Origin: Candidatus Nitrosymbiomonas proteolyticus
GTDB lineage: Bacteria > Armatimonadota > Fimbriimonadia > Fimbriimonadales > Fimbriimonadaceae
DNA: 64,000 nt
Assembly (NCBI GenBank): GCA_017347465.1
Contig: AP021858.1
Coordinates: forward strand, 2,622,472-2,686,471
Reading direction: 5' to 3'
Within the stretch, counting starts at the first letter, position 1. Each line of letters starts with the position of its first letter. Positions 1-64,000 of this stretch are shown here, in pieces. The position numbers and the translations under genes are program-made. The notes beneath the pieces were generated by a model. The model saw nothing but the letters and a program-made list of their open reading frames with translations, did not search any database and was not told where the DNA came from.

Positions 1-1074
1 GCACCGCTCCCGCACCTCCTCGCCTTGCCACTCTACCGGGTATCTCACATTGAATAGCAGCACGAGCTTGCCGAGGTGAGATCTGACGATGCCGAGGTTG
101 GAGGTCAGGTCCTCAGAAACCTCGTCGCGGCCATGAATCCCCAAACCGACCCCGGAGATGTGGCACAGATCGAGAAGCGATTCGAGACTGGCGCGCTCTT
201 CTACGGGAGCGATTTCGACGAGAGCCCGAAGCAGTCGCGTCGCCGCGGAATCGCCCCGATGAGGAGCAGCCCCGTGCGCGGCCTTGCCCTTCGCCAACAG
301 GTGCAAGTCATCTCCGTTCCAATGCCAGCGCAGGTTAGCATCCCAGTAGTCGCCCAGGGCAGATTCGACGCTGGCCCGGTGCGCGCTATCGACCCCGACC
401 ACAGCCTCGCAGCGATCGATCACGATATTGGGCCGCTGTCCTCCTGACATCGATTTCAGTTCGATGGACCCCTGAGGCAAGGGGCCCTCGACGGTGAGGT
501 TGGCGATCCCCTTTTCGGCGTGATAGAGCGGCCAGCCTGAGTCTGGTGCGAGCCCGAAATCGGGAGGCGCCTGACTGAGGTTGTAGTGAGCAAGGCATCG
601 CATTCCCGACTCTTCGTTGCAGCCGAACACCATCCGAAATCGCGCCTTGAGTTCGGGGCACGCAACTTGAACCGCCCGCATGGCATACAGCATCGCCATC
701 GTCGGACCCTTGTCGTCGGTCGATCCCCTCGCATAGAGGTAGCCGTCATCGACCGTCGCTCCGAACGGTTCGTACTTCCAGCCGGGGCCGGTCGGCACTA
801 CGTCGAGGTGTCCGAATGCGGCAATGGATCTGTCTCCCTCTCCGAATTCGCCATAACCCGCAAAGCCTTCAAGGTCCTCGGTCTTCATCTCCCAATTGCG
901 GCAGAGTTCGAGGGCAAGGTCGAGGGCGTCTCGGACCGGGCCTCCAAACGGCGCTCCAGGTTGGGGCTCCCCTTCGATCGAGGGGATGCGGAGCATCCGT
1001 TGGGTATCGGCCAGCAGCCCTGCTTCGTTTTCGCGCAGCCACTTCTGCGCTCGTTCCACTTCCGGCGACAGCAT
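1..1074 (-). CDS. M20-family dipeptidase (Sapep/PepV-like), C-terminus beyond window edge
   Basis: A zinc-dependent di/tripeptidase, probably cytoplasmic, hydrolysing short peptides. Reading down from the ATG at 1074, the N-terminal segment resembles other M20 proteins; HLDVVPTG carries the first metal-ligand His and the Asp two residues on, GSTDDKGP carries the bridging Asp, and GCNEESG carries the catalytic Glu pair. A dimerisation-type lid domain follows, and the last readable part (ISGVGLGIHGRDE, then LLFNVRYP) resumes the catalytic domain. About 358 codons are visible of an expected 450-470, so the end is cut off only by the window. It is divergent from galK, 43 bp away. Dipeptidase rather than aminoacylase or succinyl-diaminopimelate desuccinylase is the better call because of the HLDVVPxG and GSxDDKGP motif pair, but the exact substrate is not readable. 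Confidence 0.85.
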   Translation of the reverse strand, partial: MLSPEVERAQKWLRENEAGLLADTQRMLRIPSIEGEPQPGAPFGGPVRDALDLALELCRNWEMKTEDLEGFAGYGEFGEGDRSIAAFGHLDVVPTGPGWKYEPFGATVDDGYLYARGSTDDKGPTMAMLYAMRAVQVACPELKARFRMVFGCNEESGMRCLAHYNLSQAPPDFGLAPDSGWPLYHAEKGIANLTVEGPLPQGSIELKSMSGGQRPNIVIDRCEAVVGVDSAHRASVESALGDYWDANLRWHWNGDDLHLLAKGKAAHGAAPHRGDSAATRLLRALVEIAPVEERASLESLLDLCHISGVGLGIHGRDEVSEDLTSNLGIVRSHLGKLVLLFNVRYPVEWQGEEVRERC

Positions 1075-1117
1075 CCGTCGAGGTTACCTACCTCGCTTCC
1101 CCCTGAGCAGGGGTTCC

Positions 1118-2269
1118 ATGAGGTATCCCTTGCCCATGCTTCAAGAACGAGCTGCCCGGCTTTTCGCCGAGCGCTTCGGACGCGCGCCGGAAGGCGTGGC
1201 CTATGCGCCGGGAAGGGTCAACCTGATCGGGGAACACACGGACTACAACGAGGGGTTCGTGCTCCCGACCGCGATCGACCGGGGGATTGCGGTGGCGTTC
1301 TGTCGCAGCGAGGGGCCGAGCGTCTTCGTTTCGAGCCGATATGGAGAGGCGGAACCGTTCTTTGCCCGAAAGCCAGAGCACGGCATCGCGCGGGATTGGG
1401 CCCGATACGCGGCAGGCATGGCGTGGGCGCTCCAACAGGAGTTTGAGGCCCCGATTGCGGACGTATGGGCACTCACCGACGCGGACCTTCCGGCAGGATC
1501 GGGACTCAGCAGCAGCGCTGCCTTGGAGGTGGCGGTAGGGCTGGCGCTTTGCCGGGCGTCGGAACTGGAGATCGCGCCGAAGAAGCTCGCTTTGCTGGCT
1601 CAACGAGCCGAATCCGAGTATGTGGGCGTCCGATGCGGCGTGATGGATATGTTCGCGATCGCCCTTTCGCAGAAGGGGAGCGCGCTGTTTCTGGACACGA
1701 GGAGCTTGGAGTTCGAGCACTTACCGTTGCCGCAAGGAGTCTCGATTGCGATTCTCGACACGGGTGTGCGGCGGGAGCTCGCGGGGTCTGCCTACAATCA
1801 GCGGCGCGAAGAGTGCTCGCAGGCCGCGGTGGCGCTGGGCGTGGCATCGCTCCGGGACTCGGACGAGGGGATGCTTGGCGCAAGCCCACTCCTGAGCGAC
1901 CTCTTACTCCGGCGAGCGCGTCACGTGATCCGTGAGAACCGTAGGTGCAAGGACTTCGCGGCGGCGCTCCGGGCCCACTCGACAGAGCCTTTGGGGCGTT
2001 TGCTCAGGGAGAGCCACGCGAGCCTGAGGGACGATTTTGAGGTAAGCTCGCCTGAGCTGGATGCGATGGTTGAGTGCGCCGTAGGGGCCAGTGGGTGTCT
2101 CGGCGCGCGGATGACAGGCGCAGGCTTCGGTGGGTCGTGCCTTGCGCTCGTGGAGAGCGAGCGGGCGGGTGGATTCTTCGAAGAAGTACGCGCCGCATAT
2201 TTCCAACGGACTGGAATCGAAGGGGAGATATGGGTGTGTCAAAGCGGGACCTCCGCAACCGTAACTTGA
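1118..2269 (+). CDS. galK: Galactokinase
   Basis: Phosphorylates alpha-D-galactose to galactose-1-phosphate in the Leloir pathway (GHMP kinase fold, cytoplasmic). The galactokinase signature GRVNLIGEHTDYN lies near residue 30, the ATP-binding GHMP loop LPAGSGLSSSAALE near 125-138, and the third motif GARMTGAGFGGSCLAL near 345. Length 383 aa is normal. Two ATGs compete: 1118, and 1136, which has GAGG 12 nt upstream and begins MLQERAARLF; the longer form is given. No other Leloir gene (galT, galE) is adjacent, so in this window galK stands alone between a peptidase and a small regulator. Confidence 0.95.
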   Translation: MRYPLPMLQERAARLFAERFGRAPEGVAYAPGRVNLIGEHTDYNEGFVLPTAIDRGIAVAFCRSEGPSVFVSSRYGEAEPFFARKPEHGIARDWARYAAGMAWALQQEFEAPIADVWALTDADLPAGSGLSSSAALEVAVGLALCRASELEIAPKKLALLAQRAESEYVGVRCGVMDMFAIALSQKGSALFLDTRSLEFEHLPLPQGVSIAILDTGVRRELAGSAYNQRREECSQAAVALGVASLRDSDEGMLGASPLLSDLLLRRARHVIRENRRCKDFAAALRAHSTEPLGRLLRESHASLRDDFEVSSPELDAMVECAVGASGCLGARMTGAGFGGSCLALVESERAGGFFEEVRAAYFQRTGIEGEIWVCQSGTSATVT

Positions 2270-2566
2270 TGGCTCGGCCGCACCGAATGGGCCCGGGCCA
2301 AGTTCGCCGGGAACTTCGGCAGGGTTTTGCTCTTCCATCTGTTGGGAACCATCTTTCGGCAACAGGTCTGCCACCGACGCCGGAGATCGGACCGTTGAGT
2401 ACATTGGAGCCGAGCGTGGAGTTGACCCGTACCGTTGCCGAAGTCCGCACGATTGCCGGGGTTAGACGATTTTTCCGGAGTTTTGCCGAATCCATCTCAA
2501 ATCACGCCTCCTTCTATGGAAAGAAGGGTGTAGGCGGTCAGTTGAAGATTAGTGAGGGGTGGGTTA

Positions 2567-2839
2567 ATGGCAATGCCTAGCGCATCGAGATCGGACAACG
2601 GCAAACGAGGAGTACGCTTGACCAAGCGGGAGATCGAGGTTTTGAGCCTGATCGCCCAGGGTCACAGCAGCAAGGAAGCGGCTGACGTGCTTTTCGTTTC
2701 CAAGCGGACCGTCGATTTTCATCTTGCGAATATCTACGATAAGCTGCAAGTGAACAATCGCGTCCAAGCGTTCAGGGCGGCCACGCGACTCGGCTTGATT
2801 CCTTTCGAGCCGGTGTTTGGCGTGGGACCCCGCGACTGA
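2567..2839 (+). CDS. Small LuxR/GerE-type HTH regulator, stand-alone DNA-binding domain
   Basis: A 90-residue protein that is essentially only a GerE-type helix-turn-helix: LTKREIEVLSLIAQGHSSKEAADVLF followed by the recognition helix VSKRTVDFHLANIYDKLQV, ending in the usual NNRVQAFRAATRLGLI. There is no receiver, PAS or autoinducer domain. The start at 2567 is chosen because GAGGGG lies 7 nt upstream. It presumably binds DNA as a dimer; its target and signal cannot be inferred. The preceding 297 bp has no gene; it contains a short CCTTCT...AGAAGG inverted repeat around 2510-2530 that might be regulatory. Confidence 0.85.
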   Translation: MAMPSASRSDNGKRGVRLTKREIEVLSLIAQGHSSKEAADVLFVSKRTVDFHLANIYDKLQVNNRVQAFRAATRLGLIPFEPVFGVGPRD

Positions 2840-2932
2840 ACCACCGACACAATCGAATACTGGCAAGACGGCGCTCCGAGGTAACTCGGGCGCTTGTCTT
2901 TTTTGGGATGGGGGCGAGTCCATAATCTACGC

Positions 2933-3433
2933 ATGTCGCAGGAGTCGCTCGGATACGTTTGCGCGGACGACGTGCGTGCCGCAAGGGTCGAGGGATCGAC
3001 GACGCTGAGGGTCGAAGTGCGGGATCAGCTCTGCGTCCTTTCGGCGTCCATCAAGCGGGCGTTTCCGGGGTCGAACCCGAACGAATACTTCTCCGTGGTC
3101 GATGGGTCGGGCAAAGAGGTGTTCTTGTTGCACCGCTTGGAGGGGTTGGATAGTGCCAGTCGGGAGCTATTCGTCGAATCGCTCGACCGAAGATACTTCA
3201 CACCCAAGATTCTGCGAATCGCCTCATTGAAGCAAGATGGGGGGATGTGGCTGTTCGAGGTTGAGACCCAGCGGGGCCCGACGCACTTCTATGTTCGGAA
3301 CTGGCGCGAGAGCGCCCATGAGATCGCCCACGACAAGCTCTTGATCCTCAGCATCGATGGGCAGCGCTACGTGATTCCAAAGGTGAGCGAAATCGATGCG
3401 CGAAGCCAAGCCTACTTGGACGAGGTTTATTAG
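2933..3433 (+). CDS. DUF1854-family protein
   Basis: A 166-residue protein matching the DUF1854 pattern: an N-terminal beta-rich half (RAFPGSNPNEYFSVVDGSGKEV), then HRLEGLDSASRELFVESLDRRYFTPKI, the conserved ETQRGPTHFYVRNW centre, and a C-terminal ILSIDGQRYVIPKVSEIDARS. The family has no assigned biochemical function that I can state; members are often next to ABC-transporter or cyanophycin genes, which is not the case here. The start ATG at 2933 follows CATAAT by 6 nt with no Shine-Dalgarno sequence, so the message may be leaderless. It overlaps the next gene (ComF family) by 38 bp. Confidence 0.75.
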   Translation: MSQESLGYVCADDVRAARVEGSTTLRVEVRDQLCVLSASIKRAFPGSNPNEYFSVVDGSGKEVFLLHRLEGLDSASRELFVESLDRRYFTPKILRIASLKQDGGMWLFEVETQRGPTHFYVRNWRESAHEIAHDKLLILSIDGQRYVIPKVSEIDARSQAYLDEVY

Positions 3434-4058
3434 GCGATTCCTCGACACCGCTTATGCGCCGAGATGCGGCCTTTGCGCGGTGCTCGGCGAGGGCGGGATT
3501 TGCTCGGTGTGCTTTTCCGACTTCGAGCCGTTTCCTGCTGGGGATGAAGAAGAGGGCCGGGGAGAGATGTCTCCCCATGTCCGGTCCACCGCGATCGCGT
3601 TCCGGTACGAGGGCCGCGCGTCGCAAGCCGTCCAGCGGCTCAAGTACAGCCGAGTCACGAGCCTTGCTGAGGAGATGGCGCGACTGCTCGCGGAGGCGTT
3701 CGACACCAGCGGCATTCCCCAACCCGACGCCTTTGTGCCCGTGCCGATTCACTGGACTCGGTGGTGCGCGAGGGGGTTCAACCAGTCCGAACTCCTCTGC
3801 ACGCAACTAAATTGTGCGAAAGTGCGATCCGATCTGCTCCGGAGGGTCCGCGCGACGAGGTCACAGGCGGGACTTACCCTCGAAGAGCGGCGTACCAACC
3901 TTCGGGGAGCGTTTCGGGCTTCGGCCGAAGTTAAGGGCGCATCGCTGGTCCTCGTCGACGACGTTCGCACTTCGGGCGCAACGGCGATCGAGTGCGCGAG
4001 GACGCTTCTGGAGGCGGGCGCGATCGACGTGTCCCTGCTTGCGTTTTCGGGCGCTTAG
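3396..4058 (+). CDS. ComF-family phosphoribosyltransferase-like protein
   Basis: Double-zinc-ribbon plus phosphoribosyltransferase fold, 220 aa. The N-terminus has the CGLC and CSVC cysteine pairs (residues about 25-40) of the ComF zinc module; the C-terminal half has FVPVPIHWTRWCARGFNQSELL and the PRPP-binding loop LVLVDDVRTSGAT near 190. In competent bacteria ComF helps move single-stranded DNA inward with ComEC; many homologues in non-competent species have unknown roles. It overlaps the upstream DUF1854 gene, suggesting co-transcription, and is convergent with hpf (1 bp apart). No competence pilus gene is visible nearby. Confidence 0.85.
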   Translation: MREAKPTWTRFIRRFLDTAYAPRCGLCAVLGEGGICSVCFSDFEPFPAGDEEEGRGEMSPHVRSTAIAFRYEGRASQAVQRLKYSRVTSLAEEMARLLAEAFDTSGIPQPDAFVPVPIHWTRWCARGFNQSELLCTQLNCAKVRSDLLRRVRATRSQAGLTLEERRTNLRGAFRASAEVKGASLVLVDDVRTSGATAIECARTLLEAGAIDVSLLAFSGA

Positions 4059-4059
4059 C

Positions 4060-4608
4060 TCATTCGGGCTTCAGCAACCCGTACTTGCCGTCCTTCCTGC
4101 GGTAAAGAACCTCGATCTGGTTTGAGTCCTCGTTGCGGAAAACGAAGAAGCTATGGTCGATCATTTCGAGTTGCAGCGCGGCCTCTTCGATCGAAATCGG
4201 CTTCGTCAGAAAGGCCTTTCGTTCGGCGATGGTGGGCGCGTGGTCGTGGGCTTCGTCCTCGTGAACCTCTTCGAACGCCGGTGGGATGACCTGGCCGCGC
4301 TTTCGATGCCGGTCGATCAGCCTCTTTTTGAACTGACGAAGCTTCCGCTCGATTCTTTCGGCGGCCTTATCGATGGCAGCCCGAACGTTGGCGTCGCGTT
4401 CTTCGCTACGGAAGAAGATTCCGTCGGCGTGGACGGTAAGTTCGATTCGGTGCTGAGGGAGGCTGCCTTTGCCCTCCTCCCGATGAACGAGTTCGACCTT
4501 GGAGGCCGAGTGAAAATACCGACCCAGCTTGGCGAGCTTCTTGGCTGCGTACTCGCGATCCTTTTCAGAAACATTGCCGTCTGCGTTTCGAACCAACACT
4601 TCCAACAT
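4060..4608 (-). CDS. hpf: Ribosome hibernation promoting factor, long form
   Basis: Ribosome-associated inhibitor (S30AE/YfiA family) that dimerises 70S ribosomes in stationary phase. The N-terminal S30AE domain (residues 1-110) includes the HRIELTVHADG strand and a basic helix AAIDKAAERIERKLRQFKKR; the C-terminal dimerisation domain (about 125-180) has the hallmark IEEAALQLEMIDHSFFVFRN and YRRKDGKYGLL. Length 182 aa matches the long form that makes 100S dimers alone. AAGGAG lies 7 nt before the ATG at 4608, which fixes the start; the reading frame extends further upstream but without a good ribosome site. It is only 4 bp from ispDF on the same strand. Confidence 0.95.
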   Translation of the reverse strand: MLEVLVRNADGNVSEKDREYAAKKLAKLGRYFHSASKVELVHREEGKGSLPQHRIELTVHADGIFFRSEERDANVRAAIDKAAERIERKLRQFKKRLIDRHRKRGQVIPPAFEEVHEDEAHDHAPTIAERKAFLTKPISIEEAALQLEMIDHSFFVFRNEDSNQIEVLYRRKDGKYGLLKPE

Positions 4609-4612
4609 GGGG

Positions 4613-5746
4613 TTACTCCTTATGCGTCCTGACCAGTGTTGCGACTGCATGGGCCGCGATGCCCTCGCGCCTGCCCAAAGCTCCGAGACCTTCCGCCGTG
4701 GTCGCTTTCACGCTCAACCGGCCAGCTTCGATCCCGAGCGCGGTTGCGAGATTCTCTCGCATCTCATTTCTACGCTCTCCCAGGCGAGGAGATTCTGCGA
4801 TCACCGTCGCATCGATGTTCGAGATTGCCCACCCCAAGTCCTTCACCGTTCGCGATGCGAAGGCGAGGAAGTCTCGGGACGGGGCGTTTCTCCATTCAGG
4901 GTCGGAGTTGGGAAAGTGCGTCCCGATATCTCCGCACCCGACCGCTCCGAGGAGGGCGTCGACGATTGCATGCGCGAGCACGTCTGCGTCGGAATGGCCT
5001 TCAAGCCCACGCTCCCCTTCAAAGCGGGAGCACCCGAGCCACAGCGGGCGGCTGGGGTCGGGGGCAAAGGCGTGGATGTCGTATCCGAATCCCGTTCGGG
5101 TCTCGGAACGCTCGGCGAGCCTCTGGGCCAGCGAGAGGTCCTCGGGGCGAGTGACTTTCAGATTCACGGCTTCGCCTTGCACTACTTGAGGTTCTACCCC
5201 GGCGGCCAGGAGCAGCGCCACCTCGTCTTGCGCGTCGGCCACGGAACCGTCGAAGGCGCGCTTCATCCATTCGCGGGTCGCACCTTGGGGGGTCTGCATG
5301 AGCCTAAGGCCGTTGCGATCAAGCAGGCGCAACCCTCCCGACTCTTCCCGAACGGCGTCCGAGGGCGTCACGCCCGGCGCGGCAGCCCCCGAGAGACCTA
5401 TCCCTTCGATCACCCGCGAAATCAAGCCGTGGGATACGAACGGACGGGCGGCGTCGTGAATGAGGAGTACGTCGGCGTCGGCGCTGAGAGACTCGAAGGC
5501 GATGCGGGAGCTTTCGGCGCGCGTCTCCCCGCCGGCCACGACGAAAGCCGCCTCCTGGGCAAGGGCCGCGATCGCGGCGAGGTTGGTTGCGGACGCCACG
5601 ATGCCAACCTCAGCGACCTCGGGGTGCGAAAGAAACGTGTCGAACGACCAACGCCAAAGGGGCTTGCCCCCAAGGGTCGTGAGCACCTTATCCCCGCCGA
5701 ACCGGCTTCCGGAACCGGCGGCTAAGAGGGCGCATGCGACTTTCAT
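4613..5746 (-). CDS. ispDF: Bifunctional IspD/IspF (MEP-pathway isoprenoid synthesis)
   Basis: A fusion of two non-consecutive MEP-pathway enzymes. The N-terminal IspD part (residues 1-215) has the nucleotidyltransferase glycine-rich start LLAAGSGSRFGGDKV and the IHDAARPFVS motif: it makes 4-diphosphocytidyl-2-C-methyl-erythritol from CTP and MEP. The C-terminal IspF part (about 218-377) starts GYDIHAF with the zinc-binding Asp and His, continues GHSDADVLAHAIVDALLGA and IGTHFPNSDP, and ends with the conserved KATTAEGLGALGRREGI; it makes the cyclic diphosphate. Fusion of the two is known in several phyla and may channel via IspE. The neighbouring upstream PIN/TRAM gene is a conserved partner, as in Firmicutes. 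Confidence 0.95.
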   Translation of the reverse strand: MKVACALLAAGSGSRFGGDKVLTTLGGKPLWRWSFDTFLSHPEVAEVGIVASATNLAAIAALAQEAAFVVAGGETRAESSRIAFESLSADADVLLIHDAARPFVSHGLISRVIEGIGLSGAAAPGVTPSDAVREESGGLRLLDRNGLRLMQTPQGATREWMKRAFDGSVADAQDEVALLLAAGVEPQVVQGEAVNLKVTRPEDLSLAQRLAERSETRTGFGYDIHAFAPDPSRPLWLGCSRFEGERGLEGHSDADVLAHAIVDALLGAVGCGDIGTHFPNSDPEWRNAPSRDFLAFASRTVKDLGWAISNIDATVIAESPRLGERRNEMRENLATALGIEAGRLSVKATTAEGLGALGRREGIAAHAVATLVRTHKE

Positions 5747-5787
5747 GGCGGTTCGTCGGCGGGTTTACCCCGGAACCGACCGGAAAG

Positions 5788-6978
5788 TCAGAACCCCTTG
5801 CCGTAGGATTGCGTCCGCTTGCGGATGTCTCCGCGTTTGCGAGCGAGTTCGGGGTCGTCGTTCTTCCGGTTGTCGGGCTCACCGTCATGCGCGGACTGGA
5901 AGTCGATCTCGGCAAAGATCATCTTGCCGCGCTCGGTCTGGATGACTTGAGTTACGGTAACGTCCACGTCGGTACCGAGGAACTCCTTGCCCCCATCGAC
6001 GACGACCATCGTCCCGTCTTCGAGGTAGCCGATCCCTTGACCCGGCTGGTTTCCTTCGCGGACGATGTGGAGGTAAAGACCTTCCTTGGGCATCACGTTG
6101 GCGCGCATCGCCATCGCGAGGTCGTTGATGCTCAGGACTCGTACCGCCTGAATGCTCGCGACGCGGTTGAGGTTGAAATCGTTCGTGATGATGTCTGCGC
6201 CGAGCGCCTTGGCGAGTCGCACCAACCTCGAATCGACCCCGTCGTTGAGATCAGGCGCGAGCCGGTCGTGGATTCGGACTTCGAGCGGGAAGTCCGCTTC
6301 GAGATGCCGGAGAATATCGAGCCCCCGCCGACCTCGCTGGCGTCGGAGAGGATCGTGGCTGTCGGCGATGTACTGCAGTTCATCGAGTACGAATCCGGGG
6401 ACGTACAACTGCCCTTCGAGGAACCCTGTACGGGCGAGGTCGTAAATCCGGCCGTCGATGAGGACGTTCGTATCGAGGATGCGAAGACCCCTTCGACCGC
6501 GGCGGGTGCTGCCCTTATACCAGGGGAGGATTTCGGCCATGGAGTTCAGGGCATAAACCGAGAGCGCGGAGAACCCAAGCGTGAGGCCGATCACGGCGAG
6601 CGGGATGTAGATTCCGAGGTTGAGCGAATTGAGGAGCAGCAGGAACGGCATCGAGGTGATGATCCCTGCAAAAGTCCCAAGGAACAGGGTGACTCGTTCG
6701 CCGGTGTCCATCGTGACCCACCACTCGGCCACTTTGTCGCCGACCAGTACGAACGTCCGCGCCAGTCCCGCTCCCGCGACAAGCCCAAGCACGCCGAAGG
6801 CAAGTTGGGTGATCGGTGAGTTCGCCCCTGAATAGCCGAGGTTGTCCTGCTCGCCTGGATTGATGAGCATCGCGACCCAGCGGTAGATGGCATCGAGCGC
6901 CATCGGGGACGCAACCGCAAAGGCGACGCCTCCCGCGACCGTCAGGATCACGATGAATACTTTCTGTCTGCGTGACAA
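5788..6978 (-). CDS. Membrane-anchored PIN/TRAM-domain protein (YacL-like)
   Basis: A 396-residue putative RNase. Four hydrophobic segments (about 7-25, 56-80, 95-115, 120-143) anchor it; a PIN nuclease domain begins at about 167 with ILDTNVLIDGRI, keeps acidic residues in GFVLDELQ and GADIITNDFNLN, and is followed by a TRAM RNA-binding domain (about 310-365: YLEDGTMVVVDGGKEFLG). The start is a TTG at 6978 preceded by AAGGA 9 nt upstream; no in-frame ATG fits better. The gene order PIN/TRAM then IspD-IspF mirrors yacL-ispD-ispF in Bacillus-type genomes. The RNA target is unknown. The tail is charged and probably disordered. Confidence 0.9.
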   Translation of the reverse strand: MSRRQKVFIVILTVAGGVAFAVASPMALDAIYRWVAMLINPGEQDNLGYSGANSPITQLAFGVLGLVAGAGLARTFVLVGDKVAEWWVTMDTGERVTLFLGTFAGIITSMPFLLLLNSLNLGIYIPLAVIGLTLGFSALSVYALNSMAEILPWYKGSTRRGRRGLRILDTNVLIDGRIYDLARTGFLEGQLYVPGFVLDELQYIADSHDPLRRQRGRRGLDILRHLEADFPLEVRIHDRLAPDLNDGVDSRLVRLAKALGADIITNDFNLNRVASIQAVRVLSINDLAMAMRANVMPKEGLYLHIVREGNQPGQGIGYLEDGTMVVVDGGKEFLGTDVDVTVTQVIQTERGKMIFAEIDFQSAHDGEPDNRKNDDPELARKRGDIRKRTQSYGKGF

Positions 6979-7007
6979 CCGCTTGATTCCTTAGTTGTAA
7001 ATCTTCC

Positions 7008-8438
7008 TTACATTGTAGGCCGCTTTTTCAAAGACTCAAGGACTTCAATTTTCGCACCGTCCAAAAACGTGAACAAGTAGGCATCTTCGACAGAGCCCTG
7101 GCTCAACTTGATATGTCCCGGCGAGACTAGGAGTGTGGGCCTCGTGGCATCGACTCCGAACCACCGCTTGCCGTCGAAGACCTCGCACCATGCGTGGTAA
7201 TAGAATGCACCGTCTTGGTACACGAGCCCGCTGACCAACCGTGTCGGAATCCCGGTTGCCCGCAGGAGCGCGGCTGTGAGGATGGCGTAGTCGCGGCAGA
7301 CTCCCTCCTTCGTCGCAAGGACTTCCCTTGCGTCTCGCAAAACCCCGATCCCGGCGTTGGGGCTCATTTCCCGGTTGACCCACCTGACCACGGTCAGGGT
7401 CGCAGAAGAAAGACGCGAATCTTGGCCGATGATGCCGCTCGCCAACTTGCCTATGTTGGGGTCGTCCGAAGGGATCAGCATCGAGGGCCGCACCCACTTC
7501 TGGGCAAACTGCGCAGCGGACGAAATCGTGGCTTCGCTTTCGAGCGGGAACGGCCACGGATGCGTTTCGACGGTCCACGACGAGTCCTCTTCCTTGAGGC
7601 TCTGGTGGTCGTCTCCCGGCGCCCGTGAGAGATCGACGCCGGAGATTCTCAGACGCAATCGCCGCAACTCGGACGGGTTGGGTATGGGCTTGTCAGGGAC
7701 GATGCGGCTGAGGCTCGCGAGGTCGCGGAACTCGCCCCCTTCGCTTGCGGCGAGGGCCTCCTCTCGGGTCGCGGGGATCATCAACATCCCCATCGGGCCT
7801 TCGATCTTGATGAGGTCGCCCTTCGCGCTGAGATAAACCTTCGAGACCGCGCGAGGTTCGCTGACTTCAATGAGGGTCGCTTGAACCTCTACGCCGTTCA
7901 CCTGAGCCTGCACCGGCCCGACTAGCTTGGCGGTGGTCTTGACGAGGGTCACGGTCATGGGGTCGAAAACGTAGTAGGACTGGGACGATCCCTGGCTGAG
8001 GCCGGAGGTCAGGAGGGCTTGAACTGCGTCGTCGGTGACGGGAGCGTCTTCCGGGAGGTCGAGGGTCTTGGTGGTGAGATTGCCCGAATTGTCCACGGCA
8101 ACGCGGATTTCTTTGCCGAGGAAGGTGGCTTCTATTTTCTGGGATCGGCCGCCGCTCTCCACTTGAAAGCGCATCGACCGCGTTGCGCCTTTGGCGTCGT
8201 TCCAGGTGGAGCCTTCGATCTGAAGTCCTAGGGCCGCGCCGAGCATTTTCGCGTCGAATCGGGTCGTCGAGTCGGTACGGCGAAACACCTCGCCCCCCAC
8301 GTTCTCTTCGTGAACCGCCGTCCGGACATACCCGACCTTCATACCCTGGAGGTGGATCGTCAGGAAGGTCTCGTCTGCCCACGTTAGGGAGACCAGAGCC
8401 AGGAGAAAGAGGACCCAACGAAGCTTCATTCCGTTCAT
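7008..8438 (-). CDS. Exported transglutaminase-like cysteine protease-fold protein
   Basis: A 476-residue protein with a signal peptide (MNGMKLRWVLFLLALVSLTWA) and a long N-terminal region of unknown fold. The C-terminal transglutaminase core contains the catalytic Cys in TKEGVCRDYAILTAALLRA, the His in YYHAWCEVFDG and the Asp in WFGVDATRP. Such proteins are often peptidases or protein cross-linkers; the actual reaction cannot be read. Starts at 8438 and 8429 are equivalent; upstream in-frame extension lacks a signal. It stands alone, divergent from topA, with a 285-bp intergenic region. Confidence 0.8.
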   Translation of the reverse strand: MNGMKLRWVLFLLALVSLTWADETFLTIHLQGMKVGYVRTAVHEENVGGEVFRRTDSTTRFDAKMLGAALGLQIEGSTWNDAKGATRSMRFQVESGGRSQKIEATFLGKEIRVAVDNSGNLTTKTLDLPEDAPVTDDAVQALLTSGLSQGSSQSYYVFDPMTVTLVKTTAKLVGPVQAQVNGVEVQATLIEVSEPRAVSKVYLSAKGDLIKIEGPMGMLMIPATREEALAASEGGEFRDLASLSRIVPDKPIPNPSELRRLRLRISGVDLSRAPGDDHQSLKEEDSSWTVETHPWPFPLESEATISSAAQFAQKWVRPSMLIPSDDPNIGKLASGIIGQDSRLSSATLTVVRWVNREMSPNAGIGVLRDAREVLATKEGVCRDYAILTAALLRATGIPTRLVSGLVYQDGAFYYHAWCEVFDGKRWFGVDATRPTLLVSPGHIKLSQGSVEDAYLFTFLDGAKIEVLESLKKRPTM

Positions 8439-8596
8439 TGTGATGGCGAACCGTACCCTAGAGACGAACAATGAGGCCCAGGTTCTTCGTTCCCTGCCGC
8501 AAAGGGAGTCCCAATGACCCGGCAAAAAACGCGCTCTGGAGGAAACCCTTTGAGGGTTTGGGGCGTCCAAACGGCTCGGAACCGGTTGACCGGGCA

Positions 8597-8627
8597 TTGA
8601 CACAGCGGACCTATGGACCGGTAGCAT
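8597..8627 (+). promoter_or_regulatory. Possible topA promoter
   Basis: A perfect TTGACA (8597-8602) is followed after 19 bp by TAGCAT (8622-8627), about 97 bp before the topA start. The spacer is longer than ideal, so this is tentative. The rest of the 285-bp divergent region shows no gene. Confidence 0.3.
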
Positions 8628-8723
8628 CGCAAGCGCTCGGCTGACCGGGTCCGCCTAGAGAAAACGGGCGATCAACCGATTTGCTGGATGAAGCCAAGTC
8701 CCCAACCTTCAAAAACCTGAACC

Positions 8724-11423
8724 ATGCCGAAAAAGCTTGTCATTGTCGAATCCCCTGCAAAGGCGATCACCCTTCGGCGGATCCTGGGCGCGGAGTATCG
8801 CGTCGAGGCGAGCGTCGGGCATATCCGCGACCTGCCTGAGAACCGTAAAGGGCTTCCCAAGGACCTGCAAAGCAAGTGGTGGGCCGACTATGCGGTGGAC
8901 GTGGACAACGGTTTTGAACCTTACTACCAGGTTTCGAGCGGCAAGGAAAAGGCCGTCCGCACGCTCAAAGAAGCTTTGAAGGATGCCCACGAGTTGATCC
9001 TCGCCACGGACGAGGACCGGGAGGGCGAGAGCATTTCTTGGCACCTCCTGGAGGTTCTAAAACCTCGGAAGGGAGTTCCGGTCATGCGAATCGCCTTTCA
9101 CGAAATCACGAAGGATGCGATCTTGCAGGCGCTTCGGACCCCCCGCCCGATCGACGAGCAACTCGTCAAGGCTCAGGAGACGCGGAGGATTCTCGACCGG
9201 CTGTACGGATACACGCTTTCGCCCGTTCTGTGGCGCAAAGTGGCGCGCGACCTCAGCGCGGGGCGGGTCCAAACCCCTGCGGTGAAGCTCGTCGTGGATC
9301 GTGAAAAGCAGCGACGGGCGTTTCAGACAGGGGAGTATTGGGACCTGCGGGCGCGGTTGGAGTCCCAAGGAATCAAGTTCGAAGCCGACCTTCGCTTCGT
9401 CGACGGTTCCCCGGTGGTTTCGGGCACGGACTTCGACGACTCCACAGGGACCGTTCGAACGGAGGGCGCCGTGCTCCTGGACGAGCGCAGGTGCGAAGAG
9501 CTTCGCGCGGCGGCGGACCGAGCCGATGGGTGGAAGGTCGCGCGAGTCGAAACGAAGAACGTCAAGGACCGCGCCCCTGCGCCGTTTCGAACCACAACGC
9601 TCCAGCAGGAGGCCAACCGGAAGTTCGGATGGACGGCGGACCGAACGATGAGGGTCGCCCAAGACCTATATGAGGGCGTCGATATCGGCGGGGGCGAGCG
9701 GGTCGGTCTGATCACCTACATGCGAACCGACAGCCTGAACCTCGCGAAGGAGGCCGTCGAGTCGATTCGGAAGGAGATATCTAGGAAGTTCGGAGACGAT
9801 TACCTTCCTGCCAAACCGAATCGCTATTCCTCGAAGGTCGCAAACGCGCAGGAAGCGCACGAAGCGATTCGCCCGTCGTCCATCGAGCGAAGCCCGGAGA
9901 GCTTGAAAGCGGCCCTTCAGGGACTCAGTAAGCAGCACTACGACCTTTATGAATTGATTTATCGCCGCACTCTCGCTTGTCAAATGCTCCCCGCCGACGC
10001 GGCCCGAACGACCGTCGAGATCGAGGTCGCCACCGACGCCGGAGAGCTTCGCTTCGCCGCTTCGGGAAAGAGGATTCTGTTCCCTGGGTTCCTCTTGGCT
10101 TATGTGGAGGGTTCGGATTCGCCGCAGGAGGAGTTAGAGAAGAAGGAGTCTCCGCTTCCGGAGCTTGCCGCAGGCGACTTGGTGGCAAAACTCGGTGTCG
10201 AGTCGAAGCGCCACGAAACGCAGCCGCCTCCTCGGTACACCGACGCGACGCTCATCAAGGCGCTGGAGGACCTTGGGATCGGCCGCCCGAGCACCTACGC
10301 GACGATCCTTTCGGTGATCGTTGACCGGGGTTATGTTCGCAATCGAGGCCGCACGCTGATTCCTACCTGGCTCGCGTTCCTGACAATGGAGGTTCTCGAA
10401 GGGAGCTTCCAGGAGTTCGTCGATCTGAAGTTCACCGCTAAGATGGATGAGGCGCTTGACGAGGTAGCGAACGGGAAGCAGGACCCCAAGAAGTACCTGG
10501 AGACGTTCTTCTTGCGGGGCAACGGCGCTCCGGGCTTGCGGCCTGCGGTGGAATCGCGTAAGGACGACATCCCCTTCCCCGTGATGGAGCTCGGAACGGA
10601 CCCCGAATCAGGCGAGAGAGTCATCGTTCGGCTCGGTAAGGACGGCCACGCGTTCTTGCAGAAGGGCCCCGTCGAAACCAAGCAGTTTGCGAACGTCCCC
10701 GACGACTTGGAGCCCGACCAGTTGACCCTATCTAAGGCGTTGGAGCTATTGAGCCAGGGCAGGCAGCAGGAGGCCGAAGGCCTTGGGGTTCATCCCGAAT
10801 CCGGGCGACGGCTTCTGCTCCGCAAGAAGAACGGTTACTACCTTGAAGTCGAGCGTACGGACGACGAGATCGAAGGCAAGGTGAAGCCTCAGTGGATCAG
10901 CCTTCCGAGCGAAGTCGATCCTCGCGAGCTTTCCCAGGATGACCTCGACTATCTTTGCGGGCTGCCTTCGACTCTCGGCCAGCATCCCGCGACCCACGAG
11001 CCCATCACGTTTCGCATCGGCCGGTATGGGCCCTATGTGCAAAGCGGGCAGGAAATGAGGAGCGTGGAGGATTGGCGCGCCGGCAAATCGATGAGCGTGG
11101 AGGAGGCTGTGGAGCTTCTTTCGAAGCCCAAGCAAGGGCGGAAGTCAGGCGGAAACAGCCGCGCTCCAATCCAGGAGTTTCCGCCGAGCGCGTCGGGGGC
11201 GTCGCCGATTCGGGTGATGAGCGGGTTTTACGGCCCTTATGTAACCGACGGGAAGGTCAACGCGACCGTTCCCAAGGGTACCGACCCTTCTAAGCTGACT
11301 TTGGAGGAAGCACTCGAACTCCTCCGCAAGAAGGCGGCTCAAGGTCCCTCAAGGCGCGGAAAGGGGCGGCAGACTAAGCGGGGCAAGGCGAAGCCCGCAA
11401 CGCGGCGCTCGAAAAAGGGATAG
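8724..11423 (+). CDS. topA: DNA topoisomerase I
   Basis: Type IA topoisomerase relaxing negative supercoils, 899 aa. The Toprim domain starts at residue 4 (LVIVESPAKA) and has the acidic DEDREGE metal-binding motif near 93-99; the catalytic tyrosine is in ITYMRTDS, about residue 332; the HEAIRPS motif follows. After about 590 there are no zinc-finger cysteines; instead there are several small C-terminal repeats of the kind GRYGPYVQ and GFYGPYVTDG with TLEEALELL linkers, then a Lys/Arg-rich tail (last 25 residues) that should bind DNA. This zinc-less arrangement is seen in Actinobacteria and Cyanobacteria. ppa lies convergently 6 bp downstream. Confidence 0.97.
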   Translation: MPKKLVIVESPAKAITLRRILGAEYRVEASVGHIRDLPENRKGLPKDLQSKWWADYAVDVDNGFEPYYQVSSGKEKAVRTLKEALKDAHELILATDEDREGESISWHLLEVLKPRKGVPVMRIAFHEITKDAILQALRTPRPIDEQLVKAQETRRILDRLYGYTLSPVLWRKVARDLSAGRVQTPAVKLVVDREKQRRAFQTGEYWDLRARLESQGIKFEADLRFVDGSPVVSGTDFDDSTGTVRTEGAVLLDERRCEELRAAADRADGWKVARVETKNVKDRAPAPFRTTTLQQEANRKFGWTADRTMRVAQDLYEGVDIGGGERVGLITYMRTDSLNLAKEAVESIRKEISRKFGDDYLPAKPNRYSSKVANAQEAHEAIRPSSIERSPESLKAALQGLSKQHYDLYELIYRRTLACQMLPADAARTTVEIEVATDAGELRFAASGKRILFPGFLLAYVEGSDSPQEELEKKESPLPELAAGDLVAKLGVESKRHETQPPPRYTDATLIKALEDLGIGRPSTYATILSVIVDRGYVRNRGRTLIPTWLAFLTMEVLEGSFQEFVDLKFTAKMDEALDEVANGKQDPKKYLETFFLRGNGAPGLRPAVESRKDDIPFPVMELGTDPESGERVIVRLGKDGHAFLQKGPVETKQFANVPDDLEPDQLTLSKALELLSQGRQQEAEGLGVHPESGRRLLLRKKNGYYLEVERTDDEIEGKVKPQWISLPSEVDPRELSQDDLDYLCGLPSTLGQHPATHEPITFRIGRYGPYVQSGQEMRSVEDWRAGKSMSVEEAVELLSKPKQGRKSGGNSRAPIQEFPPSASGASPIRVMSGFYGPYVTDGKVNATVPKGTDPSKLTLEEALELLRKKAAQGPSRRGKGRQTKRGKAKPATRRSKKG

Positions 11424-11429
11424 GGAGGC

Positions 11430-11939
11430 CTACCGGTCCGTGCGGTACTTTTCGATGATCTCGACGGCCGTGGCGACGTCCTCCCAGCCGAGGACTTCCA
11501 CCGACTTCTCTTCGAGGGTCTTGTAGACCTCAAAGAAGTGGACGAGTTCTTTTCGGGTGTGCTCTTGGAGGTCGTTCAGCGACTTCCTCATTGCGTACCT
11601 GGGGTCCTTGGTCGCGACGCAGATGATCTTCTCATCCGAGCCCTTTTCGTCTCTCATTTTCAGAACGCCAATGGCTTTCGCTTCGACTACGCACCCTGGA
11701 AACGTCGGGTGAGATACGAGTACGAGCACGTCGATGGGGTCGCCGTCGACGTAGTGGGTCTGGGGAATGAAGCCGTAGTCGAACGGATAGAAGAGCGGGG
11801 AAAACAGGACGCGATCGAGTCGGAACGTCCCCAACTCCGTGTCGAATTCGTACTTGTTGGTGCTTCCTTTCGGTATTTCGATGATCGTATTGAAGACGCC
11901 CGGGGCGTTCGGGCCGATGGGAACGTTCAGGAGGGACAT
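11430..11939 (-). CDS. ppa: Inorganic pyrophosphatase (family I)
   Basis: Hydrolyses diphosphate to two phosphates, drawing biosynthesis forward; soluble, normally hexameric. 169 aa, the usual bacterial length. Family I hallmarks are EIPKGSTNKYEFD (residues 22-34), the metal-binding DGDPIDVLVL signature near 65-74 and DEKIICV downstream with the Lys/Asp pair. No Shine-Dalgarno sequence precedes the ATG at 11939, but TACCAT is 6 nt upstream, so the transcript may be leaderless. It is divergent from an exported protein of unknown function. Confidence 0.97.
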   Translation of the reverse strand: MSLLNVPIGPNAPGVFNTIIEIPKGSTNKYEFDTELGTFRLDRVLFSPLFYPFDYGFIPQTHYVDGDPIDVLVLVSHPTFPGCVVEAKAIGVLKMRDEKGSDEKIICVATKDPRYAMRKSLNDLQEHTRKELVHFFEVYKTLEEKSVEVLGWEDVATAVEIIEKYRTDR

Positions 11940-12030
11940 GATCGGATGGTACCGAACCCCGGCGGTGGGTTTGCACTCGCGGGAGATTCATTGTAGACTT
12001 GGTCGGAAACCATCGTGGAGGATTGGACTA

Positions 12031-12624
12031 TTGAACTCAAGAATGAAGACTCTCGTCGGAGCTGGGCTGCTTTGCGCCGCGCTCCCCGCCTTGGCCTCTG
12101 ACCCCAAACCTGTCGCGCCTTTGAACCTTGATCTACCTATTCCCCAGGTCAACATCGAGGTGAAGTTGTACGCTCCAACGAGCAACGACCTCAAGGACAT
12201 CGGCATCGACTGGGGATTCGGGCTAGGGGTATCGGCTCGAACTGGCATACCAGGCGCAGGCGGCACTCAGGCCCTATATGGCTTGGAATGGACGCAAAGC
12301 CTGGGGGGCGGAGATCGCTTCCAGACTTACGGCGGAGGAGTGGGATTGGCGATCGACCTGATTAACCGCCGGTCGGTGACCACAACGGTCGTCACTCCGC
12401 CCAAACTGATCTTGATGGGCGGACTTTACGAGTCTCGGCTTTCCGGAGGAGGCAACGTATGGAAGAAGTCGGGATTCGGGTTCGATGCGGGGCTCGAGTT
12501 CTCGGTTCCGGGTTTCTCGAGCGTGCCAGTGATTCAGGCACTCTTTAGCAAGCGACCTTCCGCCGGTGGCATCAAGCACGAGAGAGTCTTGATCGTCATG
12601 GTGATTCCGACGATCATCCGTTAG
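12031..12624 (+). CDS. Exported hypothetical protein, beta-rich
   Basis: Function not recognised. A TTG at 12031 with GGAGG 10 nt upstream gives a 197-residue product; an in-frame ATG four codons later (12043) is too far from that ribosome site. The N-terminus KTLVGAGLLCAALPALAS is a clear signal peptide. The mature part alternates Gly-rich strands (GFGLGVSARTGIPGAGG, YGGGVGLAIDLINRR, GFGFDAGLEFSVPG) and ends in hydrophobic VLIVMVIPTIIR, reminiscent of a small outer-membrane-type beta barrel, but that is inference only. It is convergent with the next gene. Confidence 0.6.
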   Translation: MNSRMKTLVGAGLLCAALPALASDPKPVAPLNLDLPIPQVNIEVKLYAPTSNDLKDIGIDWGFGLGVSARTGIPGAGGTQALYGLEWTQSLGGGDRFQTYGGGVGLAIDLINRRSVTTTVVTPPKLILMGGLYESRLSGGGNVWKKSGFGFDAGLEFSVPGFSSVPVIQALFSKRPSAGGIKHERVLIVMVIPTIIR

Positions 12625-12630
12625 CCTAAC

Positions 12631-13014
12631 TCAGCCTTGCTTGCCGATCAATAGGCTGGCCACATAAATCACGGCGCAGATCACCGCAAGAGCCAGGAAC
12701 TGCCGGGTGGCGGTCATGGCGACCTCGACGGTCTGCGCCTTTTTACCTTCGACTTTGTTGAGGACCTTGATGAGTTCCGAGACCCTCTGGCTTTCGGGAT
12801 ATTGCAGGGCTTCAGGACACAATTCGAACGCCTTCCGCAACTGCTGGTCCGTGGGGTTGCCCTGTACGGCGATCTTGAGTTTGCGGAACTCTTCGCGGTT
12901 GTTGAAGAGGCTCCGGGACAAGAGGAACGTCGCAAAGGAAGCGACGACGCCCACAATTCCGAGGATCAACGCGATCGGTCCGGCAACCTGAAGAATCGAT
13001 TTCAGAGTCTCCAT
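12631..13014 (-). CDS. Small membrane protein with two TM helices
   Basis: A 127-residue protein of unknown function. Two hydrophobic helices (about residues 10-32 and 105-124) bracket a charged, probably helical cytoplasmic or periplasmic loop (NREEFRKLKIAV ... SELIKVLNKVEGKKAQ). No catalytic motif is visible. It starts 60 bp from the SRAP gene stop on the same strand and could be co-transcribed with it. Confidence 0.6.
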   Translation of the reverse strand: METLKSILQVAGPIALILGIVGVVASFATFLLSRSLFNNREEFRKLKIAVQGNPTDQQLRKAFELCPEALQYPESQRVSELIKVLNKVEGKKAQTVEVAMTATRQFLALAVICAVIYVASLLIGKQG

Positions 13015-13074
13015 CGTTGGAAGGACGAAACTGCGACCCCTTTCGTGCGAAGGATCGAAGGGAGTTGGGGCCGC

Positions 13075-13797
13075 TCAAACCAAGGGGGCGACGCAGACGG
13101 GATCGTCGAACCTGGGGTTGCTCATGAGCCGAGTCACGGGGACCATCTCCATTGGATCAGCCGGGTACGGCGCAAGGAGGGGCAGAAGCGGGCCGGGTGA
13201 TTGCGCCTCGTCGTCGAGCCAAAGCCCGTAGTCTTCCCGCGCGAGGATGGCGGGCATTCGGTTGTGGACCTTACCGAGCAGTTCGTTGGGTTCGGTGGTG
13301 ATGATCGCGCACGTTTCGAGGGGACCCGCTTCGGGAGTTTCCCACACTTCGAACAGGCCCGCAAACGCAAACGGCTCTCCCGAGCGCAACCTTATGTGAA
13401 AGGGCTGCTTGTAGGGCTTAGCGCTTGGGAGGGACCGTCCGGCCAAACCCAGATTCGGGTCCGGTTGGGCGGGATCGACCTCAGTCCATTCGAAAAACCC
13501 GTCCGCGGGCAAAAGACACCTCCGTCGCTTGAACGCGCTCCGAAACGAGGGCTTTTCGGCCAAAGTTTCGGCGCGGGCGTTGATGAGCTTCTGTCCGATC
13601 GACATGTCCTTCGCCCACGAGGGAATCAGGCCCCAACGGAACATCCTTAGCTCCCTTCGCCCACCGCGCTCGACGACTCCGGGCACCGCCTGGGTGGGGG
13701 CGATGTTGTACCGAGGAGCGAGGTCCGGGACCTCATCGAGATCGAACAGCTCTGCGAGAACGGTCGCCGAGGTTTTGAGCGTGTATCTCGCGCACAT
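13075..13797 (-). CDS. SRAP-domain protein (YedK/HMCES-like)
   Basis: Shields abasic sites in single-stranded DNA by forming a covalent thiazolidine link through the N-terminal Cys2. The protein begins MCARYTL, so Cys2 is present once Met is removed. Other family marks are PRYNIAPTQAVPGV, FRWGLIPSWA, INARAETLAEKPSFRSAFKRRRCLLPADGFFEW and NRMPAILAREDYGLWLD. The catalytic Glu is within DGFFEW. 240 aa is typical. It lies 3 bp downstream of the serpin gene on the same strand, an unusual pairing with no obvious functional link. Confidence 0.93.
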   Translation of the reverse strand: MCARYTLKTSATVLAELFDLDEVPDLAPRYNIAPTQAVPGVVERGGRRELRMFRWGLIPSWAKDMSIGQKLINARAETLAEKPSFRSAFKRRRCLLPADGFFEWTEVDPAQPDPNLGLAGRSLPSAKPYKQPFHIRLRSGEPFAFAGLFEVWETPEAGPLETCAIITTEPNELLGKVHNRMPAILAREDYGLWLDDEAQSPGPLLPLLAPYPADPMEMVPVTRLMSNPRFDDPVCVAPLV

Positions 13798-13800
13798 CAG

Positions 13801-15102
13801 CTAAGGCACTTGGGGTTCTTGCGGCCAAGCTGGGTCGGCCATCGAACCCAGGAACAAGACGATCCCCGTTCTTCGATCTTGGATGGCGAAGTAGAAGGGA
13901 CGGTCGGCGACGAACTGAAACTCTTTCATCGGAGGCGGGGCGGCCGTCGCTCCCACCGCTAAGCCCGTCACCGCCGCGGCTTCCGCTCCTTGCTCGTCGA
14001 TCTGCACAACGGTCTTGTGGATCACGGACTGGAGGAACAGGTCCTTCTGGGACCGCATTGCAGAGAAGTCGGCCTTTTCTGGGTCGAATGCCAGGGCCAT
14101 TCCCATCGACTTCAGAGTCTCCGTAAGGTCCGTTTCGTATTCGAGCTTGAACTTGGGCAGAACTACGGTCCCCGTCGTTTGGAGCATCTTGGCGGTCCAA
14201 TCGGCCCACTTCTTCGCCGTAAGTTTCTTTTCGAACTCGGCTCGCGAGGTGTTTTCGTCCGGAAGCAGGAAGATCATCCCCAGGCGGCCCTGTCCGAACG
14301 GAAGCATTACGATCCTCATTCCCTCGCCGGCATAGAAATCGTAGTCTCCGCGGCGGGTCATGAAGGGGTGGGACTTGGTTTTGGCGTCGGACAAGTGGAA
14401 GTCGCGGTTCTCCGTCAAGTCCTTCTTGAAAGGGTCCATCCAGTCGCCTTTGAAGTAGACAGCACTGATCAGAAACATCACCGTGTCAGCGTCGATCCTG
14501 TCGATGATCGTGGGAATGCGCTCGTGGGTGGCCAGATGGACCCAATCGTTGATGGTCTTGACGCTCTCAGGAGCGCTCAAGTCGAGCGATTGCGCCGTCG
14601 CGCCGTAAAAGTCCTTGAGTCGGCCAAGGAACGCAGACTCGAAGTCGACGCCTTGGTACGCCCAAACCGAGTTCGCGATCTCGAGGAGAACTCCGGCGTC
14701 CCCACCGGCCAAGCTGGTCGAGATGTCTTTGTTGGCGGGGTTGAGGTCTTGCGGGGCGACGCCCTCGATCCCCAAGCTCTTGGCCATGGCTTTTTGCGTC
14801 TCGCCGCCGGCGCCGTTGTAGGCCATCCCCATCGCCAGGTAAAGGCTCGCCGGCGAAACCGTCACGTTATTCGCGGGTTCGGACTTCAGGACCCTGCCGA
14901 AGAGGGCAAAGCCGAAGTCGTTGAGGGCCGTCCGCACTTTGGCGGGCGTTCCTTCGGAGAGTGCTTTCGTGGCGCGTTCCACAGCGGCGGGGTCCTTACG
15001 AAGTCGGGAAATTCCCGAACCGGAAGGATCGACGGTTCCCGAACCTCCGCAGCCGATCAGAAGGAATCCACAGGCGATCAATAACAAGGTCGGACATCTC
15101 AT
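13801..15102 (-). CDS. Serpin-family lipoprotein (protease inhibitor)
   Basis: A bacterial serpin of 433 aa anchored by a lipobox: CGFLLIGCGGSG gives Cys lipidation near residue 18, followed by a Ser/Gly linker. The serpin fold is complete: N-terminal ALNDFGFALFGRVLKSEP, NVTVSPASLYLAMGMAYNGA, IDADTVMFLISAVYFKGDW, and the reactive-centre region IDEQGAEAAAVTGLAVGATAA. The hinge EQGAEAAAVT has the small residues expected of an inhibitory serpin that inserts its loop. The C-terminal FVADRPFYFAIQDRRTGIVLFLGSM is canonical. GAGGGG 7 nt before ATG 15102 sets the start. It may protect the cell surface from host or competitor proteases. Confidence 0.93.
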   Translation of the reverse strand: MRCPTLLLIACGFLLIGCGGSGTVDPSGSGISRLRKDPAAVERATKALSEGTPAKVRTALNDFGFALFGRVLKSEPANNVTVSPASLYLAMGMAYNGAGGETQKAMAKSLGIEGVAPQDLNPANKDISTSLAGGDAGVLLEIANSVWAYQGVDFESAFLGRLKDFYGATAQSLDLSAPESVKTINDWVHLATHERIPTIIDRIDADTVMFLISAVYFKGDWMDPFKKDLTENRDFHLSDAKTKSHPFMTRRGDYDFYAGEGMRIVMLPFGQGRLGMIFLLPDENTSRAEFEKKLTAKKWADWTAKMLQTTGTVVLPKFKLEYETDLTETLKSMGMALAFDPEKADFSAMRSQKDLFLQSVIHKTVVQIDEQGAEAAAVTGLAVGATAAPPPMKEFQFVADRPFYFAIQDRRTGIVLFLGSMADPAWPQEPQVP

Positions 15103-15213
15103 TTTCGTCCCCTCAACTCGGGCTATTCCCACTCCACTCAACGCGTAGCGTACTCGATTCGTTCGACGGGTAACCTTGGCGAGCGTTCCAAAGCCGCCTG
15201 CGAAAACCCGCCC

Positions 15214-16014
15214 ATGACGCCAGCCACACCGCTCACCTTGCGATTTGATCAACTCCGCGGGAGAAACGAGGCGGCGTTGATTCTCTACGTCACGGCCGGG
15301 GACCCCGAGATCTCGCAGTTACCCGATGTGATCGACGCGCTGTGCGAAGGGGGCGCGGACGTGATCGAGGTCGGGATTCCGTTCAGTGATCCGATCGCGG
15401 ATGGGCCGACGATTCAGGCCAGTACGTTTCGAGCGCTTCGACGGGGCGTGACTCCGACGGGCGTGTTTTCGGCTCTTCAGGGGGCGCGCCGAAGCATTCC
15501 GATTGTTCTTATGGGGTACTGCAACCCGGCGCTCAAACTCGGCTGGCCGCATTTCGCTTCGGAAGCCGTTGCCGCGGGGGCTTCGGGCGTGATCCTCTCG
15601 GACCTCATTGCCGACGAAGCCGCTGAGTGGCTGGAGAGCGCGAAGAGGGCGAGCCTTGACACAATCTTCCTCGCAGCTCCGACGAGTACCGACGAGCGGC
15701 TGGCGAAGGTGTGCGAAAGCTCCTCAGGGTTCGTGTATGCGGTCTCGCGAACGGGGGTCACCGGCTCGGAGAACCCCGTTCCCCCGGATGCTGCTGAGTT
15801 GGTCGCCCGCCTTAAGCGGTTCACTTCCCTTCCGATCTGCGTCGGATTCGGTGTCAGCACCCCCTCGCAAGTGGGGGCGATCGCCCGACTTGCAGACGGG
15901 GTCATCGTCGGTTCGGCGTTGGTGGAAAGGCTCGCAACCGATTGGAACGATGGGGCGGGGCGTCAGGCGATTGTCGATTGGGTGAGGGCGCTGAAGGATG
16001 CGACTCGGAGATAG
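15214..16014 (+). CDS. trpA: Tryptophan synthase alpha chain
   Basis: Cleaves indole-3-glycerol phosphate to indole and glyceraldehyde-3-phosphate; works with TrpB. TIM barrel of 266 aa with the signature VIEVGIPFSDPIADGPTIQ holding the catalytic Glu near residue 50 and Asp near 61. The loop-6 region GFVYAVSRTGVTG and the phosphate-binding GFGVST and GVIVGSALV are all intact. No other trp gene is in view, so the pathway is split on the chromosome. The ATG at 15214 is divergent from the serpin gene. The 3' end overlaps the next gene by 17 bp. Confidence 0.96.
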   Translation: MTPATPLTLRFDQLRGRNEAALILYVTAGDPEISQLPDVIDALCEGGADVIEVGIPFSDPIADGPTIQASTFRALRRGVTPTGVFSALQGARRSIPIVLMGYCNPALKLGWPHFASEAVAAGASGVILSDLIADEAAEWLESAKRASLDTIFLAAPTSTDERLAKVCESSSGFVYAVSRTGVTGSENPVPPDAAELVARLKRFTSLPICVGFGVSTPSQVGAIARLADGVIVGSALVERLATDWNDGAGRQAIVDWVRALKDATRR

Positions 16015-16540
16015 GGTCCGCCCGATCCGAGCTTTCTCCCGCCTGCTGGCAATCGCAGGGCTCTTCCCTGCGGTCTCCCATGGGTTCGCAGAGGCAAGCG
16101 CCTGGTGCTTGCCAGTGGTTCGCGCGCATCCGCTTCAGGTTGCCCAAGTGTTCTCGCTCAGCAACGCCGAGAGGGCCAAAGCAGGGGTCCCGAAACTGCG
16201 CTGGAACCCGGTTTTGGCAGAGAGCGCCCGACTCAAGGCGGCCGAGATGGCTCGGCTTCAGTACGTGGCCCATGCGGACGCTCAAGGCGGGTTTTTCGAC
16301 ACGCGAACCCTCCGGCTCGGGTATCAGTTCCGGCACATCGGCGAGAACATCGCAGGGGGCTTCGAGTCCGCTCCCGAGGTCCTCGAGGCTTGGATGCGGA
16401 GCGTGGAGCACCAACGGACCTTGCTCTCGCCGAAGTTCACCGAGATCGGCATCGCCCTCGTGTACGCACCGCGCACCCGGCACGGGTATTACTGGGTCCA
16501 GGTTCTGGGGCGGCAACTCTCGGAAGCGGAACCGCCTTAG
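15998..16540 (+). CDS. CAP/SCP-domain exported protein
   Basis: A 180-residue secreted protein. Signal peptide RLLAIAGLFPAVSHGFAEA is followed by a CAP (cysteine-rich secretory/antigen 5/PR-1) domain: LSNAERAKAGVPKLRWNPVLAESARLKAAEM, YVAHADAQG with the cavity His, HIGENIAGG with the conserved Glu, and MRSVEHQRTLLSPKFTEIGIALVY. Bacterial CAP proteins are extracellular and of uncertain activity, sometimes protease- or lipid-binding. It overlaps the end of trpA by 17 bp, so translation may be coupled even though the functions are unrelated. Confidence 0.87.
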   Translation: MRLGDRVRPIRAFSRLLAIAGLFPAVSHGFAEASAWCLPVVRAHPLQVAQVFSLSNAERAKAGVPKLRWNPVLAESARLKAAEMARLQYVAHADAQGGFFDTRTLRLGYQFRHIGENIAGGFESAPEVLEAWMRSVEHQRTLLSPKFTEIGIALVYAPRTRHGYYWVQVLGRQLSEAEPP

Positions 16541-16572
16541 GGCCACAGGGCCACGTTCCCCCCAACAGGAAA

Positions 16573-16606
16573 ACGCCCCTTCCCCACGCGAGTTGGAAAG
16601 GGGCGT
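16573..16606. terminator. Probable bidirectional terminator hairpin
   Basis: ACGCCCCTTCC (16573-16583) pairs with GGAAAGGGGCGT (16595-16606), one A bulged. It sits between the ends of the CAP gene and the convergent thioredoxin gene. Flanking T-tracts are weak on both strands. Confidence 0.55.
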
Positions 16607-16619
16607 CAAAAGGTAGGGG

Positions 16620-17855
16620 CTAAGGTCCTTCGGCCAGGAGCTTCTCGATCTCGCTTCGGAACGCGCCGAACGAATCAGGGCTGTAGCCGACTTTGATCTT
16701 GTGGACGTTGCCCTTGCGGTCGACCACGGTGACGTGCGGGATCCCCGTCACGCCGTGGGCGTCGAAGTTCGTTCGATCGCCGTATACGACCGGCCAACTG
16801 AGCCCGTGCTCTTTGATGAACTCGGCCATTTTGGCGTACTCGACGTCTTTGGGCATGTCGCGCTTCTGGGCATTCTCACCCTTGTAGTAGCCGTAATACG
16901 TCGTAAATCCGACGATCTCGAGTCCCTTGGGCTTGAGGTCCTCATAGAGCTTCTTCATATCGGGAAACGACCGGATGCAGGGGCCGCACCAGTGAGCGAA
17001 GAAGTCGATCAGGACCACTTTGCCCTTCAGGGACTCGAGGCCCGCGAACTCGCCGTAGCCCTTTTCGAAGGTGAGGGCCGGCGCGGCCGAACCGACGAGA
17101 GCGATGCGCGTCTTGAGCCCTGTCAAGGTGCGGACGCTCGCGTTTTCGGGCTTCATCAGGGCGAGAGTCTTGTCGATGGAAGCGAGCGCTTCCTGCTTCT
17201 TGCCCGCGGCCAACAGGAGTTCAGCGCGCGAATTCGTAAGGCCGACTCGGGCCGAATCCGCGAGGCGCTGGTCGTTTTCGCTGGTCATCGTAGCGAAGGG
17301 GATCAGCTTTTCGACGTCGTCGAGCGCCTTGAGGGCCGCCGCGATGCCCAGCTTCTCATGGATCGTGTCGGCAAACATATAGGCAGTGGAACTCGCCAAG
17401 CTCGCGGCTGCGGAAGCGTTGGGCGGCGTCATCTGCGTGAGGAGTTCCGCGACCATGTGGGCTTCGCCGAGCGAGTTGCAGCTATTGATCATCAAGAACT
17501 GCGCGGAGTACCTCTGGGTGGAGCTTGGGTTGGTCGTCAGGTACTTCGCCGCGGCGTCGCAGGCCATTTTGGGCATTTCCGCCAGTTGGAATAGCTGCGC
17601 CCACGCATAGCCTTCGGCAGCGTCGATCGACTCGATTTTGACTCCCTCGACCGCGGTCTTCGCCCTCGAAAGAACTTCGGCGTTCATGGCGGCTAGATCG
17701 AGTTGCGTTCCTGACTCTCGCGCCTTCGCAATGGTCGAAGCGCGGTACTCATTGATCGCCTTCAAGACTTCGGCAGGGTTCGTCTTTTGAACGAAACCGA
17801 ACGACAAGAAACTGGCAATCGCAACCAACACGACTGCGAGATGGATTCGTAGCAT
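16620..17855 (-). CDS. TlpA-like exported thioredoxin-domain protein
   Basis: A 411-residue periplasmic or surface thiol-disulfide oxidoreductase. A signal peptide/anchor (LRIHLAVVLVAIASFLSFGF) leads into about 250 residues of helical repeat-like sequence, then a thioredoxin-fold domain from about 270 with the catalytic DFFAHWCGPCIRSFPDM. The cis-Pro loop is HGVTGIPHVTVVDRKG. The helical N-terminal part may recruit a partner protein. Reducing or oxidising direction cannot be told. It is convergent with the CAP gene and sits 100 bp downstream of rpsD on the same strand. Confidence 0.87.
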   Translation of the reverse strand: MLRIHLAVVLVAIASFLSFGFVQKTNPAEVLKAINEYRASTIAKARESGTQLDLAAMNAEVLSRAKTAVEGVKIESIDAAEGYAWAQLFQLAEMPKMACDAAAKYLTTNPSSTQRYSAQFLMINSCNSLGEAHMVAELLTQMTPPNASAAASLASSTAYMFADTIHEKLGIAAALKALDDVEKLIPFATMTSENDQRLADSARVGLTNSRAELLLAAGKKQEALASIDKTLALMKPENASVRTLTGLKTRIALVGSAAPALTFEKGYGEFAGLESLKGKVVLIDFFAHWCGPCIRSFPDMKKLYEDLKPKGLEIVGFTTYYGYYKGENAQKRDMPKDVEYAKMAEFIKEHGLSWPVVYGDRTNFDAHGVTGIPHVTVVDRKGNVHKIKVGYSPDSFGAFRSEIEKLLAEGP

Positions 17856-17956
17856 CGTGAATTCCCTCCGGTTCTAGTGGAGTTTACGCCAAGAAACCGG
17901 CGATTCGCTCCCGAAACTGGGGGCAAACCGCAAATCGGGGCTCCTGGGGACGCTTG

Positions 17957-18565
17957 TTACCGGGCGTAAAACTCGATAACCTGCTGCTCTTGAAAGAACT
18001 TGGGGAAGTCCTCGCGTTCGGGCAAGGCGATGACCTTCCCGGAGAAGTTGGGGATGTCGGGCTCCATGTAAGCCGGGACGGGCGCGCCTTCATAAGCGTT
18101 GGCCCTCGCGATGGAGCGGCTCGACTCTCGATCTCGAACAGAAACGACGTCTCCGACCCGCAATCGGCAGCTAGGCACATCGACGACTTTGCCGTTGACG
18201 CAAATGTGGCGGTGGCTCACCATCTGGCGGGCTTGGAAAATGGTCCTCGCGTATCCGAGCCTCCAAACGAGCGTTTGCAGGCGAAGATCGAGGAGCCTGA
18301 GGAAGTTGAGGCTCGAGTCGCCGTGCAATCGGCTGGCTTCGACGAACGTGCGGTGAAACTGCTTCTCGAGCATTCCGTAGTAGCGCCGAATCACCTGCTT
18401 GGCAAGAAGCTGCTCGCCGTATTCCGATTGGCGGCGGTCCTTGAGGTTCGGGCCGTGCTGCCCGGTCGGGTAGGGCCTTCGCGTGCTGGGGCACTTGGCG
18501 GCTCCCCAGATGTTGTAGCCGACTTTTCGGCAGATGTCGTTCTTTCTTCCTCGATACGTTGCCAT
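17957..18565 (-). CDS. rpsD: Small ribosomal subunit protein S4
   Basis: Primary 16S rRNA-binding protein and assembly initiator, 202 aa. Conserved RPYPTGQHGP, SEYGEQLLAKQ and YGMLEKQFHRTF lie in the N-terminal half; the S4 RNA-binding domain (about 90-155) has RLDxxxW-like RLQTLVWRLGYARTIFQARQMVSHRHICVNGKVV; the end is KVIALPERED and VIEFYAR. Only two Cys are left of the usual four in the N-terminal zinc ribbon, so it is of the C-minus type. It is away from the alpha operon (no rpsM, rpsK, rpoA, rplQ beside it). GAAGGA precedes ATG 18565. Confidence 0.95.
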   Translation of the reverse strand: MATYRGRKNDICRKVGYNIWGAAKCPSTRRPYPTGQHGPNLKDRRQSEYGEQLLAKQVIRRYYGMLEKQFHRTFVEASRLHGDSSLNFLRLLDLRLQTLVWRLGYARTIFQARQMVSHRHICVNGKVVDVPSCRLRVGDVVSVRDRESSRSIARANAYEGAPVPAYMEPDIPNFSGKVIALPEREDFPKFFQEQQVIEFYAR

Positions 18566-18743
18566 GCTGGTCCTTCGAATGGTTCGCGCGCCAAGGCCGG
18601 ACGGCAAAACGCGCCGCGCCCATAGCGCAGGGGCAAATTATACCCAGGGATTCACGGAGCGCAACTCCCTTGTCCTTGAGTCTATCGGCCCAGAACGTCA
18701 ACGCGCCCTCACCGGCGTCGGCATACTACTTCGGGGAAAGATT

Positions 18744-20375
18744 ATGCGAAAGATCGCTATCGTCGTGTTGATCGTGATCGTTGCGGTTTGCGGGATTGGA
18801 GGGTACGTCTATAAGCTGCGCCTCGACCAAGCCGCATTGGACCAAAAGGCTGCGCCTGTCGTCAAGGTCGAAAAAGGAACGATCGAATCGAAGGTCGTGG
18901 AGTCGGGGTCGATTGACGCCATCAAGTCGGTCGATGTTCGGAGCCGGGCTTCGGGCAGGCTCAAGCAGCTTTTCGTCGACGAAGGCGACTTCGTGAAACA
19001 GGGCGAGCTCATTGCGATCATCGACCCGCTTGAGATTCAATTGCAGGTCGATCAGAACCGGGCGCAGCTCTCGGGCGCGAAGAGCGGCGTAGCGCGGACC
19101 GCGCTGGAGATTGAGAAGACCCGGATCAACGCCCAGGCGAACTTGGCTCAGGCTCAAAGGCGGCTGGCCGTCTTAAAGGCAGAACTCGATATCCAGCCCA
19201 CGCTCACCGACGCTTCCATCCGCTCGGCGCGGGCCAACCTCAACACTTCGGAGCAGCAACTCCGGCAACTCGTGGAAACGACGCAGCCCAACGAAAGGGT
19301 GGCGACGGATTCGGAGCTTCGGGAAGCGCGAGCGGGAGCGGAGACGGCGAGCCGCGAATTGGAGCGCATCCGCGACCTCGAGGCCAAGGGCTATGTCGCG
19401 ACGCGGCAACTCGACGCAACGCTACTGGACTTCGAGCGAGCGAGGTCGAGGCTGGAAAGGGCGCAAGAGGACGCCAAGCGACTAGAGCAGCGCCAGCGCT
19501 TAGCCCGTGAGCAGGCCGAACAAGCGGTCCTGAGGGCGCAAGCGGAACTCGATCGGGTTCTCGCCAACCGCATTCAGGACGCGAACAAGAGACGCGAATA
19601 CGAGAACGCGATTGCGGACGTTCGGAAATCGGAGGCTGCGCTCGCGGATGTGCAGATTCTCCAAAAGTCCCGCGAGCAGAGCCAGGCGTCGGTCGCTCAA
19701 TTGCAGAGCCAGTTGAGCGACACCGAGCGGCAACTGCGTGAGACCGAGATTCGCGCGCCGATGGATGGAGTGATCGCGGCGCGGTTCCTCGAGGTCGGCG
19801 ACTTAGTTTCGGGCCTCAGCGCGTTCGCTCAGGGAACCACCATCGTGCGGATCGAGGACCGCAACGCCTTGCAGGTCGAGCTTCAAATCAACGAGATCGA
19901 CGTCGCTCGGCTTCGGCTCGAGATGCCCGCCGACATTACCGTAGACGCCTTTCCAAACGACACTTTCAAGGGCCACGTCAAGAAGATCGCGCCCAGCAGC
20001 GTCTCGAGCAACCTGCAGCAGGCCGCGTCCGACGCAGTCGTCAAGTACAAGGTGGAAATCTGGATCGACGAGGTGAGCGAGGGCCTCCGAAGCGGGATGA
20101 CCGCGAAGTGTACGCTCGTTACCCTCAGCCTGAAGAACGTCTTGCGCGTCCCTCGTGAGTACTTGGGGCAAGACGAGGAGGGCTACTTCGTCATGCTCGC
20201 CCCGGAGAAAGCCGCGCCAGGCGCGAAGGCTAAGAAACAGGCCGTCAAAGTCGGGGATCTCACCGGCGCGTTCGCGCAAATCGTCTCGGGCGTTAAGGAA
20301 GGCGCGATCCTTGCGAGGCCGGAGTACAAGGGTCCGAAACGGCAAGGCTTCATGGAAGCCGGAGTCGAAGAGTGA
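18744..20375 (+). CDS. Periplasmic adaptor (HlyD/MacA-like) of an ABC exporter
   Basis: Membrane-fusion protein, 543 aa, longer than typical MacA because of an extended alpha-helical hairpin. An N-terminal TM anchor (IAIVVLIVIVAVCGIGGYVY), a biotinyl-lipoyl-like half (KSVDVRSRASGRLKQLFVDEGDFVKQGELIAII), then about 230 residues of coiled coil (residues roughly 110-340, many Gln, Arg and Glu). Next come the returning lipoyl half (IRAPMDGVIAARFLEVGDLV) and a beta-barrel/membrane-proximal part with LRSGMTAKCTLVT. ATG 18744 has a GGGGAAAG ribosome site. It overlaps the FtsX/MacB-like permease by 4 bp. No ATP-binding subunit is adjacent. Confidence 0.9.
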   Translation: MRKIAIVVLIVIVAVCGIGGYVYKLRLDQAALDQKAAPVVKVEKGTIESKVVESGSIDAIKSVDVRSRASGRLKQLFVDEGDFVKQGELIAIIDPLEIQLQVDQNRAQLSGAKSGVARTALEIEKTRINAQANLAQAQRRLAVLKAELDIQPTLTDASIRSARANLNTSEQQLRQLVETTQPNERVATDSELREARAGAETASRELERIRDLEAKGYVATRQLDATLLDFERARSRLERAQEDAKRLEQRQRLAREQAEQAVLRAQAELDRVLANRIQDANKRREYENAIADVRKSEAALADVQILQKSREQSQASVAQLQSQLSDTERQLRETEIRAPMDGVIAARFLEVGDLVSGLSAFAQGTTIVRIEDRNALQVELQINEIDVARLRLEMPADITVDAFPNDTFKGHVKKIAPSSVSSNLQQAASDAVVKYKVEIWIDEVSEGLRSGMTAKCTLVTLSLKNVLRVPREYLGQDEEGYFVMLAPEKAAPGAKAKKQAVKVGDLTGAFAQIVSGVKEGAILARPEYKGPKRQGFMEAGVEE

Positions 20376-21601
20376 GCCTTTGGCAATCGTTCCTTATCGC
20401 CTTGGGGATGCTCCGGCTGCACAAGCTGCGTGCGTTCCTTACGATGCTGGGGGTGATCATCGGCGTGATGAGCGTCTCGATCATCGTCATGGTGTCGTAT
20501 GGCTTTCAGAGCTACATGACCGGTGAGTTCCAGCGTCTGGGGTCCGATACGATCCTGATTTTCTATGACCCGGGGCGTCGGGAACGCGGGGCAACGGTGG
20601 GCGGAATCGAAGGGCTGACGATGGGGGATGTCGACTACCTAATGGAGCGCGTCCAGAGCCTCGACATCGCTTCGGCGATCTTGCAGCTTCCCCAGATGCC
20701 GGTCACGTACCTCGATCGCGAGATCACGAATCCCCGGCTGTTTGCCACGGACGAGAACTTTCCTGAGTTGAACCGGCTGAGCGTCATCGAGGGTCGGCAT
20801 CTGACGCGGCAAGACCTGGACGGAAAGGCCAACGTCGCAGTGGTGGGCGAGGAAGTTCGGGACAGGTTGTTTCCCGACAAGCGGGCGCTTGGCAAGTACA
20901 TTTCGCTCAAAGGGATCACTCTTGAGATCGTTGGAGTGCTGGAGCGCCTCGACATCATGGGCGAGACGAACGCTCGCGATGTGTTGATGCCGATCTCGAC
21001 GGCGCACAGCAAGTACATCGGCGGTGACCGGGTGATGTTCATCACTACTCGGCCCCGCGAGGGAGTGTCGGTCAAGCAGGCCATGGACGAGGTTTGGCAA
21101 GCGTTGATGCTCCGGTCGGATAACCGCAGAATCTATCGCGTGGACTCGCGCGAGTCGATCCTCGCCGTCATGGGCACGATCATTGGAGTCGCGGGAGCGA
21201 TCCTCGCCGCCATCGCGGCGCTGTCGCTGCTCGTGGGCGGCATCGGGATCATGAACATCATGCTGGTTTCGGTTACCGAACGAACCCGGGAGATCGGGCT
21301 TCGAAAGGCGGTGGGCGCAAAGACGGGCACGGTTCTCGTCCAGTTTCTGGTGGAGTCGGCGACGCTCAGCGTTGTGGGCGGGCTGATCGGAATGGGGATC
21401 GCTTATTTGTTTGGCCAGGGGCTCGCGCTCTTGACCGCCGCGACGAGTTGGCCCTCGAAGGGTGGCTTGCCGGCCACGTTCCCCTACTACGCAGCGCTTG
21501 CAGCCGTTGGGTTTTCGGCTCTGATCGGGGTGGTTTTCGGCCTGTACCCGGCTGTCCGGGCGGCGAAGTTGAGTCCGATTGAAGCTCTGCGGTCGGAATA
21601 A
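20372..21601 (+). CDS. MacB/FtsX-family ABC permease without fused ATPase
   Basis: A 409-residue permease of the macrolide/lipoprotein exporter class, starting at GTG 20372 inside the adaptor stop (GTGA overlap). TM1 lies in LRAFLTMLGVIIGVMSVSIIVMVSYG, a large periplasmic MacB_PCD domain spans about 45-255, and three further TMs form the FtsX domain with the hallmark GIGIMNIMLVSVTERTREIGLRKAVGA and the end GLYPAVRAAKLSPIEALR. MacB proteins normally carry an N-terminal ATPase; here it is absent, so a separate LolD-like ATPase must be encoded elsewhere. Confidence 0.9.
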   Translation: MSLWQSFLIALGMLRLHKLRAFLTMLGVIIGVMSVSIIVMVSYGFQSYMTGEFQRLGSDTILIFYDPGRRERGATVGGIEGLTMGDVDYLMERVQSLDIASAILQLPQMPVTYLDREITNPRLFATDENFPELNRLSVIEGRHLTRQDLDGKANVAVVGEEVRDRLFPDKRALGKYISLKGITLEIVGVLERLDIMGETNARDVLMPISTAHSKYIGGDRVMFITTRPREGVSVKQAMDEVWQALMLRSDNRRIYRVDSRESILAVMGTIIGVAGAILAAIAALSLLVGGIGIMNIMLVSVTERTREIGLRKAVGAKTGTVLVQFLVESATLSVVGGLIGMGIAYLFGQGLALLTAATSWPSKGGLPATFPYYAALAAVGFSALIGVVFGLYPAVRAAKLSPIEALRSE

Positions 21602-21615
21602 GGGATTCGGGGGGT

Positions 21616-21690
21616 TGGTAGCGGCGAGTGGACTTGAACCACCGACCCAACGGGTATGAACCGTTTGCTCTACCACTGAGCTACGCCGCC
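21616..21690 (-). tRNA. tRNA-Met (anticodon CAU), 3' CCA encoded
   Basis: Cloverleaf on the minus strand: acceptor GGCGGCG (21690-21684) pairs with CGCCGCT; D-arm GCTC...GAGC; anticodon stem AACGG/CCGTT enclosing TTCATAC; T-arm GGTGG/CCACT with TTCAAGT loop; then A and an encoded CCA. The G1-U72 pair and lack of GGG/CCC anticodon-stem pairs indicate elongator Met rather than initiator; a lysidine-modified tRNA-Ile2 cannot be excluded from the CAU alone. Confidence 0.93.
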
Positions 21691-21703
21691 ACCCAAGACC
21701 TAT

Positions 21704-21732
21704 ATTATGGCCCGTGACGCCTCGCCCTGCAA
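21704..21732 (-). promoter_or_regulatory. tRNA-Met promoter
   Basis: On the minus strand TTGCAG (21732-21727), 17 bp, then CATAAT (21709-21704), ending 13 bp before the mature tRNA 5' end. Both hexamers and the spacing are close to the sigma-70 consensus. Confidence 0.7.
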
Positions 21733-21921
21733 CCCGGTGGGGACTTCGGGCGCCCTGGTATCTTGTCGTTGGGCAGCGGGATCGGGAGGTGAGGGATTCT
21801 CGCCAAATCGATCGACGGCGGGGCGGAAACTGTGGGCTTTCCGTTGTATGATGGACATGGAAACATGATCGCGACGCTATGGCAGGCGGGTTTTACGCCG
21901 TAGTCAGAATTGGCATACCCT

Positions 21922-22005
21922 ATGCAGCTGAGAGCGGTCGGCACTATAGTCGCGTATCTTTTGGCATTGGTAATCTATGTCCTCGTGTTTGGGATGGATG
22001 CATGA
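21922..22005 (+). CDS. Tiny single-TM ORF overlapping the next ORF
   Basis: A possible 27-residue ORF beginning MQLRAVGTIVAYLLALVIYVL, almost entirely one transmembrane helix. Its TGA stop overlaps the ATG of the next ORF (ATGA at 22002-22005). No strong ribosome site is visible. It could be a real leader/small protein, or the 5' part of a single two-part membrane gene broken by a frameshift. Confidence 0.35.
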   Translation: MQLRAVGTIVAYLLALVIYVLVFGMDA

Positions 22006-22241
22006 TTGTCTTTTTGGGTTGGACTTGCGTATTGATGCTGACATCGTTTGGGTTCGTTGTGGTCCTTAGGACTGTAAGCGGCCATCAGCTTGATTACGAT
22101 GCCGTTGAAACCGCACTTTTGGTAGGCTTTCTGATGGGCTGGCTTTCTTACGGTTTCGATCCCAACTATCCCAAGTCCTTTTTTCGACGTATAGGCAATC
22201 TCCTTGCACGTCGAGATACGCCCAGTGGTCGTGCGAAATGA
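22002..22241 (+). CDS. Small hypothetical membrane protein
   Basis: A 79-residue protein starting MIVFLGWTCVLMLTSFGFVVVL with two hydrophobic segments (about 2-22 and 36-52) and a basic C-terminus (SFFRRIGNLLARRD). The sequence is lower in GC than its surroundings. Function unknown. Its start overlaps the preceding 27-codon ORF by ATGA, typical of translational coupling; an alternative longer start in the same frame at 21879 would give 120 aa but without hydrophobic logic at the N-terminus. Confidence 0.45.
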   Translation: MIVFLGWTCVLMLTSFGFVVVLRTVSGHQLDYDAVETALLVGFLMGWLSYGFDPNYPKSFFRRIGNLLARRDTPSGRAK

Positions 22242-22429
22242 GTCGGATAGACTCAGTAAAGGAGGTCCTGAGGATACTATCCTGTGGGGTCGTTTGTTAG
22301 AACTTGTCGATTTTCACGGTCGTGCAGTACGGCATCGATGCCCGCAGGACCGTCCCCTTAGGGAAACGGAAAGGCGGCTCTGAGACGGCTGGCTCCTCGG
22401 GAAGTGCCCCTCTTCCCCTCGGCCCCTTC

Positions 22430-22447
22430 ACCTCGGGGAGGTTTTTG
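22430..22447 (+). terminator. Short hairpin with T-tract
   Basis: ACCTC-GGG-GAGGT followed by TTTT, 190 bp beyond the small membrane ORF and just before the repeat arrays. Stem is only 5 bp. The 180 bp in front of it (22242-22429) shows no gene. Confidence 0.35.
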
Positions 22448-22503
22448 TGCGTTGGCAACGGGGGGGGGTGCTCGATTCGGGGCTGATCTGCGTGCTACTA
22501 CCG

Positions 22504-23034
22504 GCTTCTCGTTCGCGAAGGATGTTGAGAGTCGCGGCCCTTCAGGCCGCCTGCCTTTTTGGGGCCGGTTTCTACCAGGGCGTTGCCCTTCGCTTTCGTA
22601 TGTCGGCCCGTTGGGCCTGAGATTCGCGTCTTCCAGGGGGAACGTGGTCGAGTCTGGGGGTGCTCGGTGTGTCAGACGCGGCTTTTCGTTCGCGAAGGAT
22701 GTTGGGAGTCGCGGCCCTTCAGGCCGCCTGCCTTTTGGGGGCCGGTTTCTACCAGGGCGGTGCCCTTCGCTTTAGTATGTCGGCCCGTTGGGCCTAAGAT
22801 TCGCGGCTTCGAGGGGGAACGGTGTCGAGTCCGGGGGTGCTCGGTGTGTCAGACGCGGCTTTTCGTTCGCGAAGGATGTTGAGAGTCGCGGCCCTACAGG
22901 CCGCCTTCCTTTTTGGGGCCGGTTTCTACCAGGGCGGTGCCCTTCGCTTTCGTATGTCGGCCCGTTGGGCCTGAGATTCGCGTCTTCCAGGGGGAACGTG
23001 GTCGAGTCTGGGGGGCGGTTCGAGTCAGACACGG
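22504..23034. repeat. Tandem repeat, 177 bp x 3
   Basis: Three near-identical units start at about 22504, 22681 and 22858; the marker TTCGCGAAGGATGTTG recurs at 22512, 22689 and 22866, exactly 177 bp apart. Each unit has two hairpins: GCGGCC-CTTCA-GGCCGC and GGCCC-GTT-GGGCC. 177 is 59 codons, so one frame stays open across units 1 and 3, but unit 2 has TAG where the others have TCG, so I do not call a protein. A run of 9 G lies just upstream (22460-22468). Confidence 0.9.
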
Positions 23035-23478
23035 GCTACCTGGGATGGCCCCTCATCCCCTCGGTCCCCTTCTCCCCCGGAGGGGCGAAGGGGAGGTCTT
23101 GGGCCTTGACTTTAGAGAGAACGCGCCCAGTTTCGGGTTTGTTCTGAGAGGCGGAAGCGGGCTACCTGGCAAGGGCCCCTCATCCCCTCGGTCCCCTTCT
23201 CCCCCGGAGGGGCGAAGGGGAGGTCTTGGGCCTTGACTATGGAGAGAACGCGCCCAGTTTCGGGTTTGTTCTGGGAGGCGGACGCGGGCTACCCGGCAAG
23301 GGCCCCTCATCCCCTCGGTCCCCTTCTCCCCCGGAGGGGCGAAGGGGAGGTCTTGGGCCTCGGCTTCAGAGAGAACGCGCCCAGTTTCGGGTTTGTTCTG
23401 CAAGGCAGGCGCAGGCTGCTCGGCAAGGGCCCCTCATCCCCTCGGTCCCCTTCTCCCCCGGAGGGGCGAAGGGGAGGT
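23035..23478. repeat. Tandem repeat, 127 bp x about 3.4, with long hairpin
   Basis: Units start at 23051, 23178, 23305 and 23432 (last partial), exactly 127 bp apart, preceded by the tail of a further unit. Each contains CCCCTTCTCCCC-CGGA-GGGGCGAAGGGG, a 12-bp stem with one mismatch and a 4-nt loop, resembling REP/REPIN-type extragenic elements. The period is not a multiple of three and shifts frame, so the array is non-coding. It directly abuts the 177-bp array and ends about 100 bp before mntR. Confidence 0.9.
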
Positions 23479-23575
23479 TGCACTGCGGCGAACGTCGGGG
23501 GCTTCGGCCGGGGGGCCGGAATGGAGTTCTGGAGACTGCGAGTACAATCCCCTGTGCCCTTTGGGTTCCCTAGTT

Positions 23576-23995
23576 ATGCTTTCGCGCTCACCCTCCGACC
23601 GGTTCCATCGCGCTCGCGCCGATCACAGTCGCGAGATCGCGGAGGACTACGTCGAACTCATCGAACAGCTCATCGCGGAGCGCGGCGAAGCAAGGGTCAC
23701 CGACCTCGCTTCGGCGATCGGGGTGAGCAAGGTCACGGTCAGTCGAACCATCCAGAGGCTGCAACGAGACGGGTTTGTGAGGAGCGAGCCGTACCGGAGC
23801 GTTTTTCTGACGGATTTAGGTAAGGAACTCGCCGAGAAGGCGCGCAAACGTCATGAAATCGTGCTCTCGTTCCTGCGGGCGTTGGGGGTTTCGGAGACGG
23901 CCGCAGAAAACGACGCCGAGGGCATCGAGCACCACGTCAGCGAGGAGTCGCTGGCCGCTATGAGGCGGTTCGTCGAGCAAAGCCGCAGGCGCTGA
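23576..23995 (+). CDS. mntR: MntR, manganese-responsive repressor (DtxR family)
   Basis: 139 aa. The N-terminal winged helix covers about 18-85 (REIAEDYVELIEQLIAERGE, then VTDLASAIGVSKVTVSRTIQRLQRDG); the metal/dimerisation part follows with RHEIVLSFLRALGVSE and DAEGIEHHVSEESL, whose His/Glu set binds Mn(II). The best resemblance is to the enterobacterial MntR type, including the basic N-terminal extension. Start ATG 23576 lies 27 nt after a TACAAT -10-like box (23543-23548), with no clear ribosome site. No manganese transporter gene is adjacent, so its targets are elsewhere. Confidence 0.92.
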   Translation: MLSRSPSDRFHRARADHSREIAEDYVELIEQLIAERGEARVTDLASAIGVSKVTVSRTIQRLQRDGFVRSEPYRSVFLTDLGKELAEKARKRHEIVLSFLRALGVSETAAENDAEGIEHHVSEESLAAMRRFVEQSRRR

Positions 23996-24048
23996 GCCGA
24001 GCGCGGAACCCGAAGGCGCCCGCCGACCGTCTTGTTGGGTGTTCGAAC

Positions 24049-25137
24049 ATGAAATACCTTACTTTTTCTTCCCGGCTGGTCCTTGTGGGCCTCGTTTGGA
24101 CTGGCGCAGCTGCGCTCGCCCGACAGGGCGCGAGTTGGGATTTCCGGCTTTCGCCCCTTAGGAAGGCCACTTTGGACCGGATTTCGGCGGATTCGATGAA
24201 GGGCCACTTGTCGTTCCTCGCGTCGGACCTTCTCGAAGGCCGGGCGACGCCTTCGAGGGGATTGGACCTCGCGGCCGAGTACATCGCGGCGCAGTTTCGG
24301 AGGTATGGCGTTGCGCCGGGAGTCGGGGATTCGTACTTCCAGAAGGTTCCGATCACCGTTCGGGGCCAATCGGAGCCTACGAACGCCCACAACGTGGTGG
24401 GGATCGTGCGGGGATCGGACCCTGTTTTGAAGGACACTTACCTCCTCATCTCGGCTCACTACGACCACCTGGGATCGCGTGAGGTCGAGGGAGACGGCAT
24501 TTACAACGGGGCGAACGACGACGGGAGCGGCACGGTGGCGATGATCGAACTCGCGGCGGCGTTCGCAAAGTCTGAAACGAAGCCGAAGCGAAGCTTGGTG
24601 TTCCTCGCGTTTTGTGGCGAGGAACGGGGGCTTGTGGGCTCCAGGTTCTACGGAGCGAACCCCGTGTTCCCTTTGGAGCGCACGATCGCCATGGTGAACC
24701 TCGAACACATCGGTCGGACGGACGATTTGGAGGGACCTCGCGTCGGTGCTCTCAGCATGACCGGGTACGACTTTTCGGACTTGGGGCCCTTGTTTGCCGA
24801 GGCCGGGAAGGTGGTGGGGGTCGAAGTCCAGAAGCACGCCCGCAACAGCGACTCGTTCTTCGCGCGGAGCGACAATGTAGCGCTAGCTGCCCTCGGGGTG
24901 CCCGCCCACACGCTTTGCACGGCGTTCCTTTTCCCGGAGTACCACCAGCCTGGCGATCATTGGGAGAAGGTCGACTTTGCGAATATGGAAAAAGTTGTCC
25001 GAGCTGTGGCGGTGGGTCTTTGGGGATTGGCGGATTCCCAGGCTGAGCCCAAGTGGAACGAGTCCAACCCGAAGGCCGAGCGATACCTGCGCGCATGGAG
25101 AGAGAGGCGCGGGCTCTCGGGCCCTCCGGCTCGGTGA
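24049..25137 (+). CDS. M28-family metalloaminopeptidase, exported
   Basis: 362 aa with a signal peptide (LVLVGLVWTGAAALARQ). A zinc exopeptidase of the M28 family: first zinc His in SAHYDHLGS, bridging Asp in YNGANDDGSGTVAMIELA, catalytic Glu pair in AFCGEERGLVGS, further ligands in NLEHIG and PEYHQPGDHWEK. Probably removes N-terminal residues from extracellular peptides. An IAP-like domain SMKGHLSFLASDLLEGRATPSRG precedes the core, as in many bacterial M28 enzymes. It follows mntR by 53 bp on the same strand. Confidence 0.92.
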   Translation: MKYLTFSSRLVLVGLVWTGAAALARQGASWDFRLSPLRKATLDRISADSMKGHLSFLASDLLEGRATPSRGLDLAAEYIAAQFRRYGVAPGVGDSYFQKVPITVRGQSEPTNAHNVVGIVRGSDPVLKDTYLLISAHYDHLGSREVEGDGIYNGANDDGSGTVAMIELAAAFAKSETKPKRSLVFLAFCGEERGLVGSRFYGANPVFPLERTIAMVNLEHIGRTDDLEGPRVGALSMTGYDFSDLGPLFAEAGKVVGVEVQKHARNSDSFFARSDNVALAALGVPAHTLCTAFLFPEYHQPGDHWEKVDFANMEKVVRAVAVGLWGLADSQAEPKWNESNPKAERYLRAWRERRGLSGPPAR

Positions 25138-25164
25138 ACCTGCGGACGGCGCGGGATCGCGGAG

Positions 25165-25170
25165 TAGAAT
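25165..25170 (+). promoter_or_regulatory. -10 box directly before an AUG (possible leaderless mRNA)
   Basis: TAGAAT ends 8 nt before the ATG of the acyl-CoA dehydrogenase, so transcription would begin at or next to the start codon. No clear -35 hexamer is visible and no ribosome site at usable distance. Confidence 0.45.
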
Positions 25171-25178
25171 AGCTCTCG

Positions 25179-26294
25179 ATGCAACCCCAATTCACGTCCG
25201 ACGAGCAGGCATTTCTCGCCGAAGTGCAGCAGTTCGTCGATACTTTCGTCGCCCCGAACAGCCGGGAGTGGGAAAGAAGCACGTTTCCGGACGACATTTG
25301 GAAGCGGACCGCCCAGATTGGCATCACGAATTGCGTCCTTCCCCAGCGGTTTGGTGGCAGAGGTTTCTCTTGCCAGACCTACGCCGACATGTGCCGCAGG
25401 ATCGGCCGTGCAGACCCCGCGCTTGCGATGAACGTCGCTGCGATCAACGCTCTCTGCGTCGCGCATTTCGAGCTGTTCGCCAGCGATGAGCAGCGGGAGA
25501 AATATCTTCCGGGAATCTTGAGCGGCGACATCGCCCTCGCTTGGGGCCTCACCGAGCCTGAGGCGGGGAGTGACGCAAGGCGGGTTCAATCCTTCGCCAC
25601 CCCGATCGAAGGACGCCCCGGGTACTTCCATTTGAACGGGGAGAAGATGTTCATCACGAACGGCGGGTTTGCCAAGCTGTTCATCATCATCGCGCGCCTG
25701 GACGAGAAGAACCTCTCGGCATTCCTGATGGAGAAAGACCAACCCGGGTTCGTCGATTTGGAGCGCATTGCGACGGTGGGCGTGTCGGCTTCTTATACGC
25801 TCAGGTTCAAGATGGAGAACTGTGTGGCTTGGCACACGCCGGGCTCTTTCGAAGAGGTGATCTCCCTTCTGTATCGGGGCCGGGTAGGGATCGCTGCGAT
25901 GGCTCTGGGAATCGCGGAAGAGGCGTTGGCGCTGGGAATCGAATACAGCAAGCAGCGCGAGCAGTTCGGCCGGACGCTCTCTCAGATGCAATCGGTTCAA
26001 AACATGGTGGCCGAAAGCGCGACTCAGGTCGAAGCCGCTCGGCTTCTCGTTCAAAAGGCGGCTTGGCTTTATGACCAGGGGCAACCGATCGTCAAGGAAG
26101 CTTCGTTCGCAAAGCTCTTCGCGAGCGAGACGGCCCGCGACGTGACCAACAAGATGCTCCAGATTCATGGCGGGCGCGGGATGACTCACGACTATATGAT
26201 CGAAAAGCTCTGGCGAGACGCCAAGTTGACGGAGATCGGCGAAGGGGCGAGCGAGGTCCAGAAGCTGGTCATCGCCAAGAGCCTCCTCAAGTAA
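25179..26294 (+). CDS. Acyl-CoA dehydrogenase family protein
   Basis: FAD-dependent alpha,beta-desaturase of acyl-CoA thioesters, 371 aa. The N-terminal helical domain (to about 120), the FAD-binding stretch AWGLTEPEAGSDARRVQ with GEKMFITNGG, and the C-terminal helices with RGRVGIAAMALGIAEEALALGIEYSKQREQFGR, QSVQNMVAE and IHGGRGMTHDYMIEKLWRDAKLTEIGEGASEVQ are all in place. The chain-length specificity cannot be read. It is followed closely by an esterase-like gene, but no beta-oxidation partners (enoyl-CoA hydratase, thiolase, ETF) are adjacent. Confidence 0.94.
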   Translation: MQPQFTSDEQAFLAEVQQFVDTFVAPNSREWERSTFPDDIWKRTAQIGITNCVLPQRFGGRGFSCQTYADMCRRIGRADPALAMNVAAINALCVAHFELFASDEQREKYLPGILSGDIALAWGLTEPEAGSDARRVQSFATPIEGRPGYFHLNGEKMFITNGGFAKLFIIIARLDEKNLSAFLMEKDQPGFVDLERIATVGVSASYTLRFKMENCVAWHTPGSFEEVISLLYRGRVGIAAMALGIAEEALALGIEYSKQREQFGRTLSQMQSVQNMVAESATQVEAARLLVQKAAWLYDQGQPIVKEASFAKLFASETARDVTNKMLQIHGGRGMTHDYMIEKLWRDAKLTEIGEGASEVQKLVIAKSLLK

Positions 26295-26323
26295 GCTCGC
26301 CCCCCAATTCAGCGATAGACGAC

Positions 26324-27994
26324 GTGGACGCAGCCGCCCTCAACAAGATGCTAGCCTCCTGCATTCGGGAGCGGGCGGCGCGGCGTCCCGAGTCGAACGC
26401 GAAGGCTCATTCGGCCCGATCGGCCGCGGACGCCCAGACCCTCGCGCGGAGCTTGGGGCTCGACCCCCAGCCGCCGAAAAGCGAACTCCGGGCGCAGGTT
26501 ACGGGGGTCCTCAGTCGCGAGGGTTATCGCGTCGAGCGTATCCGCTACGAATCGTCGCCTGGGGTCTTTGTGGCAGCTCACCTTTACATTCCTGAAGGCA
26601 AGGGTCCGTTTCCCCTCGTTCTGCATCCTCACGGCCATTGGACGCACAAGAAATCGACTCCCTTTGTGCAGGCGAGAGCGATCGGTTTGGCGGTCCTTGG
26701 TTTCGCCGGGCTCGTGGTCGAGTCGCCGGGGAGGAGTTGGGACGAGAACGAGTGCAACGAACGCTCCGGAATGGGCTCTCACGACGACCCCGCGCTCGTG
26801 ATGGGGTGGCCGGTCACCGGGCAGTACGTGTGGGACCTCGTTCGAGGCTTGGACTATTGCCAATCCCGCTCCGATATCGATTGGACGCGGGTGGGGATCA
26901 CCGGCGCGAGCGGCGGGGGGCTGGCCGCAGCGGCCGCCTTCGCCAATGACCGGAGAATCGGCGCAGCGGCGATCGTCTGCTTTGCCTCCAGCCTCGAATC
27001 GAACCCTCACAACGGATGTCTTTGCCATCATCTTCCCGGAATCACGAGGCTGGGCGACCGGTCGGACCTTCTTGCGATACGCGCGCCGGCTCCGATTCTG
27101 CTCGTTTCGGCGACGGAGGATGAGGAGTTTCCGCTCGTGGGGCACCAAAAGACGTTCCAGAAGCTTCAGAGAGTCTACGAGACTTTGGGCAAGAAAGAAG
27201 CCGTGCGGCTTGAGGTCGTGGAGGGCCGTCACGACTACTCCCGCCGGATGCGGGAGGCGATGTATGCGTTCTTCGCCGAGCACCTCTTGGGAGCCCCGCG
27301 AAGCCCTTATCTCCCTGAGCCTATGCCGATGACCGACGGCGCCCACAACCCTTACGAGCGGGGCACGGAGCCTGCGACCACGCCCGACCTCTGGGTGACT
27401 CCTCCTTCGTTACGGCAAACTCGAACGCTGCGGGAGGTACTGGCCGACCGGCTCTCCGATCCACGTCCGGAGCCTTTCGACGCAGCGGAGCGGTTGATCC
27501 CGTGGGGCCGACACGGCAAGATCGCGCTGGAGATCCCTTCGGACGAGTTAACGATTTGCGACGAAGGGTTTTCGCCGCGCCCGGAGGGGGCTTTCGTGCT
27601 ACCAAGCCAGGGCATCGACTTTCGATTGTGCGTGTATCTCGGAATCAGCGGCGCGGAGTTTCTAGCGCAGGTGCTGCACTTGGGGCTTCCGGGCGGGCCG
27701 ACGGGTTGGGAGCCGTCGGCTTTGGGAGGCGATCCGGTTTCGGCGGTGCTGGCTTCTCTTCGAACCCTGTCTTCGGGCGGCGCCCCGGAGAAGACCGTCT
27801 CGTCGGTGCGAGCGCTAGGGCCGGTTAGCTCGAGGGTGGCTCGTCACCTCCGGCTCCTCCGACCGGGCCTCAAGATCGAGACTTCCCACTTCGAGACGGG
27901 CTGGCTCGACTCCGTGGATGCGGAAGACCTGCCCTTGATTCAGCCGGGCGCCCGGTATCTCGAATGGCCGTTCGGGGGTTTGAATCTGTCTTAG
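26324..27994 (+). CDS. Alpha/beta hydrolase (acetyl-xylan-esterase-like), two-part protein
   Basis: 556 aa starting at GTG 26324. Residues about 60-330 form an alpha/beta-hydrolase: substrate-side LYIPEGKGPFPLVLHPHGHW with an oxyanion-type HGHW, nucleophile Ser in GITGASGGG, acidic member near SATEDEEFP, and His in EGRHDYS. The family is close to AXE1/DUF-type esterases acting on acetylated polysaccharides, though substrate is uncertain. The C-terminal 200 residues look like a second, smaller fold without a nucleophile motif. It starts 29 bp after the acyl-CoA dehydrogenase and is convergent with folB, overlapping by 4 bp. Confidence 0.78.
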   Translation: MDAAALNKMLASCIRERAARRPESNAKAHSARSAADAQTLARSLGLDPQPPKSELRAQVTGVLSREGYRVERIRYESSPGVFVAAHLYIPEGKGPFPLVLHPHGHWTHKKSTPFVQARAIGLAVLGFAGLVVESPGRSWDENECNERSGMGSHDDPALVMGWPVTGQYVWDLVRGLDYCQSRSDIDWTRVGITGASGGGLAAAAAFANDRRIGAAAIVCFASSLESNPHNGCLCHHLPGITRLGDRSDLLAIRAPAPILLVSATEDEEFPLVGHQKTFQKLQRVYETLGKKEAVRLEVVEGRHDYSRRMREAMYAFFAEHLLGAPRSPYLPEPMPMTDGAHNPYERGTEPATTPDLWVTPPSLRQTRTLREVLADRLSDPRPEPFDAAERLIPWGRHGKIALEIPSDELTICDEGFSPRPEGAFVLPSQGIDFRLCVYLGISGAEFLAQVLHLGLPGGPTGWEPSALGGDPVSAVLASLRTLSSGGAPEKTVSSVRALGPVSSRVARHLRLLRPGLKIETSHFETGWLDSVDAEDLPLIQPGARYLEWPFGGLNLS

Positions 27995-28347
27995 CGCGCG
28001 GTGCGGACCGTCGCTCCCACGCAATCGAGGTCGTAGGGGAGTGGAGGGGTAGGTTTGGCAACCGAAACGGTCGCCTGTTGAACCTGGGGCATCTGCGACA
28101 GAACTCGGCGTCCGATCTCGCCCGCGAGCCATTCGACCGTTGCGGCCGAGGTCCCCTCGATCACTTCCTGGGCGATTCGCGCGGCCACCCCGTAGTCGGC
28201 GGTGTGTTCGATTTCGTCCGTGCTGGCGCTCTCGTCGGGAGTTAGAAGTTCGAGATCGACGACGAGATCGCACCCGGCAACCCGTTCCTGCTCCGTTACC
28301 CCATGCCGCCCGAAGGCCCGCAAACCCTTGACGAACACGATCGCCAT
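27991..28347 (-). CDS. folB: Dihydroneopterin aldolase
   Basis: Converts 7,8-dihydroneopterin to 6-hydroxymethyl-dihydropterin in folate synthesis. 118 aa, normal. FVKGLRAFGRHGVTEQER contains the FolB GxHGV signature; the C-terminal part has EWLAGEIGRRVL, QATVSVAKPTPPLPYDLD with the catalytic Lys of the KPxPP motif. TAGAAT lies 7 nt before ATG on this strand (28360-28355), so it may be leaderless. folK, folP and folE are not adjacent. It is divergent from nusA. Confidence 0.93.
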   Translation of the reverse strand: MAIVFVKGLRAFGRHGVTEQERVAGCDLVVDLELLTPDESASTDEIEHTADYGVAARIAQEVIEGTSAATVEWLAGEIGRRVLSQMPQVQQATVSVAKPTPPLPYDLDCVGATVRTAR

Positions 28348-28354
28348 GGGCCCG

Positions 28355-28360
28355 ATTCTA
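28355..28360 (-). promoter_or_regulatory. -10 box directly before the folB AUG
   Basis: TAGAAT on the minus strand ends 7 nt before ATG 28347. The transcription start would fall at the start codon. No -35 consensus is clear. Confidence 0.4.
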
Positions 28361-28383
28361 TCCTATGGACCCCGGCAATCCTC

Positions 28384-28412
28384 TTGGGTTCGCGCCTAAG
28401 CTGTGGTATACT
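28384..28412 (+). promoter_or_regulatory. nusA-ylxR-infB operon promoter
   Basis: TTGGGT (28384-28389), a 17-bp spacer, then TATACT (28407-28412); transcription start would be near 28419, leaving a leader of about 87 nt before nusA. The leader is AT-richer than its surroundings and contains a T7 run at 28459-28465 but no obvious hairpin. Confidence 0.65.
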
Positions 28413-28505
28413 TTCGTTTACAACCAGGTGTGCCTCATCGGGTGGTCCTGTGCCGCCTTTTTTTATTCGCGAGGTACAAAATGGGTGAGGTGGCAAAGGT
28501 CGAAC

Positions 28506-29591
28506 ATGGAAATCTTGCAGCAACTACGGCAGATTGCACAAGAGCGAGACATTCCCTTCGATGAATTGCTCCGTGAGATCGAAGAGGCTCTGGCAGTCGC
28601 CTATAAGAAATACGTCGGCGCAGCCGGCGAGGTCGCCGTTCACATCGATCCCGAGCGCCTGATGGCCCCCGACAAGGGGATGCGGGTGGTGGTCGAGAAG
28701 GAAGTCGTTGGAATCGTGACCGAGCCCTCTTACCAGCTAAGCGTCGCGGAGGCTCGGAAGAAGCAGCCCAACGCCGAGGTTGGCGATTTTGTTCAAGTCG
28801 AAGTGGACCCCAACAGGTTCGGAAGGATTGCGGCATCGACGTTCAAGCAGGTCCTGAGCCAGAAGCTGCGCGAAGCTGAGATTCGGCAGATCAACGAGGT
28901 GTTTCAGGAGAAGATCGGCGACCTCGTGAACGGCTTGGTCACACGGCGCGATGAACACACGGTTTACATTCAAGTCAACAAGGTCGAGGCCGAACTCCCT
29001 CGACGCGAGCAGGTGCCGACGGAGTCGTACCGGATCAACGACCGTCTGAAGGTGTACGTCTTGAAGGTGGACGACTCGCGACGAAGGCTCGCTGTCGTGG
29101 TCAGTCGGACCCATCCGAACCTGCTGCGCAAGCTGTTCGAACTCGAAGTGCCCGAGATCGCGCAGAGTATCGTGCAGATCAAGAGCGTCGCCCGGGAGCC
29201 CGGCCAGCGAAGCAAGATCGCCGTCATCAGCACCGACGAGCGGGTGGACGCGGTCGGGGCTTGTGTGGGCCCGCGTGGCGCGAGGGTTCAAGCGATCGTC
29301 GACGAACTCCACGACGAGAAAATCGACATCGTCCCTTTTAGCGACAATCCGACGACTTACATCATCAACGCTTTGAGCCCGGCGAAGGTGAACTCAATTC
29401 GACTGAACGAAGCGGACAGGAGCGCGTACGTCGTTGTCCCCGATAACCAGCTTTCCCTCGCGATCGGCAAGGGAGGCCAGAACGTTCGCCTGGCCGCCCG
29501 CCTGACCGAATGGAAGATCGACATTCGGTCGGAAGCCCAGGCAGCGACCGAGTCGAAGCCGCCCGTCGAAGAAGCGGAGGCTGGGTCGTAG
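28506..29591 (+). CDS. nusA: Transcription termination/antitermination factor NusA (short form)
   Basis: RNA-polymerase-associated elongation factor, 361 aa. N-terminal polymerase-binding domain about 1-125 (FDELLREIEEALAVAYKKY); S1 domain about 130-200 (EKIGDLVNGLVTRRDEHTVYIQV); KH1 about 210-275 (VVSRTHPNLLRKLFELEVPEI); KH2 to about 345, with CVGPRGARVQAIVDELHDEKIDIV and AIGKGGQNVRLAARLTEWKIDI. The acidic C-terminal AR repeats of E. coli NusA are missing, as in most Gram-positives. It starts the nusA-ylxR-infB block. rimP, normally upstream, is absent here. Confidence 0.97.
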   Translation: MEILQQLRQIAQERDIPFDELLREIEEALAVAYKKYVGAAGEVAVHIDPERLMAPDKGMRVVVEKEVVGIVTEPSYQLSVAEARKKQPNAEVGDFVQVEVDPNRFGRIAASTFKQVLSQKLREAEIRQINEVFQEKIGDLVNGLVTRRDEHTVYIQVNKVEAELPRREQVPTESYRINDRLKVYVLKVDDSRRRLAVVVSRTHPNLLRKLFELEVPEIAQSIVQIKSVAREPGQRSKIAVISTDERVDAVGACVGPRGARVQAIVDELHDEKIDIVPFSDNPTTYIINALSPAKVNSIRLNEADRSAYVVVPDNQLSLAIGKGGQNVRLAARLTEWKIDIRSEAQAATESKPPVEEAEAGS

Positions 29592-29604
29592 CTGAGGTGG
29601 TGGG

Positions 29605-29865
29605 TTGGCGAGACTACGTACCTGCGTGGGGTGCGGGCAGCGCCTGCAGCAGGCTGATCTCCTGCGCATCAAGTGCGTCGAGGATCGCCCGCAGATCGTT
29701 GGCGCTCGCACCTCGCTCCCAGGACGAAGCGCCTACGTGTGCCCGTCCGAAGGTTGCGTTCGAGCGGCCGGCAAGGGGCGAAGGTTGCAGCGAACGCTTC
29801 GGCGGGAGTTCAAAAGGGGCGACGTCGAGGGTCTGATCGAAGAATTGTTATGCAAACTGAGGTAA
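29605..29865 (+). CDS. ylxR: YlxR/RnpM-family RNA-binding protein (DUF448)
   Basis: A small basic protein of 86 aa between nusA and infB, the canonical place. It starts at TTG 29605 preceded by GAGGTGG. The family signature RTCVGCGQRLQQADLLRI is at residues 5-22, then the turn GRSAYVCPSEGCVRAAGKGRRLQRTL. YlxR homologues bind RNA and, in Gram-positives, have been reported to interact with RNase P. It ends just inside the alternative start region of infB. Confidence 0.93.
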   Translation: MARLRTCVGCGQRLQQADLLRIKCVEDRPQIVGARTSLPGRSAYVCPSEGCVRAAGKGRRLQRTLRREFKRGDVEGLIEELLCKLR

Positions 29866-29876
29866 AGAAGGAAGCC

Positions 29877-31787
29877 ATGAGCTTAGCGATCGCGGACGTA
29901 GCCAAGGAGTTCGGGCTGAAGCCTGGGCAAGTCGCTGCCGCCCTCGACGATCTTGGGCTGCTGAATGAGGGCGGTTCGATCGACGTGGACGCGGACGACC
30001 TGGAGCTCGTTCGTGAGTCGCTCGCCGAACTCGACAGGGGCGCCGAGGTGCTGTTGCCTGCCAACTGCAACCCCCGCGACATCGCCACTGCCCTCGATCT
30101 TACGATCCCTGAGGTGCAAAAGACGCTGATGGTCAAGTTCAAGGTCATGGCGACGCTGACGACCTCGCTCAAGCCGGAAGTCGCCGAGCAGTTGGTCGAT
30201 GGGTTCGGATTCAAGGTCAGGTGGGCCGATCAACCCAAGCCCAAAGCCGCCGCAAAACCGAAGAAGCCTTCGGCGGGCGATCAGACCCGGCCGCCGGTGG
30301 TGACGATCATGGGCCACGTCGACCACGGAAAGACCTCGCTGCTGGACTACATTCGCAAGGCCAACGTGGCCGCCCGCGAGCACGGCGGGATCACGCAGCA
30401 TATCGGCGCGTATCAGGTCAAGCTCCCTGAGGGGGAGATCACCTTCCTCGACACGCCGGGCCACGCAGCGTTTACGGAGATGCGGTCGCGCGGCGCCCAA
30501 GTGACCGACATCGCGATCTTGGTGGTTGCAGCGGACGACGGCGTCATGCCTCAAACCAAGGAAGCGATCAGCCATATCAAGAACGCCGGCGTCCCCATGA
30601 TCGTGGCCGTCAACAAGATCGACAAGCCGGGAGTGAACCCGGACAAGATCAAGACGGAGCTCGTGCAGCATGAGGTGATCCCGGAGGATTTCGGCGGCGA
30701 TGTGATCGTTTGTCCCGTGTCGGCGATCACCGGGGAAGGCGTACCCCACCTTCTCGAAATGATCCTGCTTCAATCAGGCGTTTTGGACCTCAAGGCCGAT
30801 CCCAAGGGCAAGCCGCAGGGGGTCGTGGTCGAGGCCAAGCTGGAGAAGGGCCGCGGGCCGGTGGCGACCGTCCTCGTCCAGAACGGGACGATTCGTGTGG
30901 GCGATGCGATCGTCGTGGGTCAATGCTACGGCCGAATTCGCGCGATGTCGAACTTCATGGGGGAAGCCGTTCAAGAGGCGGGCCCTTCGATGCCGGTCGA
31001 GGTTCTCGGACTCAGCGAAACGCCGCTTGCGGGCGATAAGGTCGAGGTCAAGGAAGACGAAAAGACGGCCCGCGAGATATCCGACAAGCGCGCCGATGCT
31101 GCTCGTATCAAGTCGCTGCATTCGCCGAGCCGAGGGTTGAGCCTGACCGATCTCAAGGCCAAGCTTTCGGAAGGCGAAATCAACACGCTCAACCTCATCA
31201 TCAAAGCCGACGTTCAAGGGTCCGTGGAGGCCGTCCGCGGCTTGGTCGAGAAGCTTCAGCATCCTGAAGTCGAGGTCAAGATCATTCACAGCGGGGTGGG
31301 GACGATCACGGAGAGCGACATTCTGCTGGCTGGTGCTTCCAGCGCGATTGTCGTCGGGTTCAACGTGAAGCCTGAGGGCGGCGCGAAGACCGAGGCCGAA
31401 CGCAAAAAGGTCGAGATTCGGACCTACCGAATCATCTACGAGCTGATCGAAGACATCGAGGCCGCCATCAAGGGCCGGCTCGAACCCAAATTCGAAGAGA
31501 ACTATCTGGGCGAGGTCGAGATTCGTCAGGTCTTCAACCTCACGCGTCAAGGGAAGGTCGCCGGGTGCCACGTCACGGACGGCAGGGCGACGCGCGGCGC
31601 GAGGTGCCGAGTTCATCGCGGCGAGGACATCGTTTACGATGGCAAGATCGCCTCGTTGCGGCACGTCAAGGACGATGTGCGCGAAGTCACTCAGGGATTC
31701 GACTGCGGTGTGAAGTTCGACGATTGGGAAGCCTTCCTAGCGGGCGACAAGATCGAAGTGTTCGAACTCGTTCAAGTGAACGCATAG
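29877..31787 (+). CDS. infB: Translation initiation factor IF-2
   Basis: GTPase that brings initiator tRNA to the 30S subunit. Start 29877 ([13 protein letters not shown]) has an AAGGAAG ribosome site only 3-4 nt away; an upstream ATG at 29850 would add 9 residues and overlap ylxR by 16 bp. The N-terminal IF2_N domains (to about 125) are short, with a brief Lys/Pro-rich linker. The G domain begins [19 protein letters not shown] (P-loop), then [29 protein letters not shown] and VNKIDKPG; domains II-IV end with [18 protein letters not shown]. About 636 aa, a compact IF-2. rbfA and truB do not follow. Confidence 0.97.
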
Positions 31788-31809
31788 ATCGGGTCGGTAC
31801 ACTCCGGGC

Positions 31810-33033
31810 ATGATCGTGGAGCGCTTGGGCATCGAAGGGCACCTCCTGGACGAAAACAAGCTGTCCGGGCTGCTCGCGACCCTCGACGAGCATGGGGTGG
31901 CCTTTCGTGTGCGGAGGTTTAAGGTCGGCGAACGGGGCGCCGACGAGTCACTGATCGACCTCGAACTCCACGCCAAGGACCAGGCGACGCTGCGCTCGGC
32001 CCTCGAAGCCTGCAGGCCGTTCGGCGTGGACCTCGTACTCGAAGACGCCACCCTCGAAGCGACCGATGTGGACGGCGTCTGGCCTGAGGGCTTCTATTCG
32101 ACCACCAACTTCCCCACTATCGTGCGCGTCGAGGGCCAGGAGTGCGAGGTCGAACGGCTCGAAATGGACACGGCGATCCGCGTTTGGCGCGAGGGGGATC
32201 GGTGGCGGGCGGAGACCTGTCCTATGCACCGCGCGAGTGCGGGCGATCGGTTTGTGGTGGGGCATGGCGGCGTCAAAGTTTTGCCTCCCCTCGAAGACGA
32301 AGACGAGGACGACGAGTTCCGATTCATGATCAACGAGGTGAGTTCGGAGCGCCCGAAATCTCGGCTGATCGAAATCTGCTCGGGGGCGATTCGGCAGGCG
32401 AAATCCGCGCGAGAGAAGGTGCTCTTGGTGGGCGGCCCCGCGATCGTCCATAGCGGGTGCGCGGGCGTGCTGGCCAAGCTGATCGAAGACGGTTGGATCG
32501 ATGTCTTGTTCGCTGGCAACGCGTTGGCCGCCCACGACATCGAAGCGGCGATGCTCGGGACGTCGCTCGGGGTGGATTTGGGGCGGGGCCGTTCGGTTCC
32601 GCACGGGCACACCCACCATCTGCGGGCGATCAATCGCGTCCGGCGGGTGGGAAGCATCGAGGAGTCGGTTCGCTCCGGGCTCATCTCGTCGGGCATCATG
32701 CGTGCGTGCGTCCTGAAGCCGATTCCCTACGTTCTTTGCGGGTCGATTCGGGACGACGGGCCGCTCCCGGGGGTGATTACCGACAACGTCGAAGGGCAAG
32801 ACGCGATGAGGGGCCACGTTCCGGGCGTGGGGGTTGCGATCTTGTGCGCGACGACCCTGCATAGCGTCGCGACGGGCAACATTCTCCCGGCGACGGTCAA
32901 GACGTTTTGCGTGGACAGCGACGCCGACACGGTGATTAAGCTGACCGACCGCGGCACTCACCAGGCGGTCGGGATCGTAACGGACGTCGAGTTCTTCCTG
33001 AAAGAACTCGCGCGGCAGTTGTCTGTGGCGTGA
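31810..33033 (+). CDS. TIGR00300 / LOR-SDH-type protein (possible ornithine cyclodeaminase)
   Basis: 407 aa. N-terminal about 100 residues (ERLGIEGHLLDENKLSGLL, then FKVGERGADESLIDLEL) match the LOR/SDH conserved domain; the C-terminal part has a Rossmann-like PAIVHSGCAGVLAKLIEDGWIDVLFAGNALAAHDIEAAMLGTS-type region (the GNALA and HDIE motifs), then GHTHHLRAINRVRRVGSIEE and TDNVEGQDAMRGHVPGVGVA. Members in cyanobacteria (the AgrE C-terminal half) and some archaea convert ornithine to proline, so arginine/ornithine catabolism is the best guess; no arginine gene is adjacent. TACACT sits 6 nt before the ATG. It starts 22 bp after infB. Confidence 0.8.
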   Translation: MIVERLGIEGHLLDENKLSGLLATLDEHGVAFRVRRFKVGERGADESLIDLELHAKDQATLRSALEACRPFGVDLVLEDATLEATDVDGVWPEGFYSTTNFPTIVRVEGQECEVERLEMDTAIRVWREGDRWRAETCPMHRASAGDRFVVGHGGVKVLPPLEDEDEDDEFRFMINEVSSERPKSRLIEICSGAIRQAKSAREKVLLVGGPAIVHSGCAGVLAKLIEDGWIDVLFAGNALAAHDIEAAMLGTSLGVDLGRGRSVPHGHTHHLRAINRVRRVGSIEESVRSGLISSGIMRACVLKPIPYVLCGSIRDDGPLPGVITDNVEGQDAMRGHVPGVGVAILCATTLHSVATGNILPATVKTFCVDSDADTVIKLTDRGTHQAVGIVTDVEFFLKELARQLSVA

Positions 33034-33047
33034 GGGGGCTATACGTT

Positions 33048-33593
33048 CTAGTCCGCATCGATAAGTATCACCATGACAGGGACGGCAGGAAAATGCCGCT
33101 TCAGCCGCTCAATGTCGTAAACAAGGTGCTCGCCGTAAGACACTCCGCTCGACATATGTTGCTGTAGGGCGTGGCAAGGGACGATCTCTACTCCCACGTC
33201 GCACTTCTGCTCATTGTAGAAGTACTGGAACTTGGCTACGTCGTAGAACATGAATGCGTACTTACCAAACTGAACCTCGGTCAAAACCCGGTCTCGCACG
33301 AAATCGACCTGCTTGTACGCCCCTGCGATGCGAACATTCCAATCTGGGATGGTGAGGACATACCGATCAACAAGCTCTGCAAAATCACGCTTGCGAAAGG
33401 CCTCGCGGAACTGTCGGTTCATATCCTTGGGGCTGAACAACTCCCGACCCTTCTTTGTCTTCTCGTTGCTGATTTTGAGTCTGCGTGCCTTCACTTCACC
33501 AATAACTGCCTGAATATCCGAAAGGACCTCCGGCTTGCGAACGGAAAGGATCTCCTCGCCTCCCAGGTGCGAATACGTATAGACAACCTTCAC
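33048..33593 (-). CDS. Type II restriction endonuclease, BglII/BstYI family
   Basis: 181 aa. The catalytic region is QVDFVRDRVLTEVQFGKYAF: Asp97, Glu106 and Gln108. In BglII the active-site residues are Asp84, Glu93 and Gln95, so the 9- and 2-residue spacing and the unusual Gln in place of Lys are reproduced exactly. The family cuts AGATCT or RGATCY; which one applies cannot be read. It lies downstream of, and overlaps by 4 bp (ATGA), its modification methylase, so translation is coupled and the methylase is made first, a normal safety arrangement. Confidence 0.9.
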   Translation of the reverse strand: MKVVYTYSHLGGEEILSVRKPEVLSDIQAVIGEVKARRLKISNEKTKKGRELFSPKDMNRQFREAFRKRDFAELVDRYVLTIPDWNVRIAGAYKQVDFVRDRVLTEVQFGKYAFMFYDVAKFQYFYNEQKCDVGVEIVPCHALQQHMSSGVSYGEHLVYDIERLKRHFPAVPVMVILIDAD

Positions 33594-34546
33594 TCGCCCC
33601 TCGAAACGGAAGGGAATATGGTTTTGCGTTCCAACAGCTTCATTTGGTCTTCACGGTTGTGAAGCGACACGTACTTGGGCGGAACACTTTCCTTCGGTGA
33701 ACTGGGATCATACACCGTCCTTTCCATCGGTCGAATACGCAAGGTTCCGGCCTCTGCCGCCCGAATGCGGCTTTCGGCAATTCGGACATACCGCGGCTCG
33801 ATGTCCGCTCCGATTGTACGCCTACCATGGATCAGAGCAGCAATCTGTGCCGAACCAACCCCCATAAAGGGGTCCAGCACCCAATCCTCTTCGTTGGTCA
33901 GTGAAAGTACTAGCCGCTCAACGAGCTCCACTGGGAACTGACACGGATGTTCTGTCTTCTCTACATGATTGGCTTTGACATTAGGAATGTCCCACACATC
34001 GGTTGGATTCTTGCCTAGCGGGTTGCACGATAGCTGGCCAGCTTTGGGTCCCTTGAAGTGCTTCTTGTTCGGGTACTTGGGCGGGACGCGCACAGCATCT
34101 AGGTTAAAAGTGTAGTCGTTCGTGCGGGTGAACCACAAGATCACCTCGTATCGTCCGGAAAAACGTCTGGACGCATGGAGGCCGTGTCCGAAGTGCCAAA
34201 CTACTCGATTCCGGAGTCGGAGCCCTAGGCTCTCGAAAATCGGGTAGAGCTTCAGGTCTAATGGGACGATCTCTCCGTTGTCAACAAAGTTCCCGACCTG
34301 CCAACAAATGCTCCCGTTCTTGGAGGTCACTCGAACGCACTCTTCGATTACGCTTCGCTGCAGCGATAGGTACTCGCCGATGTCAAGTCGGTTCTCGTAA
34401 GATTTTCCGAGATTGTAAGGAGGCGAAGTCACGACGAGCTTGACAAGGCCGTCCGGAACGGAGCGTAGCAAATCGAGGCAGTCCCCTGCGAAGAGAACAG
34501 CGTTCGCATCCGGATCAAAACGGTCAGCAAGCTTCATTGACTCCAT
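33590..34546 (-). CDS. DNA methyltransferase of the BglII/BstYI-type R-M pair (beta class)
   Basis: S-adenosylmethionine-dependent methylase protecting host sites from the adjacent nuclease. 318 aa. Motif order is catalytic first: TSPPYNLGKSY at 40-50, then FxGxG as LDPFMGVGSAQIA at 224-235, which defines the beta class. TSPPY rather than DPPY is typical of N4-cytosine methylases, as for M.BglII, though N6-adenine cannot be excluded. The start ATG 34546 follows GGAGGG by 6 nt; 29 further in-frame codons upstream lack such a site. Moderately lower GC than the flanks suggests transfer. Confidence 0.92.
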   Translation of the reverse strand: MESMKLADRFDPDANAVLFAGDCLDLLRSVPDGLVKLVVTSPPYNLGKSYENRLDIGEYLSLQRSVIEECVRVTSKNGSICWQVGNFVDNGEIVPLDLKLYPIFESLGLRLRNRVVWHFGHGLHASRRFSGRYEVILWFTRTNDYTFNLDAVRVPPKYPNKKHFKGPKAGQLSCNPLGKNPTDVWDIPNVKANHVEKTEHPCQFPVELVERLVLSLTNEEDWVLDPFMGVGSAQIAALIHGRRTIGADIEPRYVRIAESRIRAAEAGTLRIRPMERTVYDPSSPKESVPPKYVSLHNREDQMKLLERKTIFPSVSRGE

Positions 34547-34743
34547 AGACGGCCCTCCATTAGGAGACGATGCACGTAGAACGCAGTCTACAGGATCCGG
34601 ATAGAGGTTGCAAGGGCCAGACCGCGTTTTCATGACGTTGTTGAGGCGGTGGCTGGCGTGGTGGCCGAGTGCCCTCTGGCTCCGTTTTCTCGACGAGGTT
34701 CGGGCGGAGTTCAGAGAGGGCCCCGGGAAGACGGACCAAGCAG

Positions 34744-34775
34744 AACCCGCCCGACAGCAAGGCCGGGCGGGGGTT
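34744..34775 (-). terminator. GC-rich hairpin downstream of the large secreted protein gene
   Basis: AACCCGCCCG (34744-34753) pairs with CGGGCGGGGGTT (34764-34775, two extra G). It lies 19 bp past the stop at 34794 on the minus strand; only short T stretches follow. The rest of 34547-34793 shows no gene. Confidence 0.45.
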
Positions 34776-34793
34776 CCCTACCGAACGAGGGTC

Positions 34794-36953
34794 CTATGCG
34801 TCATCGGCGTGGGAGATGGCGTCTTTGTACTTGTGCGCCGCTTGAAGGTACTTGCCCCCCGCACGTTTGTCATCTCCCTGGGTCACGAACCTCTGAGCTT
34901 GCGCGATCTTCTGCGGATCGCCGTTTTGGTCGATGGCGTCTGTGATTCGATCGAGGGCCATCATCTTCGAGGCCTCGCAGAGCACCTCCATGAGGGGAAT
35001 CGCGAGCTCCGGTGGGAGTCCGGCATTGACCGACAGTTCGAGGTCCACGATGGCTTCAACGATCTCAAACGCAGAGTCCTCCCACAGGTTTGCGTAGAAC
35101 AACGACAGCGCCGCGCCGAGGTGATCAAGACTGTCTTGGAGTCTGTCTCCAGCCGACCCTCCGTACAGGGCGATGAGGTCCTGGATTTCAGTGCCCGCAT
35201 CGATCATGTGATCGAATACATCGGCAATCGCGTTGATCGTGATCGTGACGGTCACGGTCTGGCTTCGTGAGCCGTAGCGATCCACCGAATAGGTGAAGGA
35301 ATCGGTTTGGTCGAAGTCCGGGTCGGGTACGTAGGTGAAGCTGCCGTCGTTCAGAAGGGTCAGCGCGCCGTGCAGGACGTCGGACTCCAGGATCACCGTT
35401 GCGTTGGACTTCCACTTGTCGTTTACGAGGACGCCGTTCACGGACGTGGTCGCCAAGAGGCTGTCTTCATCTACCGCATAGCTGTCGGCAATGGCGATCG
35501 TGGGCTCGGCCGCGAACATGATAAGCGGCTGTGTTTTTCCGGCCCGGGTCAGATAACCAACGACTCCGATGATGCCGTCGTCGTTTACGCTGATGTCATA
35601 GGGGACATCGTTGGCGTTCTCCGGCCCGTTGAACGTGTGTGACCAAACAAGGTTGCCCAACGGATCAAACCGAGCGACGAGCACGTCTTTCTCGCGGCCA
35701 GTATTCCACGTAATCGCGCAAACGAAGAGGTTGCCGTCCGCATCGAATTGTAGGTCTGTGACCAAGTTCCAGCTACTGGGGACGTCGCCCTGGAGGAACC
35801 TCTCCCAGAGGAGGATGCCGTTCGTGTCGTACTTGCGGACGAACGACTTACCTCCGTATCCGCCGCCAATTGCCACGCTGTCATTCGAATCGAGCGCGAT
35901 GGGCGGATAGGCAAAGTCATAGGGCTCCGTGCTGTTCACAGGGATCACGATGGCGGGCCACGGCCTCGTCGCCGGCATCGTCCCCGAGAACTTGCCGAGA
36001 GTCAAGAATTGCGGCAAGGTCGGGTTGGCGCCGATGGTACTGACGGCAAGGTAATCACCGTTCGAATCGACCACGCCGTTCCATGCCCAGTTCGTCTGAT
36101 GGTTGGCCGGATCAGCCCAGAAGGCCACAGCATAGGGCCAATCAAAATAGGGTGGAGTTGAAGTGGGCCGGATCCGAATGATCTCGCTTACATTTCGATT
36201 TTCGGCCGCAAACCACCACGAACCAAACCCGACCGCTCCGCCCTCGGGGTGCGCGATCCCGCTCATGTGGAAATCCCAGTTGCTCGTGAACAGCCTGTGG
36301 GCTCCTAGAAGGACGGCTGCGGACCCTGCGGGTTCTGGCTCATAGCGGGCGATCCAAGCATCGTAGGAGGTTGCCGATTCTTTCGAGAAGCCAATGGCAA
36401 ACACGTTGCCGAAGTCGTCGAGTACGACCGAATTGACCACGTCGTCCCCGTTGGCGCTTCCGTTGTAGAAGGCGCTCCATCGCCTGGTGCCATCTGGCCG
36501 GTACTTGACGACGGCCCAATTCCCCTGGGCACCGCCCTGCGTCGAGCCCCCAAGGTACATGTTCCCTGAGGAATCTACTGCCATTGAGTTCACGAACGGA
36601 CGGCCAGCCCCGGCGGGCGCCCACTCGTCGAAATACAGCTTCGGCGGCTGGCTCAGGTCCGCCGGATAGAGTCCGAAACGGACTCTGGGAACGCCGGTCA
36701 CCGGATGGCCATAACTCCCAGCGAAGTACTGGTCGCCGTTCGGCATGATGATGTTCTTGTAGTAGTAGTCGTTGAAGGTCGACACATTGGGATGCCATAC
36801 CTGCCACCAATACATGCTCTGGGCTATTGCAGCCCCTGTGGACAAAGCCCCCAAGCCTGCGGCGAAGACCGCCACGCGCCAACCGCGCTCGATCAGTGCC
36901 CTCAGAAAGGAAGCATGGCCCGTCCGTAATCCCTCGAATGCAAACTGATTCAT
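34794..36953 (-). CDS. Large secreted beta-propeller (SBBP-like) protein with Ig-like module
   Basis: 719 aa. Signal peptide WRVAVFAAGLGALSTGAAIAQS near residues 25-46. The next 430 residues are repeated blades with turns such as AVDSSGNMYLGGSTQ, VLDDFGNVFAIGFS, VVDSNGDYLAVST and QFDADGNLFVCAIT, consistent with SBBP/beta-propeller repeats. A cadherin/VCBS-like Ig module follows (about 490-580: AVDEDSLLATTSVNGVLVND and GSFTYVPDPDFDQTDSFTY). The C-terminal 130 residues are helical with no sortase or PEP-CTERM signal. GGGAGAAG precedes ATG 36953. Function likely extracellular binding or matrix. It is divergent from the BTAD regulator, whose putative operators lie in front of it. Confidence 0.75.
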   Translation of the reverse strand: MNQFAFEGLRTGHASFLRALIERGWRVAVFAAGLGALSTGAAIAQSMYWWQVWHPNVSTFNDYYYKNIIMPNGDQYFAGSYGHPVTGVPRVRFGLYPADLSQPPKLYFDEWAPAGAGRPFVNSMAVDSSGNMYLGGSTQGGAQGNWAVVKYRPDGTRRWSAFYNGSANGDDVVNSVVLDDFGNVFAIGFSKESATSYDAWIARYEPEPAGSAAVLLGAHRLFTSNWDFHMSGIAHPEGGAVGFGSWWFAAENRNVSEIIRIRPTSTPPYFDWPYAVAFWADPANHQTNWAWNGVVDSNGDYLAVSTIGANPTLPQFLTLGKFSGTMPATRPWPAIVIPVNSTEPYDFAYPPIALDSNDSVAIGGGYGGKSFVRKYDTNGILLWERFLQGDVPSSWNLVTDLQFDADGNLFVCAITWNTGREKDVLVARFDPLGNLVWSHTFNGPENANDVPYDISVNDDGIIGVVGYLTRAGKTQPLIMFAAEPTIAIADSYAVDEDSLLATTSVNGVLVNDKWKSNATVILESDVLHGALTLLNDGSFTYVPDPDFDQTDSFTYSVDRYGSRSQTVTVTITINAIADVFDHMIDAGTEIQDLIALYGGSAGDRLQDSLDHLGAALSLFYANLWEDSAFEIVEAIVDLELSVNAGLPPELAIPLMEVLCEASKMMALDRITDAIDQNGDPQKIAQAQRFVTQGDDKRAGGKYLQAAHKYKDAISHADDA

Positions 36954-37006
36954 AACTTCTCCCTGCCGGCCAAGGCGCCGAGTTCCCATAGGAGCGGTAC
37001 CGCCAG

Positions 37007-37050
37007 CCGCAAGGGACATTGAACGAGTCTTACCGTCAAGAAACCGTCAA
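37007..37050 (-). promoter_or_regulatory. SARP-type direct repeats and promoter for the secreted protein
   Basis: Reading the minus strand: TTGACGGT (37050-37043), TTC, TTGACGGT (37039-37032), 8 bp, then TTCAAT (37023-37018) as a possible -10. Repeats start 11 bp apart. SARP/AfsR regulators bind heptamer-type direct repeats 11 bp apart, the last 8 bp from the -10 box. Confidence 0.5.
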
Positions 37051-37057
37051 TCCCCAA

Positions 37058-37090
37058 ATGACGCCCCGTTGACGGTACGCCCCGCATCAT
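37058..37090 (+). promoter_or_regulatory. Mirror-image SARP-type box towards the regulator gene
   Basis: Plus strand: ATGACGCC (37058-37065, 5 of 8 matching), then TTGACGGT (37069-37076) 11 bp later, 8 bp, then CATCAT (37085-37090). Layout copies the opposite-facing site and suggests autoregulation. Confidence 0.4.
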
Positions 37091-37144
37091 GCCTTTCGAA
37101 ACGGGACTGAGAGCCCCCGCTTAATACTGCCCATGCGCGAAGAT

Positions 37145-37173
37145 TTGACGAAGAACGCTGGATTCTCTATACT
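37145..37173 (+). promoter_or_regulatory. Sigma-70-type promoter abutting the regulator start codon
   Basis: TTGACG (37145-37150), 17-bp spacer, TATACT (37168-37173), then 8 nt and the ATG at 37182. Transcription should begin at or within 2 nt of the AUG. Confidence 0.65.
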
Positions 37174-37181
37174 GAATTGGG

Positions 37182-40100
37182 ATGAAGAACGGCGCGCGCA
37201 AACGTGCCGATGGAGCAGGCCTTCCTTCCGAATCGGGCAATTCGCGGGCCGAATCGGGCGAGAAGGAAGCGGACGCCTTCGAGCCGTGGCGTGTCCGGCT
37301 GTTCGGAGAGTTCAGAGCCGAACGACACGGGCGCAAGGCGACCTTCGGGCTCAAGAAAGCTGCCAACCTACTGGCGCACCTGGTGTTCCACTTGGGCGAA
37401 ACCGTATCCAAGGAGCGCCTCGTGGAGTCGTTCTGGCCCGATTCGGATTCCGAAAAGGGACGACATTCCCTTCGCATGGCGGCGAGTTCGCTGCGATCCG
37501 CGCTTGCCGCACCCGACTGGAATCCCGAAGTCCACCTTCCCTCGACCCGCGATACCTTGGAAGCGTCTTCATGTGGCTTTGTCACGGACGTTCAAGAGTT
37601 CCGAGCGCACCTTGCCGCCGCGAACAGCATCGAAGACCCATCCTCCAAGGCCTGCCACTTGCGCGCTGCGACGGGACTCTACGTTGGGCCGCTCTTGGAC
37701 GGATTCGCGGAGGAATGGATCTACCCCCAATCTCTCCCGCTGGAAGAATCCTTCGCGCAAGCGGCGTGCGAGTTGATCCTGATTCAAGCTCAGGAAGGGG
37801 ATCTTGCAGGCGCGGCCGGATTGGGAAAGAGGGCCATCGCGCTCTGTCCCACCCGCGAAGACCTGCACGTCGCTCTGATGCGGGCATACGCCCTCGCCGG
37901 CGAGACTTCGATGGCGATCCAGCAGTACGAGGAGCTCGAGCGGATGGTGGATGAGACGTGGGGCGAAGAGCCTGGCAAGGCGGCCCGAGAGGTCCTGGAG
38001 TCCTTGCCTCGAACCGCGATCGCTCATGTCCGGGCGGACACTATCGCTCCCGAGTCGCCGTCGCCTGGCTTCGCATCCAAGCCTCCTACTCGCCGCGCCG
38101 CGTTCTTTGGAAGGGAGGCGGAGCTTGGACTCGTTCGCCAGCAGCTATCGAGCGAGGACGGATTTCGACTGATCACATTGATCGGGCTAGGCGGTTTCGG
38201 CAAGACCCGAATCGCCGAAGAAGCGAGGATTGAGAGCTTCGACTCGTTCGAACGCAGGTCTTGGATGGTTTCCCTCCTGGGATGCCGCAACGAAGACGAG
38301 GTCCAGGAAGCACTCATGGCGCCGTTCGAAGGGCTACCCCAACGAGTTTCCGATCCTGTTCAGGTCGTTGGGGCGCGAATCGGGAGCCAACCCGGGTTGC
38401 TCGTGATCGACAACTGCGAGCAAGTTCTTCGGGAAGCGTCCGCCGTTGTCGAAGCACTCCTTGCGAATTGTCCGAAACTGCGGATTCTTGCGACAAGCCG
38501 AGTCCCGTTTGGGCTGCCGTACGAACTCGCCGTGCCGGTCGGCGGCCTCCCCGTTCCTTCGGAAGGAACGGACCTCGAGACATTGCTCGATTCCCCGATT
38601 GTGCGGTTGCTCGCGAACGCCGCGCAGTGCGTCCGGCCCGGGTTTGCAGTTACGCCGGACAACGCTCGTGGAGTCCAGGCTCTTTGCGCTATGCTCGAAG
38701 GCATTCCGCTGGCCGTTGAATTGGCAGCGGCGCAACTGGGGACGCTGTCTCCTGCGGAACTCGTGGGAGCGATTGGCAGACGGACCGACCTGGCGGATAA
38801 CGATCGGCGCATTGAGTCGCGTCACAGGCATTTGAGATCGGTCTTGGAGTGGAGCGTGCATCAGCTTCCGGCTGAGGAACAGAAGGCGCTCGCCAAGCTA
38901 AGCGTTTGTCGGGGGAGCTTCAAGCGCGACCTGGCCGAAGCCATTCTTGGCAGCCGATCTGATAAGGCTCTGAACCATCTTTCGAGTTCATCGCTGGTTT
39001 CCTGGTCGGAAAGGTCGGACACTCTGCGCTTTTGCCTGCTCGAAACAGTACGTGAACTGGGTCAACGCTTGCTCGAAAAGGATGCGAAAGCGAAGAAGGA
39101 CGCATGCGCGGCCCTCGTCCGGTGGGCGACCCACCTGACGGAAGGAATCCATCAGGTCGAGAGCCATTCGGAAGCTAGTCTTTGGGCCGAACTCGTTTCT
39201 ACGGAAACCGTGAACGTGCTTGCCGCTCTGCAGGCGTGCGTCGACGGCGTAGTCGAGCCCGAGGAGGCTTGGAAACTCGCTTTTCCCCTGGTCCAACTTT
39301 GCGAATACCGCGGCTGGGCGCAACCTTGGATTCGGGCGATCGAATCCCTCCTTGAAGCGACCCGCGAACGACTGTCGCAGGCGACGTTGTCCCAAGCGCA
39401 CGCGACTCTGAGACTTCTGTATTACAACCTTCGGGACATTCGCAACGCGCACCGTCACATCACCTCGGCCGTCCGCGCTGCCGATGAGGATGGTTCGCCT
39501 CTTCTGCGAGGCCGATGCCGCTCGTCGTTCTCGGTCACGGCGTCGCTGCTGGGACAATTCGAGGAGGCACAACGGGCGGCGACGGAGGCGATGGAGCTCT
39601 TGCTGGTGGCAGGAGAGCCGGTGTCGGCTGCGCGGTCAGCGCTGTTTTACGGCTGGGTCGTCTTTGATCGGGGCGACGAAGTGGAGTCAGAGCCTTTCTT
39701 TCGCAGGGCCCTGGAGCTCGGTGAGTCGAGCGGCGACACCGAAACCATCGGTTCCTCGCTCTTGGGACTCGCCTGCTCGGTCGGGCATCGCTCCCACCCG
39801 GATGCCCAGCCGATTTTCGACCGAGCGTTGGAACAGATGCAGGAGCTTGGGAAGCCGGGGCAACTCGGCCATTCCTACTTCTATCGAAGTCTCATCGACT
39901 ACCGGCATGGGAGGCTCCGGGCGGCGATGGAGAATTTCGCTGAGTCCGTAATGGCGTTCACGGGGGCCGGCATCGCACTTGGCCAGACGCCGCTCACCAT
40001 CGGGGGCACGATTCTGGCCGCCTTGGGCCGATACGACGATGCGGCACTCTGTTGGGGCCGAGCCGAGGCGCTGCGCGAGTCGCACGGCATGACGATGTTC

Positions 40101-40256
40101 CCGACCCAGCAGAGGGACTTCGACCGGGAGTTCCCCAAGGTTCAGAACGCGCTCTCGGAGGAGGGTTTGAGGCGGTCGATGCGAGCCGCTCGCTCCGCCA
40201 CGGACGAAGAAATCCGGGAGATGATTTGCCGGGCCGTAAGGGCCGTGAGGGCGTGA
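37182..40256 (+). CDS. SARP/AfsR-like regulator: BTAD + NTPase + TPR (1024 aa)
   Basis: A very large transcriptional activator. Residues about 35-125: winged helix ([35 protein letters not shown]). About 130-275: bacterial transcriptional activator domain (BTAD) with AGLGKRAIALCPTREDLHVALMRAYALAGETSMAIQQYEELERM-like helices. About 305-600: STAND-type NTPase with GRxxEL motif FFGREAELGLV, Walker A LIGLGGFGKTRIAE and Walker B-like LLVIDNCEQVL, plus the sensor SRVPFGLPYEL. The remainder is TPR-like. This is the architecture of Streptomyces AfsR. Start ATG appears leaderless. The probable target is the divergent secreted protein. Signal unknown. Confidence 0.88.
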   Translation: MKNGARKRADGAGLPSESGNSRAESGEKEADAFEPWRVRLFGEFRAERHGRKATFGLKKAANLLAHLVFHLGETVSKERLVESFWPDSDSEKGRHSLRMAASSLRSALAAPDWNPEVHLPSTRDTLEASSCGFVTDVQEFRAHLAAANSIEDPSSKACHLRAATGLYVGPLLDGFAEEWIYPQSLPLEESFAQAACELILIQAQEGDLAGAAGLGKRAIALCPTREDLHVALMRAYALAGETSMAIQQYEELERMVDETWGEEPGKAAREVLESLPRTAIAHVRADTIAPESPSPGFASKPPTRRAAFFGREAELGLVRQQLSSEDGFRLITLIGLGGFGKTRIAEEARIESFDSFERRSWMVSLLGCRNEDEVQEALMAPFEGLPQRVSDPVQVVGARIGSQPGLLVIDNCEQVLREASAVVEALLANCPKLRILATSRVPFGLPYELAVPVGGLPVPSEGTDLETLLDSPIVRLLANAAQCVRPGFAVTPDNARGVQALCAMLEGIPLAVELAAAQLGTLSPAELVGAIGRRTDLADNDRRIESRHRHLRSVLEWSVHQLPAEEQKALAKLSVCRGSFKRDLAEAILGSRSDKALNHLSSSSLVSWSERSDTLRFCLLETVRELGQRLLEKDAKAKKDACAALVRWATHLTEGIHQVESHSEASLWAELVSTETVNVLAALQACVDGVVEPEEAWKLAFPLVQLCEYRGWAQPWIRAIESLLEATRERLSQATLSQAHATLRLLYYNLRDIRNAHRHITSAVRAADEDGSPLLRGRCRSSFSVTASLLGQFEEAQRAATEAMELLLVAGEPVSAARSALFYGWVVFDRGDEVESEPFFRRALELGESSGDTETIGSSLLGLACSVGHRSHPDAQPIFDRALEQMQELGKPGQLGHSYFYRSLIDYRHGRLRAAMENFAESVMAFTGAGIALGQTPLTIGGTILAALGRYDDAALCWGRAEALRESHGMTMFPTQQRDFDREFPKVQNALSEEGLRRSMRAARSATDEEIREMICRAVRAVRA

Positions 40257-40295
40257 GTCCTTCCGGCGATAGGCGCGGCAAGCGAATCGAGGCGG

Positions 40296-40311
40296 GCTGA
40301 AAGCTTTCAGC
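40296..40311. repeat. Perfect 16-bp palindrome
   Basis: GCTGAAAGCTTTCAGC lies 40 bp after the regulator stop. Every base pairs; function unknown, possibly an operator or recombination site. Confidence 0.6.
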
Positions 40312-40314
40312 GGG

Positions 40315-40350
40315 AACTGCTTCTCCGGATGCCGCGCGGAAGCAGTTTCT
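40315..40350 (+). terminator. Intrinsic terminator of the BTAD regulator gene
   Basis: AACTGCTTC (40315-40323), extended by an inner CCG/CGG, pairs with GAAGCAGTT (40339-40347), followed by TCT. Located 60 bp beyond the stop codon. Confidence 0.5.
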
Positions 40351-40397
40351 GGAATGGAGGACCGCTCGGAGAGTGAGGCTTGCGTCGAAGAGCAGCT

Positions 40398-40622
40398 TCA
40401 TTCGAGAGGAGCCGCTAGCCGCCGCTCCCTTTCAGCTGCGAAGGCGAGGCACGCGCGGATGTCGTCGAGCGTCAGGTAGGGGAATTCCTTGACGATCTCT
40501 TCGGGAGTCATGCCGGAGGCGAGGTACTCCAGCACGTCGGTGACCGTCACCCGCATCCCTCGGATGCAGGGCTTGCCGCTGCGCTTGTCCGGCTCGACGG
40601 TGATGACCTCCCGCCAGTTCAT
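40398..40622 (-). CDS. DUF433-family protein (orphan antitoxin-like)
   Basis: 74 aa. DUF433 (VapB-like) signature: EPDKRSGKPCIRGMRVTVTDVLEYLASGMTPEEI, then EFPYLTLDDIRACLAFAAER. Such proteins usually precede a DUF5615/Mut7-C PIN-like toxin. Here only 140 bp remain downstream before the next gene end, with no such ORF, so it is solitary. The start ATG 40622 begins MNWREVI; longer in-frame extension runs through relic DNA and is not supported. Confidence 0.82.
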   Translation of the reverse strand: MNWREVITVEPDKRSGKPCIRGMRVTVTDVLEYLASGMTPEEIVKEFPYLTLDDIRACLAFAAERERRLAAPLE

Positions 40623-40680
40623 GGGTCCACTGTACAACGGACGGGCGAAAGTGCCCTCGCCACGTCTCGGGACCGCGGGT

Positions 40681-40793
40681 GACGCGGAGCTTGCCCCCGA
40701 CCAGGGGTGGCGGGGCAGGTCCCGACGAGTCGGGATGCTCCCCGATAGTCGGGGCAGGCGGAGTCGCTCTTGATCGGGACCACGGGGATCGGA
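40681..40793 (-). pseudogene. Relic of the BNR/sialidase-like gene (middle part)
   Basis: On the minus strand the pieces VVPIKSDS and GKLRV with surrounding bases match [21 protein letters not shown] of the intact gene at 44157-45326 (about residues 293-313). Between them sits a 47-bp palindromic element. Stops and frameshifts surround it; it is a broken copy. Confidence 0.7.
40712..40758. repeat. Palindromic element inserted in a gene relic
   Basis: Two hairpins, CCCGAC-GAGT...CGGG (40721-40734) and CCCCGA-TAG-TCGGGG (40740-40754), flanked by direct copies of GGGGCAGG (40712-40719, 40751-40758). It interrupts the relic at a place where the intact gene has about 15 bp of unrelated coding sequence, implying insertion. 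Confidence 0.55.
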
Positions 40794-40845
40794 TTCTAGG
40801 TGTGGAGGTGCTGCGCATCGCGGACCCCGATCGCCGGGACTCCCC

Positions 40846-40921
40846 CAGCGTCTCGCGGTTGTAACGCCGACCCTTAAAGACCTCGCACGGCACGTAGACG
40901 TCCTGCAGGAATGGCAGGATA
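40846..40921 (-). pseudogene. Fragment of uvrA (zinc-ribbon region)
   Basis: Minus-strand translation reads ILPFLQDVYVPCEVFKGRRY then NRETLGES. UvrA carries FLPDVYVPCEVCxGKRYNRETLE around its central zinc module. Only about 25 codons remain, and the second zinc Cys (in CEVC) is Phe, so the fragment is dead. No other uvrA part is in the window. Confidence 0.75.
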
Positions 40922-40931
40922 GCGGAGTATC

Positions 40932-41819
40932 ATGCTTCAAATGTGGGTGGATCATGTCAAGTGTGCTGCAGATCTGCGAACTGAGCTTAGTGAGACGATC
41001 AGGGGATTCGAAGATCAGATTCAGCAGAAGACCAAGAAAGCGGCGCCCTATCTCGACAACCTCAAGGCCCTTGTGCATGCTTTGGCAACCGAAGATGATC
41101 CCTACACTCTGTACCTGAGGGCTGAATTCCGCAGCGCAATCATAGCTGCTTGTCTGATTTCGAACAAATCGGCTGGCCACCTCGTGGGAGCGGCGTTGGA
41201 TAAGATCGTCGAAGACTCGTTGGTCAAGTTGAAAGCCAACGACCCTGAGTGGAAAGAGGTCCTGGTTTCGCGAGCGGCGCTTACGTGGGGCGACGCGCTC
41301 GGCGGCTCAATGCGTAACTTGGTCGGTCAGCAGGCCGAAGCAGGATTTCTGGACCGATTGGTGGCCATCCTAAGGGCGAAGGGGCTTAGCCCCAATGTAG
41401 GCACCAGCACGGGAGGCAAGGTCAACAGCGTGAGTTGGGGTACGCGCATCGTGTTTCTCAATCGAACCTGCGGGATCGTCAGGAACAACATAGATGCGGT
41501 ACTAACGGACGCGACAGCCGGCCAACCGAACTTGGACGACCCGTCCGTCTACATTGCTTGTGGCGAACTTAAGGGAGGCATTGACCCAGCGGGTGCCGAC
41601 GAGCACTGGAAGACCGCGCGCACGGCATTGGATCGAATTCGAGATCAGTTCAAGACGGAGGGATACGCCCCAAAGCTCTTTTTCGTTGGAGCTGCCATCG
41701 AAAGCGCGATGGCAGATGAGATCTTTCAACGCTTGAAGGATGGACTGTTGTCACATGCCGCGAATCTGACGAAGCCCGCACAAGTGACGGACCTGTGCGA
41801 GTGGCTCATTGGCCTTTAA
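40932..41819 (+). CDS. Type II restriction endonuclease, AvaI/BsoBI family
   Basis: 295 aa. Conserved C-terminal core: RNNIDAVLTD (Asp188) and YIACGELKGGIDPAGADEHW (Glu212, Lys214), matching the D...ExK catalytic set of BsoBI (Asp212, Glu240, Lys242). N-terminal helical part TKKAAPYLDNLKALVHAL and ISNKSAGHLVGAALDKIVEDS resembles family members. The family cuts CYCGRG; specificity here is inferred only. GGAG 4 nt before ATG 40932. It converges with, and overlaps by 4 bp, its probable methylase. Lower GC than the surrounding genes. Confidence 0.88.
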   Translation: MLQMWVDHVKCAADLRTELSETIRGFEDQIQQKTKKAAPYLDNLKALVHALATEDDPYTLYLRAEFRSAIIAACLISNKSAGHLVGAALDKIVEDSLVKLKANDPEWKEVLVSRAALTWGDALGGSMRNLVGQQAEAGFLDRLVAILRAKGLSPNVGTSTGGKVNSVSWGTRIVFLNRTCGIVRNNIDAVLTDATAGQPNLDDPSVYIACGELKGGIDPAGADEHWKTARTALDRIRDQFKTEGYAPKLFFVGAAIESAMADEIFQRLKDGLLSHAANLTKPAQVTDLCEWLIGL

Positions 41820-43252
41820 CTTTTACGCCACACGTAGACGCACTTGCGCAACTCCTTCCTTCCGTGCTCTCCCATCTGCTGACTGCTGTTGCCCTTCCCG
41901 GTAGGGAGCACCCAGATTCGTTCCGTGCGCAGCCCCGCTCGCATTGCGAAATCGGAAAGGATGAGGTCAACCGGGATCGATGCGCCTGCGTAGCGAACGT
42001 TGTCGTTGACCATAACGATAGGAGCGCGCTCTGATAGAATCTCCGCCAACTGGAAAATCGCGACGGTCATCTCCAAGAAGTAGCCTTCAACCATTCGAGC
42101 GATGCCATCGTTGTTCAGCTGACCACGATCCCTTTGGTCACGAAGATATGCGAGCGTCCCTTGAAGAAACTCGTGACAATGAAATGCCTCGAGGGCGGAC
42201 CTCCAAATTGTATCCGGGATCGTGCGCGATAAATGGACCTTTTCCCGATTCTCGACCGTACACGTCAAGAGTGACTGGCGAAGTTCCTTTAGTCTCTCCT
42301 CGCCAACCCCAAGGGCAGCTAACTCTAATGCATACGTCCGTGTGTAATCGTAGCGGTTGCAGTATGGCGGAGAGGTGATGACACCTGCAATTGATCTCGG
42401 TTCCAGTTCGGAAAGCCTCTCAAAGAGGCTTCCTGCCGCCACGGTCATTCGGCCCCTAATCGGTTCATCGAAAAGTCCCTGCAATCTGTCTCCGGGTCCA
42501 TTCAGGTCAGCACAAATCTCTGCCAACTTCCCACCTATCGCGGCCTCGAAGCCGAGAATTCGGCCTTTGTCAAAGGGCTTCTTGCCCTGACGCCTGCCAG
42601 ACCGATGATCCCACCTGAGATATTGGCCATCCTTCCGTGTGAAGCTAATAGGTTCGAGAATGCAGAGCGCGGCGAATCGCAGGACCGTAAACAATGGATC
42701 ATCCATCGAATGTGCAAAGGCAAGATAGCGCCCAAGCTCAACTTCCGTGTCCGCTGGGAACGCATCCCTTGTTATGCGAAGATGGGGAAAAGGCATGCCT
42801 GATCCAACCCATGACTTCCAGGGCCTCTCGTGGGCTATTCTTCCAAGGGCCGCAACCTCGTCGGGAGATAGCAGAGACGCCGCCTCCCTAGCTCGCATGA
42901 CCTCGACGCCGACAGGAAGAAGCTCGATCCCAAACGAGTCTCGCCCAAGGCTGCTTGCCTCATAAAGGGTTGTTCCAACACCTGCAAATGGATCGAGAAT
43001 TGGGCCGGGCGGAAACGCAGTGGACTCGAGGAAGCTCCTCACAAGCGCGGAGGAAAAGCCCTCCTTATATCTGAACCATCGGAGGACTGGTTCGGTCTTG
43101 TTCGCCTGAAAGGAAACGAGTTGCCTCGTCAACGAGGCGTTCACAGTGAGCTTGTCCGCGTATCGTGCCTCCAGCGAAGCCTCCATCGCGGCAAGCTCAC
43201 GGAGGGTGGGGACAGCCGAGGAATAAGTCGAAACGGTCAGTGTAGTCGCCAT
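41816..43252 (-). CDS. DNA methyltransferase of the AvaI/BsoBI-type R-M pair
   Basis: 478 aa. SAM-binding motif LDPFAGVGTTLYEAS at 86-100, catalytic ITSPPYCNRYDYTRTYALEL at 292-311, separated by about 190 residues. TSPPY suggests N4-cytosine methylation, as expected for M.AvaI-type enzymes on CYCGRG. The order of motifs (FxGxG before TSPPY) differs from the beta-class methylase at 33590. It is convergent with the nuclease gene, so the two are separately promoted; no controller (C) protein gene is visible to delay restriction. Confidence 0.88.
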   Translation of the reverse strand: MATTLTVSTYSSAVPTLRELAAMEASLEARYADKLTVNASLTRQLVSFQANKTEPVLRWFRYKEGFSSALVRSFLESTAFPPGPILDPFAGVGTTLYEASSLGRDSFGIELLPVGVEVMRAREAASLLSPDEVAALGRIAHERPWKSWVGSGMPFPHLRITRDAFPADTEVELGRYLAFAHSMDDPLFTVLRFAALCILEPISFTRKDGQYLRWDHRSGRRQGKKPFDKGRILGFEAAIGGKLAEICADLNGPGDRLQGLFDEPIRGRMTVAAGSLFERLSELEPRSIAGVITSPPYCNRYDYTRTYALELAALGVGEERLKELRQSLLTCTVENREKVHLSRTIPDTIWRSALEAFHCHEFLQGTLAYLRDQRDRGQLNNDGIARMVEGYFLEMTVAIFQLAEILSERAPIVMVNDNVRYAGASIPVDLILSDFAMRAGLRTERIWVLPTGKGNSSQQMGEHGRKELRKCVYVWRKS

Positions 43253-43288
43253 TCGTCTACTTTATTACAAATCATTGCGCGTACGCAA

Positions 43289-43462
43289 CTATTTTTTGGG
43301 TCGGCCCGGCTTACGCCGAGACTTCCCGTAGGAACGGACGCTTTCCGAGTCCAAAAGGTAGTCACGTCCATACTTCTCCGCCTTGATTTCCTCTCGGGCG
43401 ACGAGTTGCCGAACCCGCTGCGGCGTCACGCCCAGATACTTCGCCGCGTTCTCGGTCGTCAT
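43289..43462 (-). CDS. Excisionase-type MerR/HTH protein
   Basis: 57 aa. MTTENAAKYLGVTPQRVRQLVAREE then GRDYLLDSESVRSYGKSRRKPGRPKK: a helix-turn-helix of the Xis/MerR type with a basic AT-hook-like RKPGRPKK tail. Such proteins regulate recombination or transcription in mobile elements. No integrase or attachment site is visible within the island. A start at 43462 is used; an upstream in-frame extension runs into a BNR-gene relic and is unlikely. Confidence 0.75.
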   Translation of the reverse strand: MTTENAAKYLGVTPQRVRQLVAREEIKAEKYGRDYLLDSESVRSYGKSRRKPGRPKK

Positions 43463-43502
43463 GAACTTCTCCACGAACTGATTATGGCTGCGCGGTGGCG
43501 GA

Positions 43503-43604
43503 GACGATGGCGGACCAGTGGTCGCCGCCGTCGGGGGAGCAGTAGACCTAGCCGCCTGTCGTCCCAAAATACACGCCGCAGGGTCGAGGAAAAACTGCCA
43601 TTCC
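43503..43604 (-). pseudogene. Second relic of the BNR/sialidase-like gene (C-terminal part)
   Basis: The stretch is almost the same as 44209-44307 of the intact gene: the first 44 bases are identical, later ones differ at about one in six. Minus translation contains a TAG where the gene has CAG (Gln). It therefore is a dead copy of residues about 343-373. Confidence 0.85.
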
Positions 43605-43648
43605 AACCCGGTACGGCTGGCGCAAGGGAGGGGAAAGCTCGAATCGGA

Positions 43649-43852
43649 TTACTGGGGCGTGGCCTTGCCCATTCGAATCAAGAATCGGAGCGCCTCATTG
43701 ACGGCCTCCGACGTTGGAAACACCTTCGCCACGTCCGGCGCGATCTCAACAGGCGTTCCCTTTGCTCTGCGCCCGGCCCCCCGTGCTACGACTGTGAGTT
43801 TGGAGAAGTCGTACTCGGGACGGAGGTCGTCGTCGCTAAATTTCTTCCTCAT
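43649..43852 (-). CDS. BrnA-like antitoxin
   Basis: 67 aa, MRKKFSDDDLRPEYDFSKLT then AKGTPVEIAPDVAKVFPTSEAVNEALRFLIRM. This is the type of small antitoxin paired with BrnT; it binds DNA and the toxin. It starts inside the natural end of the BrnT frame (ATG at 43852 within the toxin's last codons), the usual overlap. With the toxin truncated it may no longer be needed. Confidence 0.8.
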   Translation of the reverse strand: MRKKFSDDDLRPEYDFSKLTVVARGAGRRAKGTPVEIAPDVAKVFPTSEAVNEALRFLIRMGKATPQ

Positions 43853-44111
43853 AGTGCATCCGTTCTTTTCGGGTCGCCTCGCGGGCGCTGATCAACCGCA
43901 TAGCGTACTCTCATTGAGTATACGAGACGATGAGCAGGCGACGCTTGCTCGATTCGCCCAGAATGACGAACCGGGCTTCCTCGACCGAATGGTCGGGATC
44001 GGCGAAGATCAGATACAGCGGATCGCGAAAGACCGTCGCCGCCTCGTCGAAGGAAACCCCATGCTTCTCGATATTGGCGCGCGCCTTGTCATCGTCCCAT
44101 TCAAATGCCAC
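43836..44111 (-). pseudogene. BrnT-family toxin gene with in-frame nonsense codon
   Basis: BrnT is a small ribonuclease toxin (RelE-like fold). The frame starts MAFEWDDDKARANIEKHGVSFDEAATVFRDP and proceeds to LLIVSYTQ, then a TGA at 43913-43911, and then continues in the same frame with EYAMRLISAREATRKERMHYEEEI to a TAG at 43838. In BrnT proteins the position is normally Arg, as in SYTERGDRIRLISAREAT, so a CGA to TGA change explains it. The truncated 66-residue product lacks the C-terminal helix. Loss of function is likely but recoding cannot be excluded. Confidence 0.8.
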
Positions 44112-44156
44112 GAAGCGATTATGGGCCCTCCGCTCGCCAATACGGCGCGGTCAGGC

Positions 44157-45326
44157 TTACCTCAACGTCTGCACTTCCACGCTCAGGACCCCCGGGAAGT
44201 GCTCGTTGATGGCGGACCAGTGGTCGCCGCCGTCGGGGGAGCAGTAGACCTGACCGCCGGTCGTTCCGAAATATACGCCGCATGGGTCGAGGGTATCGAC
44301 TGCCATAGCTTCGCGCAGCACATTGACGTAGCAATGCTCCTGAGGCAGGCCGTTGGTTAGAGCTTCGAAGTTGTTTCCCCCCGTGCGGCTGCGGTAGACG
44401 CGGAGCTTGCCGTCCGGCGGGACGTGCTCGCTGTCGCTCTTGATGGGCACCACGTAGATCGTCTCCGGCTCGTGGGCGTGGACGTCGATCGGGAAGCCGA
44501 AGTCGCTGGGCAGGCCGTCGCTTTTTTCAACCCAAAGGTCGCCCGCACCCTCCGAGACCATGACGTCCCAGTGCTTCTGCATGTAGAGCTTGTCTGGATT
44601 CGAGGGGTGGAAGGCGATGCGGTGCACGCAGTGGCCGACCTCGGCCTCGGGCTCGGGCATGAAGTCGGACTTCAGCCCCTTGTTGATCGGCTTCCAGGTC
44701 TCGCCGCCGTCGTCGGTGCGGAAGGCGCCCGCGGCGGAGATGGCGACGCACATGCGCTTGGGGTTCTTGGGGTCGATCAGGATCGTGTGCAGGCACATGC
44801 CGCCCGCGCCGGGCTGCCAGTCCTTGCCGGTGGTGTGCTTGCGCAGGCCGCTGAGCTCGCTCCAAGTCTTGCCAGCGTCGCGGGTGATGAAGAGCGCGGC
44901 GTCCTCGACCCCGGCGTAGCAGACGTCCGGGTTATCGAGCGAGGGTTCCAGGTGCCACACGCGCTTGAAGACCCAGGGGACCTCGGTTCCGTCGAAGGTC
45001 TTGTGGGTTCCGGCGACACCGTCATAGACGAACTTGTTGCTCTCGCCGCCGGGGAATCCCCAGTCGGCCATGCGCTCGGCCTCGGTGCTGCCGGGGGTGA
45101 CCCAGGTCTTGCCGCCGTCGTCGGAGCGCTGCATCACCTGGCCGAACCATGAGCTGGTCTGCGAGGCGTAGATGCGGTCCGGGTTCACGGGCGAGCCCTT
45201 CAGGTGGTAGACCTCCCAGCCGGTGAAGTGCGGGCCTTCGATGTTCCAGTTCTTCCTGTCGGAGGAGGTGCAGATGAAGGCGCCCTTCTTGGTGCCGACG
45301 AGGACTCTGACTTTGCTCATGGGCAT
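44157..45326 (-). CDS. BNR/sialidase-like repeat protein (beta-propeller), cytoplasmic
   Basis: 389 aa, no signal peptide. Several BNR/Asp-box turns: [32 protein letters not shown] and [10 protein letters not shown], with linker motifs [10 protein letters not shown] and [13 protein letters not shown]. It looks like a WD40/YVTN/sialidase-fold protein often annotated exo-alpha-sialidase, but catalytic residues are not identifiable and it lacks an export signal, so the activity is unknown. Higher GC than the neighbours. Broken copies of it lie at 40681-40793 and 43503-43604. Confidence 0.85.
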
Positions 45327-45369
45327 ACTTTACTCGTTGGTAGGGGATTGGGGGAAGGGGGCGCGCCGG

Positions 45370-47151
45370 TCAGAGCGGCAGGGGCTTGTCCAAGCCGGAG
45401 GCGGACTTGATTTGCTCGGGTTCCGCTTGCCACGCGCGGAGCAGATTGGCCGCGGCGGAGTCTCGCTGAAGCTCTATGCCGACGGCCACCCAGTAGACGG
45501 CCAGCGAAGCAAATATGAGGGTTGATGCGGCCGCCGGACGGGTTCGTGCGGGGACGAGGAGGAGTACGTAAGCTACAAGCAGCGTTCCGGGAACGATTGA
45601 AAGGAACTCAGGGGTCGCTCCAAAGAACGTGAGCAGAGCCAAGACCGCCAAGCCGAGGATCGCAAGGACCCAGTAGAGGAATGGGCGGTTCGAATAAAGC
45701 ACGAGGAGCAGTAGGCCGACCCCCGCGAGCATGGCGCCCCCCGCAATGTAGAAGTTCTCGGGGATCACGAGCGCCGGAATGAACAGGACCACCGCGACGC
45801 CAGCGATCCACCAAGGCGGTGGCGGAGATTGGGGATCGTGCGCCCGAAGTCGATCGAGAAACAGGAGGAAGGCGGCGAGGACCGCCAGCAGGATCAGCCA
45901 AGGGAGGGTCATGCTCAATTCTGCGTTCGTCAGCAGTTCGGCCAAGAGTCGCCCCAGTCCACCGAGGACCGCGATCGCGCCCAGAACGGGTCCTGACGCC
46001 CGTGTGGGCATTCGCTTTCGGGTCCAGGCAACCACGACGAGCGCTGCAAAGACCGACAGGAACAGTACTGCGGCCATCCTCGATGGGTGCCATGTCTTGT
46101 TCAAGAAAAGCTCGCTGAAAGTAGTGTCCAGTCCGCTTGTGACCACGAACGTAGCACGACGCGCTTCCTCCACTCGGTCGAACGCCTCCTGCGCCCATTC
46201 CGCGTTACGGGCGTCGCCCTTTGTCCTCAGATCGTAGAGGAAGTCGCGACTCCACTGCTCGCGGTCTTTCGCATTGTATGAACTGCCGGGCTTAAGGCGG
46301 TCGGGTGGAACAGTTGCAAGGGTCAGACCCGACCTTGCTAACATGATGTCGGCCGGAGCATCTGTTGTCTTTGCGAGAACGTACTGCTGGCGGATGACGG
46401 CGAGCCGGAGTTCTGTGTCGCCGGGGTTCGCTCGGAGTATTTCTCGCAGGAGTTCCCTTACTAATGGAAGATGGTGCAAGCCCACCGACGAGGCCTCCAA
46501 ACGAAAGCGGTTTCCGCCGAAGCCAAACCTCGCTTCGGCGGTCCTTATGACCGCTTCCGATTCGTCTCGCGAAAAGTCGTCGAACCGATCGAGAAGGGAT
46601 GCTCTGAGAAAAAACTCTTTTGGCCGCTCGAGTTCTCCGAGAGCCTCCAGCATGGCCGCCTTCAGGACGGGAAAGAACGCGTTGTCGGGATCGGCTTTCT
46701 CACCTCGCTCGCAAACTTCGATAAGGGTGCGAGCTGCTTCGACTTGCAGTTGCGTGGGTTGCCTTACTGCCGAACCCCATTGGACGTACCTGCATAGGTT
46801 CCTGGCCAGCACACCTTGAACCACTGGATCGTCTGGATATTTCGCCGCGTGCGCCTCTAGGAACTTCGTGGTCCGCTCGTTCGGCCCTACATCTTCCACC
46901 GACACACGAGCAGTTGGTAAGAGCCACGCCCACTCGTCCGCTTTGAGGTTGGCCGGCGCAGGGCTCGTGCGCCATAGCTCCCCAATGTTTCCCGTGGAAA
47001 ACTCAACGTACGGGTCGCCGGTGGGGTGACGGGTAATCAGGGCTCTGAATTGATCCGCCAGGACCCAGCGGGTCGAGGGAAGCGCGCCGAGGACGATCAT
47101 CGACCCGGCGGCAACGCCTACGGCTGCCAGGAGGGGATTCAGCTTGGCCAT
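45370..47151 (-). CDS. Large polytopic membrane protein of the ECF-sigma operon
   Basis: 593 aa, function unknown. TM1 near residues 7-27; residues 30-340 are soluble and helical (TPR-like: ARNLCRYVQWGSAVRQPTQLQVEAARTLIE); the last 230 residues hold about eight hydrophobic helices. It overlaps the small TM protein gene upstream by 13 bp and is third in a sigma - TM protein - membrane protein operon, so it may be the sensor or client of that sigma system. Confidence 0.65.
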   Translation of the reverse strand: MAKLNPLLAAVGVAAGSMIVLGALPSTRWVLADQFRALITRHPTGDPYVEFSTGNIGELWRTSPAPANLKADEWAWLLPTARVSVEDVGPNERTTKFLEAHAAKYPDDPVVQGVLARNLCRYVQWGSAVRQPTQLQVEAARTLIEVCERGEKADPDNAFFPVLKAAMLEALGELERPKEFFLRASLLDRFDDFSRDESEAVIRTAEARFGFGGNRFRLEASSVGLHHLPLVRELLREILRANPGDTELRLAVIRQQYVLAKTTDAPADIMLARSGLTLATVPPDRLKPGSSYNAKDREQWSRDFLYDLRTKGDARNAEWAQEAFDRVEEARRATFVVTSGLDTTFSELFLNKTWHPSRMAAVLFLSVFAALVVVAWTRKRMPTRASGPVLGAIAVLGGLGRLLAELLTNAELSMTLPWLILLAVLAAFLLFLDRLRAHDPQSPPPPWWIAGVAVVLFIPALVIPENFYIAGGAMLAGVGLLLLVLYSNRPFLYWVLAILGLAVLALLTFFGATPEFLSIVPGTLLVAYVLLLVPARTRPAAASTLIFASLAVYWVAVGIELQRDSAAANLLRAWQAEPEQIKSASGLDKPLPL

Positions 47152-47459
47152 ACTTCGCTCTCCTTCGACTTCGAAGTTGGCTCTGCGTATTGGGTTTCTT
47201 CGGGCCAGTCGAGTCCGGCTCGCTTTGCGCTGATCTCAAGCAGTGGCGCGAGGTTGGGATTGGGGGATACGGGAAGAGCGTAGAGCGCGACGACGATCAG
47301 CGCCGCGGTCGCTGCCGCCCCCGCGCCCATGGCCCAGAGAAAGCCGACCAGCGACTCCCGAACGCGATTCAGAGCGGATTGGACGCCGAGCGCAGCGGGT
47401 GGGAGGGCCTCGTCGCAGGCATCGTAGAAGCGGGATAGCTCCTTCATGGGGTCGTTCAT
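47139..47459 (-). CDS. Small TM protein following the ECF sigma gene (candidate anti-sigma)
   Basis: 106 aa: N-terminal soluble helices MNDPMKELSRFYDACDEALP and SALNRVRESLVG, one TM (about 40-63, LWAMGAGAAATAALIVVALYALPV), and a 45-residue outside part. ATG 47459 overlaps the sigma stop by ATGA. The position and topology suit a membrane anti-sigma factor; no zinc HxxxCxxC motif is seen. Confidence 0.6.
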   Translation of the reverse strand: MNDPMKELSRFYDACDEALPPAALGVQSALNRVRESLVGFLWAMGAGAAATAALIVVALYALPVSPNPNLAPLLEISAKRAGLDWPEETQYAEPTSKSKESEVWPS

Positions 47460-47971
47460 TGTGCCTCCTCCCACTTCTTTCGAAACGCGGACTTCGCCGC
47501 GTGGAGTCGGGATGCGACCGTTCCTTCGGGGATGTCCAGCAGATGGGCGATCTCGGCATAGGAGTAGCCCGCTCCGAGCGCAAGGGCGAGGAGGGCGCGC
47601 TGTTCCGGCTTCAGCTTACGCAGCGTCAATCGAACCTGGAGCGACGCTCCGAGGTCGGGATCGGAGGCGGCTGGTTGTTCGGGAAGGGCCCGACTCTCAC
47701 GAGCGCGCTGATCGAGCGCTGCGCGCACAAGGGTCTTCTTGAACCAACCATCGGCTGCTTCAACGGAACGTAGCGACCTTCGGGAGCGGTGGGCTCGGAT
47801 GAGGGCCTCTTGGACGGCGTCGGCCGCAGCATCGGGGCAGCCAGTGATTTTCAGCGCGAGGCGGTATCCCCAGACGCGCCACCGGTCGATCGAGGCAAGC
47901 ACGAGGTCGGTTGGCTGCCGTTCGTCGCCAGCACAGGAGGCCGTGATCCACTCAACCGCACTTTCTGACAT
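47456..47971 (-). CDS. ECF-type RNA polymerase sigma factor
   Basis: 171 aa. Region 2: LALKITGCPDAAADAVQEALIRAHRSRRSLRSVEAADGWFKKTLVR; region 4: RLTLRKLKPEQRALLALALGAGYSYAEIAHLLDIPEGTVASRLHAAKSAFRKKW. Start ATG 47971 (MSESAVEW) or TTG 47977. It drives a stress or envelope regulon; the downstream TM protein is the likely inhibitor. The target promoter is not established; a possible candidate lies in the divergent region (see findings). Confidence 0.9.
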   Translation of the reverse strand: MSESAVEWITASCAGDERQPTDLVLASIDRWRVWGYRLALKITGCPDAAADAVQEALIRAHRSRRSLRSVEAADGWFKKTLVRAALDQRARESRALPEQPAASDPDLGASLQVRLTLRKLKPEQRALLALALGAGYSYAEIAHLLDIPEGTVASRLHAAKSAFRKKWEEAQ

Positions 47972-48221
47972 CGCCAATAGGTAGACCGAGAAACGGGCAG
48001 TATTCTTCGCACGTTGCGTTCGCCCCCTTGCAGTTTGGTGCCCCGCCGAAGGCCACCAATGGCGGTTCTGAACAGGCTAGCTCGACCCCGCAAGACTGCC
48101 AGGTTTCATCCGAAAATCCACAAGCCAGCAAGAACGCGGTTATTATGAACGGTGATCGACTGCTTCGCGTATTTTGGTACCTGCAGTACCTCGGAGCAGC
48201 CGGACCAAGAGGAGGAGACTT

Positions 48222-48845
48222 ATGGACCGCAAATTCGTATTCGTCTTGGGCGCAACGCTCGCCGCTTGCGTTGTTTATGGCAATCCGGCCGTTTCATCGA
48301 TTACAGGCGGCAGTTCGTTTGGGATTTTCTACGGCGGATCAACGGGGGACGTCGTTGGTTTTAGGTTTACCGCCAACGCGGATTTTTTCGTCACCGATCT
48401 CGGAGTTCATATCGATACTGATGGGCTGCAATCGAGCCACATGGTCGGAATCTGGAGAGACTCGGACCAGGCGCTCATGGCATCCGCACTTGTCGATCCG
48501 GGTACTGCCACGACGCTCGGCGACTGGATGTACCAGAGCATTTCGCCCGTGCAGTTGAGTTCGGGCGCCAGCTACACGGCAGGTGCGATGTACACCGCGA
48601 CGGACTCAGACTCTTACGTTTCGAACCCCACAACTGTGGTGACGGACCCTTGGATTACTCTAACTGCAAGCGTGTACCCATCGGCCGGCAGCTTGGGATT
48701 CGTGTACCCATCACTAACGAACGCCGGGGCGCGTGGGCGGCACGGTCCCAACTTCATCGTGGCCGCTGTCCCTGAACCGACGACATTGATCGCCCTTGGG
48801 CTTGGCGGGATGGCGCTCGCTCGACGGCGCAGAGCCAAGCGATAG
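48222..48845 (+). CDS. PEP-CTERM sorted exoprotein (DUF4082-like domain)
   Basis: 207 aa. Signal peptide KFVFVLGATLAACVVYG; a beta-sandwich of about 140 residues (FRFTANADFFVTDLGVHIDTDG, VGIWRDSDQALMASALVD, SSGASYTAGAMYTATDSDS) similar to DUF4082; then the sorting signal VPEPTTLIALGLGGMALARRRRAKR, with PEP motif, TM and basic tail. An exosortase should process it, probably to an extracellular matrix. GGAGGAG precedes ATG 48222. Function beyond surface display unknown. Confidence 0.88.
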   Translation: MDRKFVFVLGATLAACVVYGNPAVSSITGGSSFGIFYGGSTGDVVGFRFTANADFFVTDLGVHIDTDGLQSSHMVGIWRDSDQALMASALVDPGTATTLGDWMYQSISPVQLSSGASYTAGAMYTATDSDSYVSNPTTVVTDPWITLTASVYPSAGSLGFVYPSLTNAGARGRHGPNFIVAAVPEPTTLIALGLGGMALARRRRAKR

Positions 48846-48952
48846 CCTGAACCCATTGAGGGAATGGGAAGCAGGGGCCGCAAACCTCTGTTTCCCTTGG
48901 TTGTTACTTGCCCGGTTTCTTCATCAGTGGTCGGCGTCAGGCCGGGAATTTG

Positions 48953-48971
48953 CCCGCTGTCCGACAGCGGG
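48953..48971. repeat. Perfect 8-bp hairpin in the gap between PEP-CTERM genes
   Basis: CCCGCTGT-CCG-ACAGCGGG, 107 bp after the first PEP-CTERM stop. No T-tract, so a terminator role is uncertain. The rest of the 354-bp gap (48846-49199) shows no gene. Confidence 0.5.
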
Positions 48972-49199
48972 TTCGGAGGCTCCCCTTCCCCAAACACCAG
49001 CTCGGCGAACCAAGAGCGGCTTCGATTTCGACACCATCCGATTCGGCTGATTTGCCGAGGCTTCCGGGCTCGATCCAAGGCGCGATGCCTCGCATTCCTC
49101 TAGCGGCGCCAGGGTTTTTTCTGGGAATTGTCACAAGAGAGCGGTTCGGGATCAACCTGTTATGTAAAGCCCTCAATACGCCTCCTTGGAGCAACTGAC

Positions 49200-49889
49200 A
49201 TGAAATACCCCAACCCATTCCGAACCGTGGGCATCGCCTGCGTGGCAGGAACGGCAGTCCTTGCGCTCACCGTGCAAGCTCATGCCCAATACATCGCCAA
49301 TTCGCGCGTCTTCCCGCCTACGGGCGCGAGCTACGTGCCGATGACCCCTGCGGACACGATGATCCACTTTGGCTCGACGCCCACGAAGATCCGCAACCTT
49401 CATTGGACGAACGGCAGCGGCGGCCGCATACCGGAGCCTCCGGGAACGCCTTACATGATCGATTCGTTCTTTGACATTTGGACCGAGATTTCGTTCGATG
49501 GCGGCGCGAATTGGTTCCCTTCGCAGCACACCGGCAATACGGTCATTATCCGCGGCAATGCGCAACCTCCGGTGGGTAGCGTCGAGGTCATTCAAACCGA
49601 GTTGCTGATGATGGACCTCCAAGGCGTCGCGTTCTCAGGCTGCAATCTCCGGTTGTCTCAGACGATGCCGAGTCCGGGGCAAACGACTCTGACAGACATC
49701 GGAGGCGGACAGTACCACATCGACAGCTTCTTTGACATCTTCACCGAAATCTCGTTGGACGGCGGCACCACGTGGACTCCCGCCACGAACAGCGTCAGGC
49801 TGGGCATCATGCCAGAGCCCGCGACGCTCGCTTCGCTGGGCGTCGGCTTCCTGTGTTTGATTCGCAACCGGCGGAAGTCGAAGCGCTAA
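49200..49889 (+). CDS. PEP-CTERM sorted exoprotein with internal duplication
   Basis: 229 aa. Signal peptide GIACVAGTAVLALTVQAHAQ, a body of about 180 residues, and PEP-CTERM tail IMPEPATLASLGVGFLCLIRNRRKSKR. The core has a duplicated block: YMIDSFFDIWTEISFDGGANW and YHIDSFFDIFTEISLDGGTTW, 83 residues apart. No recognised domain. GGAG precedes ATG 49200. It is not homologous to the preceding PEP-CTERM protein outside the sorting signal. Confidence 0.85.
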   Translation: MKYPNPFRTVGIACVAGTAVLALTVQAHAQYIANSRVFPPTGASYVPMTPADTMIHFGSTPTKIRNLHWTNGSGGRIPEPPGTPYMIDSFFDIWTEISFDGGANWFPSQHTGNTVIIRGNAQPPVGSVEVIQTELLMMDLQGVAFSGCNLRLSQTMPSPGQTTLTDIGGGQYHIDSFFDIFTEISLDGGTTWTPATNSVRLGIMPEPATLASLGVGFLCLIRNRRKSKR

Positions 49890-49954
49890 TCTTCGCCCTA
49901 GCACCGGAGAAGGCCCGCATCGAAAGCGATGGGGGTCTTTTCGTTTGCGTATCT

Positions 49955-51196
49955 TCAATCAACGGTCAGCCAAAGCGTCTGTTCGATCGTGCGATCGCCG
50001 AGGTCGGCTCGAAACACGAGGGGAAACGTGCCTTTGGCTCCGGGAGGAACCACAAGCTGGAGCACTCGCCTGGCGGCAGCGCCCATCCCACGCAGGCTAA
50101 AGTTGCGATCTCCGCCCTCTTCCGCCCTCCAGCCCGACGGAGTCAAGACCGCGTACATCCCTCGAACGACCTCCGGGGAAAACGTCCGGACATAGAACGG
50201 GAGCCGAATGCGCTGCTCCGTATCGCGAGACGGAACGACGTTGGGCTGAACCCAATCGAACTCGGCAATGGCTGCGATCCGGTAGCTAACGTGGGCTTCT
50301 GCGCTGTCGCCCGAACTCGATTGGAGCCGGACGCGGGCGATGCGATAGCCTGGGAGGGCCGGTGGGACGATGGGCGTTTTGTAGTCCACAAACGCTCGAT
50401 TCTTGTTGTCCCATAGCGGAAAGGGCGTATTGAGCAAGGCGAGGTTGGTCGAATTCAAACCGACTCCGTCTACCACCGCCCGGCGGATTCCTAGGGCTTC
50501 GGAGCCTTCAAAGGTGAATCGAATCCACACTTCGCCGCCGACTCCCATCACGGGCGTGTTCACCTCGTAGCTAACTTTGAGGCCCTCGAGCGGGGTCGCC
50601 AGCCTGCGGTCGGCGAACCGAACAGGGGTCAGCGTTCGGGGCAAGTAGGCTGGATAGTCGTCTTCGACGAAGGGGACTCCGTCAGCCCGAATCCCGAGGG
50701 TCCCCTTGTTACGGGCTGGGAGTCTTCCGGAGCCGGGGTCGATGAGGGTTACCTCGACCGACCAGAGTTCGCCCGATTGCGCGCCGGCAACGACCAGGGC
50801 CTTCTCGAATCCCGGCGCGGGCTTCCACACAGGGCCCGTCGCAGGGGTCGCGTCGAGCCAGCGAAGGCGGGCGGTGGCTCTACCTCCGTCCCACCTCAGC
50901 CGAACCTCCAAGTTATCCTCTCCCCGAAGCCATCCGTCATTGGCCATATCGAGGGAAAACACGATCTCGCGCCCAAAGGGGCTTGTGGCGGCCAAATGCA
51001 GTACGCCCGGTTCCCACTGGAGGTACGAGACCGCTCCTCCGGCATCGCCAAGGGAGTCCCACTCGGCGGTTTCGAGGACCCCGTCGACGAAAGGAGTGAG
51101 CATCAGCCTCTCGGGGGTCTCGATTGCGAACGGAGTCGCAAAGGTTTCCTGTCCAACGGTGCTTACCGCAGCAAGCAAAACAAGCGTAGCCAGCAT
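49955..51196 (-). CDS. Exported protein with CBM9-like N-terminal domain
   Basis: 413 aa, signal peptide LATLVLLAAVSTVGQE. Residues about 30-170 (TPFVDGVLETAEWDSLGDAG, then REIVFSLDMANDGWLRGEDNLEVRLRWDGG) resemble carbohydrate-binding family 9-like/DOMON folds. The remainder is beta-rich with no motif I recognise. It ends 65 bp from the second PEP-CTERM gene, convergent. Role probably extracellular glycan binding; uncertain. Confidence 0.6.
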   Translation of the reverse strand: MLATLVLLAAVSTVGQETFATPFAIETPERLMLTPFVDGVLETAEWDSLGDAGGAVSYLQWEPGVLHLAATSPFGREIVFSLDMANDGWLRGEDNLEVRLRWDGGRATARLRWLDATPATGPVWKPAPGFEKALVVAGAQSGELWSVEVTLIDPGSGRLPARNKGTLGIRADGVPFVEDDYPAYLPRTLTPVRFADRRLATPLEGLKVSYEVNTPVMGVGGEVWIRFTFEGSEALGIRRAVVDGVGLNSTNLALLNTPFPLWDNKNRAFVDYKTPIVPPALPGYRIARVRLQSSSGDSAEAHVSYRIAAIAEFDWVQPNVVPSRDTEQRIRLPFYVRTFSPEVVRGMYAVLTPSGWRAEEGGDRNFSLRGMGAAARRVLQLVVPPGAKGTFPLVFRADLGDRTIEQTLWLTVD

Positions 51197-51264
51197 CTCG
51201 TCGTAAGGACGGTTCGGAACCGTAGATCGCACCCTGCGAATGAGGCTACTGGACCCTTGGCCGG

Positions 51265-51915
51265 TCAGATAGCGGCGAACCTCGCGACGACCTCATCGAG
51301 CATCGCTTCGGTGAGCTTCCCGGTGAAGGTGTTTTGCTGGCTGGGGTGGTAACTGGCGAGGCAGACTCCCAATCCCTCGACCTGGGCCTCGACCCCGTGA
51401 GCGAACTTGGCGAGGGGCCTTCGGCCAAGGGTTCGGAAGAGTTCCTTCCAACTCAGGCTCCCCAAACAGAGAACCGCTCGCCAGCTTTGAGTAGCGAGCA
51501 ATTCCGCGAGAAACGGGCGGCAATTCTCGATTTCCGAAGGAAGAGGCTTATTGCCGGGCGGGGCGCAGTGCGCGATTGCGGTAATGAGGACTCCCTTGAG
51601 CCGCAGGCCGTCCGCCGTGTCGTCGCTGGTGGGTTGGTTGGCAAGGCCGGCGCGATGAAGGGCGCGGTAAAGCCAATCCCCCGACCTGTCGCCCGTGAAC
51701 ATTCGTCCGGTACGGTTTGCGCCGTGCGCCGCGGGCGCAAGTCCAACGATCAGCTTGGTTGCTTGGGGGTCGCCGAAATTCGGTACGGGCCGAGCCCAGT
51801 ACTCCCAATCCCGAAAGCTCGCCCGCTTTTCTTGCCCCACCCGCTCTCGCCATTCGACGAGCCTCGGGCAGTTCCGGCAACTCTCGATCCTCTCGTTCAG
51901 TCTTTCCCACGGCAC
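51265..51915 (-). CDS. Uracil-DNA glycosylase family 5 (UdgB-like, Fe-S)
   Basis: Removes uracil and some other damaged bases. 216 aa. Iron-sulphur Cys in RNCPRL (residues 13, 16) and further Cys in IAHCAPPGNKPLPSEIENC; active-site loop GLAPAAHGANRTGRMFTGDRSGDWL; C-terminal ASYHPSQQNTFTGKLTEAML with the catalytic-loop His-Pro-Ser. The sequence GLAPAAHGAN places it in family 5 rather than 4. Starts at GTG 51915; divergent from the FmdB-like gene. Confidence 0.9.
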   Translation of the reverse strand: MPWERLNERIESCRNCPRLVEWRERVGQEKRASFRDWEYWARPVPNFGDPQATKLIVGLAPAAHGANRTGRMFTGDRSGDWLYRALHRAGLANQPTSDDTADGLRLKGVLITAIAHCAPPGNKPLPSEIENCRPFLAELLATQSWRAVLCLGSLSWKELFRTLGRRPLAKFAHGVEAQVEGLGVCLASYHPSQQNTFTGKLTEAMLDEVVARFAAI

Positions 51916-51996
51916 GTCTCATTGTGGACTTTCCATCGAATAATGGCGCGACTGCGGGCAATCGGCTCCGATCAAACGTTGTTAGATGTAAGGAAG

Positions 51997-52320
51997 ATGC
52001 CGATCTACGAGTACGAACCGCTGGACCGGGACTGCCTGATGTGTTCGGGACGCGTCGAGGTAATTCAAGGCATTTCGGACCCGCCACTGGTCTACTGCCC
52101 GTACTGCGGGTTGGGGGTCAAGAGGGTGATCAGCAAGGCGTCGATCGCAGTTTCCAAGAAAGTCGATCCTGAAAAGGCCGCCGAACGCGGGTTTTCGACG
52201 TTTCGGCGAGTTGGGAAGGGTGCTTGGGAGAAGGTCGCTGGTCCCGGAGATTCCGACTCGCCCCCGCCCACCGACGCTCCGAAAGACGGCGTGATCGACG
52301 TTTCCCAGCTCGATGACTGA
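51997..52320 (+). CDS. FmdB-type zinc-ribbon protein
   Basis: 107 aa starting MPIYEYEPLDRDCLMCSGRVE; Cys pairs CLMC and CPYC form a zinc ribbon, followed by GVKRVISKASIAVSK. The C-terminal 45 residues are acidic and disordered. FmdB domains are thought to act in regulation; role here unknown. AAGGAAG precedes the ATG; a longer in-frame extension upstream is antisense to the udg gene and rejected. Confidence 0.82.
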   Translation: MPIYEYEPLDRDCLMCSGRVEVIQGISDPPLVYCPYCGLGVKRVISKASIAVSKKVDPEKAAERGFSTFRRVGKGAWEKVAGPGDSDSPPPTDAPKDGVIDVSQLDD

Positions 52321-52361
52321 ATCGGTAAGATCGCGCCCGATCTACCCTCGTCCCGGTTAGT

Positions 52362-53072
52362 TCAGAGCACACCGTCGGGCGGCAAGAGGGTGATTTCTTC
52401 CAGCCAGCTTCCTTCGGGACGCAGGCAAATCCGGGCGATTTCTTGCCCTACGTCGGCAACCTTGAGCATCCGCTTTCGGTCGGGGGCGCTCGATTGTGCG
52501 TCCCATAGCGGGGTATCGGTCGCCCCAAGCAGGACGCCTGCCGTTCGGATGTTGCTCGCTATGTACTCTTCGTTGAGGCACTTCACGAGCATTCGCGCGC
52601 CGGCTTTGGCCGAGCAATAGGCGGCCGCATGGGAGAACGGCCGGATCGCCGCGATGCTCAACACGATGACGATGCGCCCGCCGCCCCGTTGGAGCATGTG
52701 GGGAATCGCGGCGCGACACATCGCCAACGGGCCGATTAGGTTGGACTCGATTTGGCTACGGTGCTCGTCGAGGGTGAGTTCATGGGTGGGTCCATACTTC
52801 GCGGAGCCCGCCGATAGAAGCAGAACGGGGCGAAACTCCCCTTTTTCCGGAGCGAGTTCAGAGCAGAGGCGAGCGCAGAACCCCTCGTCGGAGGTGTCGC
52901 CTTCAACCTTAGTCAGGCATGCGTCGCCGCAGGCAGAGGCGGTTGCCCGTAACCTCTCCGGGTTTCGCCCGGTCAGGATGACTTTCGCTCCCGCTTGGGC
53001 GAGGGCCGTCGCGCTGGCGCGCCCTACGCCTCCGGAAGCGCCTGTGACGATCACTCGGAACTCCTGGCTCAC
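52362..53072 (-). CDS. Short-chain dehydrogenase/reductase (sepiapterin-reductase-like position)
   Basis: 236 aa, start GTG 53072 overlapping the PTPS stop by one base. Rossmann TGASGGVGRASA (10-21), NLIGPL with Asn111, Ser139 in VLSIAA, and Tyr152/Lys156 in AYCSAKAG: a complete SDR catalytic set. NAD(P)H specificity and substrate are not readable; the position directly after a 6-pyruvoyltetrahydropterin synthase gene suggests a pterin substrate such as 6-pyruvoyltetrahydropterin, as for sepiapterin reductase. Confidence 0.85.
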   Translation of the reverse strand: MSQEFRVIVTGASGGVGRASATALAQAGAKVILTGRNPERLRATASACGDACLTKVEGDTSDEGFCARLCSELAPEKGEFRPVLLLSAGSAKYGPTHELTLDEHRSQIESNLIGPLAMCRAAIPHMLQRGGGRIVIVLSIAAIRPFSHAAAYCSAKAGARMLVKCLNEEYIASNIRTAGVLLGATDTPLWDAQSSAPDRKRMLKVADVGQEIARICLRPEGSWLEEITLLPPDGVL

Positions 53073-53896
53073 TATCTTTCGACCTCGAAGGCGTTCCTCG
53101 CCGTTTCCAGAAGACGGACCCGAACAAGCTTCGCGGGCAGGGTGCCCTCGAGCGCTTCCCAAATCTTCTGCGCGACGACTTCGCTTGTAGGGATGAGCCC
53201 CTTCAATTCGGCAACGTCCACGTTGAGGTTCTTGTGGTCATAACGATCCACCACGATTTCGTGAACCGCCCTGTCGAAGAGATCGAGATCGACGAGCATT
53301 CCCGTCTCCGGATGGGGGTCGCCTTCGAGGGTGACTTCGAGCACGTAATTGTGCCCGTGGCCCGCTGGATTCCAGCACTTCCCGTAGAGTTCGAGGTTGC
53401 GCTCCTCGGAGAGCGCGGGGTTGTGGAGTCTGTGCGATGCTGCAAACTCATACGATCGGGTGAGGGTCATTCGTTCTTGGTCTCCTGTTCGATGCCATTC
53501 ACACCAGAGCGTAGGCGTCTCTTCGAGGCGGAGGCGTGTGAGTTGGACGGGCAAGCTCCATCCGGCGAGCGTGTCGCGGATGTAGAGCGTGAGGTTCTCG
53601 GTTGTCGGCGGGCACCGCTGAAACCGAGGAATCTCGTCGTTGAGGCTCTTTTGGTCGAGAGGGCCGACGATCCGGCTCTGCAATTCCCGATCGAGGTCTT
53701 TGATGTTCACGACCATACCGGTTTCGGGGTCGATGGGGCCCTGCGCCGTGACGTCGAGTACGTAGTTATGGCCGTGGTTGAAGGGGGAGGCGAACCGGCC
53801 GAACCGGGCACGGTTCTGATCGGCAGTCAGGCGATCGCTCCAGTACCTGTGCCCGCACGAAAACACCACGCGCCGGGTGAGTTTGAAGCAGGTCAC
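53072..53896 (-). CDS. Tandem 6-pyruvoyltetrahydropterin synthase fusion (one dead, one active domain)
   Basis: 274 aa, GTG 53896 overlapping the ABC permease stop (GTGA). Two PTPS/QueD folds in one chain. Domain 1 (1-135): His16, His41 and His43 keep zinc, but GRFASPFNHGHNY has Phe35 in place of the catalytic Cys and LDQKSL has Gln82 in place of His. Domain 2 (140-274): His155, Cys174 in GKCWNPAGHGHNY, Asp220-His221 in YDHKNL and Glu264 in LLETAR are all intact. The CxxxxxHGH spacing is that of animal-type PTPS rather than QueD (CxxxHGH). Confidence 0.9.
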   Translation of the reverse strand: MTCFKLTRRVVFSCGHRYWSDRLTADQNRARFGRFASPFNHGHNYVLDVTAQGPIDPETGMVVNIKDLDRELQSRIVGPLDQKSLNDEIPRFQRCPPTTENLTLYIRDTLAGWSLPVQLTRLRLEETPTLWCEWHRTGDQERMTLTRSYEFAASHRLHNPALSEERNLELYGKCWNPAGHGHNYVLEVTLEGDPHPETGMLVDLDLFDRAVHEIVVDRYDHKNLNVDVAELKGLIPTSEVVAQKIWEALEGTLPAKLVRVRLLETARNAFEVER

Positions 53897-54756
53897 TTCG
53901 GCCTCCGGAATGGAACTCCGAGCGCTGCGGGGGCTGCCGTGCCCTTCCCCACGGCGATCAGGACGAGTAGGGCGACCCCATACGGCATGGCGATGAAGAG
54001 CTGGTAGGGGAGGTTCCAGCCCTTGGCTTGAAACGCGTATTGAAGCGAGTCGAGGTATCCCATGAGAAGCGCCGCGCCTATGACGAACAACGGATTCCAT
54101 CGCGCAAACGTCACCATCGCGATCGCGACGAACCCCCGTCCGCCCGTCATGTTCTCGGAGAACGATCCCACAATTCCGAGGCTCAAGTATGCGCCTGCGA
54201 TCCCTCCGAGAACTCCCCCAAGGGCGAGGGCCTGGAACCTCAGTCGGGCGACATCCCAACCGAGAGCGTCCGCGGCTGCCGGTTCTTCTCCGCAAGCTCG
54301 AACGCCCAGCCCCCACGGGGTCTTGAAGAGGAGGACATACACTACGGGGACGGCGAGCAGGGTTGCGAGGAGAACCCAGTCGACGCCTTGCCAGTTGGGA
54401 ATCTTGGGGACGCTGAGAAGGACACCCGATTCGCCGAATTGGCTGCGGAAGTGCGCGCCGGTGACCCCCAATGCCAGGAGCGAGATCGCGGCGCCGGTCA
54501 CGACTTGATCGACGAGAAGCGTGATCGTAAACAGCCCAAACACGAGGGACAGCAACAGCCCGGCGAGTCCGCCTACGGCGACGCCCAACCACGGGTTGCC
54601 CGTGAGATGGGTCGCGAACATCCCCGCATACGCGCCGATCAGCATGGTGCCTTCGAGGCCGATGTTGATCAATCCGGCCCTTTGAGTGAGGGTCTCGCCA
54701 AGCGCGGCAAGCCCGACCGGCACGCTGAATTGGAGGAGCAGGAGGAGCTCACTCAT
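53893..54756 (-). CDS. BMP-type ABC transporter permease 2
   Basis: 287 aa, about eight TM helices, of the branched-chain/BPD_transp_2 class used by nucleoside and simple sugar importers. Characteristic early GLAALGETLTQRAGLINIGLEGTMLIGAY and later GVRACGEEPAAADALGWDVARLR coupling segment (EAA-like loop). Starts at ATG 54756 overlapping the stop of permease 1 (ATGA). Forms the channel with permease 1. Confidence 0.92.
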   Translation of the reverse strand: MSELLLLLQFSVPVGLAALGETLTQRAGLINIGLEGTMLIGAYAGMFATHLTGNPWLGVAVGGLAGLLLSLVFGLFTITLLVDQVVTGAAISLLALGVTGAHFRSQFGESGVLLSVPKIPNWQGVDWVLLATLLAVPVVYVLLFKTPWGLGVRACGEEPAAADALGWDVARLRFQALALGGVLGGIAGAYLSLGIVGSFSENMTGGRGFVAIAMVTFARWNPLFVIGAALLMGYLDSLQYAFQAKGWNLPYQLFIAMPYGVALLVLIAVGKGTAAPAALGVPFRRPK

Positions 54757-55772
54757 AGGCCTCCCCTGACCGCGCGGTTCTTGAGGAGAGTCTGGAGGGC
54801 GACAAAGCCGAGGACTCCCATCGCCTGCATGACGTAGATGAGGGTCGTTCCTCCCGCTGACAACCTGGCGAGGTTCTCTGACCCGGCAAAGAGCGCTCCG
54901 ACGAACCCGCTGCTCGCGACGACCCCCAGCGGGTGGAGTCCGCCGATCAGGGCCGCCGGAATCGCGAGGAACCCCCAGTTCTGCGAGAATCCTGAACTGA
55001 TCTGCCCGACTACGCCAGCGTATTCGACTCCGCCGGCGAGCCCGCAAAGCGCGCCCGAAAGCGCCATTGCCTGAATGCGGATGCGCCCTCCATCGATCCG
55101 TGCCGCGTCGGCCGCTTGGGGGTTCTCGCCTACCAGCCTGAGATTGAAGCCGTGTGCGGTGCGGAAGAGATACACGAACAGCGCTCCAGCCAGCAGGATC
55201 GCAAGGAGGGTACCGGTGTGGAAGTCGGTTTGCGCGTCGAACCTCGTGAGCATCACGTTTTCGGGCAGGCGGTCGGAGACTGGCAAAGCTCCCGTGGATT
55301 CCCGCAAGGGACCGGACGCTGCGTAGCTGATCCCCTGGATCGCGACGAAGTTGAGTAGGATCGTCGAAATCACGACTTGGACTCCCCGTCTCACGTGGAG
55401 CCAGCCCGCGAATGCGGCGAAGAGCGAGCCGGCGATCGCGGAGGCGATCAACACGAGCGGAGTGAGGACCAGTCCGGGCGTAAGCGGGACGAGCTTGTAA
55501 GCCAATGCGCCCGCTGTCGCGCCGACAAGAAGCTGCCCCTCGCCTCCGATGTTGTACATCGCGGAGCGCCATGCGATTACGATCCCCAGACTCGCGAGCA
55601 AGAGCGGGGTCGCCTTGACTGCGGTACGGCTCCAGCCGAACTTGTCGCCGAACGCCCCTTCGACGAGCAGAGCCAACGAGGAGCCGACGGGCAGCCCGAA
55701 AACGAGGAGGACGAAGACAAGGACCGCTCCGAGAACCGCGACGCCGGCAGCCAGAAGAACCAGCCGGTTCAA
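54753..55772 (-). CDS. BMP-type ABC transporter permease 1
   Basis: 339 aa, about ten TM helices. The cytoplasmic coupling loop GFNLRLVGENPQAADAARIDGGRIRIQ and NIGGEGQLLVGA match permeases of the nucleoside/BMP importers. It overlaps the ATPase gene by 4 bp and permease 2 by 4 bp, so all are one translated unit. Confidence 0.92.
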   Translation of the reverse strand: MNRLVLLAAGVAVLGAVLVFVLLVFGLPVGSSLALLVEGAFGDKFGWSRTAVKATPLLLASLGIVIAWRSAMYNIGGEGQLLVGATAGALAYKLVPLTPGLVLTPLVLIASAIAGSLFAAFAGWLHVRRGVQVVISTILLNFVAIQGISYAASGPLRESTGALPVSDRLPENVMLTRFDAQTDFHTGTLLAILLAGALFVYLFRTAHGFNLRLVGENPQAADAARIDGGRIRIQAMALSGALCGLAGGVEYAGVVGQISSGFSQNWGFLAIPAALIGGLHPLGVVASSGFVGALFAGSENLARLSAGGTTLIYVMQAMGVLGFVALQTLLKNRAVRGGL

Positions 55773-57145
55773 GTAGCCCCCACGAGCGCTCCCCCCGACA
55801 TGCGAAACACGTGATGGCTCAGTTCGTCGAGTTCGTCACGGTCGCTGGAGAAGAGCGCAACGCCCGCACCCTTGGCAGCGGCCGATCGTATTCGTGATCG
55901 TACAAACTCGGTCGCTCGCAAGTCGAGCCCACGCGTTGGATTCACAGCTACCAGCACGTCCGGGGTTTGGTGCAAGGCCCGCGCTACGACGATCTTCTGT
56001 TGGTTGCCCCCACTCAGGGAACCTGCTGGGGCGTCGAGTCCGGGGGTTTTGATCGAGAACTCCTCGATCAGGCTACCGGCCCATTCGCGAGCGGCCGCGA
56101 TCCTCACGAAGGGACCCAGCCGCAGTGTCGGAAGTCTGCTTCCTTCGATCATGAGGTTATCGAACACCGACGCGCCGAGGGCAAGTCCCTCGCTCCTGCG
56201 GTCCTGTGGTATGTATGCGGGCCGCCTCGAACCACCGAAAAGGTCGATAGTGCCGGATTGAATGGCCCGGACTCCTGCCAGGGCCTCGGCCAGTTCGACT
56301 TGCCCGTTGCCATCGACCCCGCCGAACCCGAGAATCTCGCCTTGGCGGAGTCGGAACCCGACCCTATGGACGGCGACTTCTCCGCGAGCGCCCCGAACCG
56401 TCACGTCCGTCGCCTCAAGTACGGCCGCCCCCAGATTCGGCGCAAGGGCTTCGGCCTTGGCGAGGCGGTCTCCGATCATCCAGCGCTCGAGTTGGTCGAG
56501 GTTGGCCTCGCTGCGTTCCACCGAACCTACGATCTTTCCACCTCGGAGGACGGTGATTCGGTCCGCAACCGAGAGCACTTCGGTGAGGTTGTGAGCGATT
56601 AGAACCACGCCCGCGCCTTGATCGCGAAGGCCCCGCAAGACCCGAAACAGTTCCTCAGTCTCCGCTTTGTCGAGGACGGCGGTGGGCTCATCGAAGAGGA
56701 AGGCGCGAGCTTGGGTAGAGAGCGCCTTTGCGATCTCGATTCGCTGCTTCATCCCGACCGAAAGGTCTTCAGTTCGGGCTTGGGCATCGAGCTTCCAGCC
56801 CAGCCGTTGCGCGGCTTCGAGCCCCGGACCAGACGCCCGGTCCATGTCGAAGGAGCGCAGAGAGGGACCCAAGCTGGCGAGGGCGATGTTTTCCTCGACG
56901 CGAAAGGCGGGCACGAGCGTGAAGTGCTGGTGAACCATCGCCACCCTTCCCGCGGACCGGATTTCGCCAGAGTCGGGGACCCAACGACCTTCGAAGAGGT
57001 GCATCAGGGTCGATTTTCCGGCTCCGTTCTCACCGATCACGGCGTGAATTTCCCTGGCGGAGATCGAGAGCGTTACGTCGTCGACGGCGACTGTCGGCCC
57101 GAACCGCTTCGAGACCGATCGGGCCGCCAACAGTTCTTCCGCCAT
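55769..57145 (-). CDS. BMP-type ABC transporter ATPase (two nucleotide-binding domains)
   Basis: 458 aa with two ABC domains. N-terminal: Walker A GENGAGKSTLM, signature LSVGMKQRIEIAKAL, Walker B FLFDEPTAVLD. C-terminal: degenerate Walker A (GGVDGNGQVELAEAL), strong signature LSGGNQQKIVVARAL, and NPTRGLD. Such double ATPases energise sugar/nucleoside uptake (as in RbsA and YufO types). Starts 9 bp after the substrate-binding protein gene. Confidence 0.94.
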   Translation of the reverse strand: MAEELLAARSVSKRFGPTVAVDDVTLSISAREIHAVIGENGAGKSTLMHLFEGRWVPDSGEIRSAGRVAMVHQHFTLVPAFRVEENIALASLGPSLRSFDMDRASGPGLEAAQRLGWKLDAQARTEDLSVGMKQRIEIAKALSTQARAFLFDEPTAVLDKAETEELFRVLRGLRDQGAGVVLIAHNLTEVLSVADRITVLRGGKIVGSVERSEANLDQLERWMIGDRLAKAEALAPNLGAAVLEATDVTVRGARGEVAVHRVGFRLRQGEILGFGGVDGNGQVELAEALAGVRAIQSGTIDLFGGSRRPAYIPQDRRSEGLALGASVFDNLMIEGSRLPTLRLGPFVRIAAAREWAGSLIEEFSIKTPGLDAPAGSLSGGNQQKIVVARALHQTPDVLVAVNPTRGLDLRATEFVRSRIRSAAAKGAGVALFSSDRDELDELSHHVFRMSGGALVGAT

Positions 57146-57154
57146 CGCCTTGCG

Positions 57155-58153
57155 TCAGAACTCGTCCATGGGGACGCTGAGTTTTGCAGCGGAGATGTCT
57201 GCCTTGGACTTGGCGATCAGGTCGAGGACCTCGGCAGGGATTCGGTCGGTCCAGAGGGGATTCCAAACGAAGTCGATCGCGCCGGAGCCCATTTGCATCA
57301 GTTGAATTCGGCCCCTATAGTTGCCCGATTGAACTTCTCGCGCGAGTTCGAGGAACGCGGGGCCTGCGACGATGACGGCGGAGGCGACGATGGCGGGCGA
57401 CACCGAGTTCTGGTCGCTATTCGCCCCAAACGCCATGACGCCTTTTTCTTCACATGCGTCGAACACACCCTTTGCGGCCGCGTTCGCCTGGTGGATGATG
57501 CAGTCCGCACCTTCCTCGATCAATTGGAGCGTCGCGCGCTTCGCGGCCGCGGAGTCGCTTCCGCTCCCGGTGAAGACTTCACGGACCTTGATTTCTGGAT
57601 TGACCGACCACGCTCCGGCGGCGAAGGCCTTGAAGGTTGAACGAATCGAAGGGACATCGTCGCCGCCGACCATTCCGACCGCGCCCGACTTCGAGAGCTT
57701 CGCTGCCGCCATCCCCGCGAGGAAAAAGCCTTCCTCCAAAGCGAAACGAAAGGCCCCGACGTTGTCCGCGGTGTGTCCGCCCGAACTGCTGACGAACACC
57801 GTTTCCGGGAAGTCCTTGGCGACTCGGATCGAGGGCTCATTGTATTCGTACCCGTGCCCGAAGACGATGCGGAATCCCTTTTGCGCGTAGGAGCGCATGG
57901 CGTCGGGAATCTGCGCCGACTTTGCCTCCTGGTTGCGAACCTCCGCGCCGAGTTCCTTCTCAACGGCCTTCAGCCCTTCGTAGGCCATCGCGCTCCAACC
58001 CGCATCGCTGATCGGGCTGGGGGTCAAGAGGGCGACTTTGAGCTTGGATTCGGCCGCCGCCGTCTGTGCGGGGTCCGGTTCGTCCTTCGCGCCGCTACAC
58101 CCGGCGATGGTCACGAGACACCCAAGGGCCAAGGCGGATTGCCATCTGCACAT
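57155..58153 (-). CDS. BMP-family substrate-binding lipoprotein
   Basis: 332 aa. Lipobox TIAGC near residue 19. PF02608-type fold: KVALLTPSPISDAGWSAMAYEGLKAVEKELGAEV at the start, FGHGYEYN, FVSSSGGHTADNVGAF and AADCIIHQANAAAKGVFDACEEKG. In this family ligands are usually purine nucleosides. ATG 58153 lies 6 nt after TACAAT on this strand (58165-58160) with no ribosome site. First gene of the operon that includes the transporter, PTPS fusion and SDR. Confidence 0.92.
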   Translation of the reverse strand: MCRWQSALALGCLVTIAGCSGAKDEPDPAQTAAAESKLKVALLTPSPISDAGWSAMAYEGLKAVEKELGAEVRNQEAKSAQIPDAMRSYAQKGFRIVFGHGYEYNEPSIRVAKDFPETVFVSSSGGHTADNVGAFRFALEEGFFLAGMAAAKLSKSGAVGMVGGDDVPSIRSTFKAFAAGAWSVNPEIKVREVFTGSGSDSAAAKRATLQLIEEGADCIIHQANAAAKGVFDACEEKGVMAFGANSDQNSVSPAIVASAVIVAGPAFLELAREVQSGNYRGRIQLMQMGSGAIDFVWNPLWTDRIPAEVLDLIAKSKADISAAKLSVPMDEF

Positions 58154-58159
58154 GGGCTG

Positions 58160-58165
58160 ATTGTA
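58160..58165 (-). promoter_or_regulatory. -10 box directly before the BMP lipoprotein AUG
   Basis: TACAAT on the minus strand ends 6 nt before ATG 58153. If used, the whole transporter-pterin operon mRNA starts at its first AUG. Confidence 0.4.
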
Positions 58166-58216
58166 CGCTCTTTTGTCAGGTATCTGGCGACCCTGCTAGG
58201 GAATCCCGAATCGAGG

Positions 58217-60859
<2,643 letters not shown>

Positions 60860-60882
60860 GCGAATCTCTTTAGCCTCTTGCT

Positions 60883-60910
60883 ATCAAATAACTTGATGCT
60901 CATTATTATA
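60883..60910 (-). promoter_or_regulatory. clpB promoter -10 and palindrome at the transcription start
   Basis: Minus strand: TATAAT (60910-60905), then 7 nt, then ATCAA-GTTAT-TTGAT (60897-60883), a 5-bp inverted repeat with 5-bp spacer located at about +1 to +15. It is a plausible repressor site but matches neither CIRCE nor a full HspR HAIR box. Confidence 0.45.
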
Positions 60911-60984
60911 ACGGGTCCAACCCGGGGGCCGTTCCGAACGTCCCGTCGCCCCACGAACATTGTAATCCCCCTGGGCGGCGTTGC

Positions 60985-62304
60985 CTACTTCCCGATGCAG
61001 AAGTCGCTGAAGATTCGATCGACCATGTCTTCGTCCGCGCTTTCGCCGGTGATCCGGCCCAACTCGTCAATCGCCGCAACCAGCCCGACCGCCACTAGGT
61101 CGTCCGGTACCGAGGCGAACAAGGCTTCGAGCGAAGACTGGACGGCCTCATTGGCCCTTCGGAGGTGCGGCCCGTGCCGCCCTTGAACGAGAGGCGTTGT
61201 GGCTGCGAGATCGGAGTCCGAGAACGCCTCGCACCAACGAGAGATCGCTTCGAGCCCCAAAGCGAACTTTGCGGAGACCGCGATATGCCCGTCCGGAGCG
61301 CGAAAGCCGGGGCGAAGGTCGGTCTTGTTCGCGATCATCAGAAGTTCGCGATCGATCTGCCGCAGCAGTTCGGCGTCGTCTTCGTTCAGCCCGGCCGAAG
61401 CATCGTAGACGTACGCCACAACGTCCGCCGATTCGACCCAGCGACGGGTGAGAGCGACCCCTTCGGCCTCGACCGGGTCGTTCGGTTCGCGGAGGCCCGC
61501 CGTATCGATCAGAACGCAAGGAACTCCGCCCAGTTCAACGGTCTCTTCGATGTAATCGCGCGTCGTGCCGGGGACCTCCGTGACAATCGACCGGCCAATT
61601 CCGGCAAGCGCGTTGAGGAGGGAGGACTTCCCCGCGTTAGGCCTGCCGACGAGGGCGATCCTCAGCCCTTGGCGAAGGATTCTCCCGGGTCGAGCGGTGG
61701 CGAGGAGGGAATCGAGTTTGGCGGAGGCGTCGCGCAGCCGAATCGCGGCGGCGTCTCGGTCGAGGTCGCCGATCTCCTCGCTGAAGTCCACGCTCGCCTC
61801 CACGGCGGCGAGGACCTTTTGGAGAGCCACGACGATCTCTCGAACCTGCGCGCTCAGACCTCCCGATCGAAGCAACTTGGCTTGTAGAAGCTGCCGCTCG
61901 GTCTTCGCTTCGATGGCGTCGCGTATCCCCTCGGCTTCGATGAGGTCGATCTTGCCGTTGAGAAAGGCTCGGTAAGTGAACTCGCCCGCTTCCGCGCTTC
62001 TCGCCCCAGCTTCGAGGCAGGCGTCGACGACGCTTCGCACCGCTGCCAAGGAGCCGTGTACGGAGAACTCCACGGCCGGCTCGCCAGTGAACCCTCGTCC
62101 GCCCTCGAAAACCAGCGCCAGGCCCTCGTCCCTTTGCGCGATGAGACCGTAATAGGCGCGGTGCGAAACGGGTCGATCCGGCCAAGGGGCGAACACCTGA
62201 GCCGCAACTTCCCATGCGGAGGCTCCCGAAAGGCGAACTACAGCCACCGGGGCGGGACCCGCGCCGGTGATCGGAGCGACGATGGTGTCGGAGAGCCTTC
62301 GCAT
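60985..62304 (-). CDS. mnmE: tRNA modification GTPase MnmE
   Basis: 439 aa. With MnmG makes carboxymethylaminomethyl-uridine at wobble 34. N-terminal folate-binding domain about 1-115 (DTIVAPITGAGPAPVAVVRLSG); helical middle; G domain about 212-365 (P-loop ALVGRPNAGKSSLLNALAG, TTRDYIEE, DTAGLRE); and C-terminal FCIGK, with the essential Cys. Starts at ATG 62304 after AAGAG. mnmG is not adjacent. Divergent from the MFS gene. Confidence 0.96.
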   Translation of the reverse strand: MRRLSDTIVAPITGAGPAPVAVVRLSGASAWEVAAQVFAPWPDRPVSHRAYYGLIAQRDEGLALVFEGGRGFTGEPAVEFSVHGSLAAVRSVVDACLEAGARSAEAGEFTYRAFLNGKIDLIEAEGIRDAIEAKTERQLLQAKLLRSGGLSAQVREIVVALQKVLAAVEASVDFSEEIGDLDRDAAAIRLRDASAKLDSLLATARPGRILRQGLRIALVGRPNAGKSSLLNALAGIGRSIVTEVPGTTRDYIEETVELGGVPCVLIDTAGLREPNDPVEAEGVALTRRWVESADVVAYVYDASAGLNEDDAELLRQIDRELLMIANKTDLRPGFRAPDGHIAVSAKFALGLEAISRWCEAFSDSDLAATTPLVQGRHGPHLRRANEAVQSSLEALFASVPDDLVAVGLVAAIDELGRITGESADEDMVDRIFSDFCIGK

Positions 62305-62371
62305 GCGCTCTTTATTGTGCCTTTTGGCGGTCCGCAAGGATACGGCCTATGCGCTGGGGAATCCTTATCGG

Positions 62372-63613
62372 GTGACACCGCCACGCAACCCCTGGTATTT
62401 CGGGCTTTCGGCCTTCTGGTTTGCGACCAGTTTCAAGTGGTTCATCCTGTTCTTCCTCGTTCCGAGCCTGGTGGAGCAGATCGTTCCTGGAGGCGAAAAG
62501 GGCACGTACTGGGGAATGATCGTCTGGATCGGCGCGACGGAAGCGATGGTCGGTCCGGCGCTCATGGGGTGGCTGAGCGATCGCACGACCTCCCGGTGGG
62601 GGCGACGGCGGCCCTATCTTGCGGTGGGCGCGGGGATGACCGCAATCGCGATGCTTGTGATGTCCGAGGCGGGTTCCGTCGCCGCATTCGCGATCGGGTA
62701 CCTGTTGGTTCAGATCTCGGACGACGTGGGGACCGGTCCCTACAGTTCGGCGATCCCGGAACTCGTTCCATTGGAAAAGCGGGGGCGAGCCTCAGGTTCG
62801 ATGGCGCTCCTTCAGCTTACGGGGCAGTTGGCTGCGGTTGGCTTCGGCTTGGCCTTGAAATCGAGCCCCCAGTGGATATTTGGGAGCATCGCCCTCGTGA
62901 ACCTTGCTTGCGCCGCGGTCTCGATCCACTCGATTCGCAAGCTTGAGAGCGCCGCGCCGGAGGTTCAGCGCCCGAAGATCGCGCCCTCGTTCGCTTCCCT
63001 ATGGTCGCCTCTCAAAGACAGGGACTTTCGCTGGGCTTGGGGGACGAGGTTTTTGAACGCGCTGGGATTCTATATCGTTCTGAACTACCTCGTCTTCTAC
63101 CTCTCCGACGTGGTGAAGGTGTTTGAGGTGGGTCCGCTGAAGCTGGGTTCGAGTTTCGAGGCCGCGATCGTCCTGGCTTCGGTTTTGGCGCTTTCGGGCG
63201 CGTTTGCAGCGGTCGTGGGGGGAAAGCGCGCCGATCGGATCGGCCGGAAAAGGGTCGTCGTGATCGCCGGCTGGACGATGTTCGTACCGCTGATCGTGTT
63301 TTGTTTCACCTCCAGCTACGCCGTGCTGTTCCCGCTGGCGGTCATGTTCGGGGTCGGTTATGGGTCGTACCTTTCGGCGGATTGGGCGCTCGTTTCCGAC
63401 GTCTTGCCCGACCCCGATAATCCCGCGCGAGACATGGGCGTTTGGCAAATGGGCGTGGCCGCTCCCCAACTCCTTAGCGGGCTGATGGGGTGGGTGATCG
63501 ACCAAATCAATCATCAGTCTGCCGGCCAAGGCTACCGAGTGGCGTTTCTGTTTGCGGGCGTCGCCACGCTGCTGGGCAGCTTGTTGGTGACGAAAATCAA
63601 AGGCTCCACGTAG
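62372..63613 (+). CDS. MFS transporter
   Basis: 413 aa, twelve predicted TM helices. GWLSDRTTSRWGRRRPYL is the MFS loop 2-3 motif, repeated in the second half as GGKRADRIGRKRVV. GTG 62372 is chosen because it gives a normal N-terminus (VTPPRNPWYFGLSAFWFATSFKW) and clears the mnmE promoter; longer in-frame starts would overlap mnmE. The substrate is not known; resemblance is loosely to sugar/glycoside carriers. Confidence 0.85.
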   Translation: MTPPRNPWYFGLSAFWFATSFKWFILFFLVPSLVEQIVPGGEKGTYWGMIVWIGATEAMVGPALMGWLSDRTTSRWGRRRPYLAVGAGMTAIAMLVMSEAGSVAAFAIGYLLVQISDDVGTGPYSSAIPELVPLEKRGRASGSMALLQLTGQLAAVGFGLALKSSPQWIFGSIALVNLACAAVSIHSIRKLESAAPEVQRPKIAPSFASLWSPLKDRDFRWAWGTRFLNALGFYIVLNYLVFYLSDVVKVFEVGPLKLGSSFEAAIVLASVLALSGAFAAVVGGKRADRIGRKRVVVIAGWTMFVPLIVFCFTSSYAVLFPLAVMFGVGYGSYLSADWALVSDVLPDPDNPARDMGVWQMGVAAPQLLSGLMGWVIDQINHQSAGQGYRVAFLFAGVATLLGSLLVTKIKGST

Positions 63614-63694
63614 GCTTCAACCTGCCAACGCGGTGGTTGACATAGTAGACATATATTGCCTACTCTCACGTTGCATCTCATCAAGGAGGTGAGC

Positions 63695-64000
63695 GTGAAC
63701 CCAGAAAACGAATACTCACAACACAGCGCGGGCGAAATCGAGCGGCTGCTCGCCGAGGCGGGTCCGGGGTATCGGGGGCGAAGAGTTTCGCTCTCGGACC
63801 CTCGACGGAAGGCCCTTGCCGAGGCGGCACGGAGCGCTGGAATCGCCGCGCCCCAATACCTTGAACAGGCCACGCGGTGGATCGACCGGCCCGCAAAGCT
63901 CTTCGAGGCTGGCAGCTACCCCGACAAGGGCGTCGAAATCACGGACGAGCACCTCAAGGCCCTCGCCGAGAGGTTCGACCTGCCCGTTCCCGTACTGATC
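63695..64000 (+). CDS. Possible phage head-protease/scaffold-type protein, runs past window end
   Basis: Starts at GTG 63695 with a strong AAGGAGG ribosome site, 102 codons visible. Includes RPAKLFEAGSYPDKGVEITDEHLKALAERFDLPVPVLI, a segment that resembles the N-terminal part of Mu-like prophage I/head-maturation proteases (pattern AGxYPDKGVxxT...L). Identification is tentative because the gene is cut by the edge. If right, a prophage begins at the right border. Confidence 0.4.
   Translation, partial: MNPENEYSQHSAGEIERLLAEAGPGYRGRRVSLSDPRRKALAEAARSAGIAAPQYLEQATRWIDRPAKLFEAGSYPDKGVEITDEHLKALAERFDLPVPVLI

Follow-up and report, generated by a model that had tools for sequence, protein, structure and literature searches.

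The window (the whole 64,000-nucleotide stretch of DNA analysed here) contains two divergent genes, one for a large regulator, P0001, and one for a beta-propeller protein, P0002, and the intergenic region between them carries tandem repeats on both strands (Table 1). A GGGAG sequence that resembles a ribosome-binding site lies ahead of the P0002 ATG at 36953. The signal peptide of P0002 was called by eye, without a predictor, and an AlphaFold2 model of the protein (mean pLDDT 54.8) was strand-rich, of low confidence and not used. On either side of the module lies a Type II restriction-modification pair: at 33048-34633 a BglII-like endonuclease and an N6/N4 methylase, and at 40932-43252 a BsoBI-like endonuclease and a methylase. 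No antibiotic gene cluster was recognised beside the locus, where the predicted target and its neighbours are a secreted protein and restriction-modification genes.

Table 1. Features of the regulator-propeller locus, with positions counted in the window.
Feature	Position	Strand	Description and basis
P0002, 720 aa, predicted target	34794..36953	-	Signal-peptide-like N-terminus, SBBP beta-propeller repeats, Big_9/cadherin-like domain, helical C-terminus (Pfam, NCBIfam, translation)
Predicted -10 box TTCAAT	37018..37023	-	8 bp past the second 8-mer; putative function
Tandem operator for the propeller gene (predicted)	37032..37050	-	Two 11-bp units (8 conserved + 3); repeats, with the same build upstream of relatives' propeller and regulator genes
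Facing tandem operator, towards the regulator gene (predicted)	37058..37076	+	ATGACGCC-CCG-TTGACGGT; perfect match to TGACGN6TGACGN10YNNNAT
Predicted -10 box CATCAT, plus-strand half	37085..37090	+	Putative function
Sigma-70-type promoter TTGACG-17-TATACT, regulator gene	37145..37173	+	10/12 matches; 0.1 expected in shuffles
P0001, 1024 aa, large SARP, AfsR-like	37182..40256	+	OmpR-type winged helix, BTAD, NB-ARC-like NTPase, TPR (Pfam, PDB sequence hits, AlphaFold2 and Foldseek)

A genome of the same species, CP054189.1 (H1_ARM1), belongs to the Armatimonadota, which confirms the phylum in which a sequence-only reading of this DNA had said that such a system would be unusual. H1_ARM1 lacks window positions 33096-39362 and has other sequence in their place (L087 comparison); missing from it are the BglII-like restriction-modification pair, the propeller gene together with its operator, and roughly the first 722 residues of the regulator, of which the last 302 are kept. 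The module can thus be dispensed with and sits in a variable region that has a restriction-modification pair at either side, and footprinting by comparison with the closest genome is impossible. The replacement sequence has short matches to the window at 40.7 and 44.3-44.5 kb.

Read directly, the minus strand from 37050 to 37018 consists of TTGACGGT-TTC-TTGACGGT, 8 bp of spacer (AAGACTCG) and TTCAAT, and its tandem, TTGACGGTTTCTTGACGGT, is an exact 11-bp repeat. The plus strand from 37058 to 37090 has the same layout, with ATGACGCC-CCG-TTGACGGT, 8 bp (ACGCCCCG) and CATCAT, and the first box of this tandem (ATGACGCCCCGTTGACGGT), ATGACGCC, is imperfect. The sequence-only reading had described just these elements, repeats of 11-bp period followed by 8 bp and a hexamer on each strand. 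A repeat search returned the exact pair ACCGTCAA at 37032 and 37043, with a facing arm at 37069. TTCAAT recurs at the identical distance after the operator in related loci (twice in L108, and in L110 and L111), and at L238 and L239, both ahead of secreted-protein genes, the operator is likewise followed by CATCAT. An ordinary sigma-70 promoter using the TTGACG of the repeats as its -35 element was rejected on either strand, as there is no -10 element at 16-18 bp.

The pattern is rare in the genome. A whole-genome search for two repeats separated by N3, which the sequence-only reading had proposed, found the exact tandem TTGACGGT-N3-TTGACGGT once in 2,809,316 bases, only here; with up to 3 mismatches it was hardly commoner than its reversed control (21 versus 16). 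The fuller pattern TGACG-N6-TGACG-N10-YNNNAT is matched perfectly at two places in the 2.81-Mb genome, counting both strands, and both lie in this intergenic region, on opposite strands and back to back. This test was not fully blind, since the Y was chosen after CATCAT had been seen. The three matches with one mismatch all fall within long open frames. As the matches are limited to one intergenic region, the regulon in this genome seems to be a single locus rather than a set of genes.

We then turn to the protein encoded beside the repeats. Pfam found BTAD in P0001 (5e-19) and Trans_reg_C (2e-5, with bits slightly below the cut-off), and in the C-terminal part TPR_12 above the cut-off and NB-ARC and AAA_16 below it. 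A sequence search of PDB structures returned EmbR and full-length AfsR, with AfsR (8k60) aligned along P0001 residues 35-928, and the domain order is that of the full AfsR. An AlphaFold2 model of residues 1-300 had a pLDDT of 89.6, and AfsR and EmbR were its sole Foldseek matches below E 0.001. The neighbouring gene had been read as encoding a BTAD-NTPase-TPR protein, and these results bear that out. The NCBIfam AfsR equivalog model scored P0001 at 57 bits against a cut-off of 1430, and P0001 is not an AfsR equivalog. Two arginines with which AfsR contacts the DNA backbone phosphates, R87 and R94, correspond to R98 and R105 of P0001 and do not vary among the operator-bearing proteins. The residues with which AfsR contacts bases, T88 and R92, are M and S in P0001 and differ in most operator-bearing relatives, which agrees with a box sequence other than that of AfsR and means that DNA specificity cannot be transferred from AfsR. 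By sequence, predicted fold and promoter architecture P0001 is a large SARP, with DNA binding and activation as its predicted functions.

For comparison we took the upstream DNA of 80 BTAD genes from related genomes, 73 of them usable, which with the window made 74 loci. Exact 6-mer repeats in the 500 bp upstream of these genes, counted with no motif assumed, peaked at a spacing of 11 (53, the next being 38). Generic scoring of 11-bp repeats gave at least 7 of 8 matches at 19/74 loci against 7/69 control stretches; this excess is modest, probably because distant paralogs use other box sequences.

The closest relatives were more informative. All four nearest to P0001, at 36-40% identity, have the same operator, and next to three of them, as in the window, lies a gene for a secreted SBBP propeller. 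In genomes G147, G042 and G146 the gene immediately upstream of the regulator, on its strand, encodes a secreted SBBP-type propeller, and the same holds for two more paralogs, in G147 and G017. Pfam gave no hit for the G146 propeller, which is 51% identical to a G147 propeller, and the SBBP hit of the G017 propeller is slightly under the cut-off. A test consensus taken from the window alone, TGACG-N6-TGACG-N10-TTCAAT, was scored against 200 shuffles. Its best match lay 41-52 bp before the start codon in all five propeller genes adjoining related regulators, and it also matched upstream of five related regulator genes (L108, L110, L111, L114 and L115). At most 2 of the 200 shuffles reached the observed score in nine of these ten cases, L158 being weaker (25/200); for the propeller genes taken separately this was so in four of five, with the fifth weak. 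Together with the AfsR/EmbR-like N-terminus in the predicted structure, these matches at relatives' promoters support the SARP-type reading first made from the sequence.

A position matrix built from seven sites was used to scan 944,016 positions. The held-out sites L114, L115, L158 and L169 ranked at the top and lie upstream of BTAD genes or secreted neighbours; the plus-strand half of the window operator ranked 15 of 944,016 (PWM score 11.1). In the family tree P0001 belongs to a clade of five members with support 100, of which all five have the operator and four an SBBP-type propeller neighbour, and the sister clade is mostly operator-bearing too. Upstream of the related regulators L112, L116 and L120 no clear operator was found. 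The propeller promoter of G042 (L109, 5521-5567) carries facing tandem pairs, CGTCACAGAAACGTCAC ... TGTGACGGTTCCGTGA, in a layout like the back-to-back one of the window.

Across 291 genomes of the phylum we searched for TGACG-N4-TGTGACG-N10-TNNNAT with at most one mismatch, using the reversed pattern as control. The family of the window gave 28 matches against 10. Nine genomes, those with the highest BTAD protein scores against the clade model, accounted for 12 against 0, three of the 12 at regulator loci already known; the rest of the family gave 16 against 10, and outside the family there was no excess over the control. Shortly past the -10 box, signal-peptide-like starts were found in G017 (four genes), G035 (two), G173, G025 (two), G147 and G146. 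A crude, home-made signal-peptide rule was positive downstream of 10/31 sites against 2/30 control sites and 6.6% of random positions, although two of the ten positives (L226 and L240) look false by eye. At L222 (G104), in a different family of the phylum, divergent BTAD and signal-peptide genes share an intergenic region and the operator faces the secreted gene. BTAD domains as such are present in other phyla, as seen in control genomes, and a literature search for BTAD or SARP regulators in Armatimonadota found nothing relevant.

The regulator gene also has a promoter of its own, which the sequence-only reading had overlooked: TTGACG-17-TATACT ends 8 bp before the regulator ATG, and the mRNA made from it is probably leaderless. 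Hexamers resembling a -10 box 6-9 bp ahead of the start codon are common at the BTAD genes of the 74 loci, as at window positions 37168-37173, with GATAAT-8-ATG in L108 and GATAAT-8-GTG in L109, and suggest leaderless regulator mRNAs there as well. With so strong a promoter the plus-strand half would not be needed for basal expression, and would be a second, distal element of the regulator gene, as in L108. P0001 had been proposed to activate both the propeller gene and itself. The first part is supported by the comparison with relatives; self-activation becomes less certain given the canonical promoter at 37145-37173.

A tenable though rather doubtful alternative is that the minus-strand half alone is a working promoter, the plus half being a decayed copy or an extra repressor or accessory site, and the regulator gene being transcribed from 37145-37173. 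The strength of that separate promoter fits this arrangement, as do the imperfect first box ATGACGCC and poor -10 box of the plus half, and the facing copies before the G042 propeller gene suggest that facing pairs may serve one promoter. However, the plus half matches operator and -10 box perfectly, as one of two such matches in the genome; CATCAT stands in the -10 position at L238 and L239; and an operator precedes the regulator gene in L108 and L110 too, in L108 alongside a proximal promoter.

We think it unlikely that the repeats are a pho-box-like operator bound by an OmpR/PhoB-type response regulator from elsewhere in the genome rather than by the neighbouring BTAD protein. Winged helices of the OmpR type do bind similar 11-bp direct repeats, and the DNA-binding domain of P0001 is of the same type; Streptomyces PhoP overlaps AfsR at afsS (PMC10972967), and some relatives' sites precede secreted genes with no BTAD gene seen nearby. 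Yet the sites are concentrated in the genomes that carry the P0001 clade (the 12 against 0 above) and lie directly at BTAD genes and their neighbours, and the spacing between the last box and the -10 box is a consistent 8 bp, which is the SARP rule. That the repeats arose by chance in a GC-rich intergenic region and have no regulatory meaning is highly improbable and already contradicted by the comparative data: 8-bp direct repeats are not rare as such, and shuffles of the window give 0.4-0.5 matches on average with up to 3 mismatches, but the pattern is near-unique genome-wide, forms a back-to-back pair, and is kept in promoters of genera whose regulators are only 36-40% identical.

We therefore return to a bidirectional SARP-type operator, through which P0001 most likely activates the propeller gene and probably also tunes its own. 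Binding and activation are predictions of this model, as are the signal and the role of the propeller protein. P0001 would bind as a dimer, its subunits side by side on two 8-bp boxes that lie one helical turn apart. The boxes would stand in for the -35 element of each promoter, with a weak -10 box 8 bp downstream, an arrangement that would let the dimer recruit RNA polymerase. Dimers at 37032-37050 would switch on the divergent secreted beta-propeller gene, and at the weaker facing copy (37058-37076) P0001 would probably raise or modulate its own transcription, which otherwise would start from the separate constitutive-type promoter just ahead of the ATG. As in AfsR, P0001 activity is expected to be governed by nucleotide binding and by the TPR sensor.

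More broadly, we see about even chances that in one Armatimonadota family AfsR-like SARPs form a lineage-specific layer of secretome control, in which every regulator, by itself or with a few others that share TGACG-type boxes, controls a small group of signal-peptide proteins, often an adjacent SBBP propeller, through operators that follow the Streptomyces rule. If so, the SARP-type promoter architecture is older than Actinobacteria or extends beyond them, and its use is not tied to antibiotics. The promoter grammar of SARPs, with 11-bp repeats and 8 bp between the last repeat and the -10 box, is seen here outside their usual phylum, where it is conserved together with the regulator and associated with secreted proteins. 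In a phylum that has been little studied, it offers a regulatory code that can be read, with regulons predictable from sequence. Natural regulator-operator pairs with altered base contacts are likewise material for learning how SARPs read DNA.

SARPs are generally described as switches of antibiotic or other secondary-metabolite clusters, which is not a mechanistic criterion, and a description as Actinobacteria plus secondary-metabolite cluster does not fit this locus. The interest of the finding lies in part in a review that still calls SARPs exclusive to actinobacteria (PMC10972967). Among related systems, the SBBP/delta-60 propellers, such as the LipL53 family of Leptospira, share SBBP repeats with P0002, which differs as a signal-peptide protein with a cadherin-like domain and a helical tail and scores far under the LipL53 cut-off (49 bits against 400). 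EmbR of Mycobacterium tuberculosis has the same winged helix and BTAD fold as P0001, but an FHA domain replaces the NTPase and TPR parts and its targets are others. ActII-ORF4, DnrI and other cluster-situated SARPs also use heptamer-like direct repeats that overlap the -35 element, sometimes at divergent promoters (PMC10972967); unlike P0001, ActII-ORF4 and DnrI are small SARPs for antibiotic gene clusters.

The closest parallel is AfsR at afsS in Streptomyces coelicolor. In SARP target promoters the direct repeats are spaced by 11 or 22 bp, and 8 bp separate the last of them from the -10 box; AfsR molecules sit side by side, contacting 8 bp of each 11-bp unit, with its box overlapping the -35 element; the afsS -10 box is a weak CACTGT; and the NTPase and TPR parts of AfsR are inhibitory until ATP binds (PMC10936776). 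The window fits each DNA feature of that description. The two systems are alike in domain order, in the fold of the N-terminal 250 residues, in two 11-bp repeats with 8 conserved bp placed at -35, and in a weak -10 box 8 bp downstream. They differ in box sequence, CGTT(T/C)ATCGNN for AfsR against TTGACGGT/GTGACG here, and our locus is set in another phylum, with one secreted protein as its predicted target and a separate, leaderless-type promoter for the regulator. The novelty of the system lies in its phylum and box sequence, in a regulon that appears to consist of a single locus, and in the link with secreted proteins.
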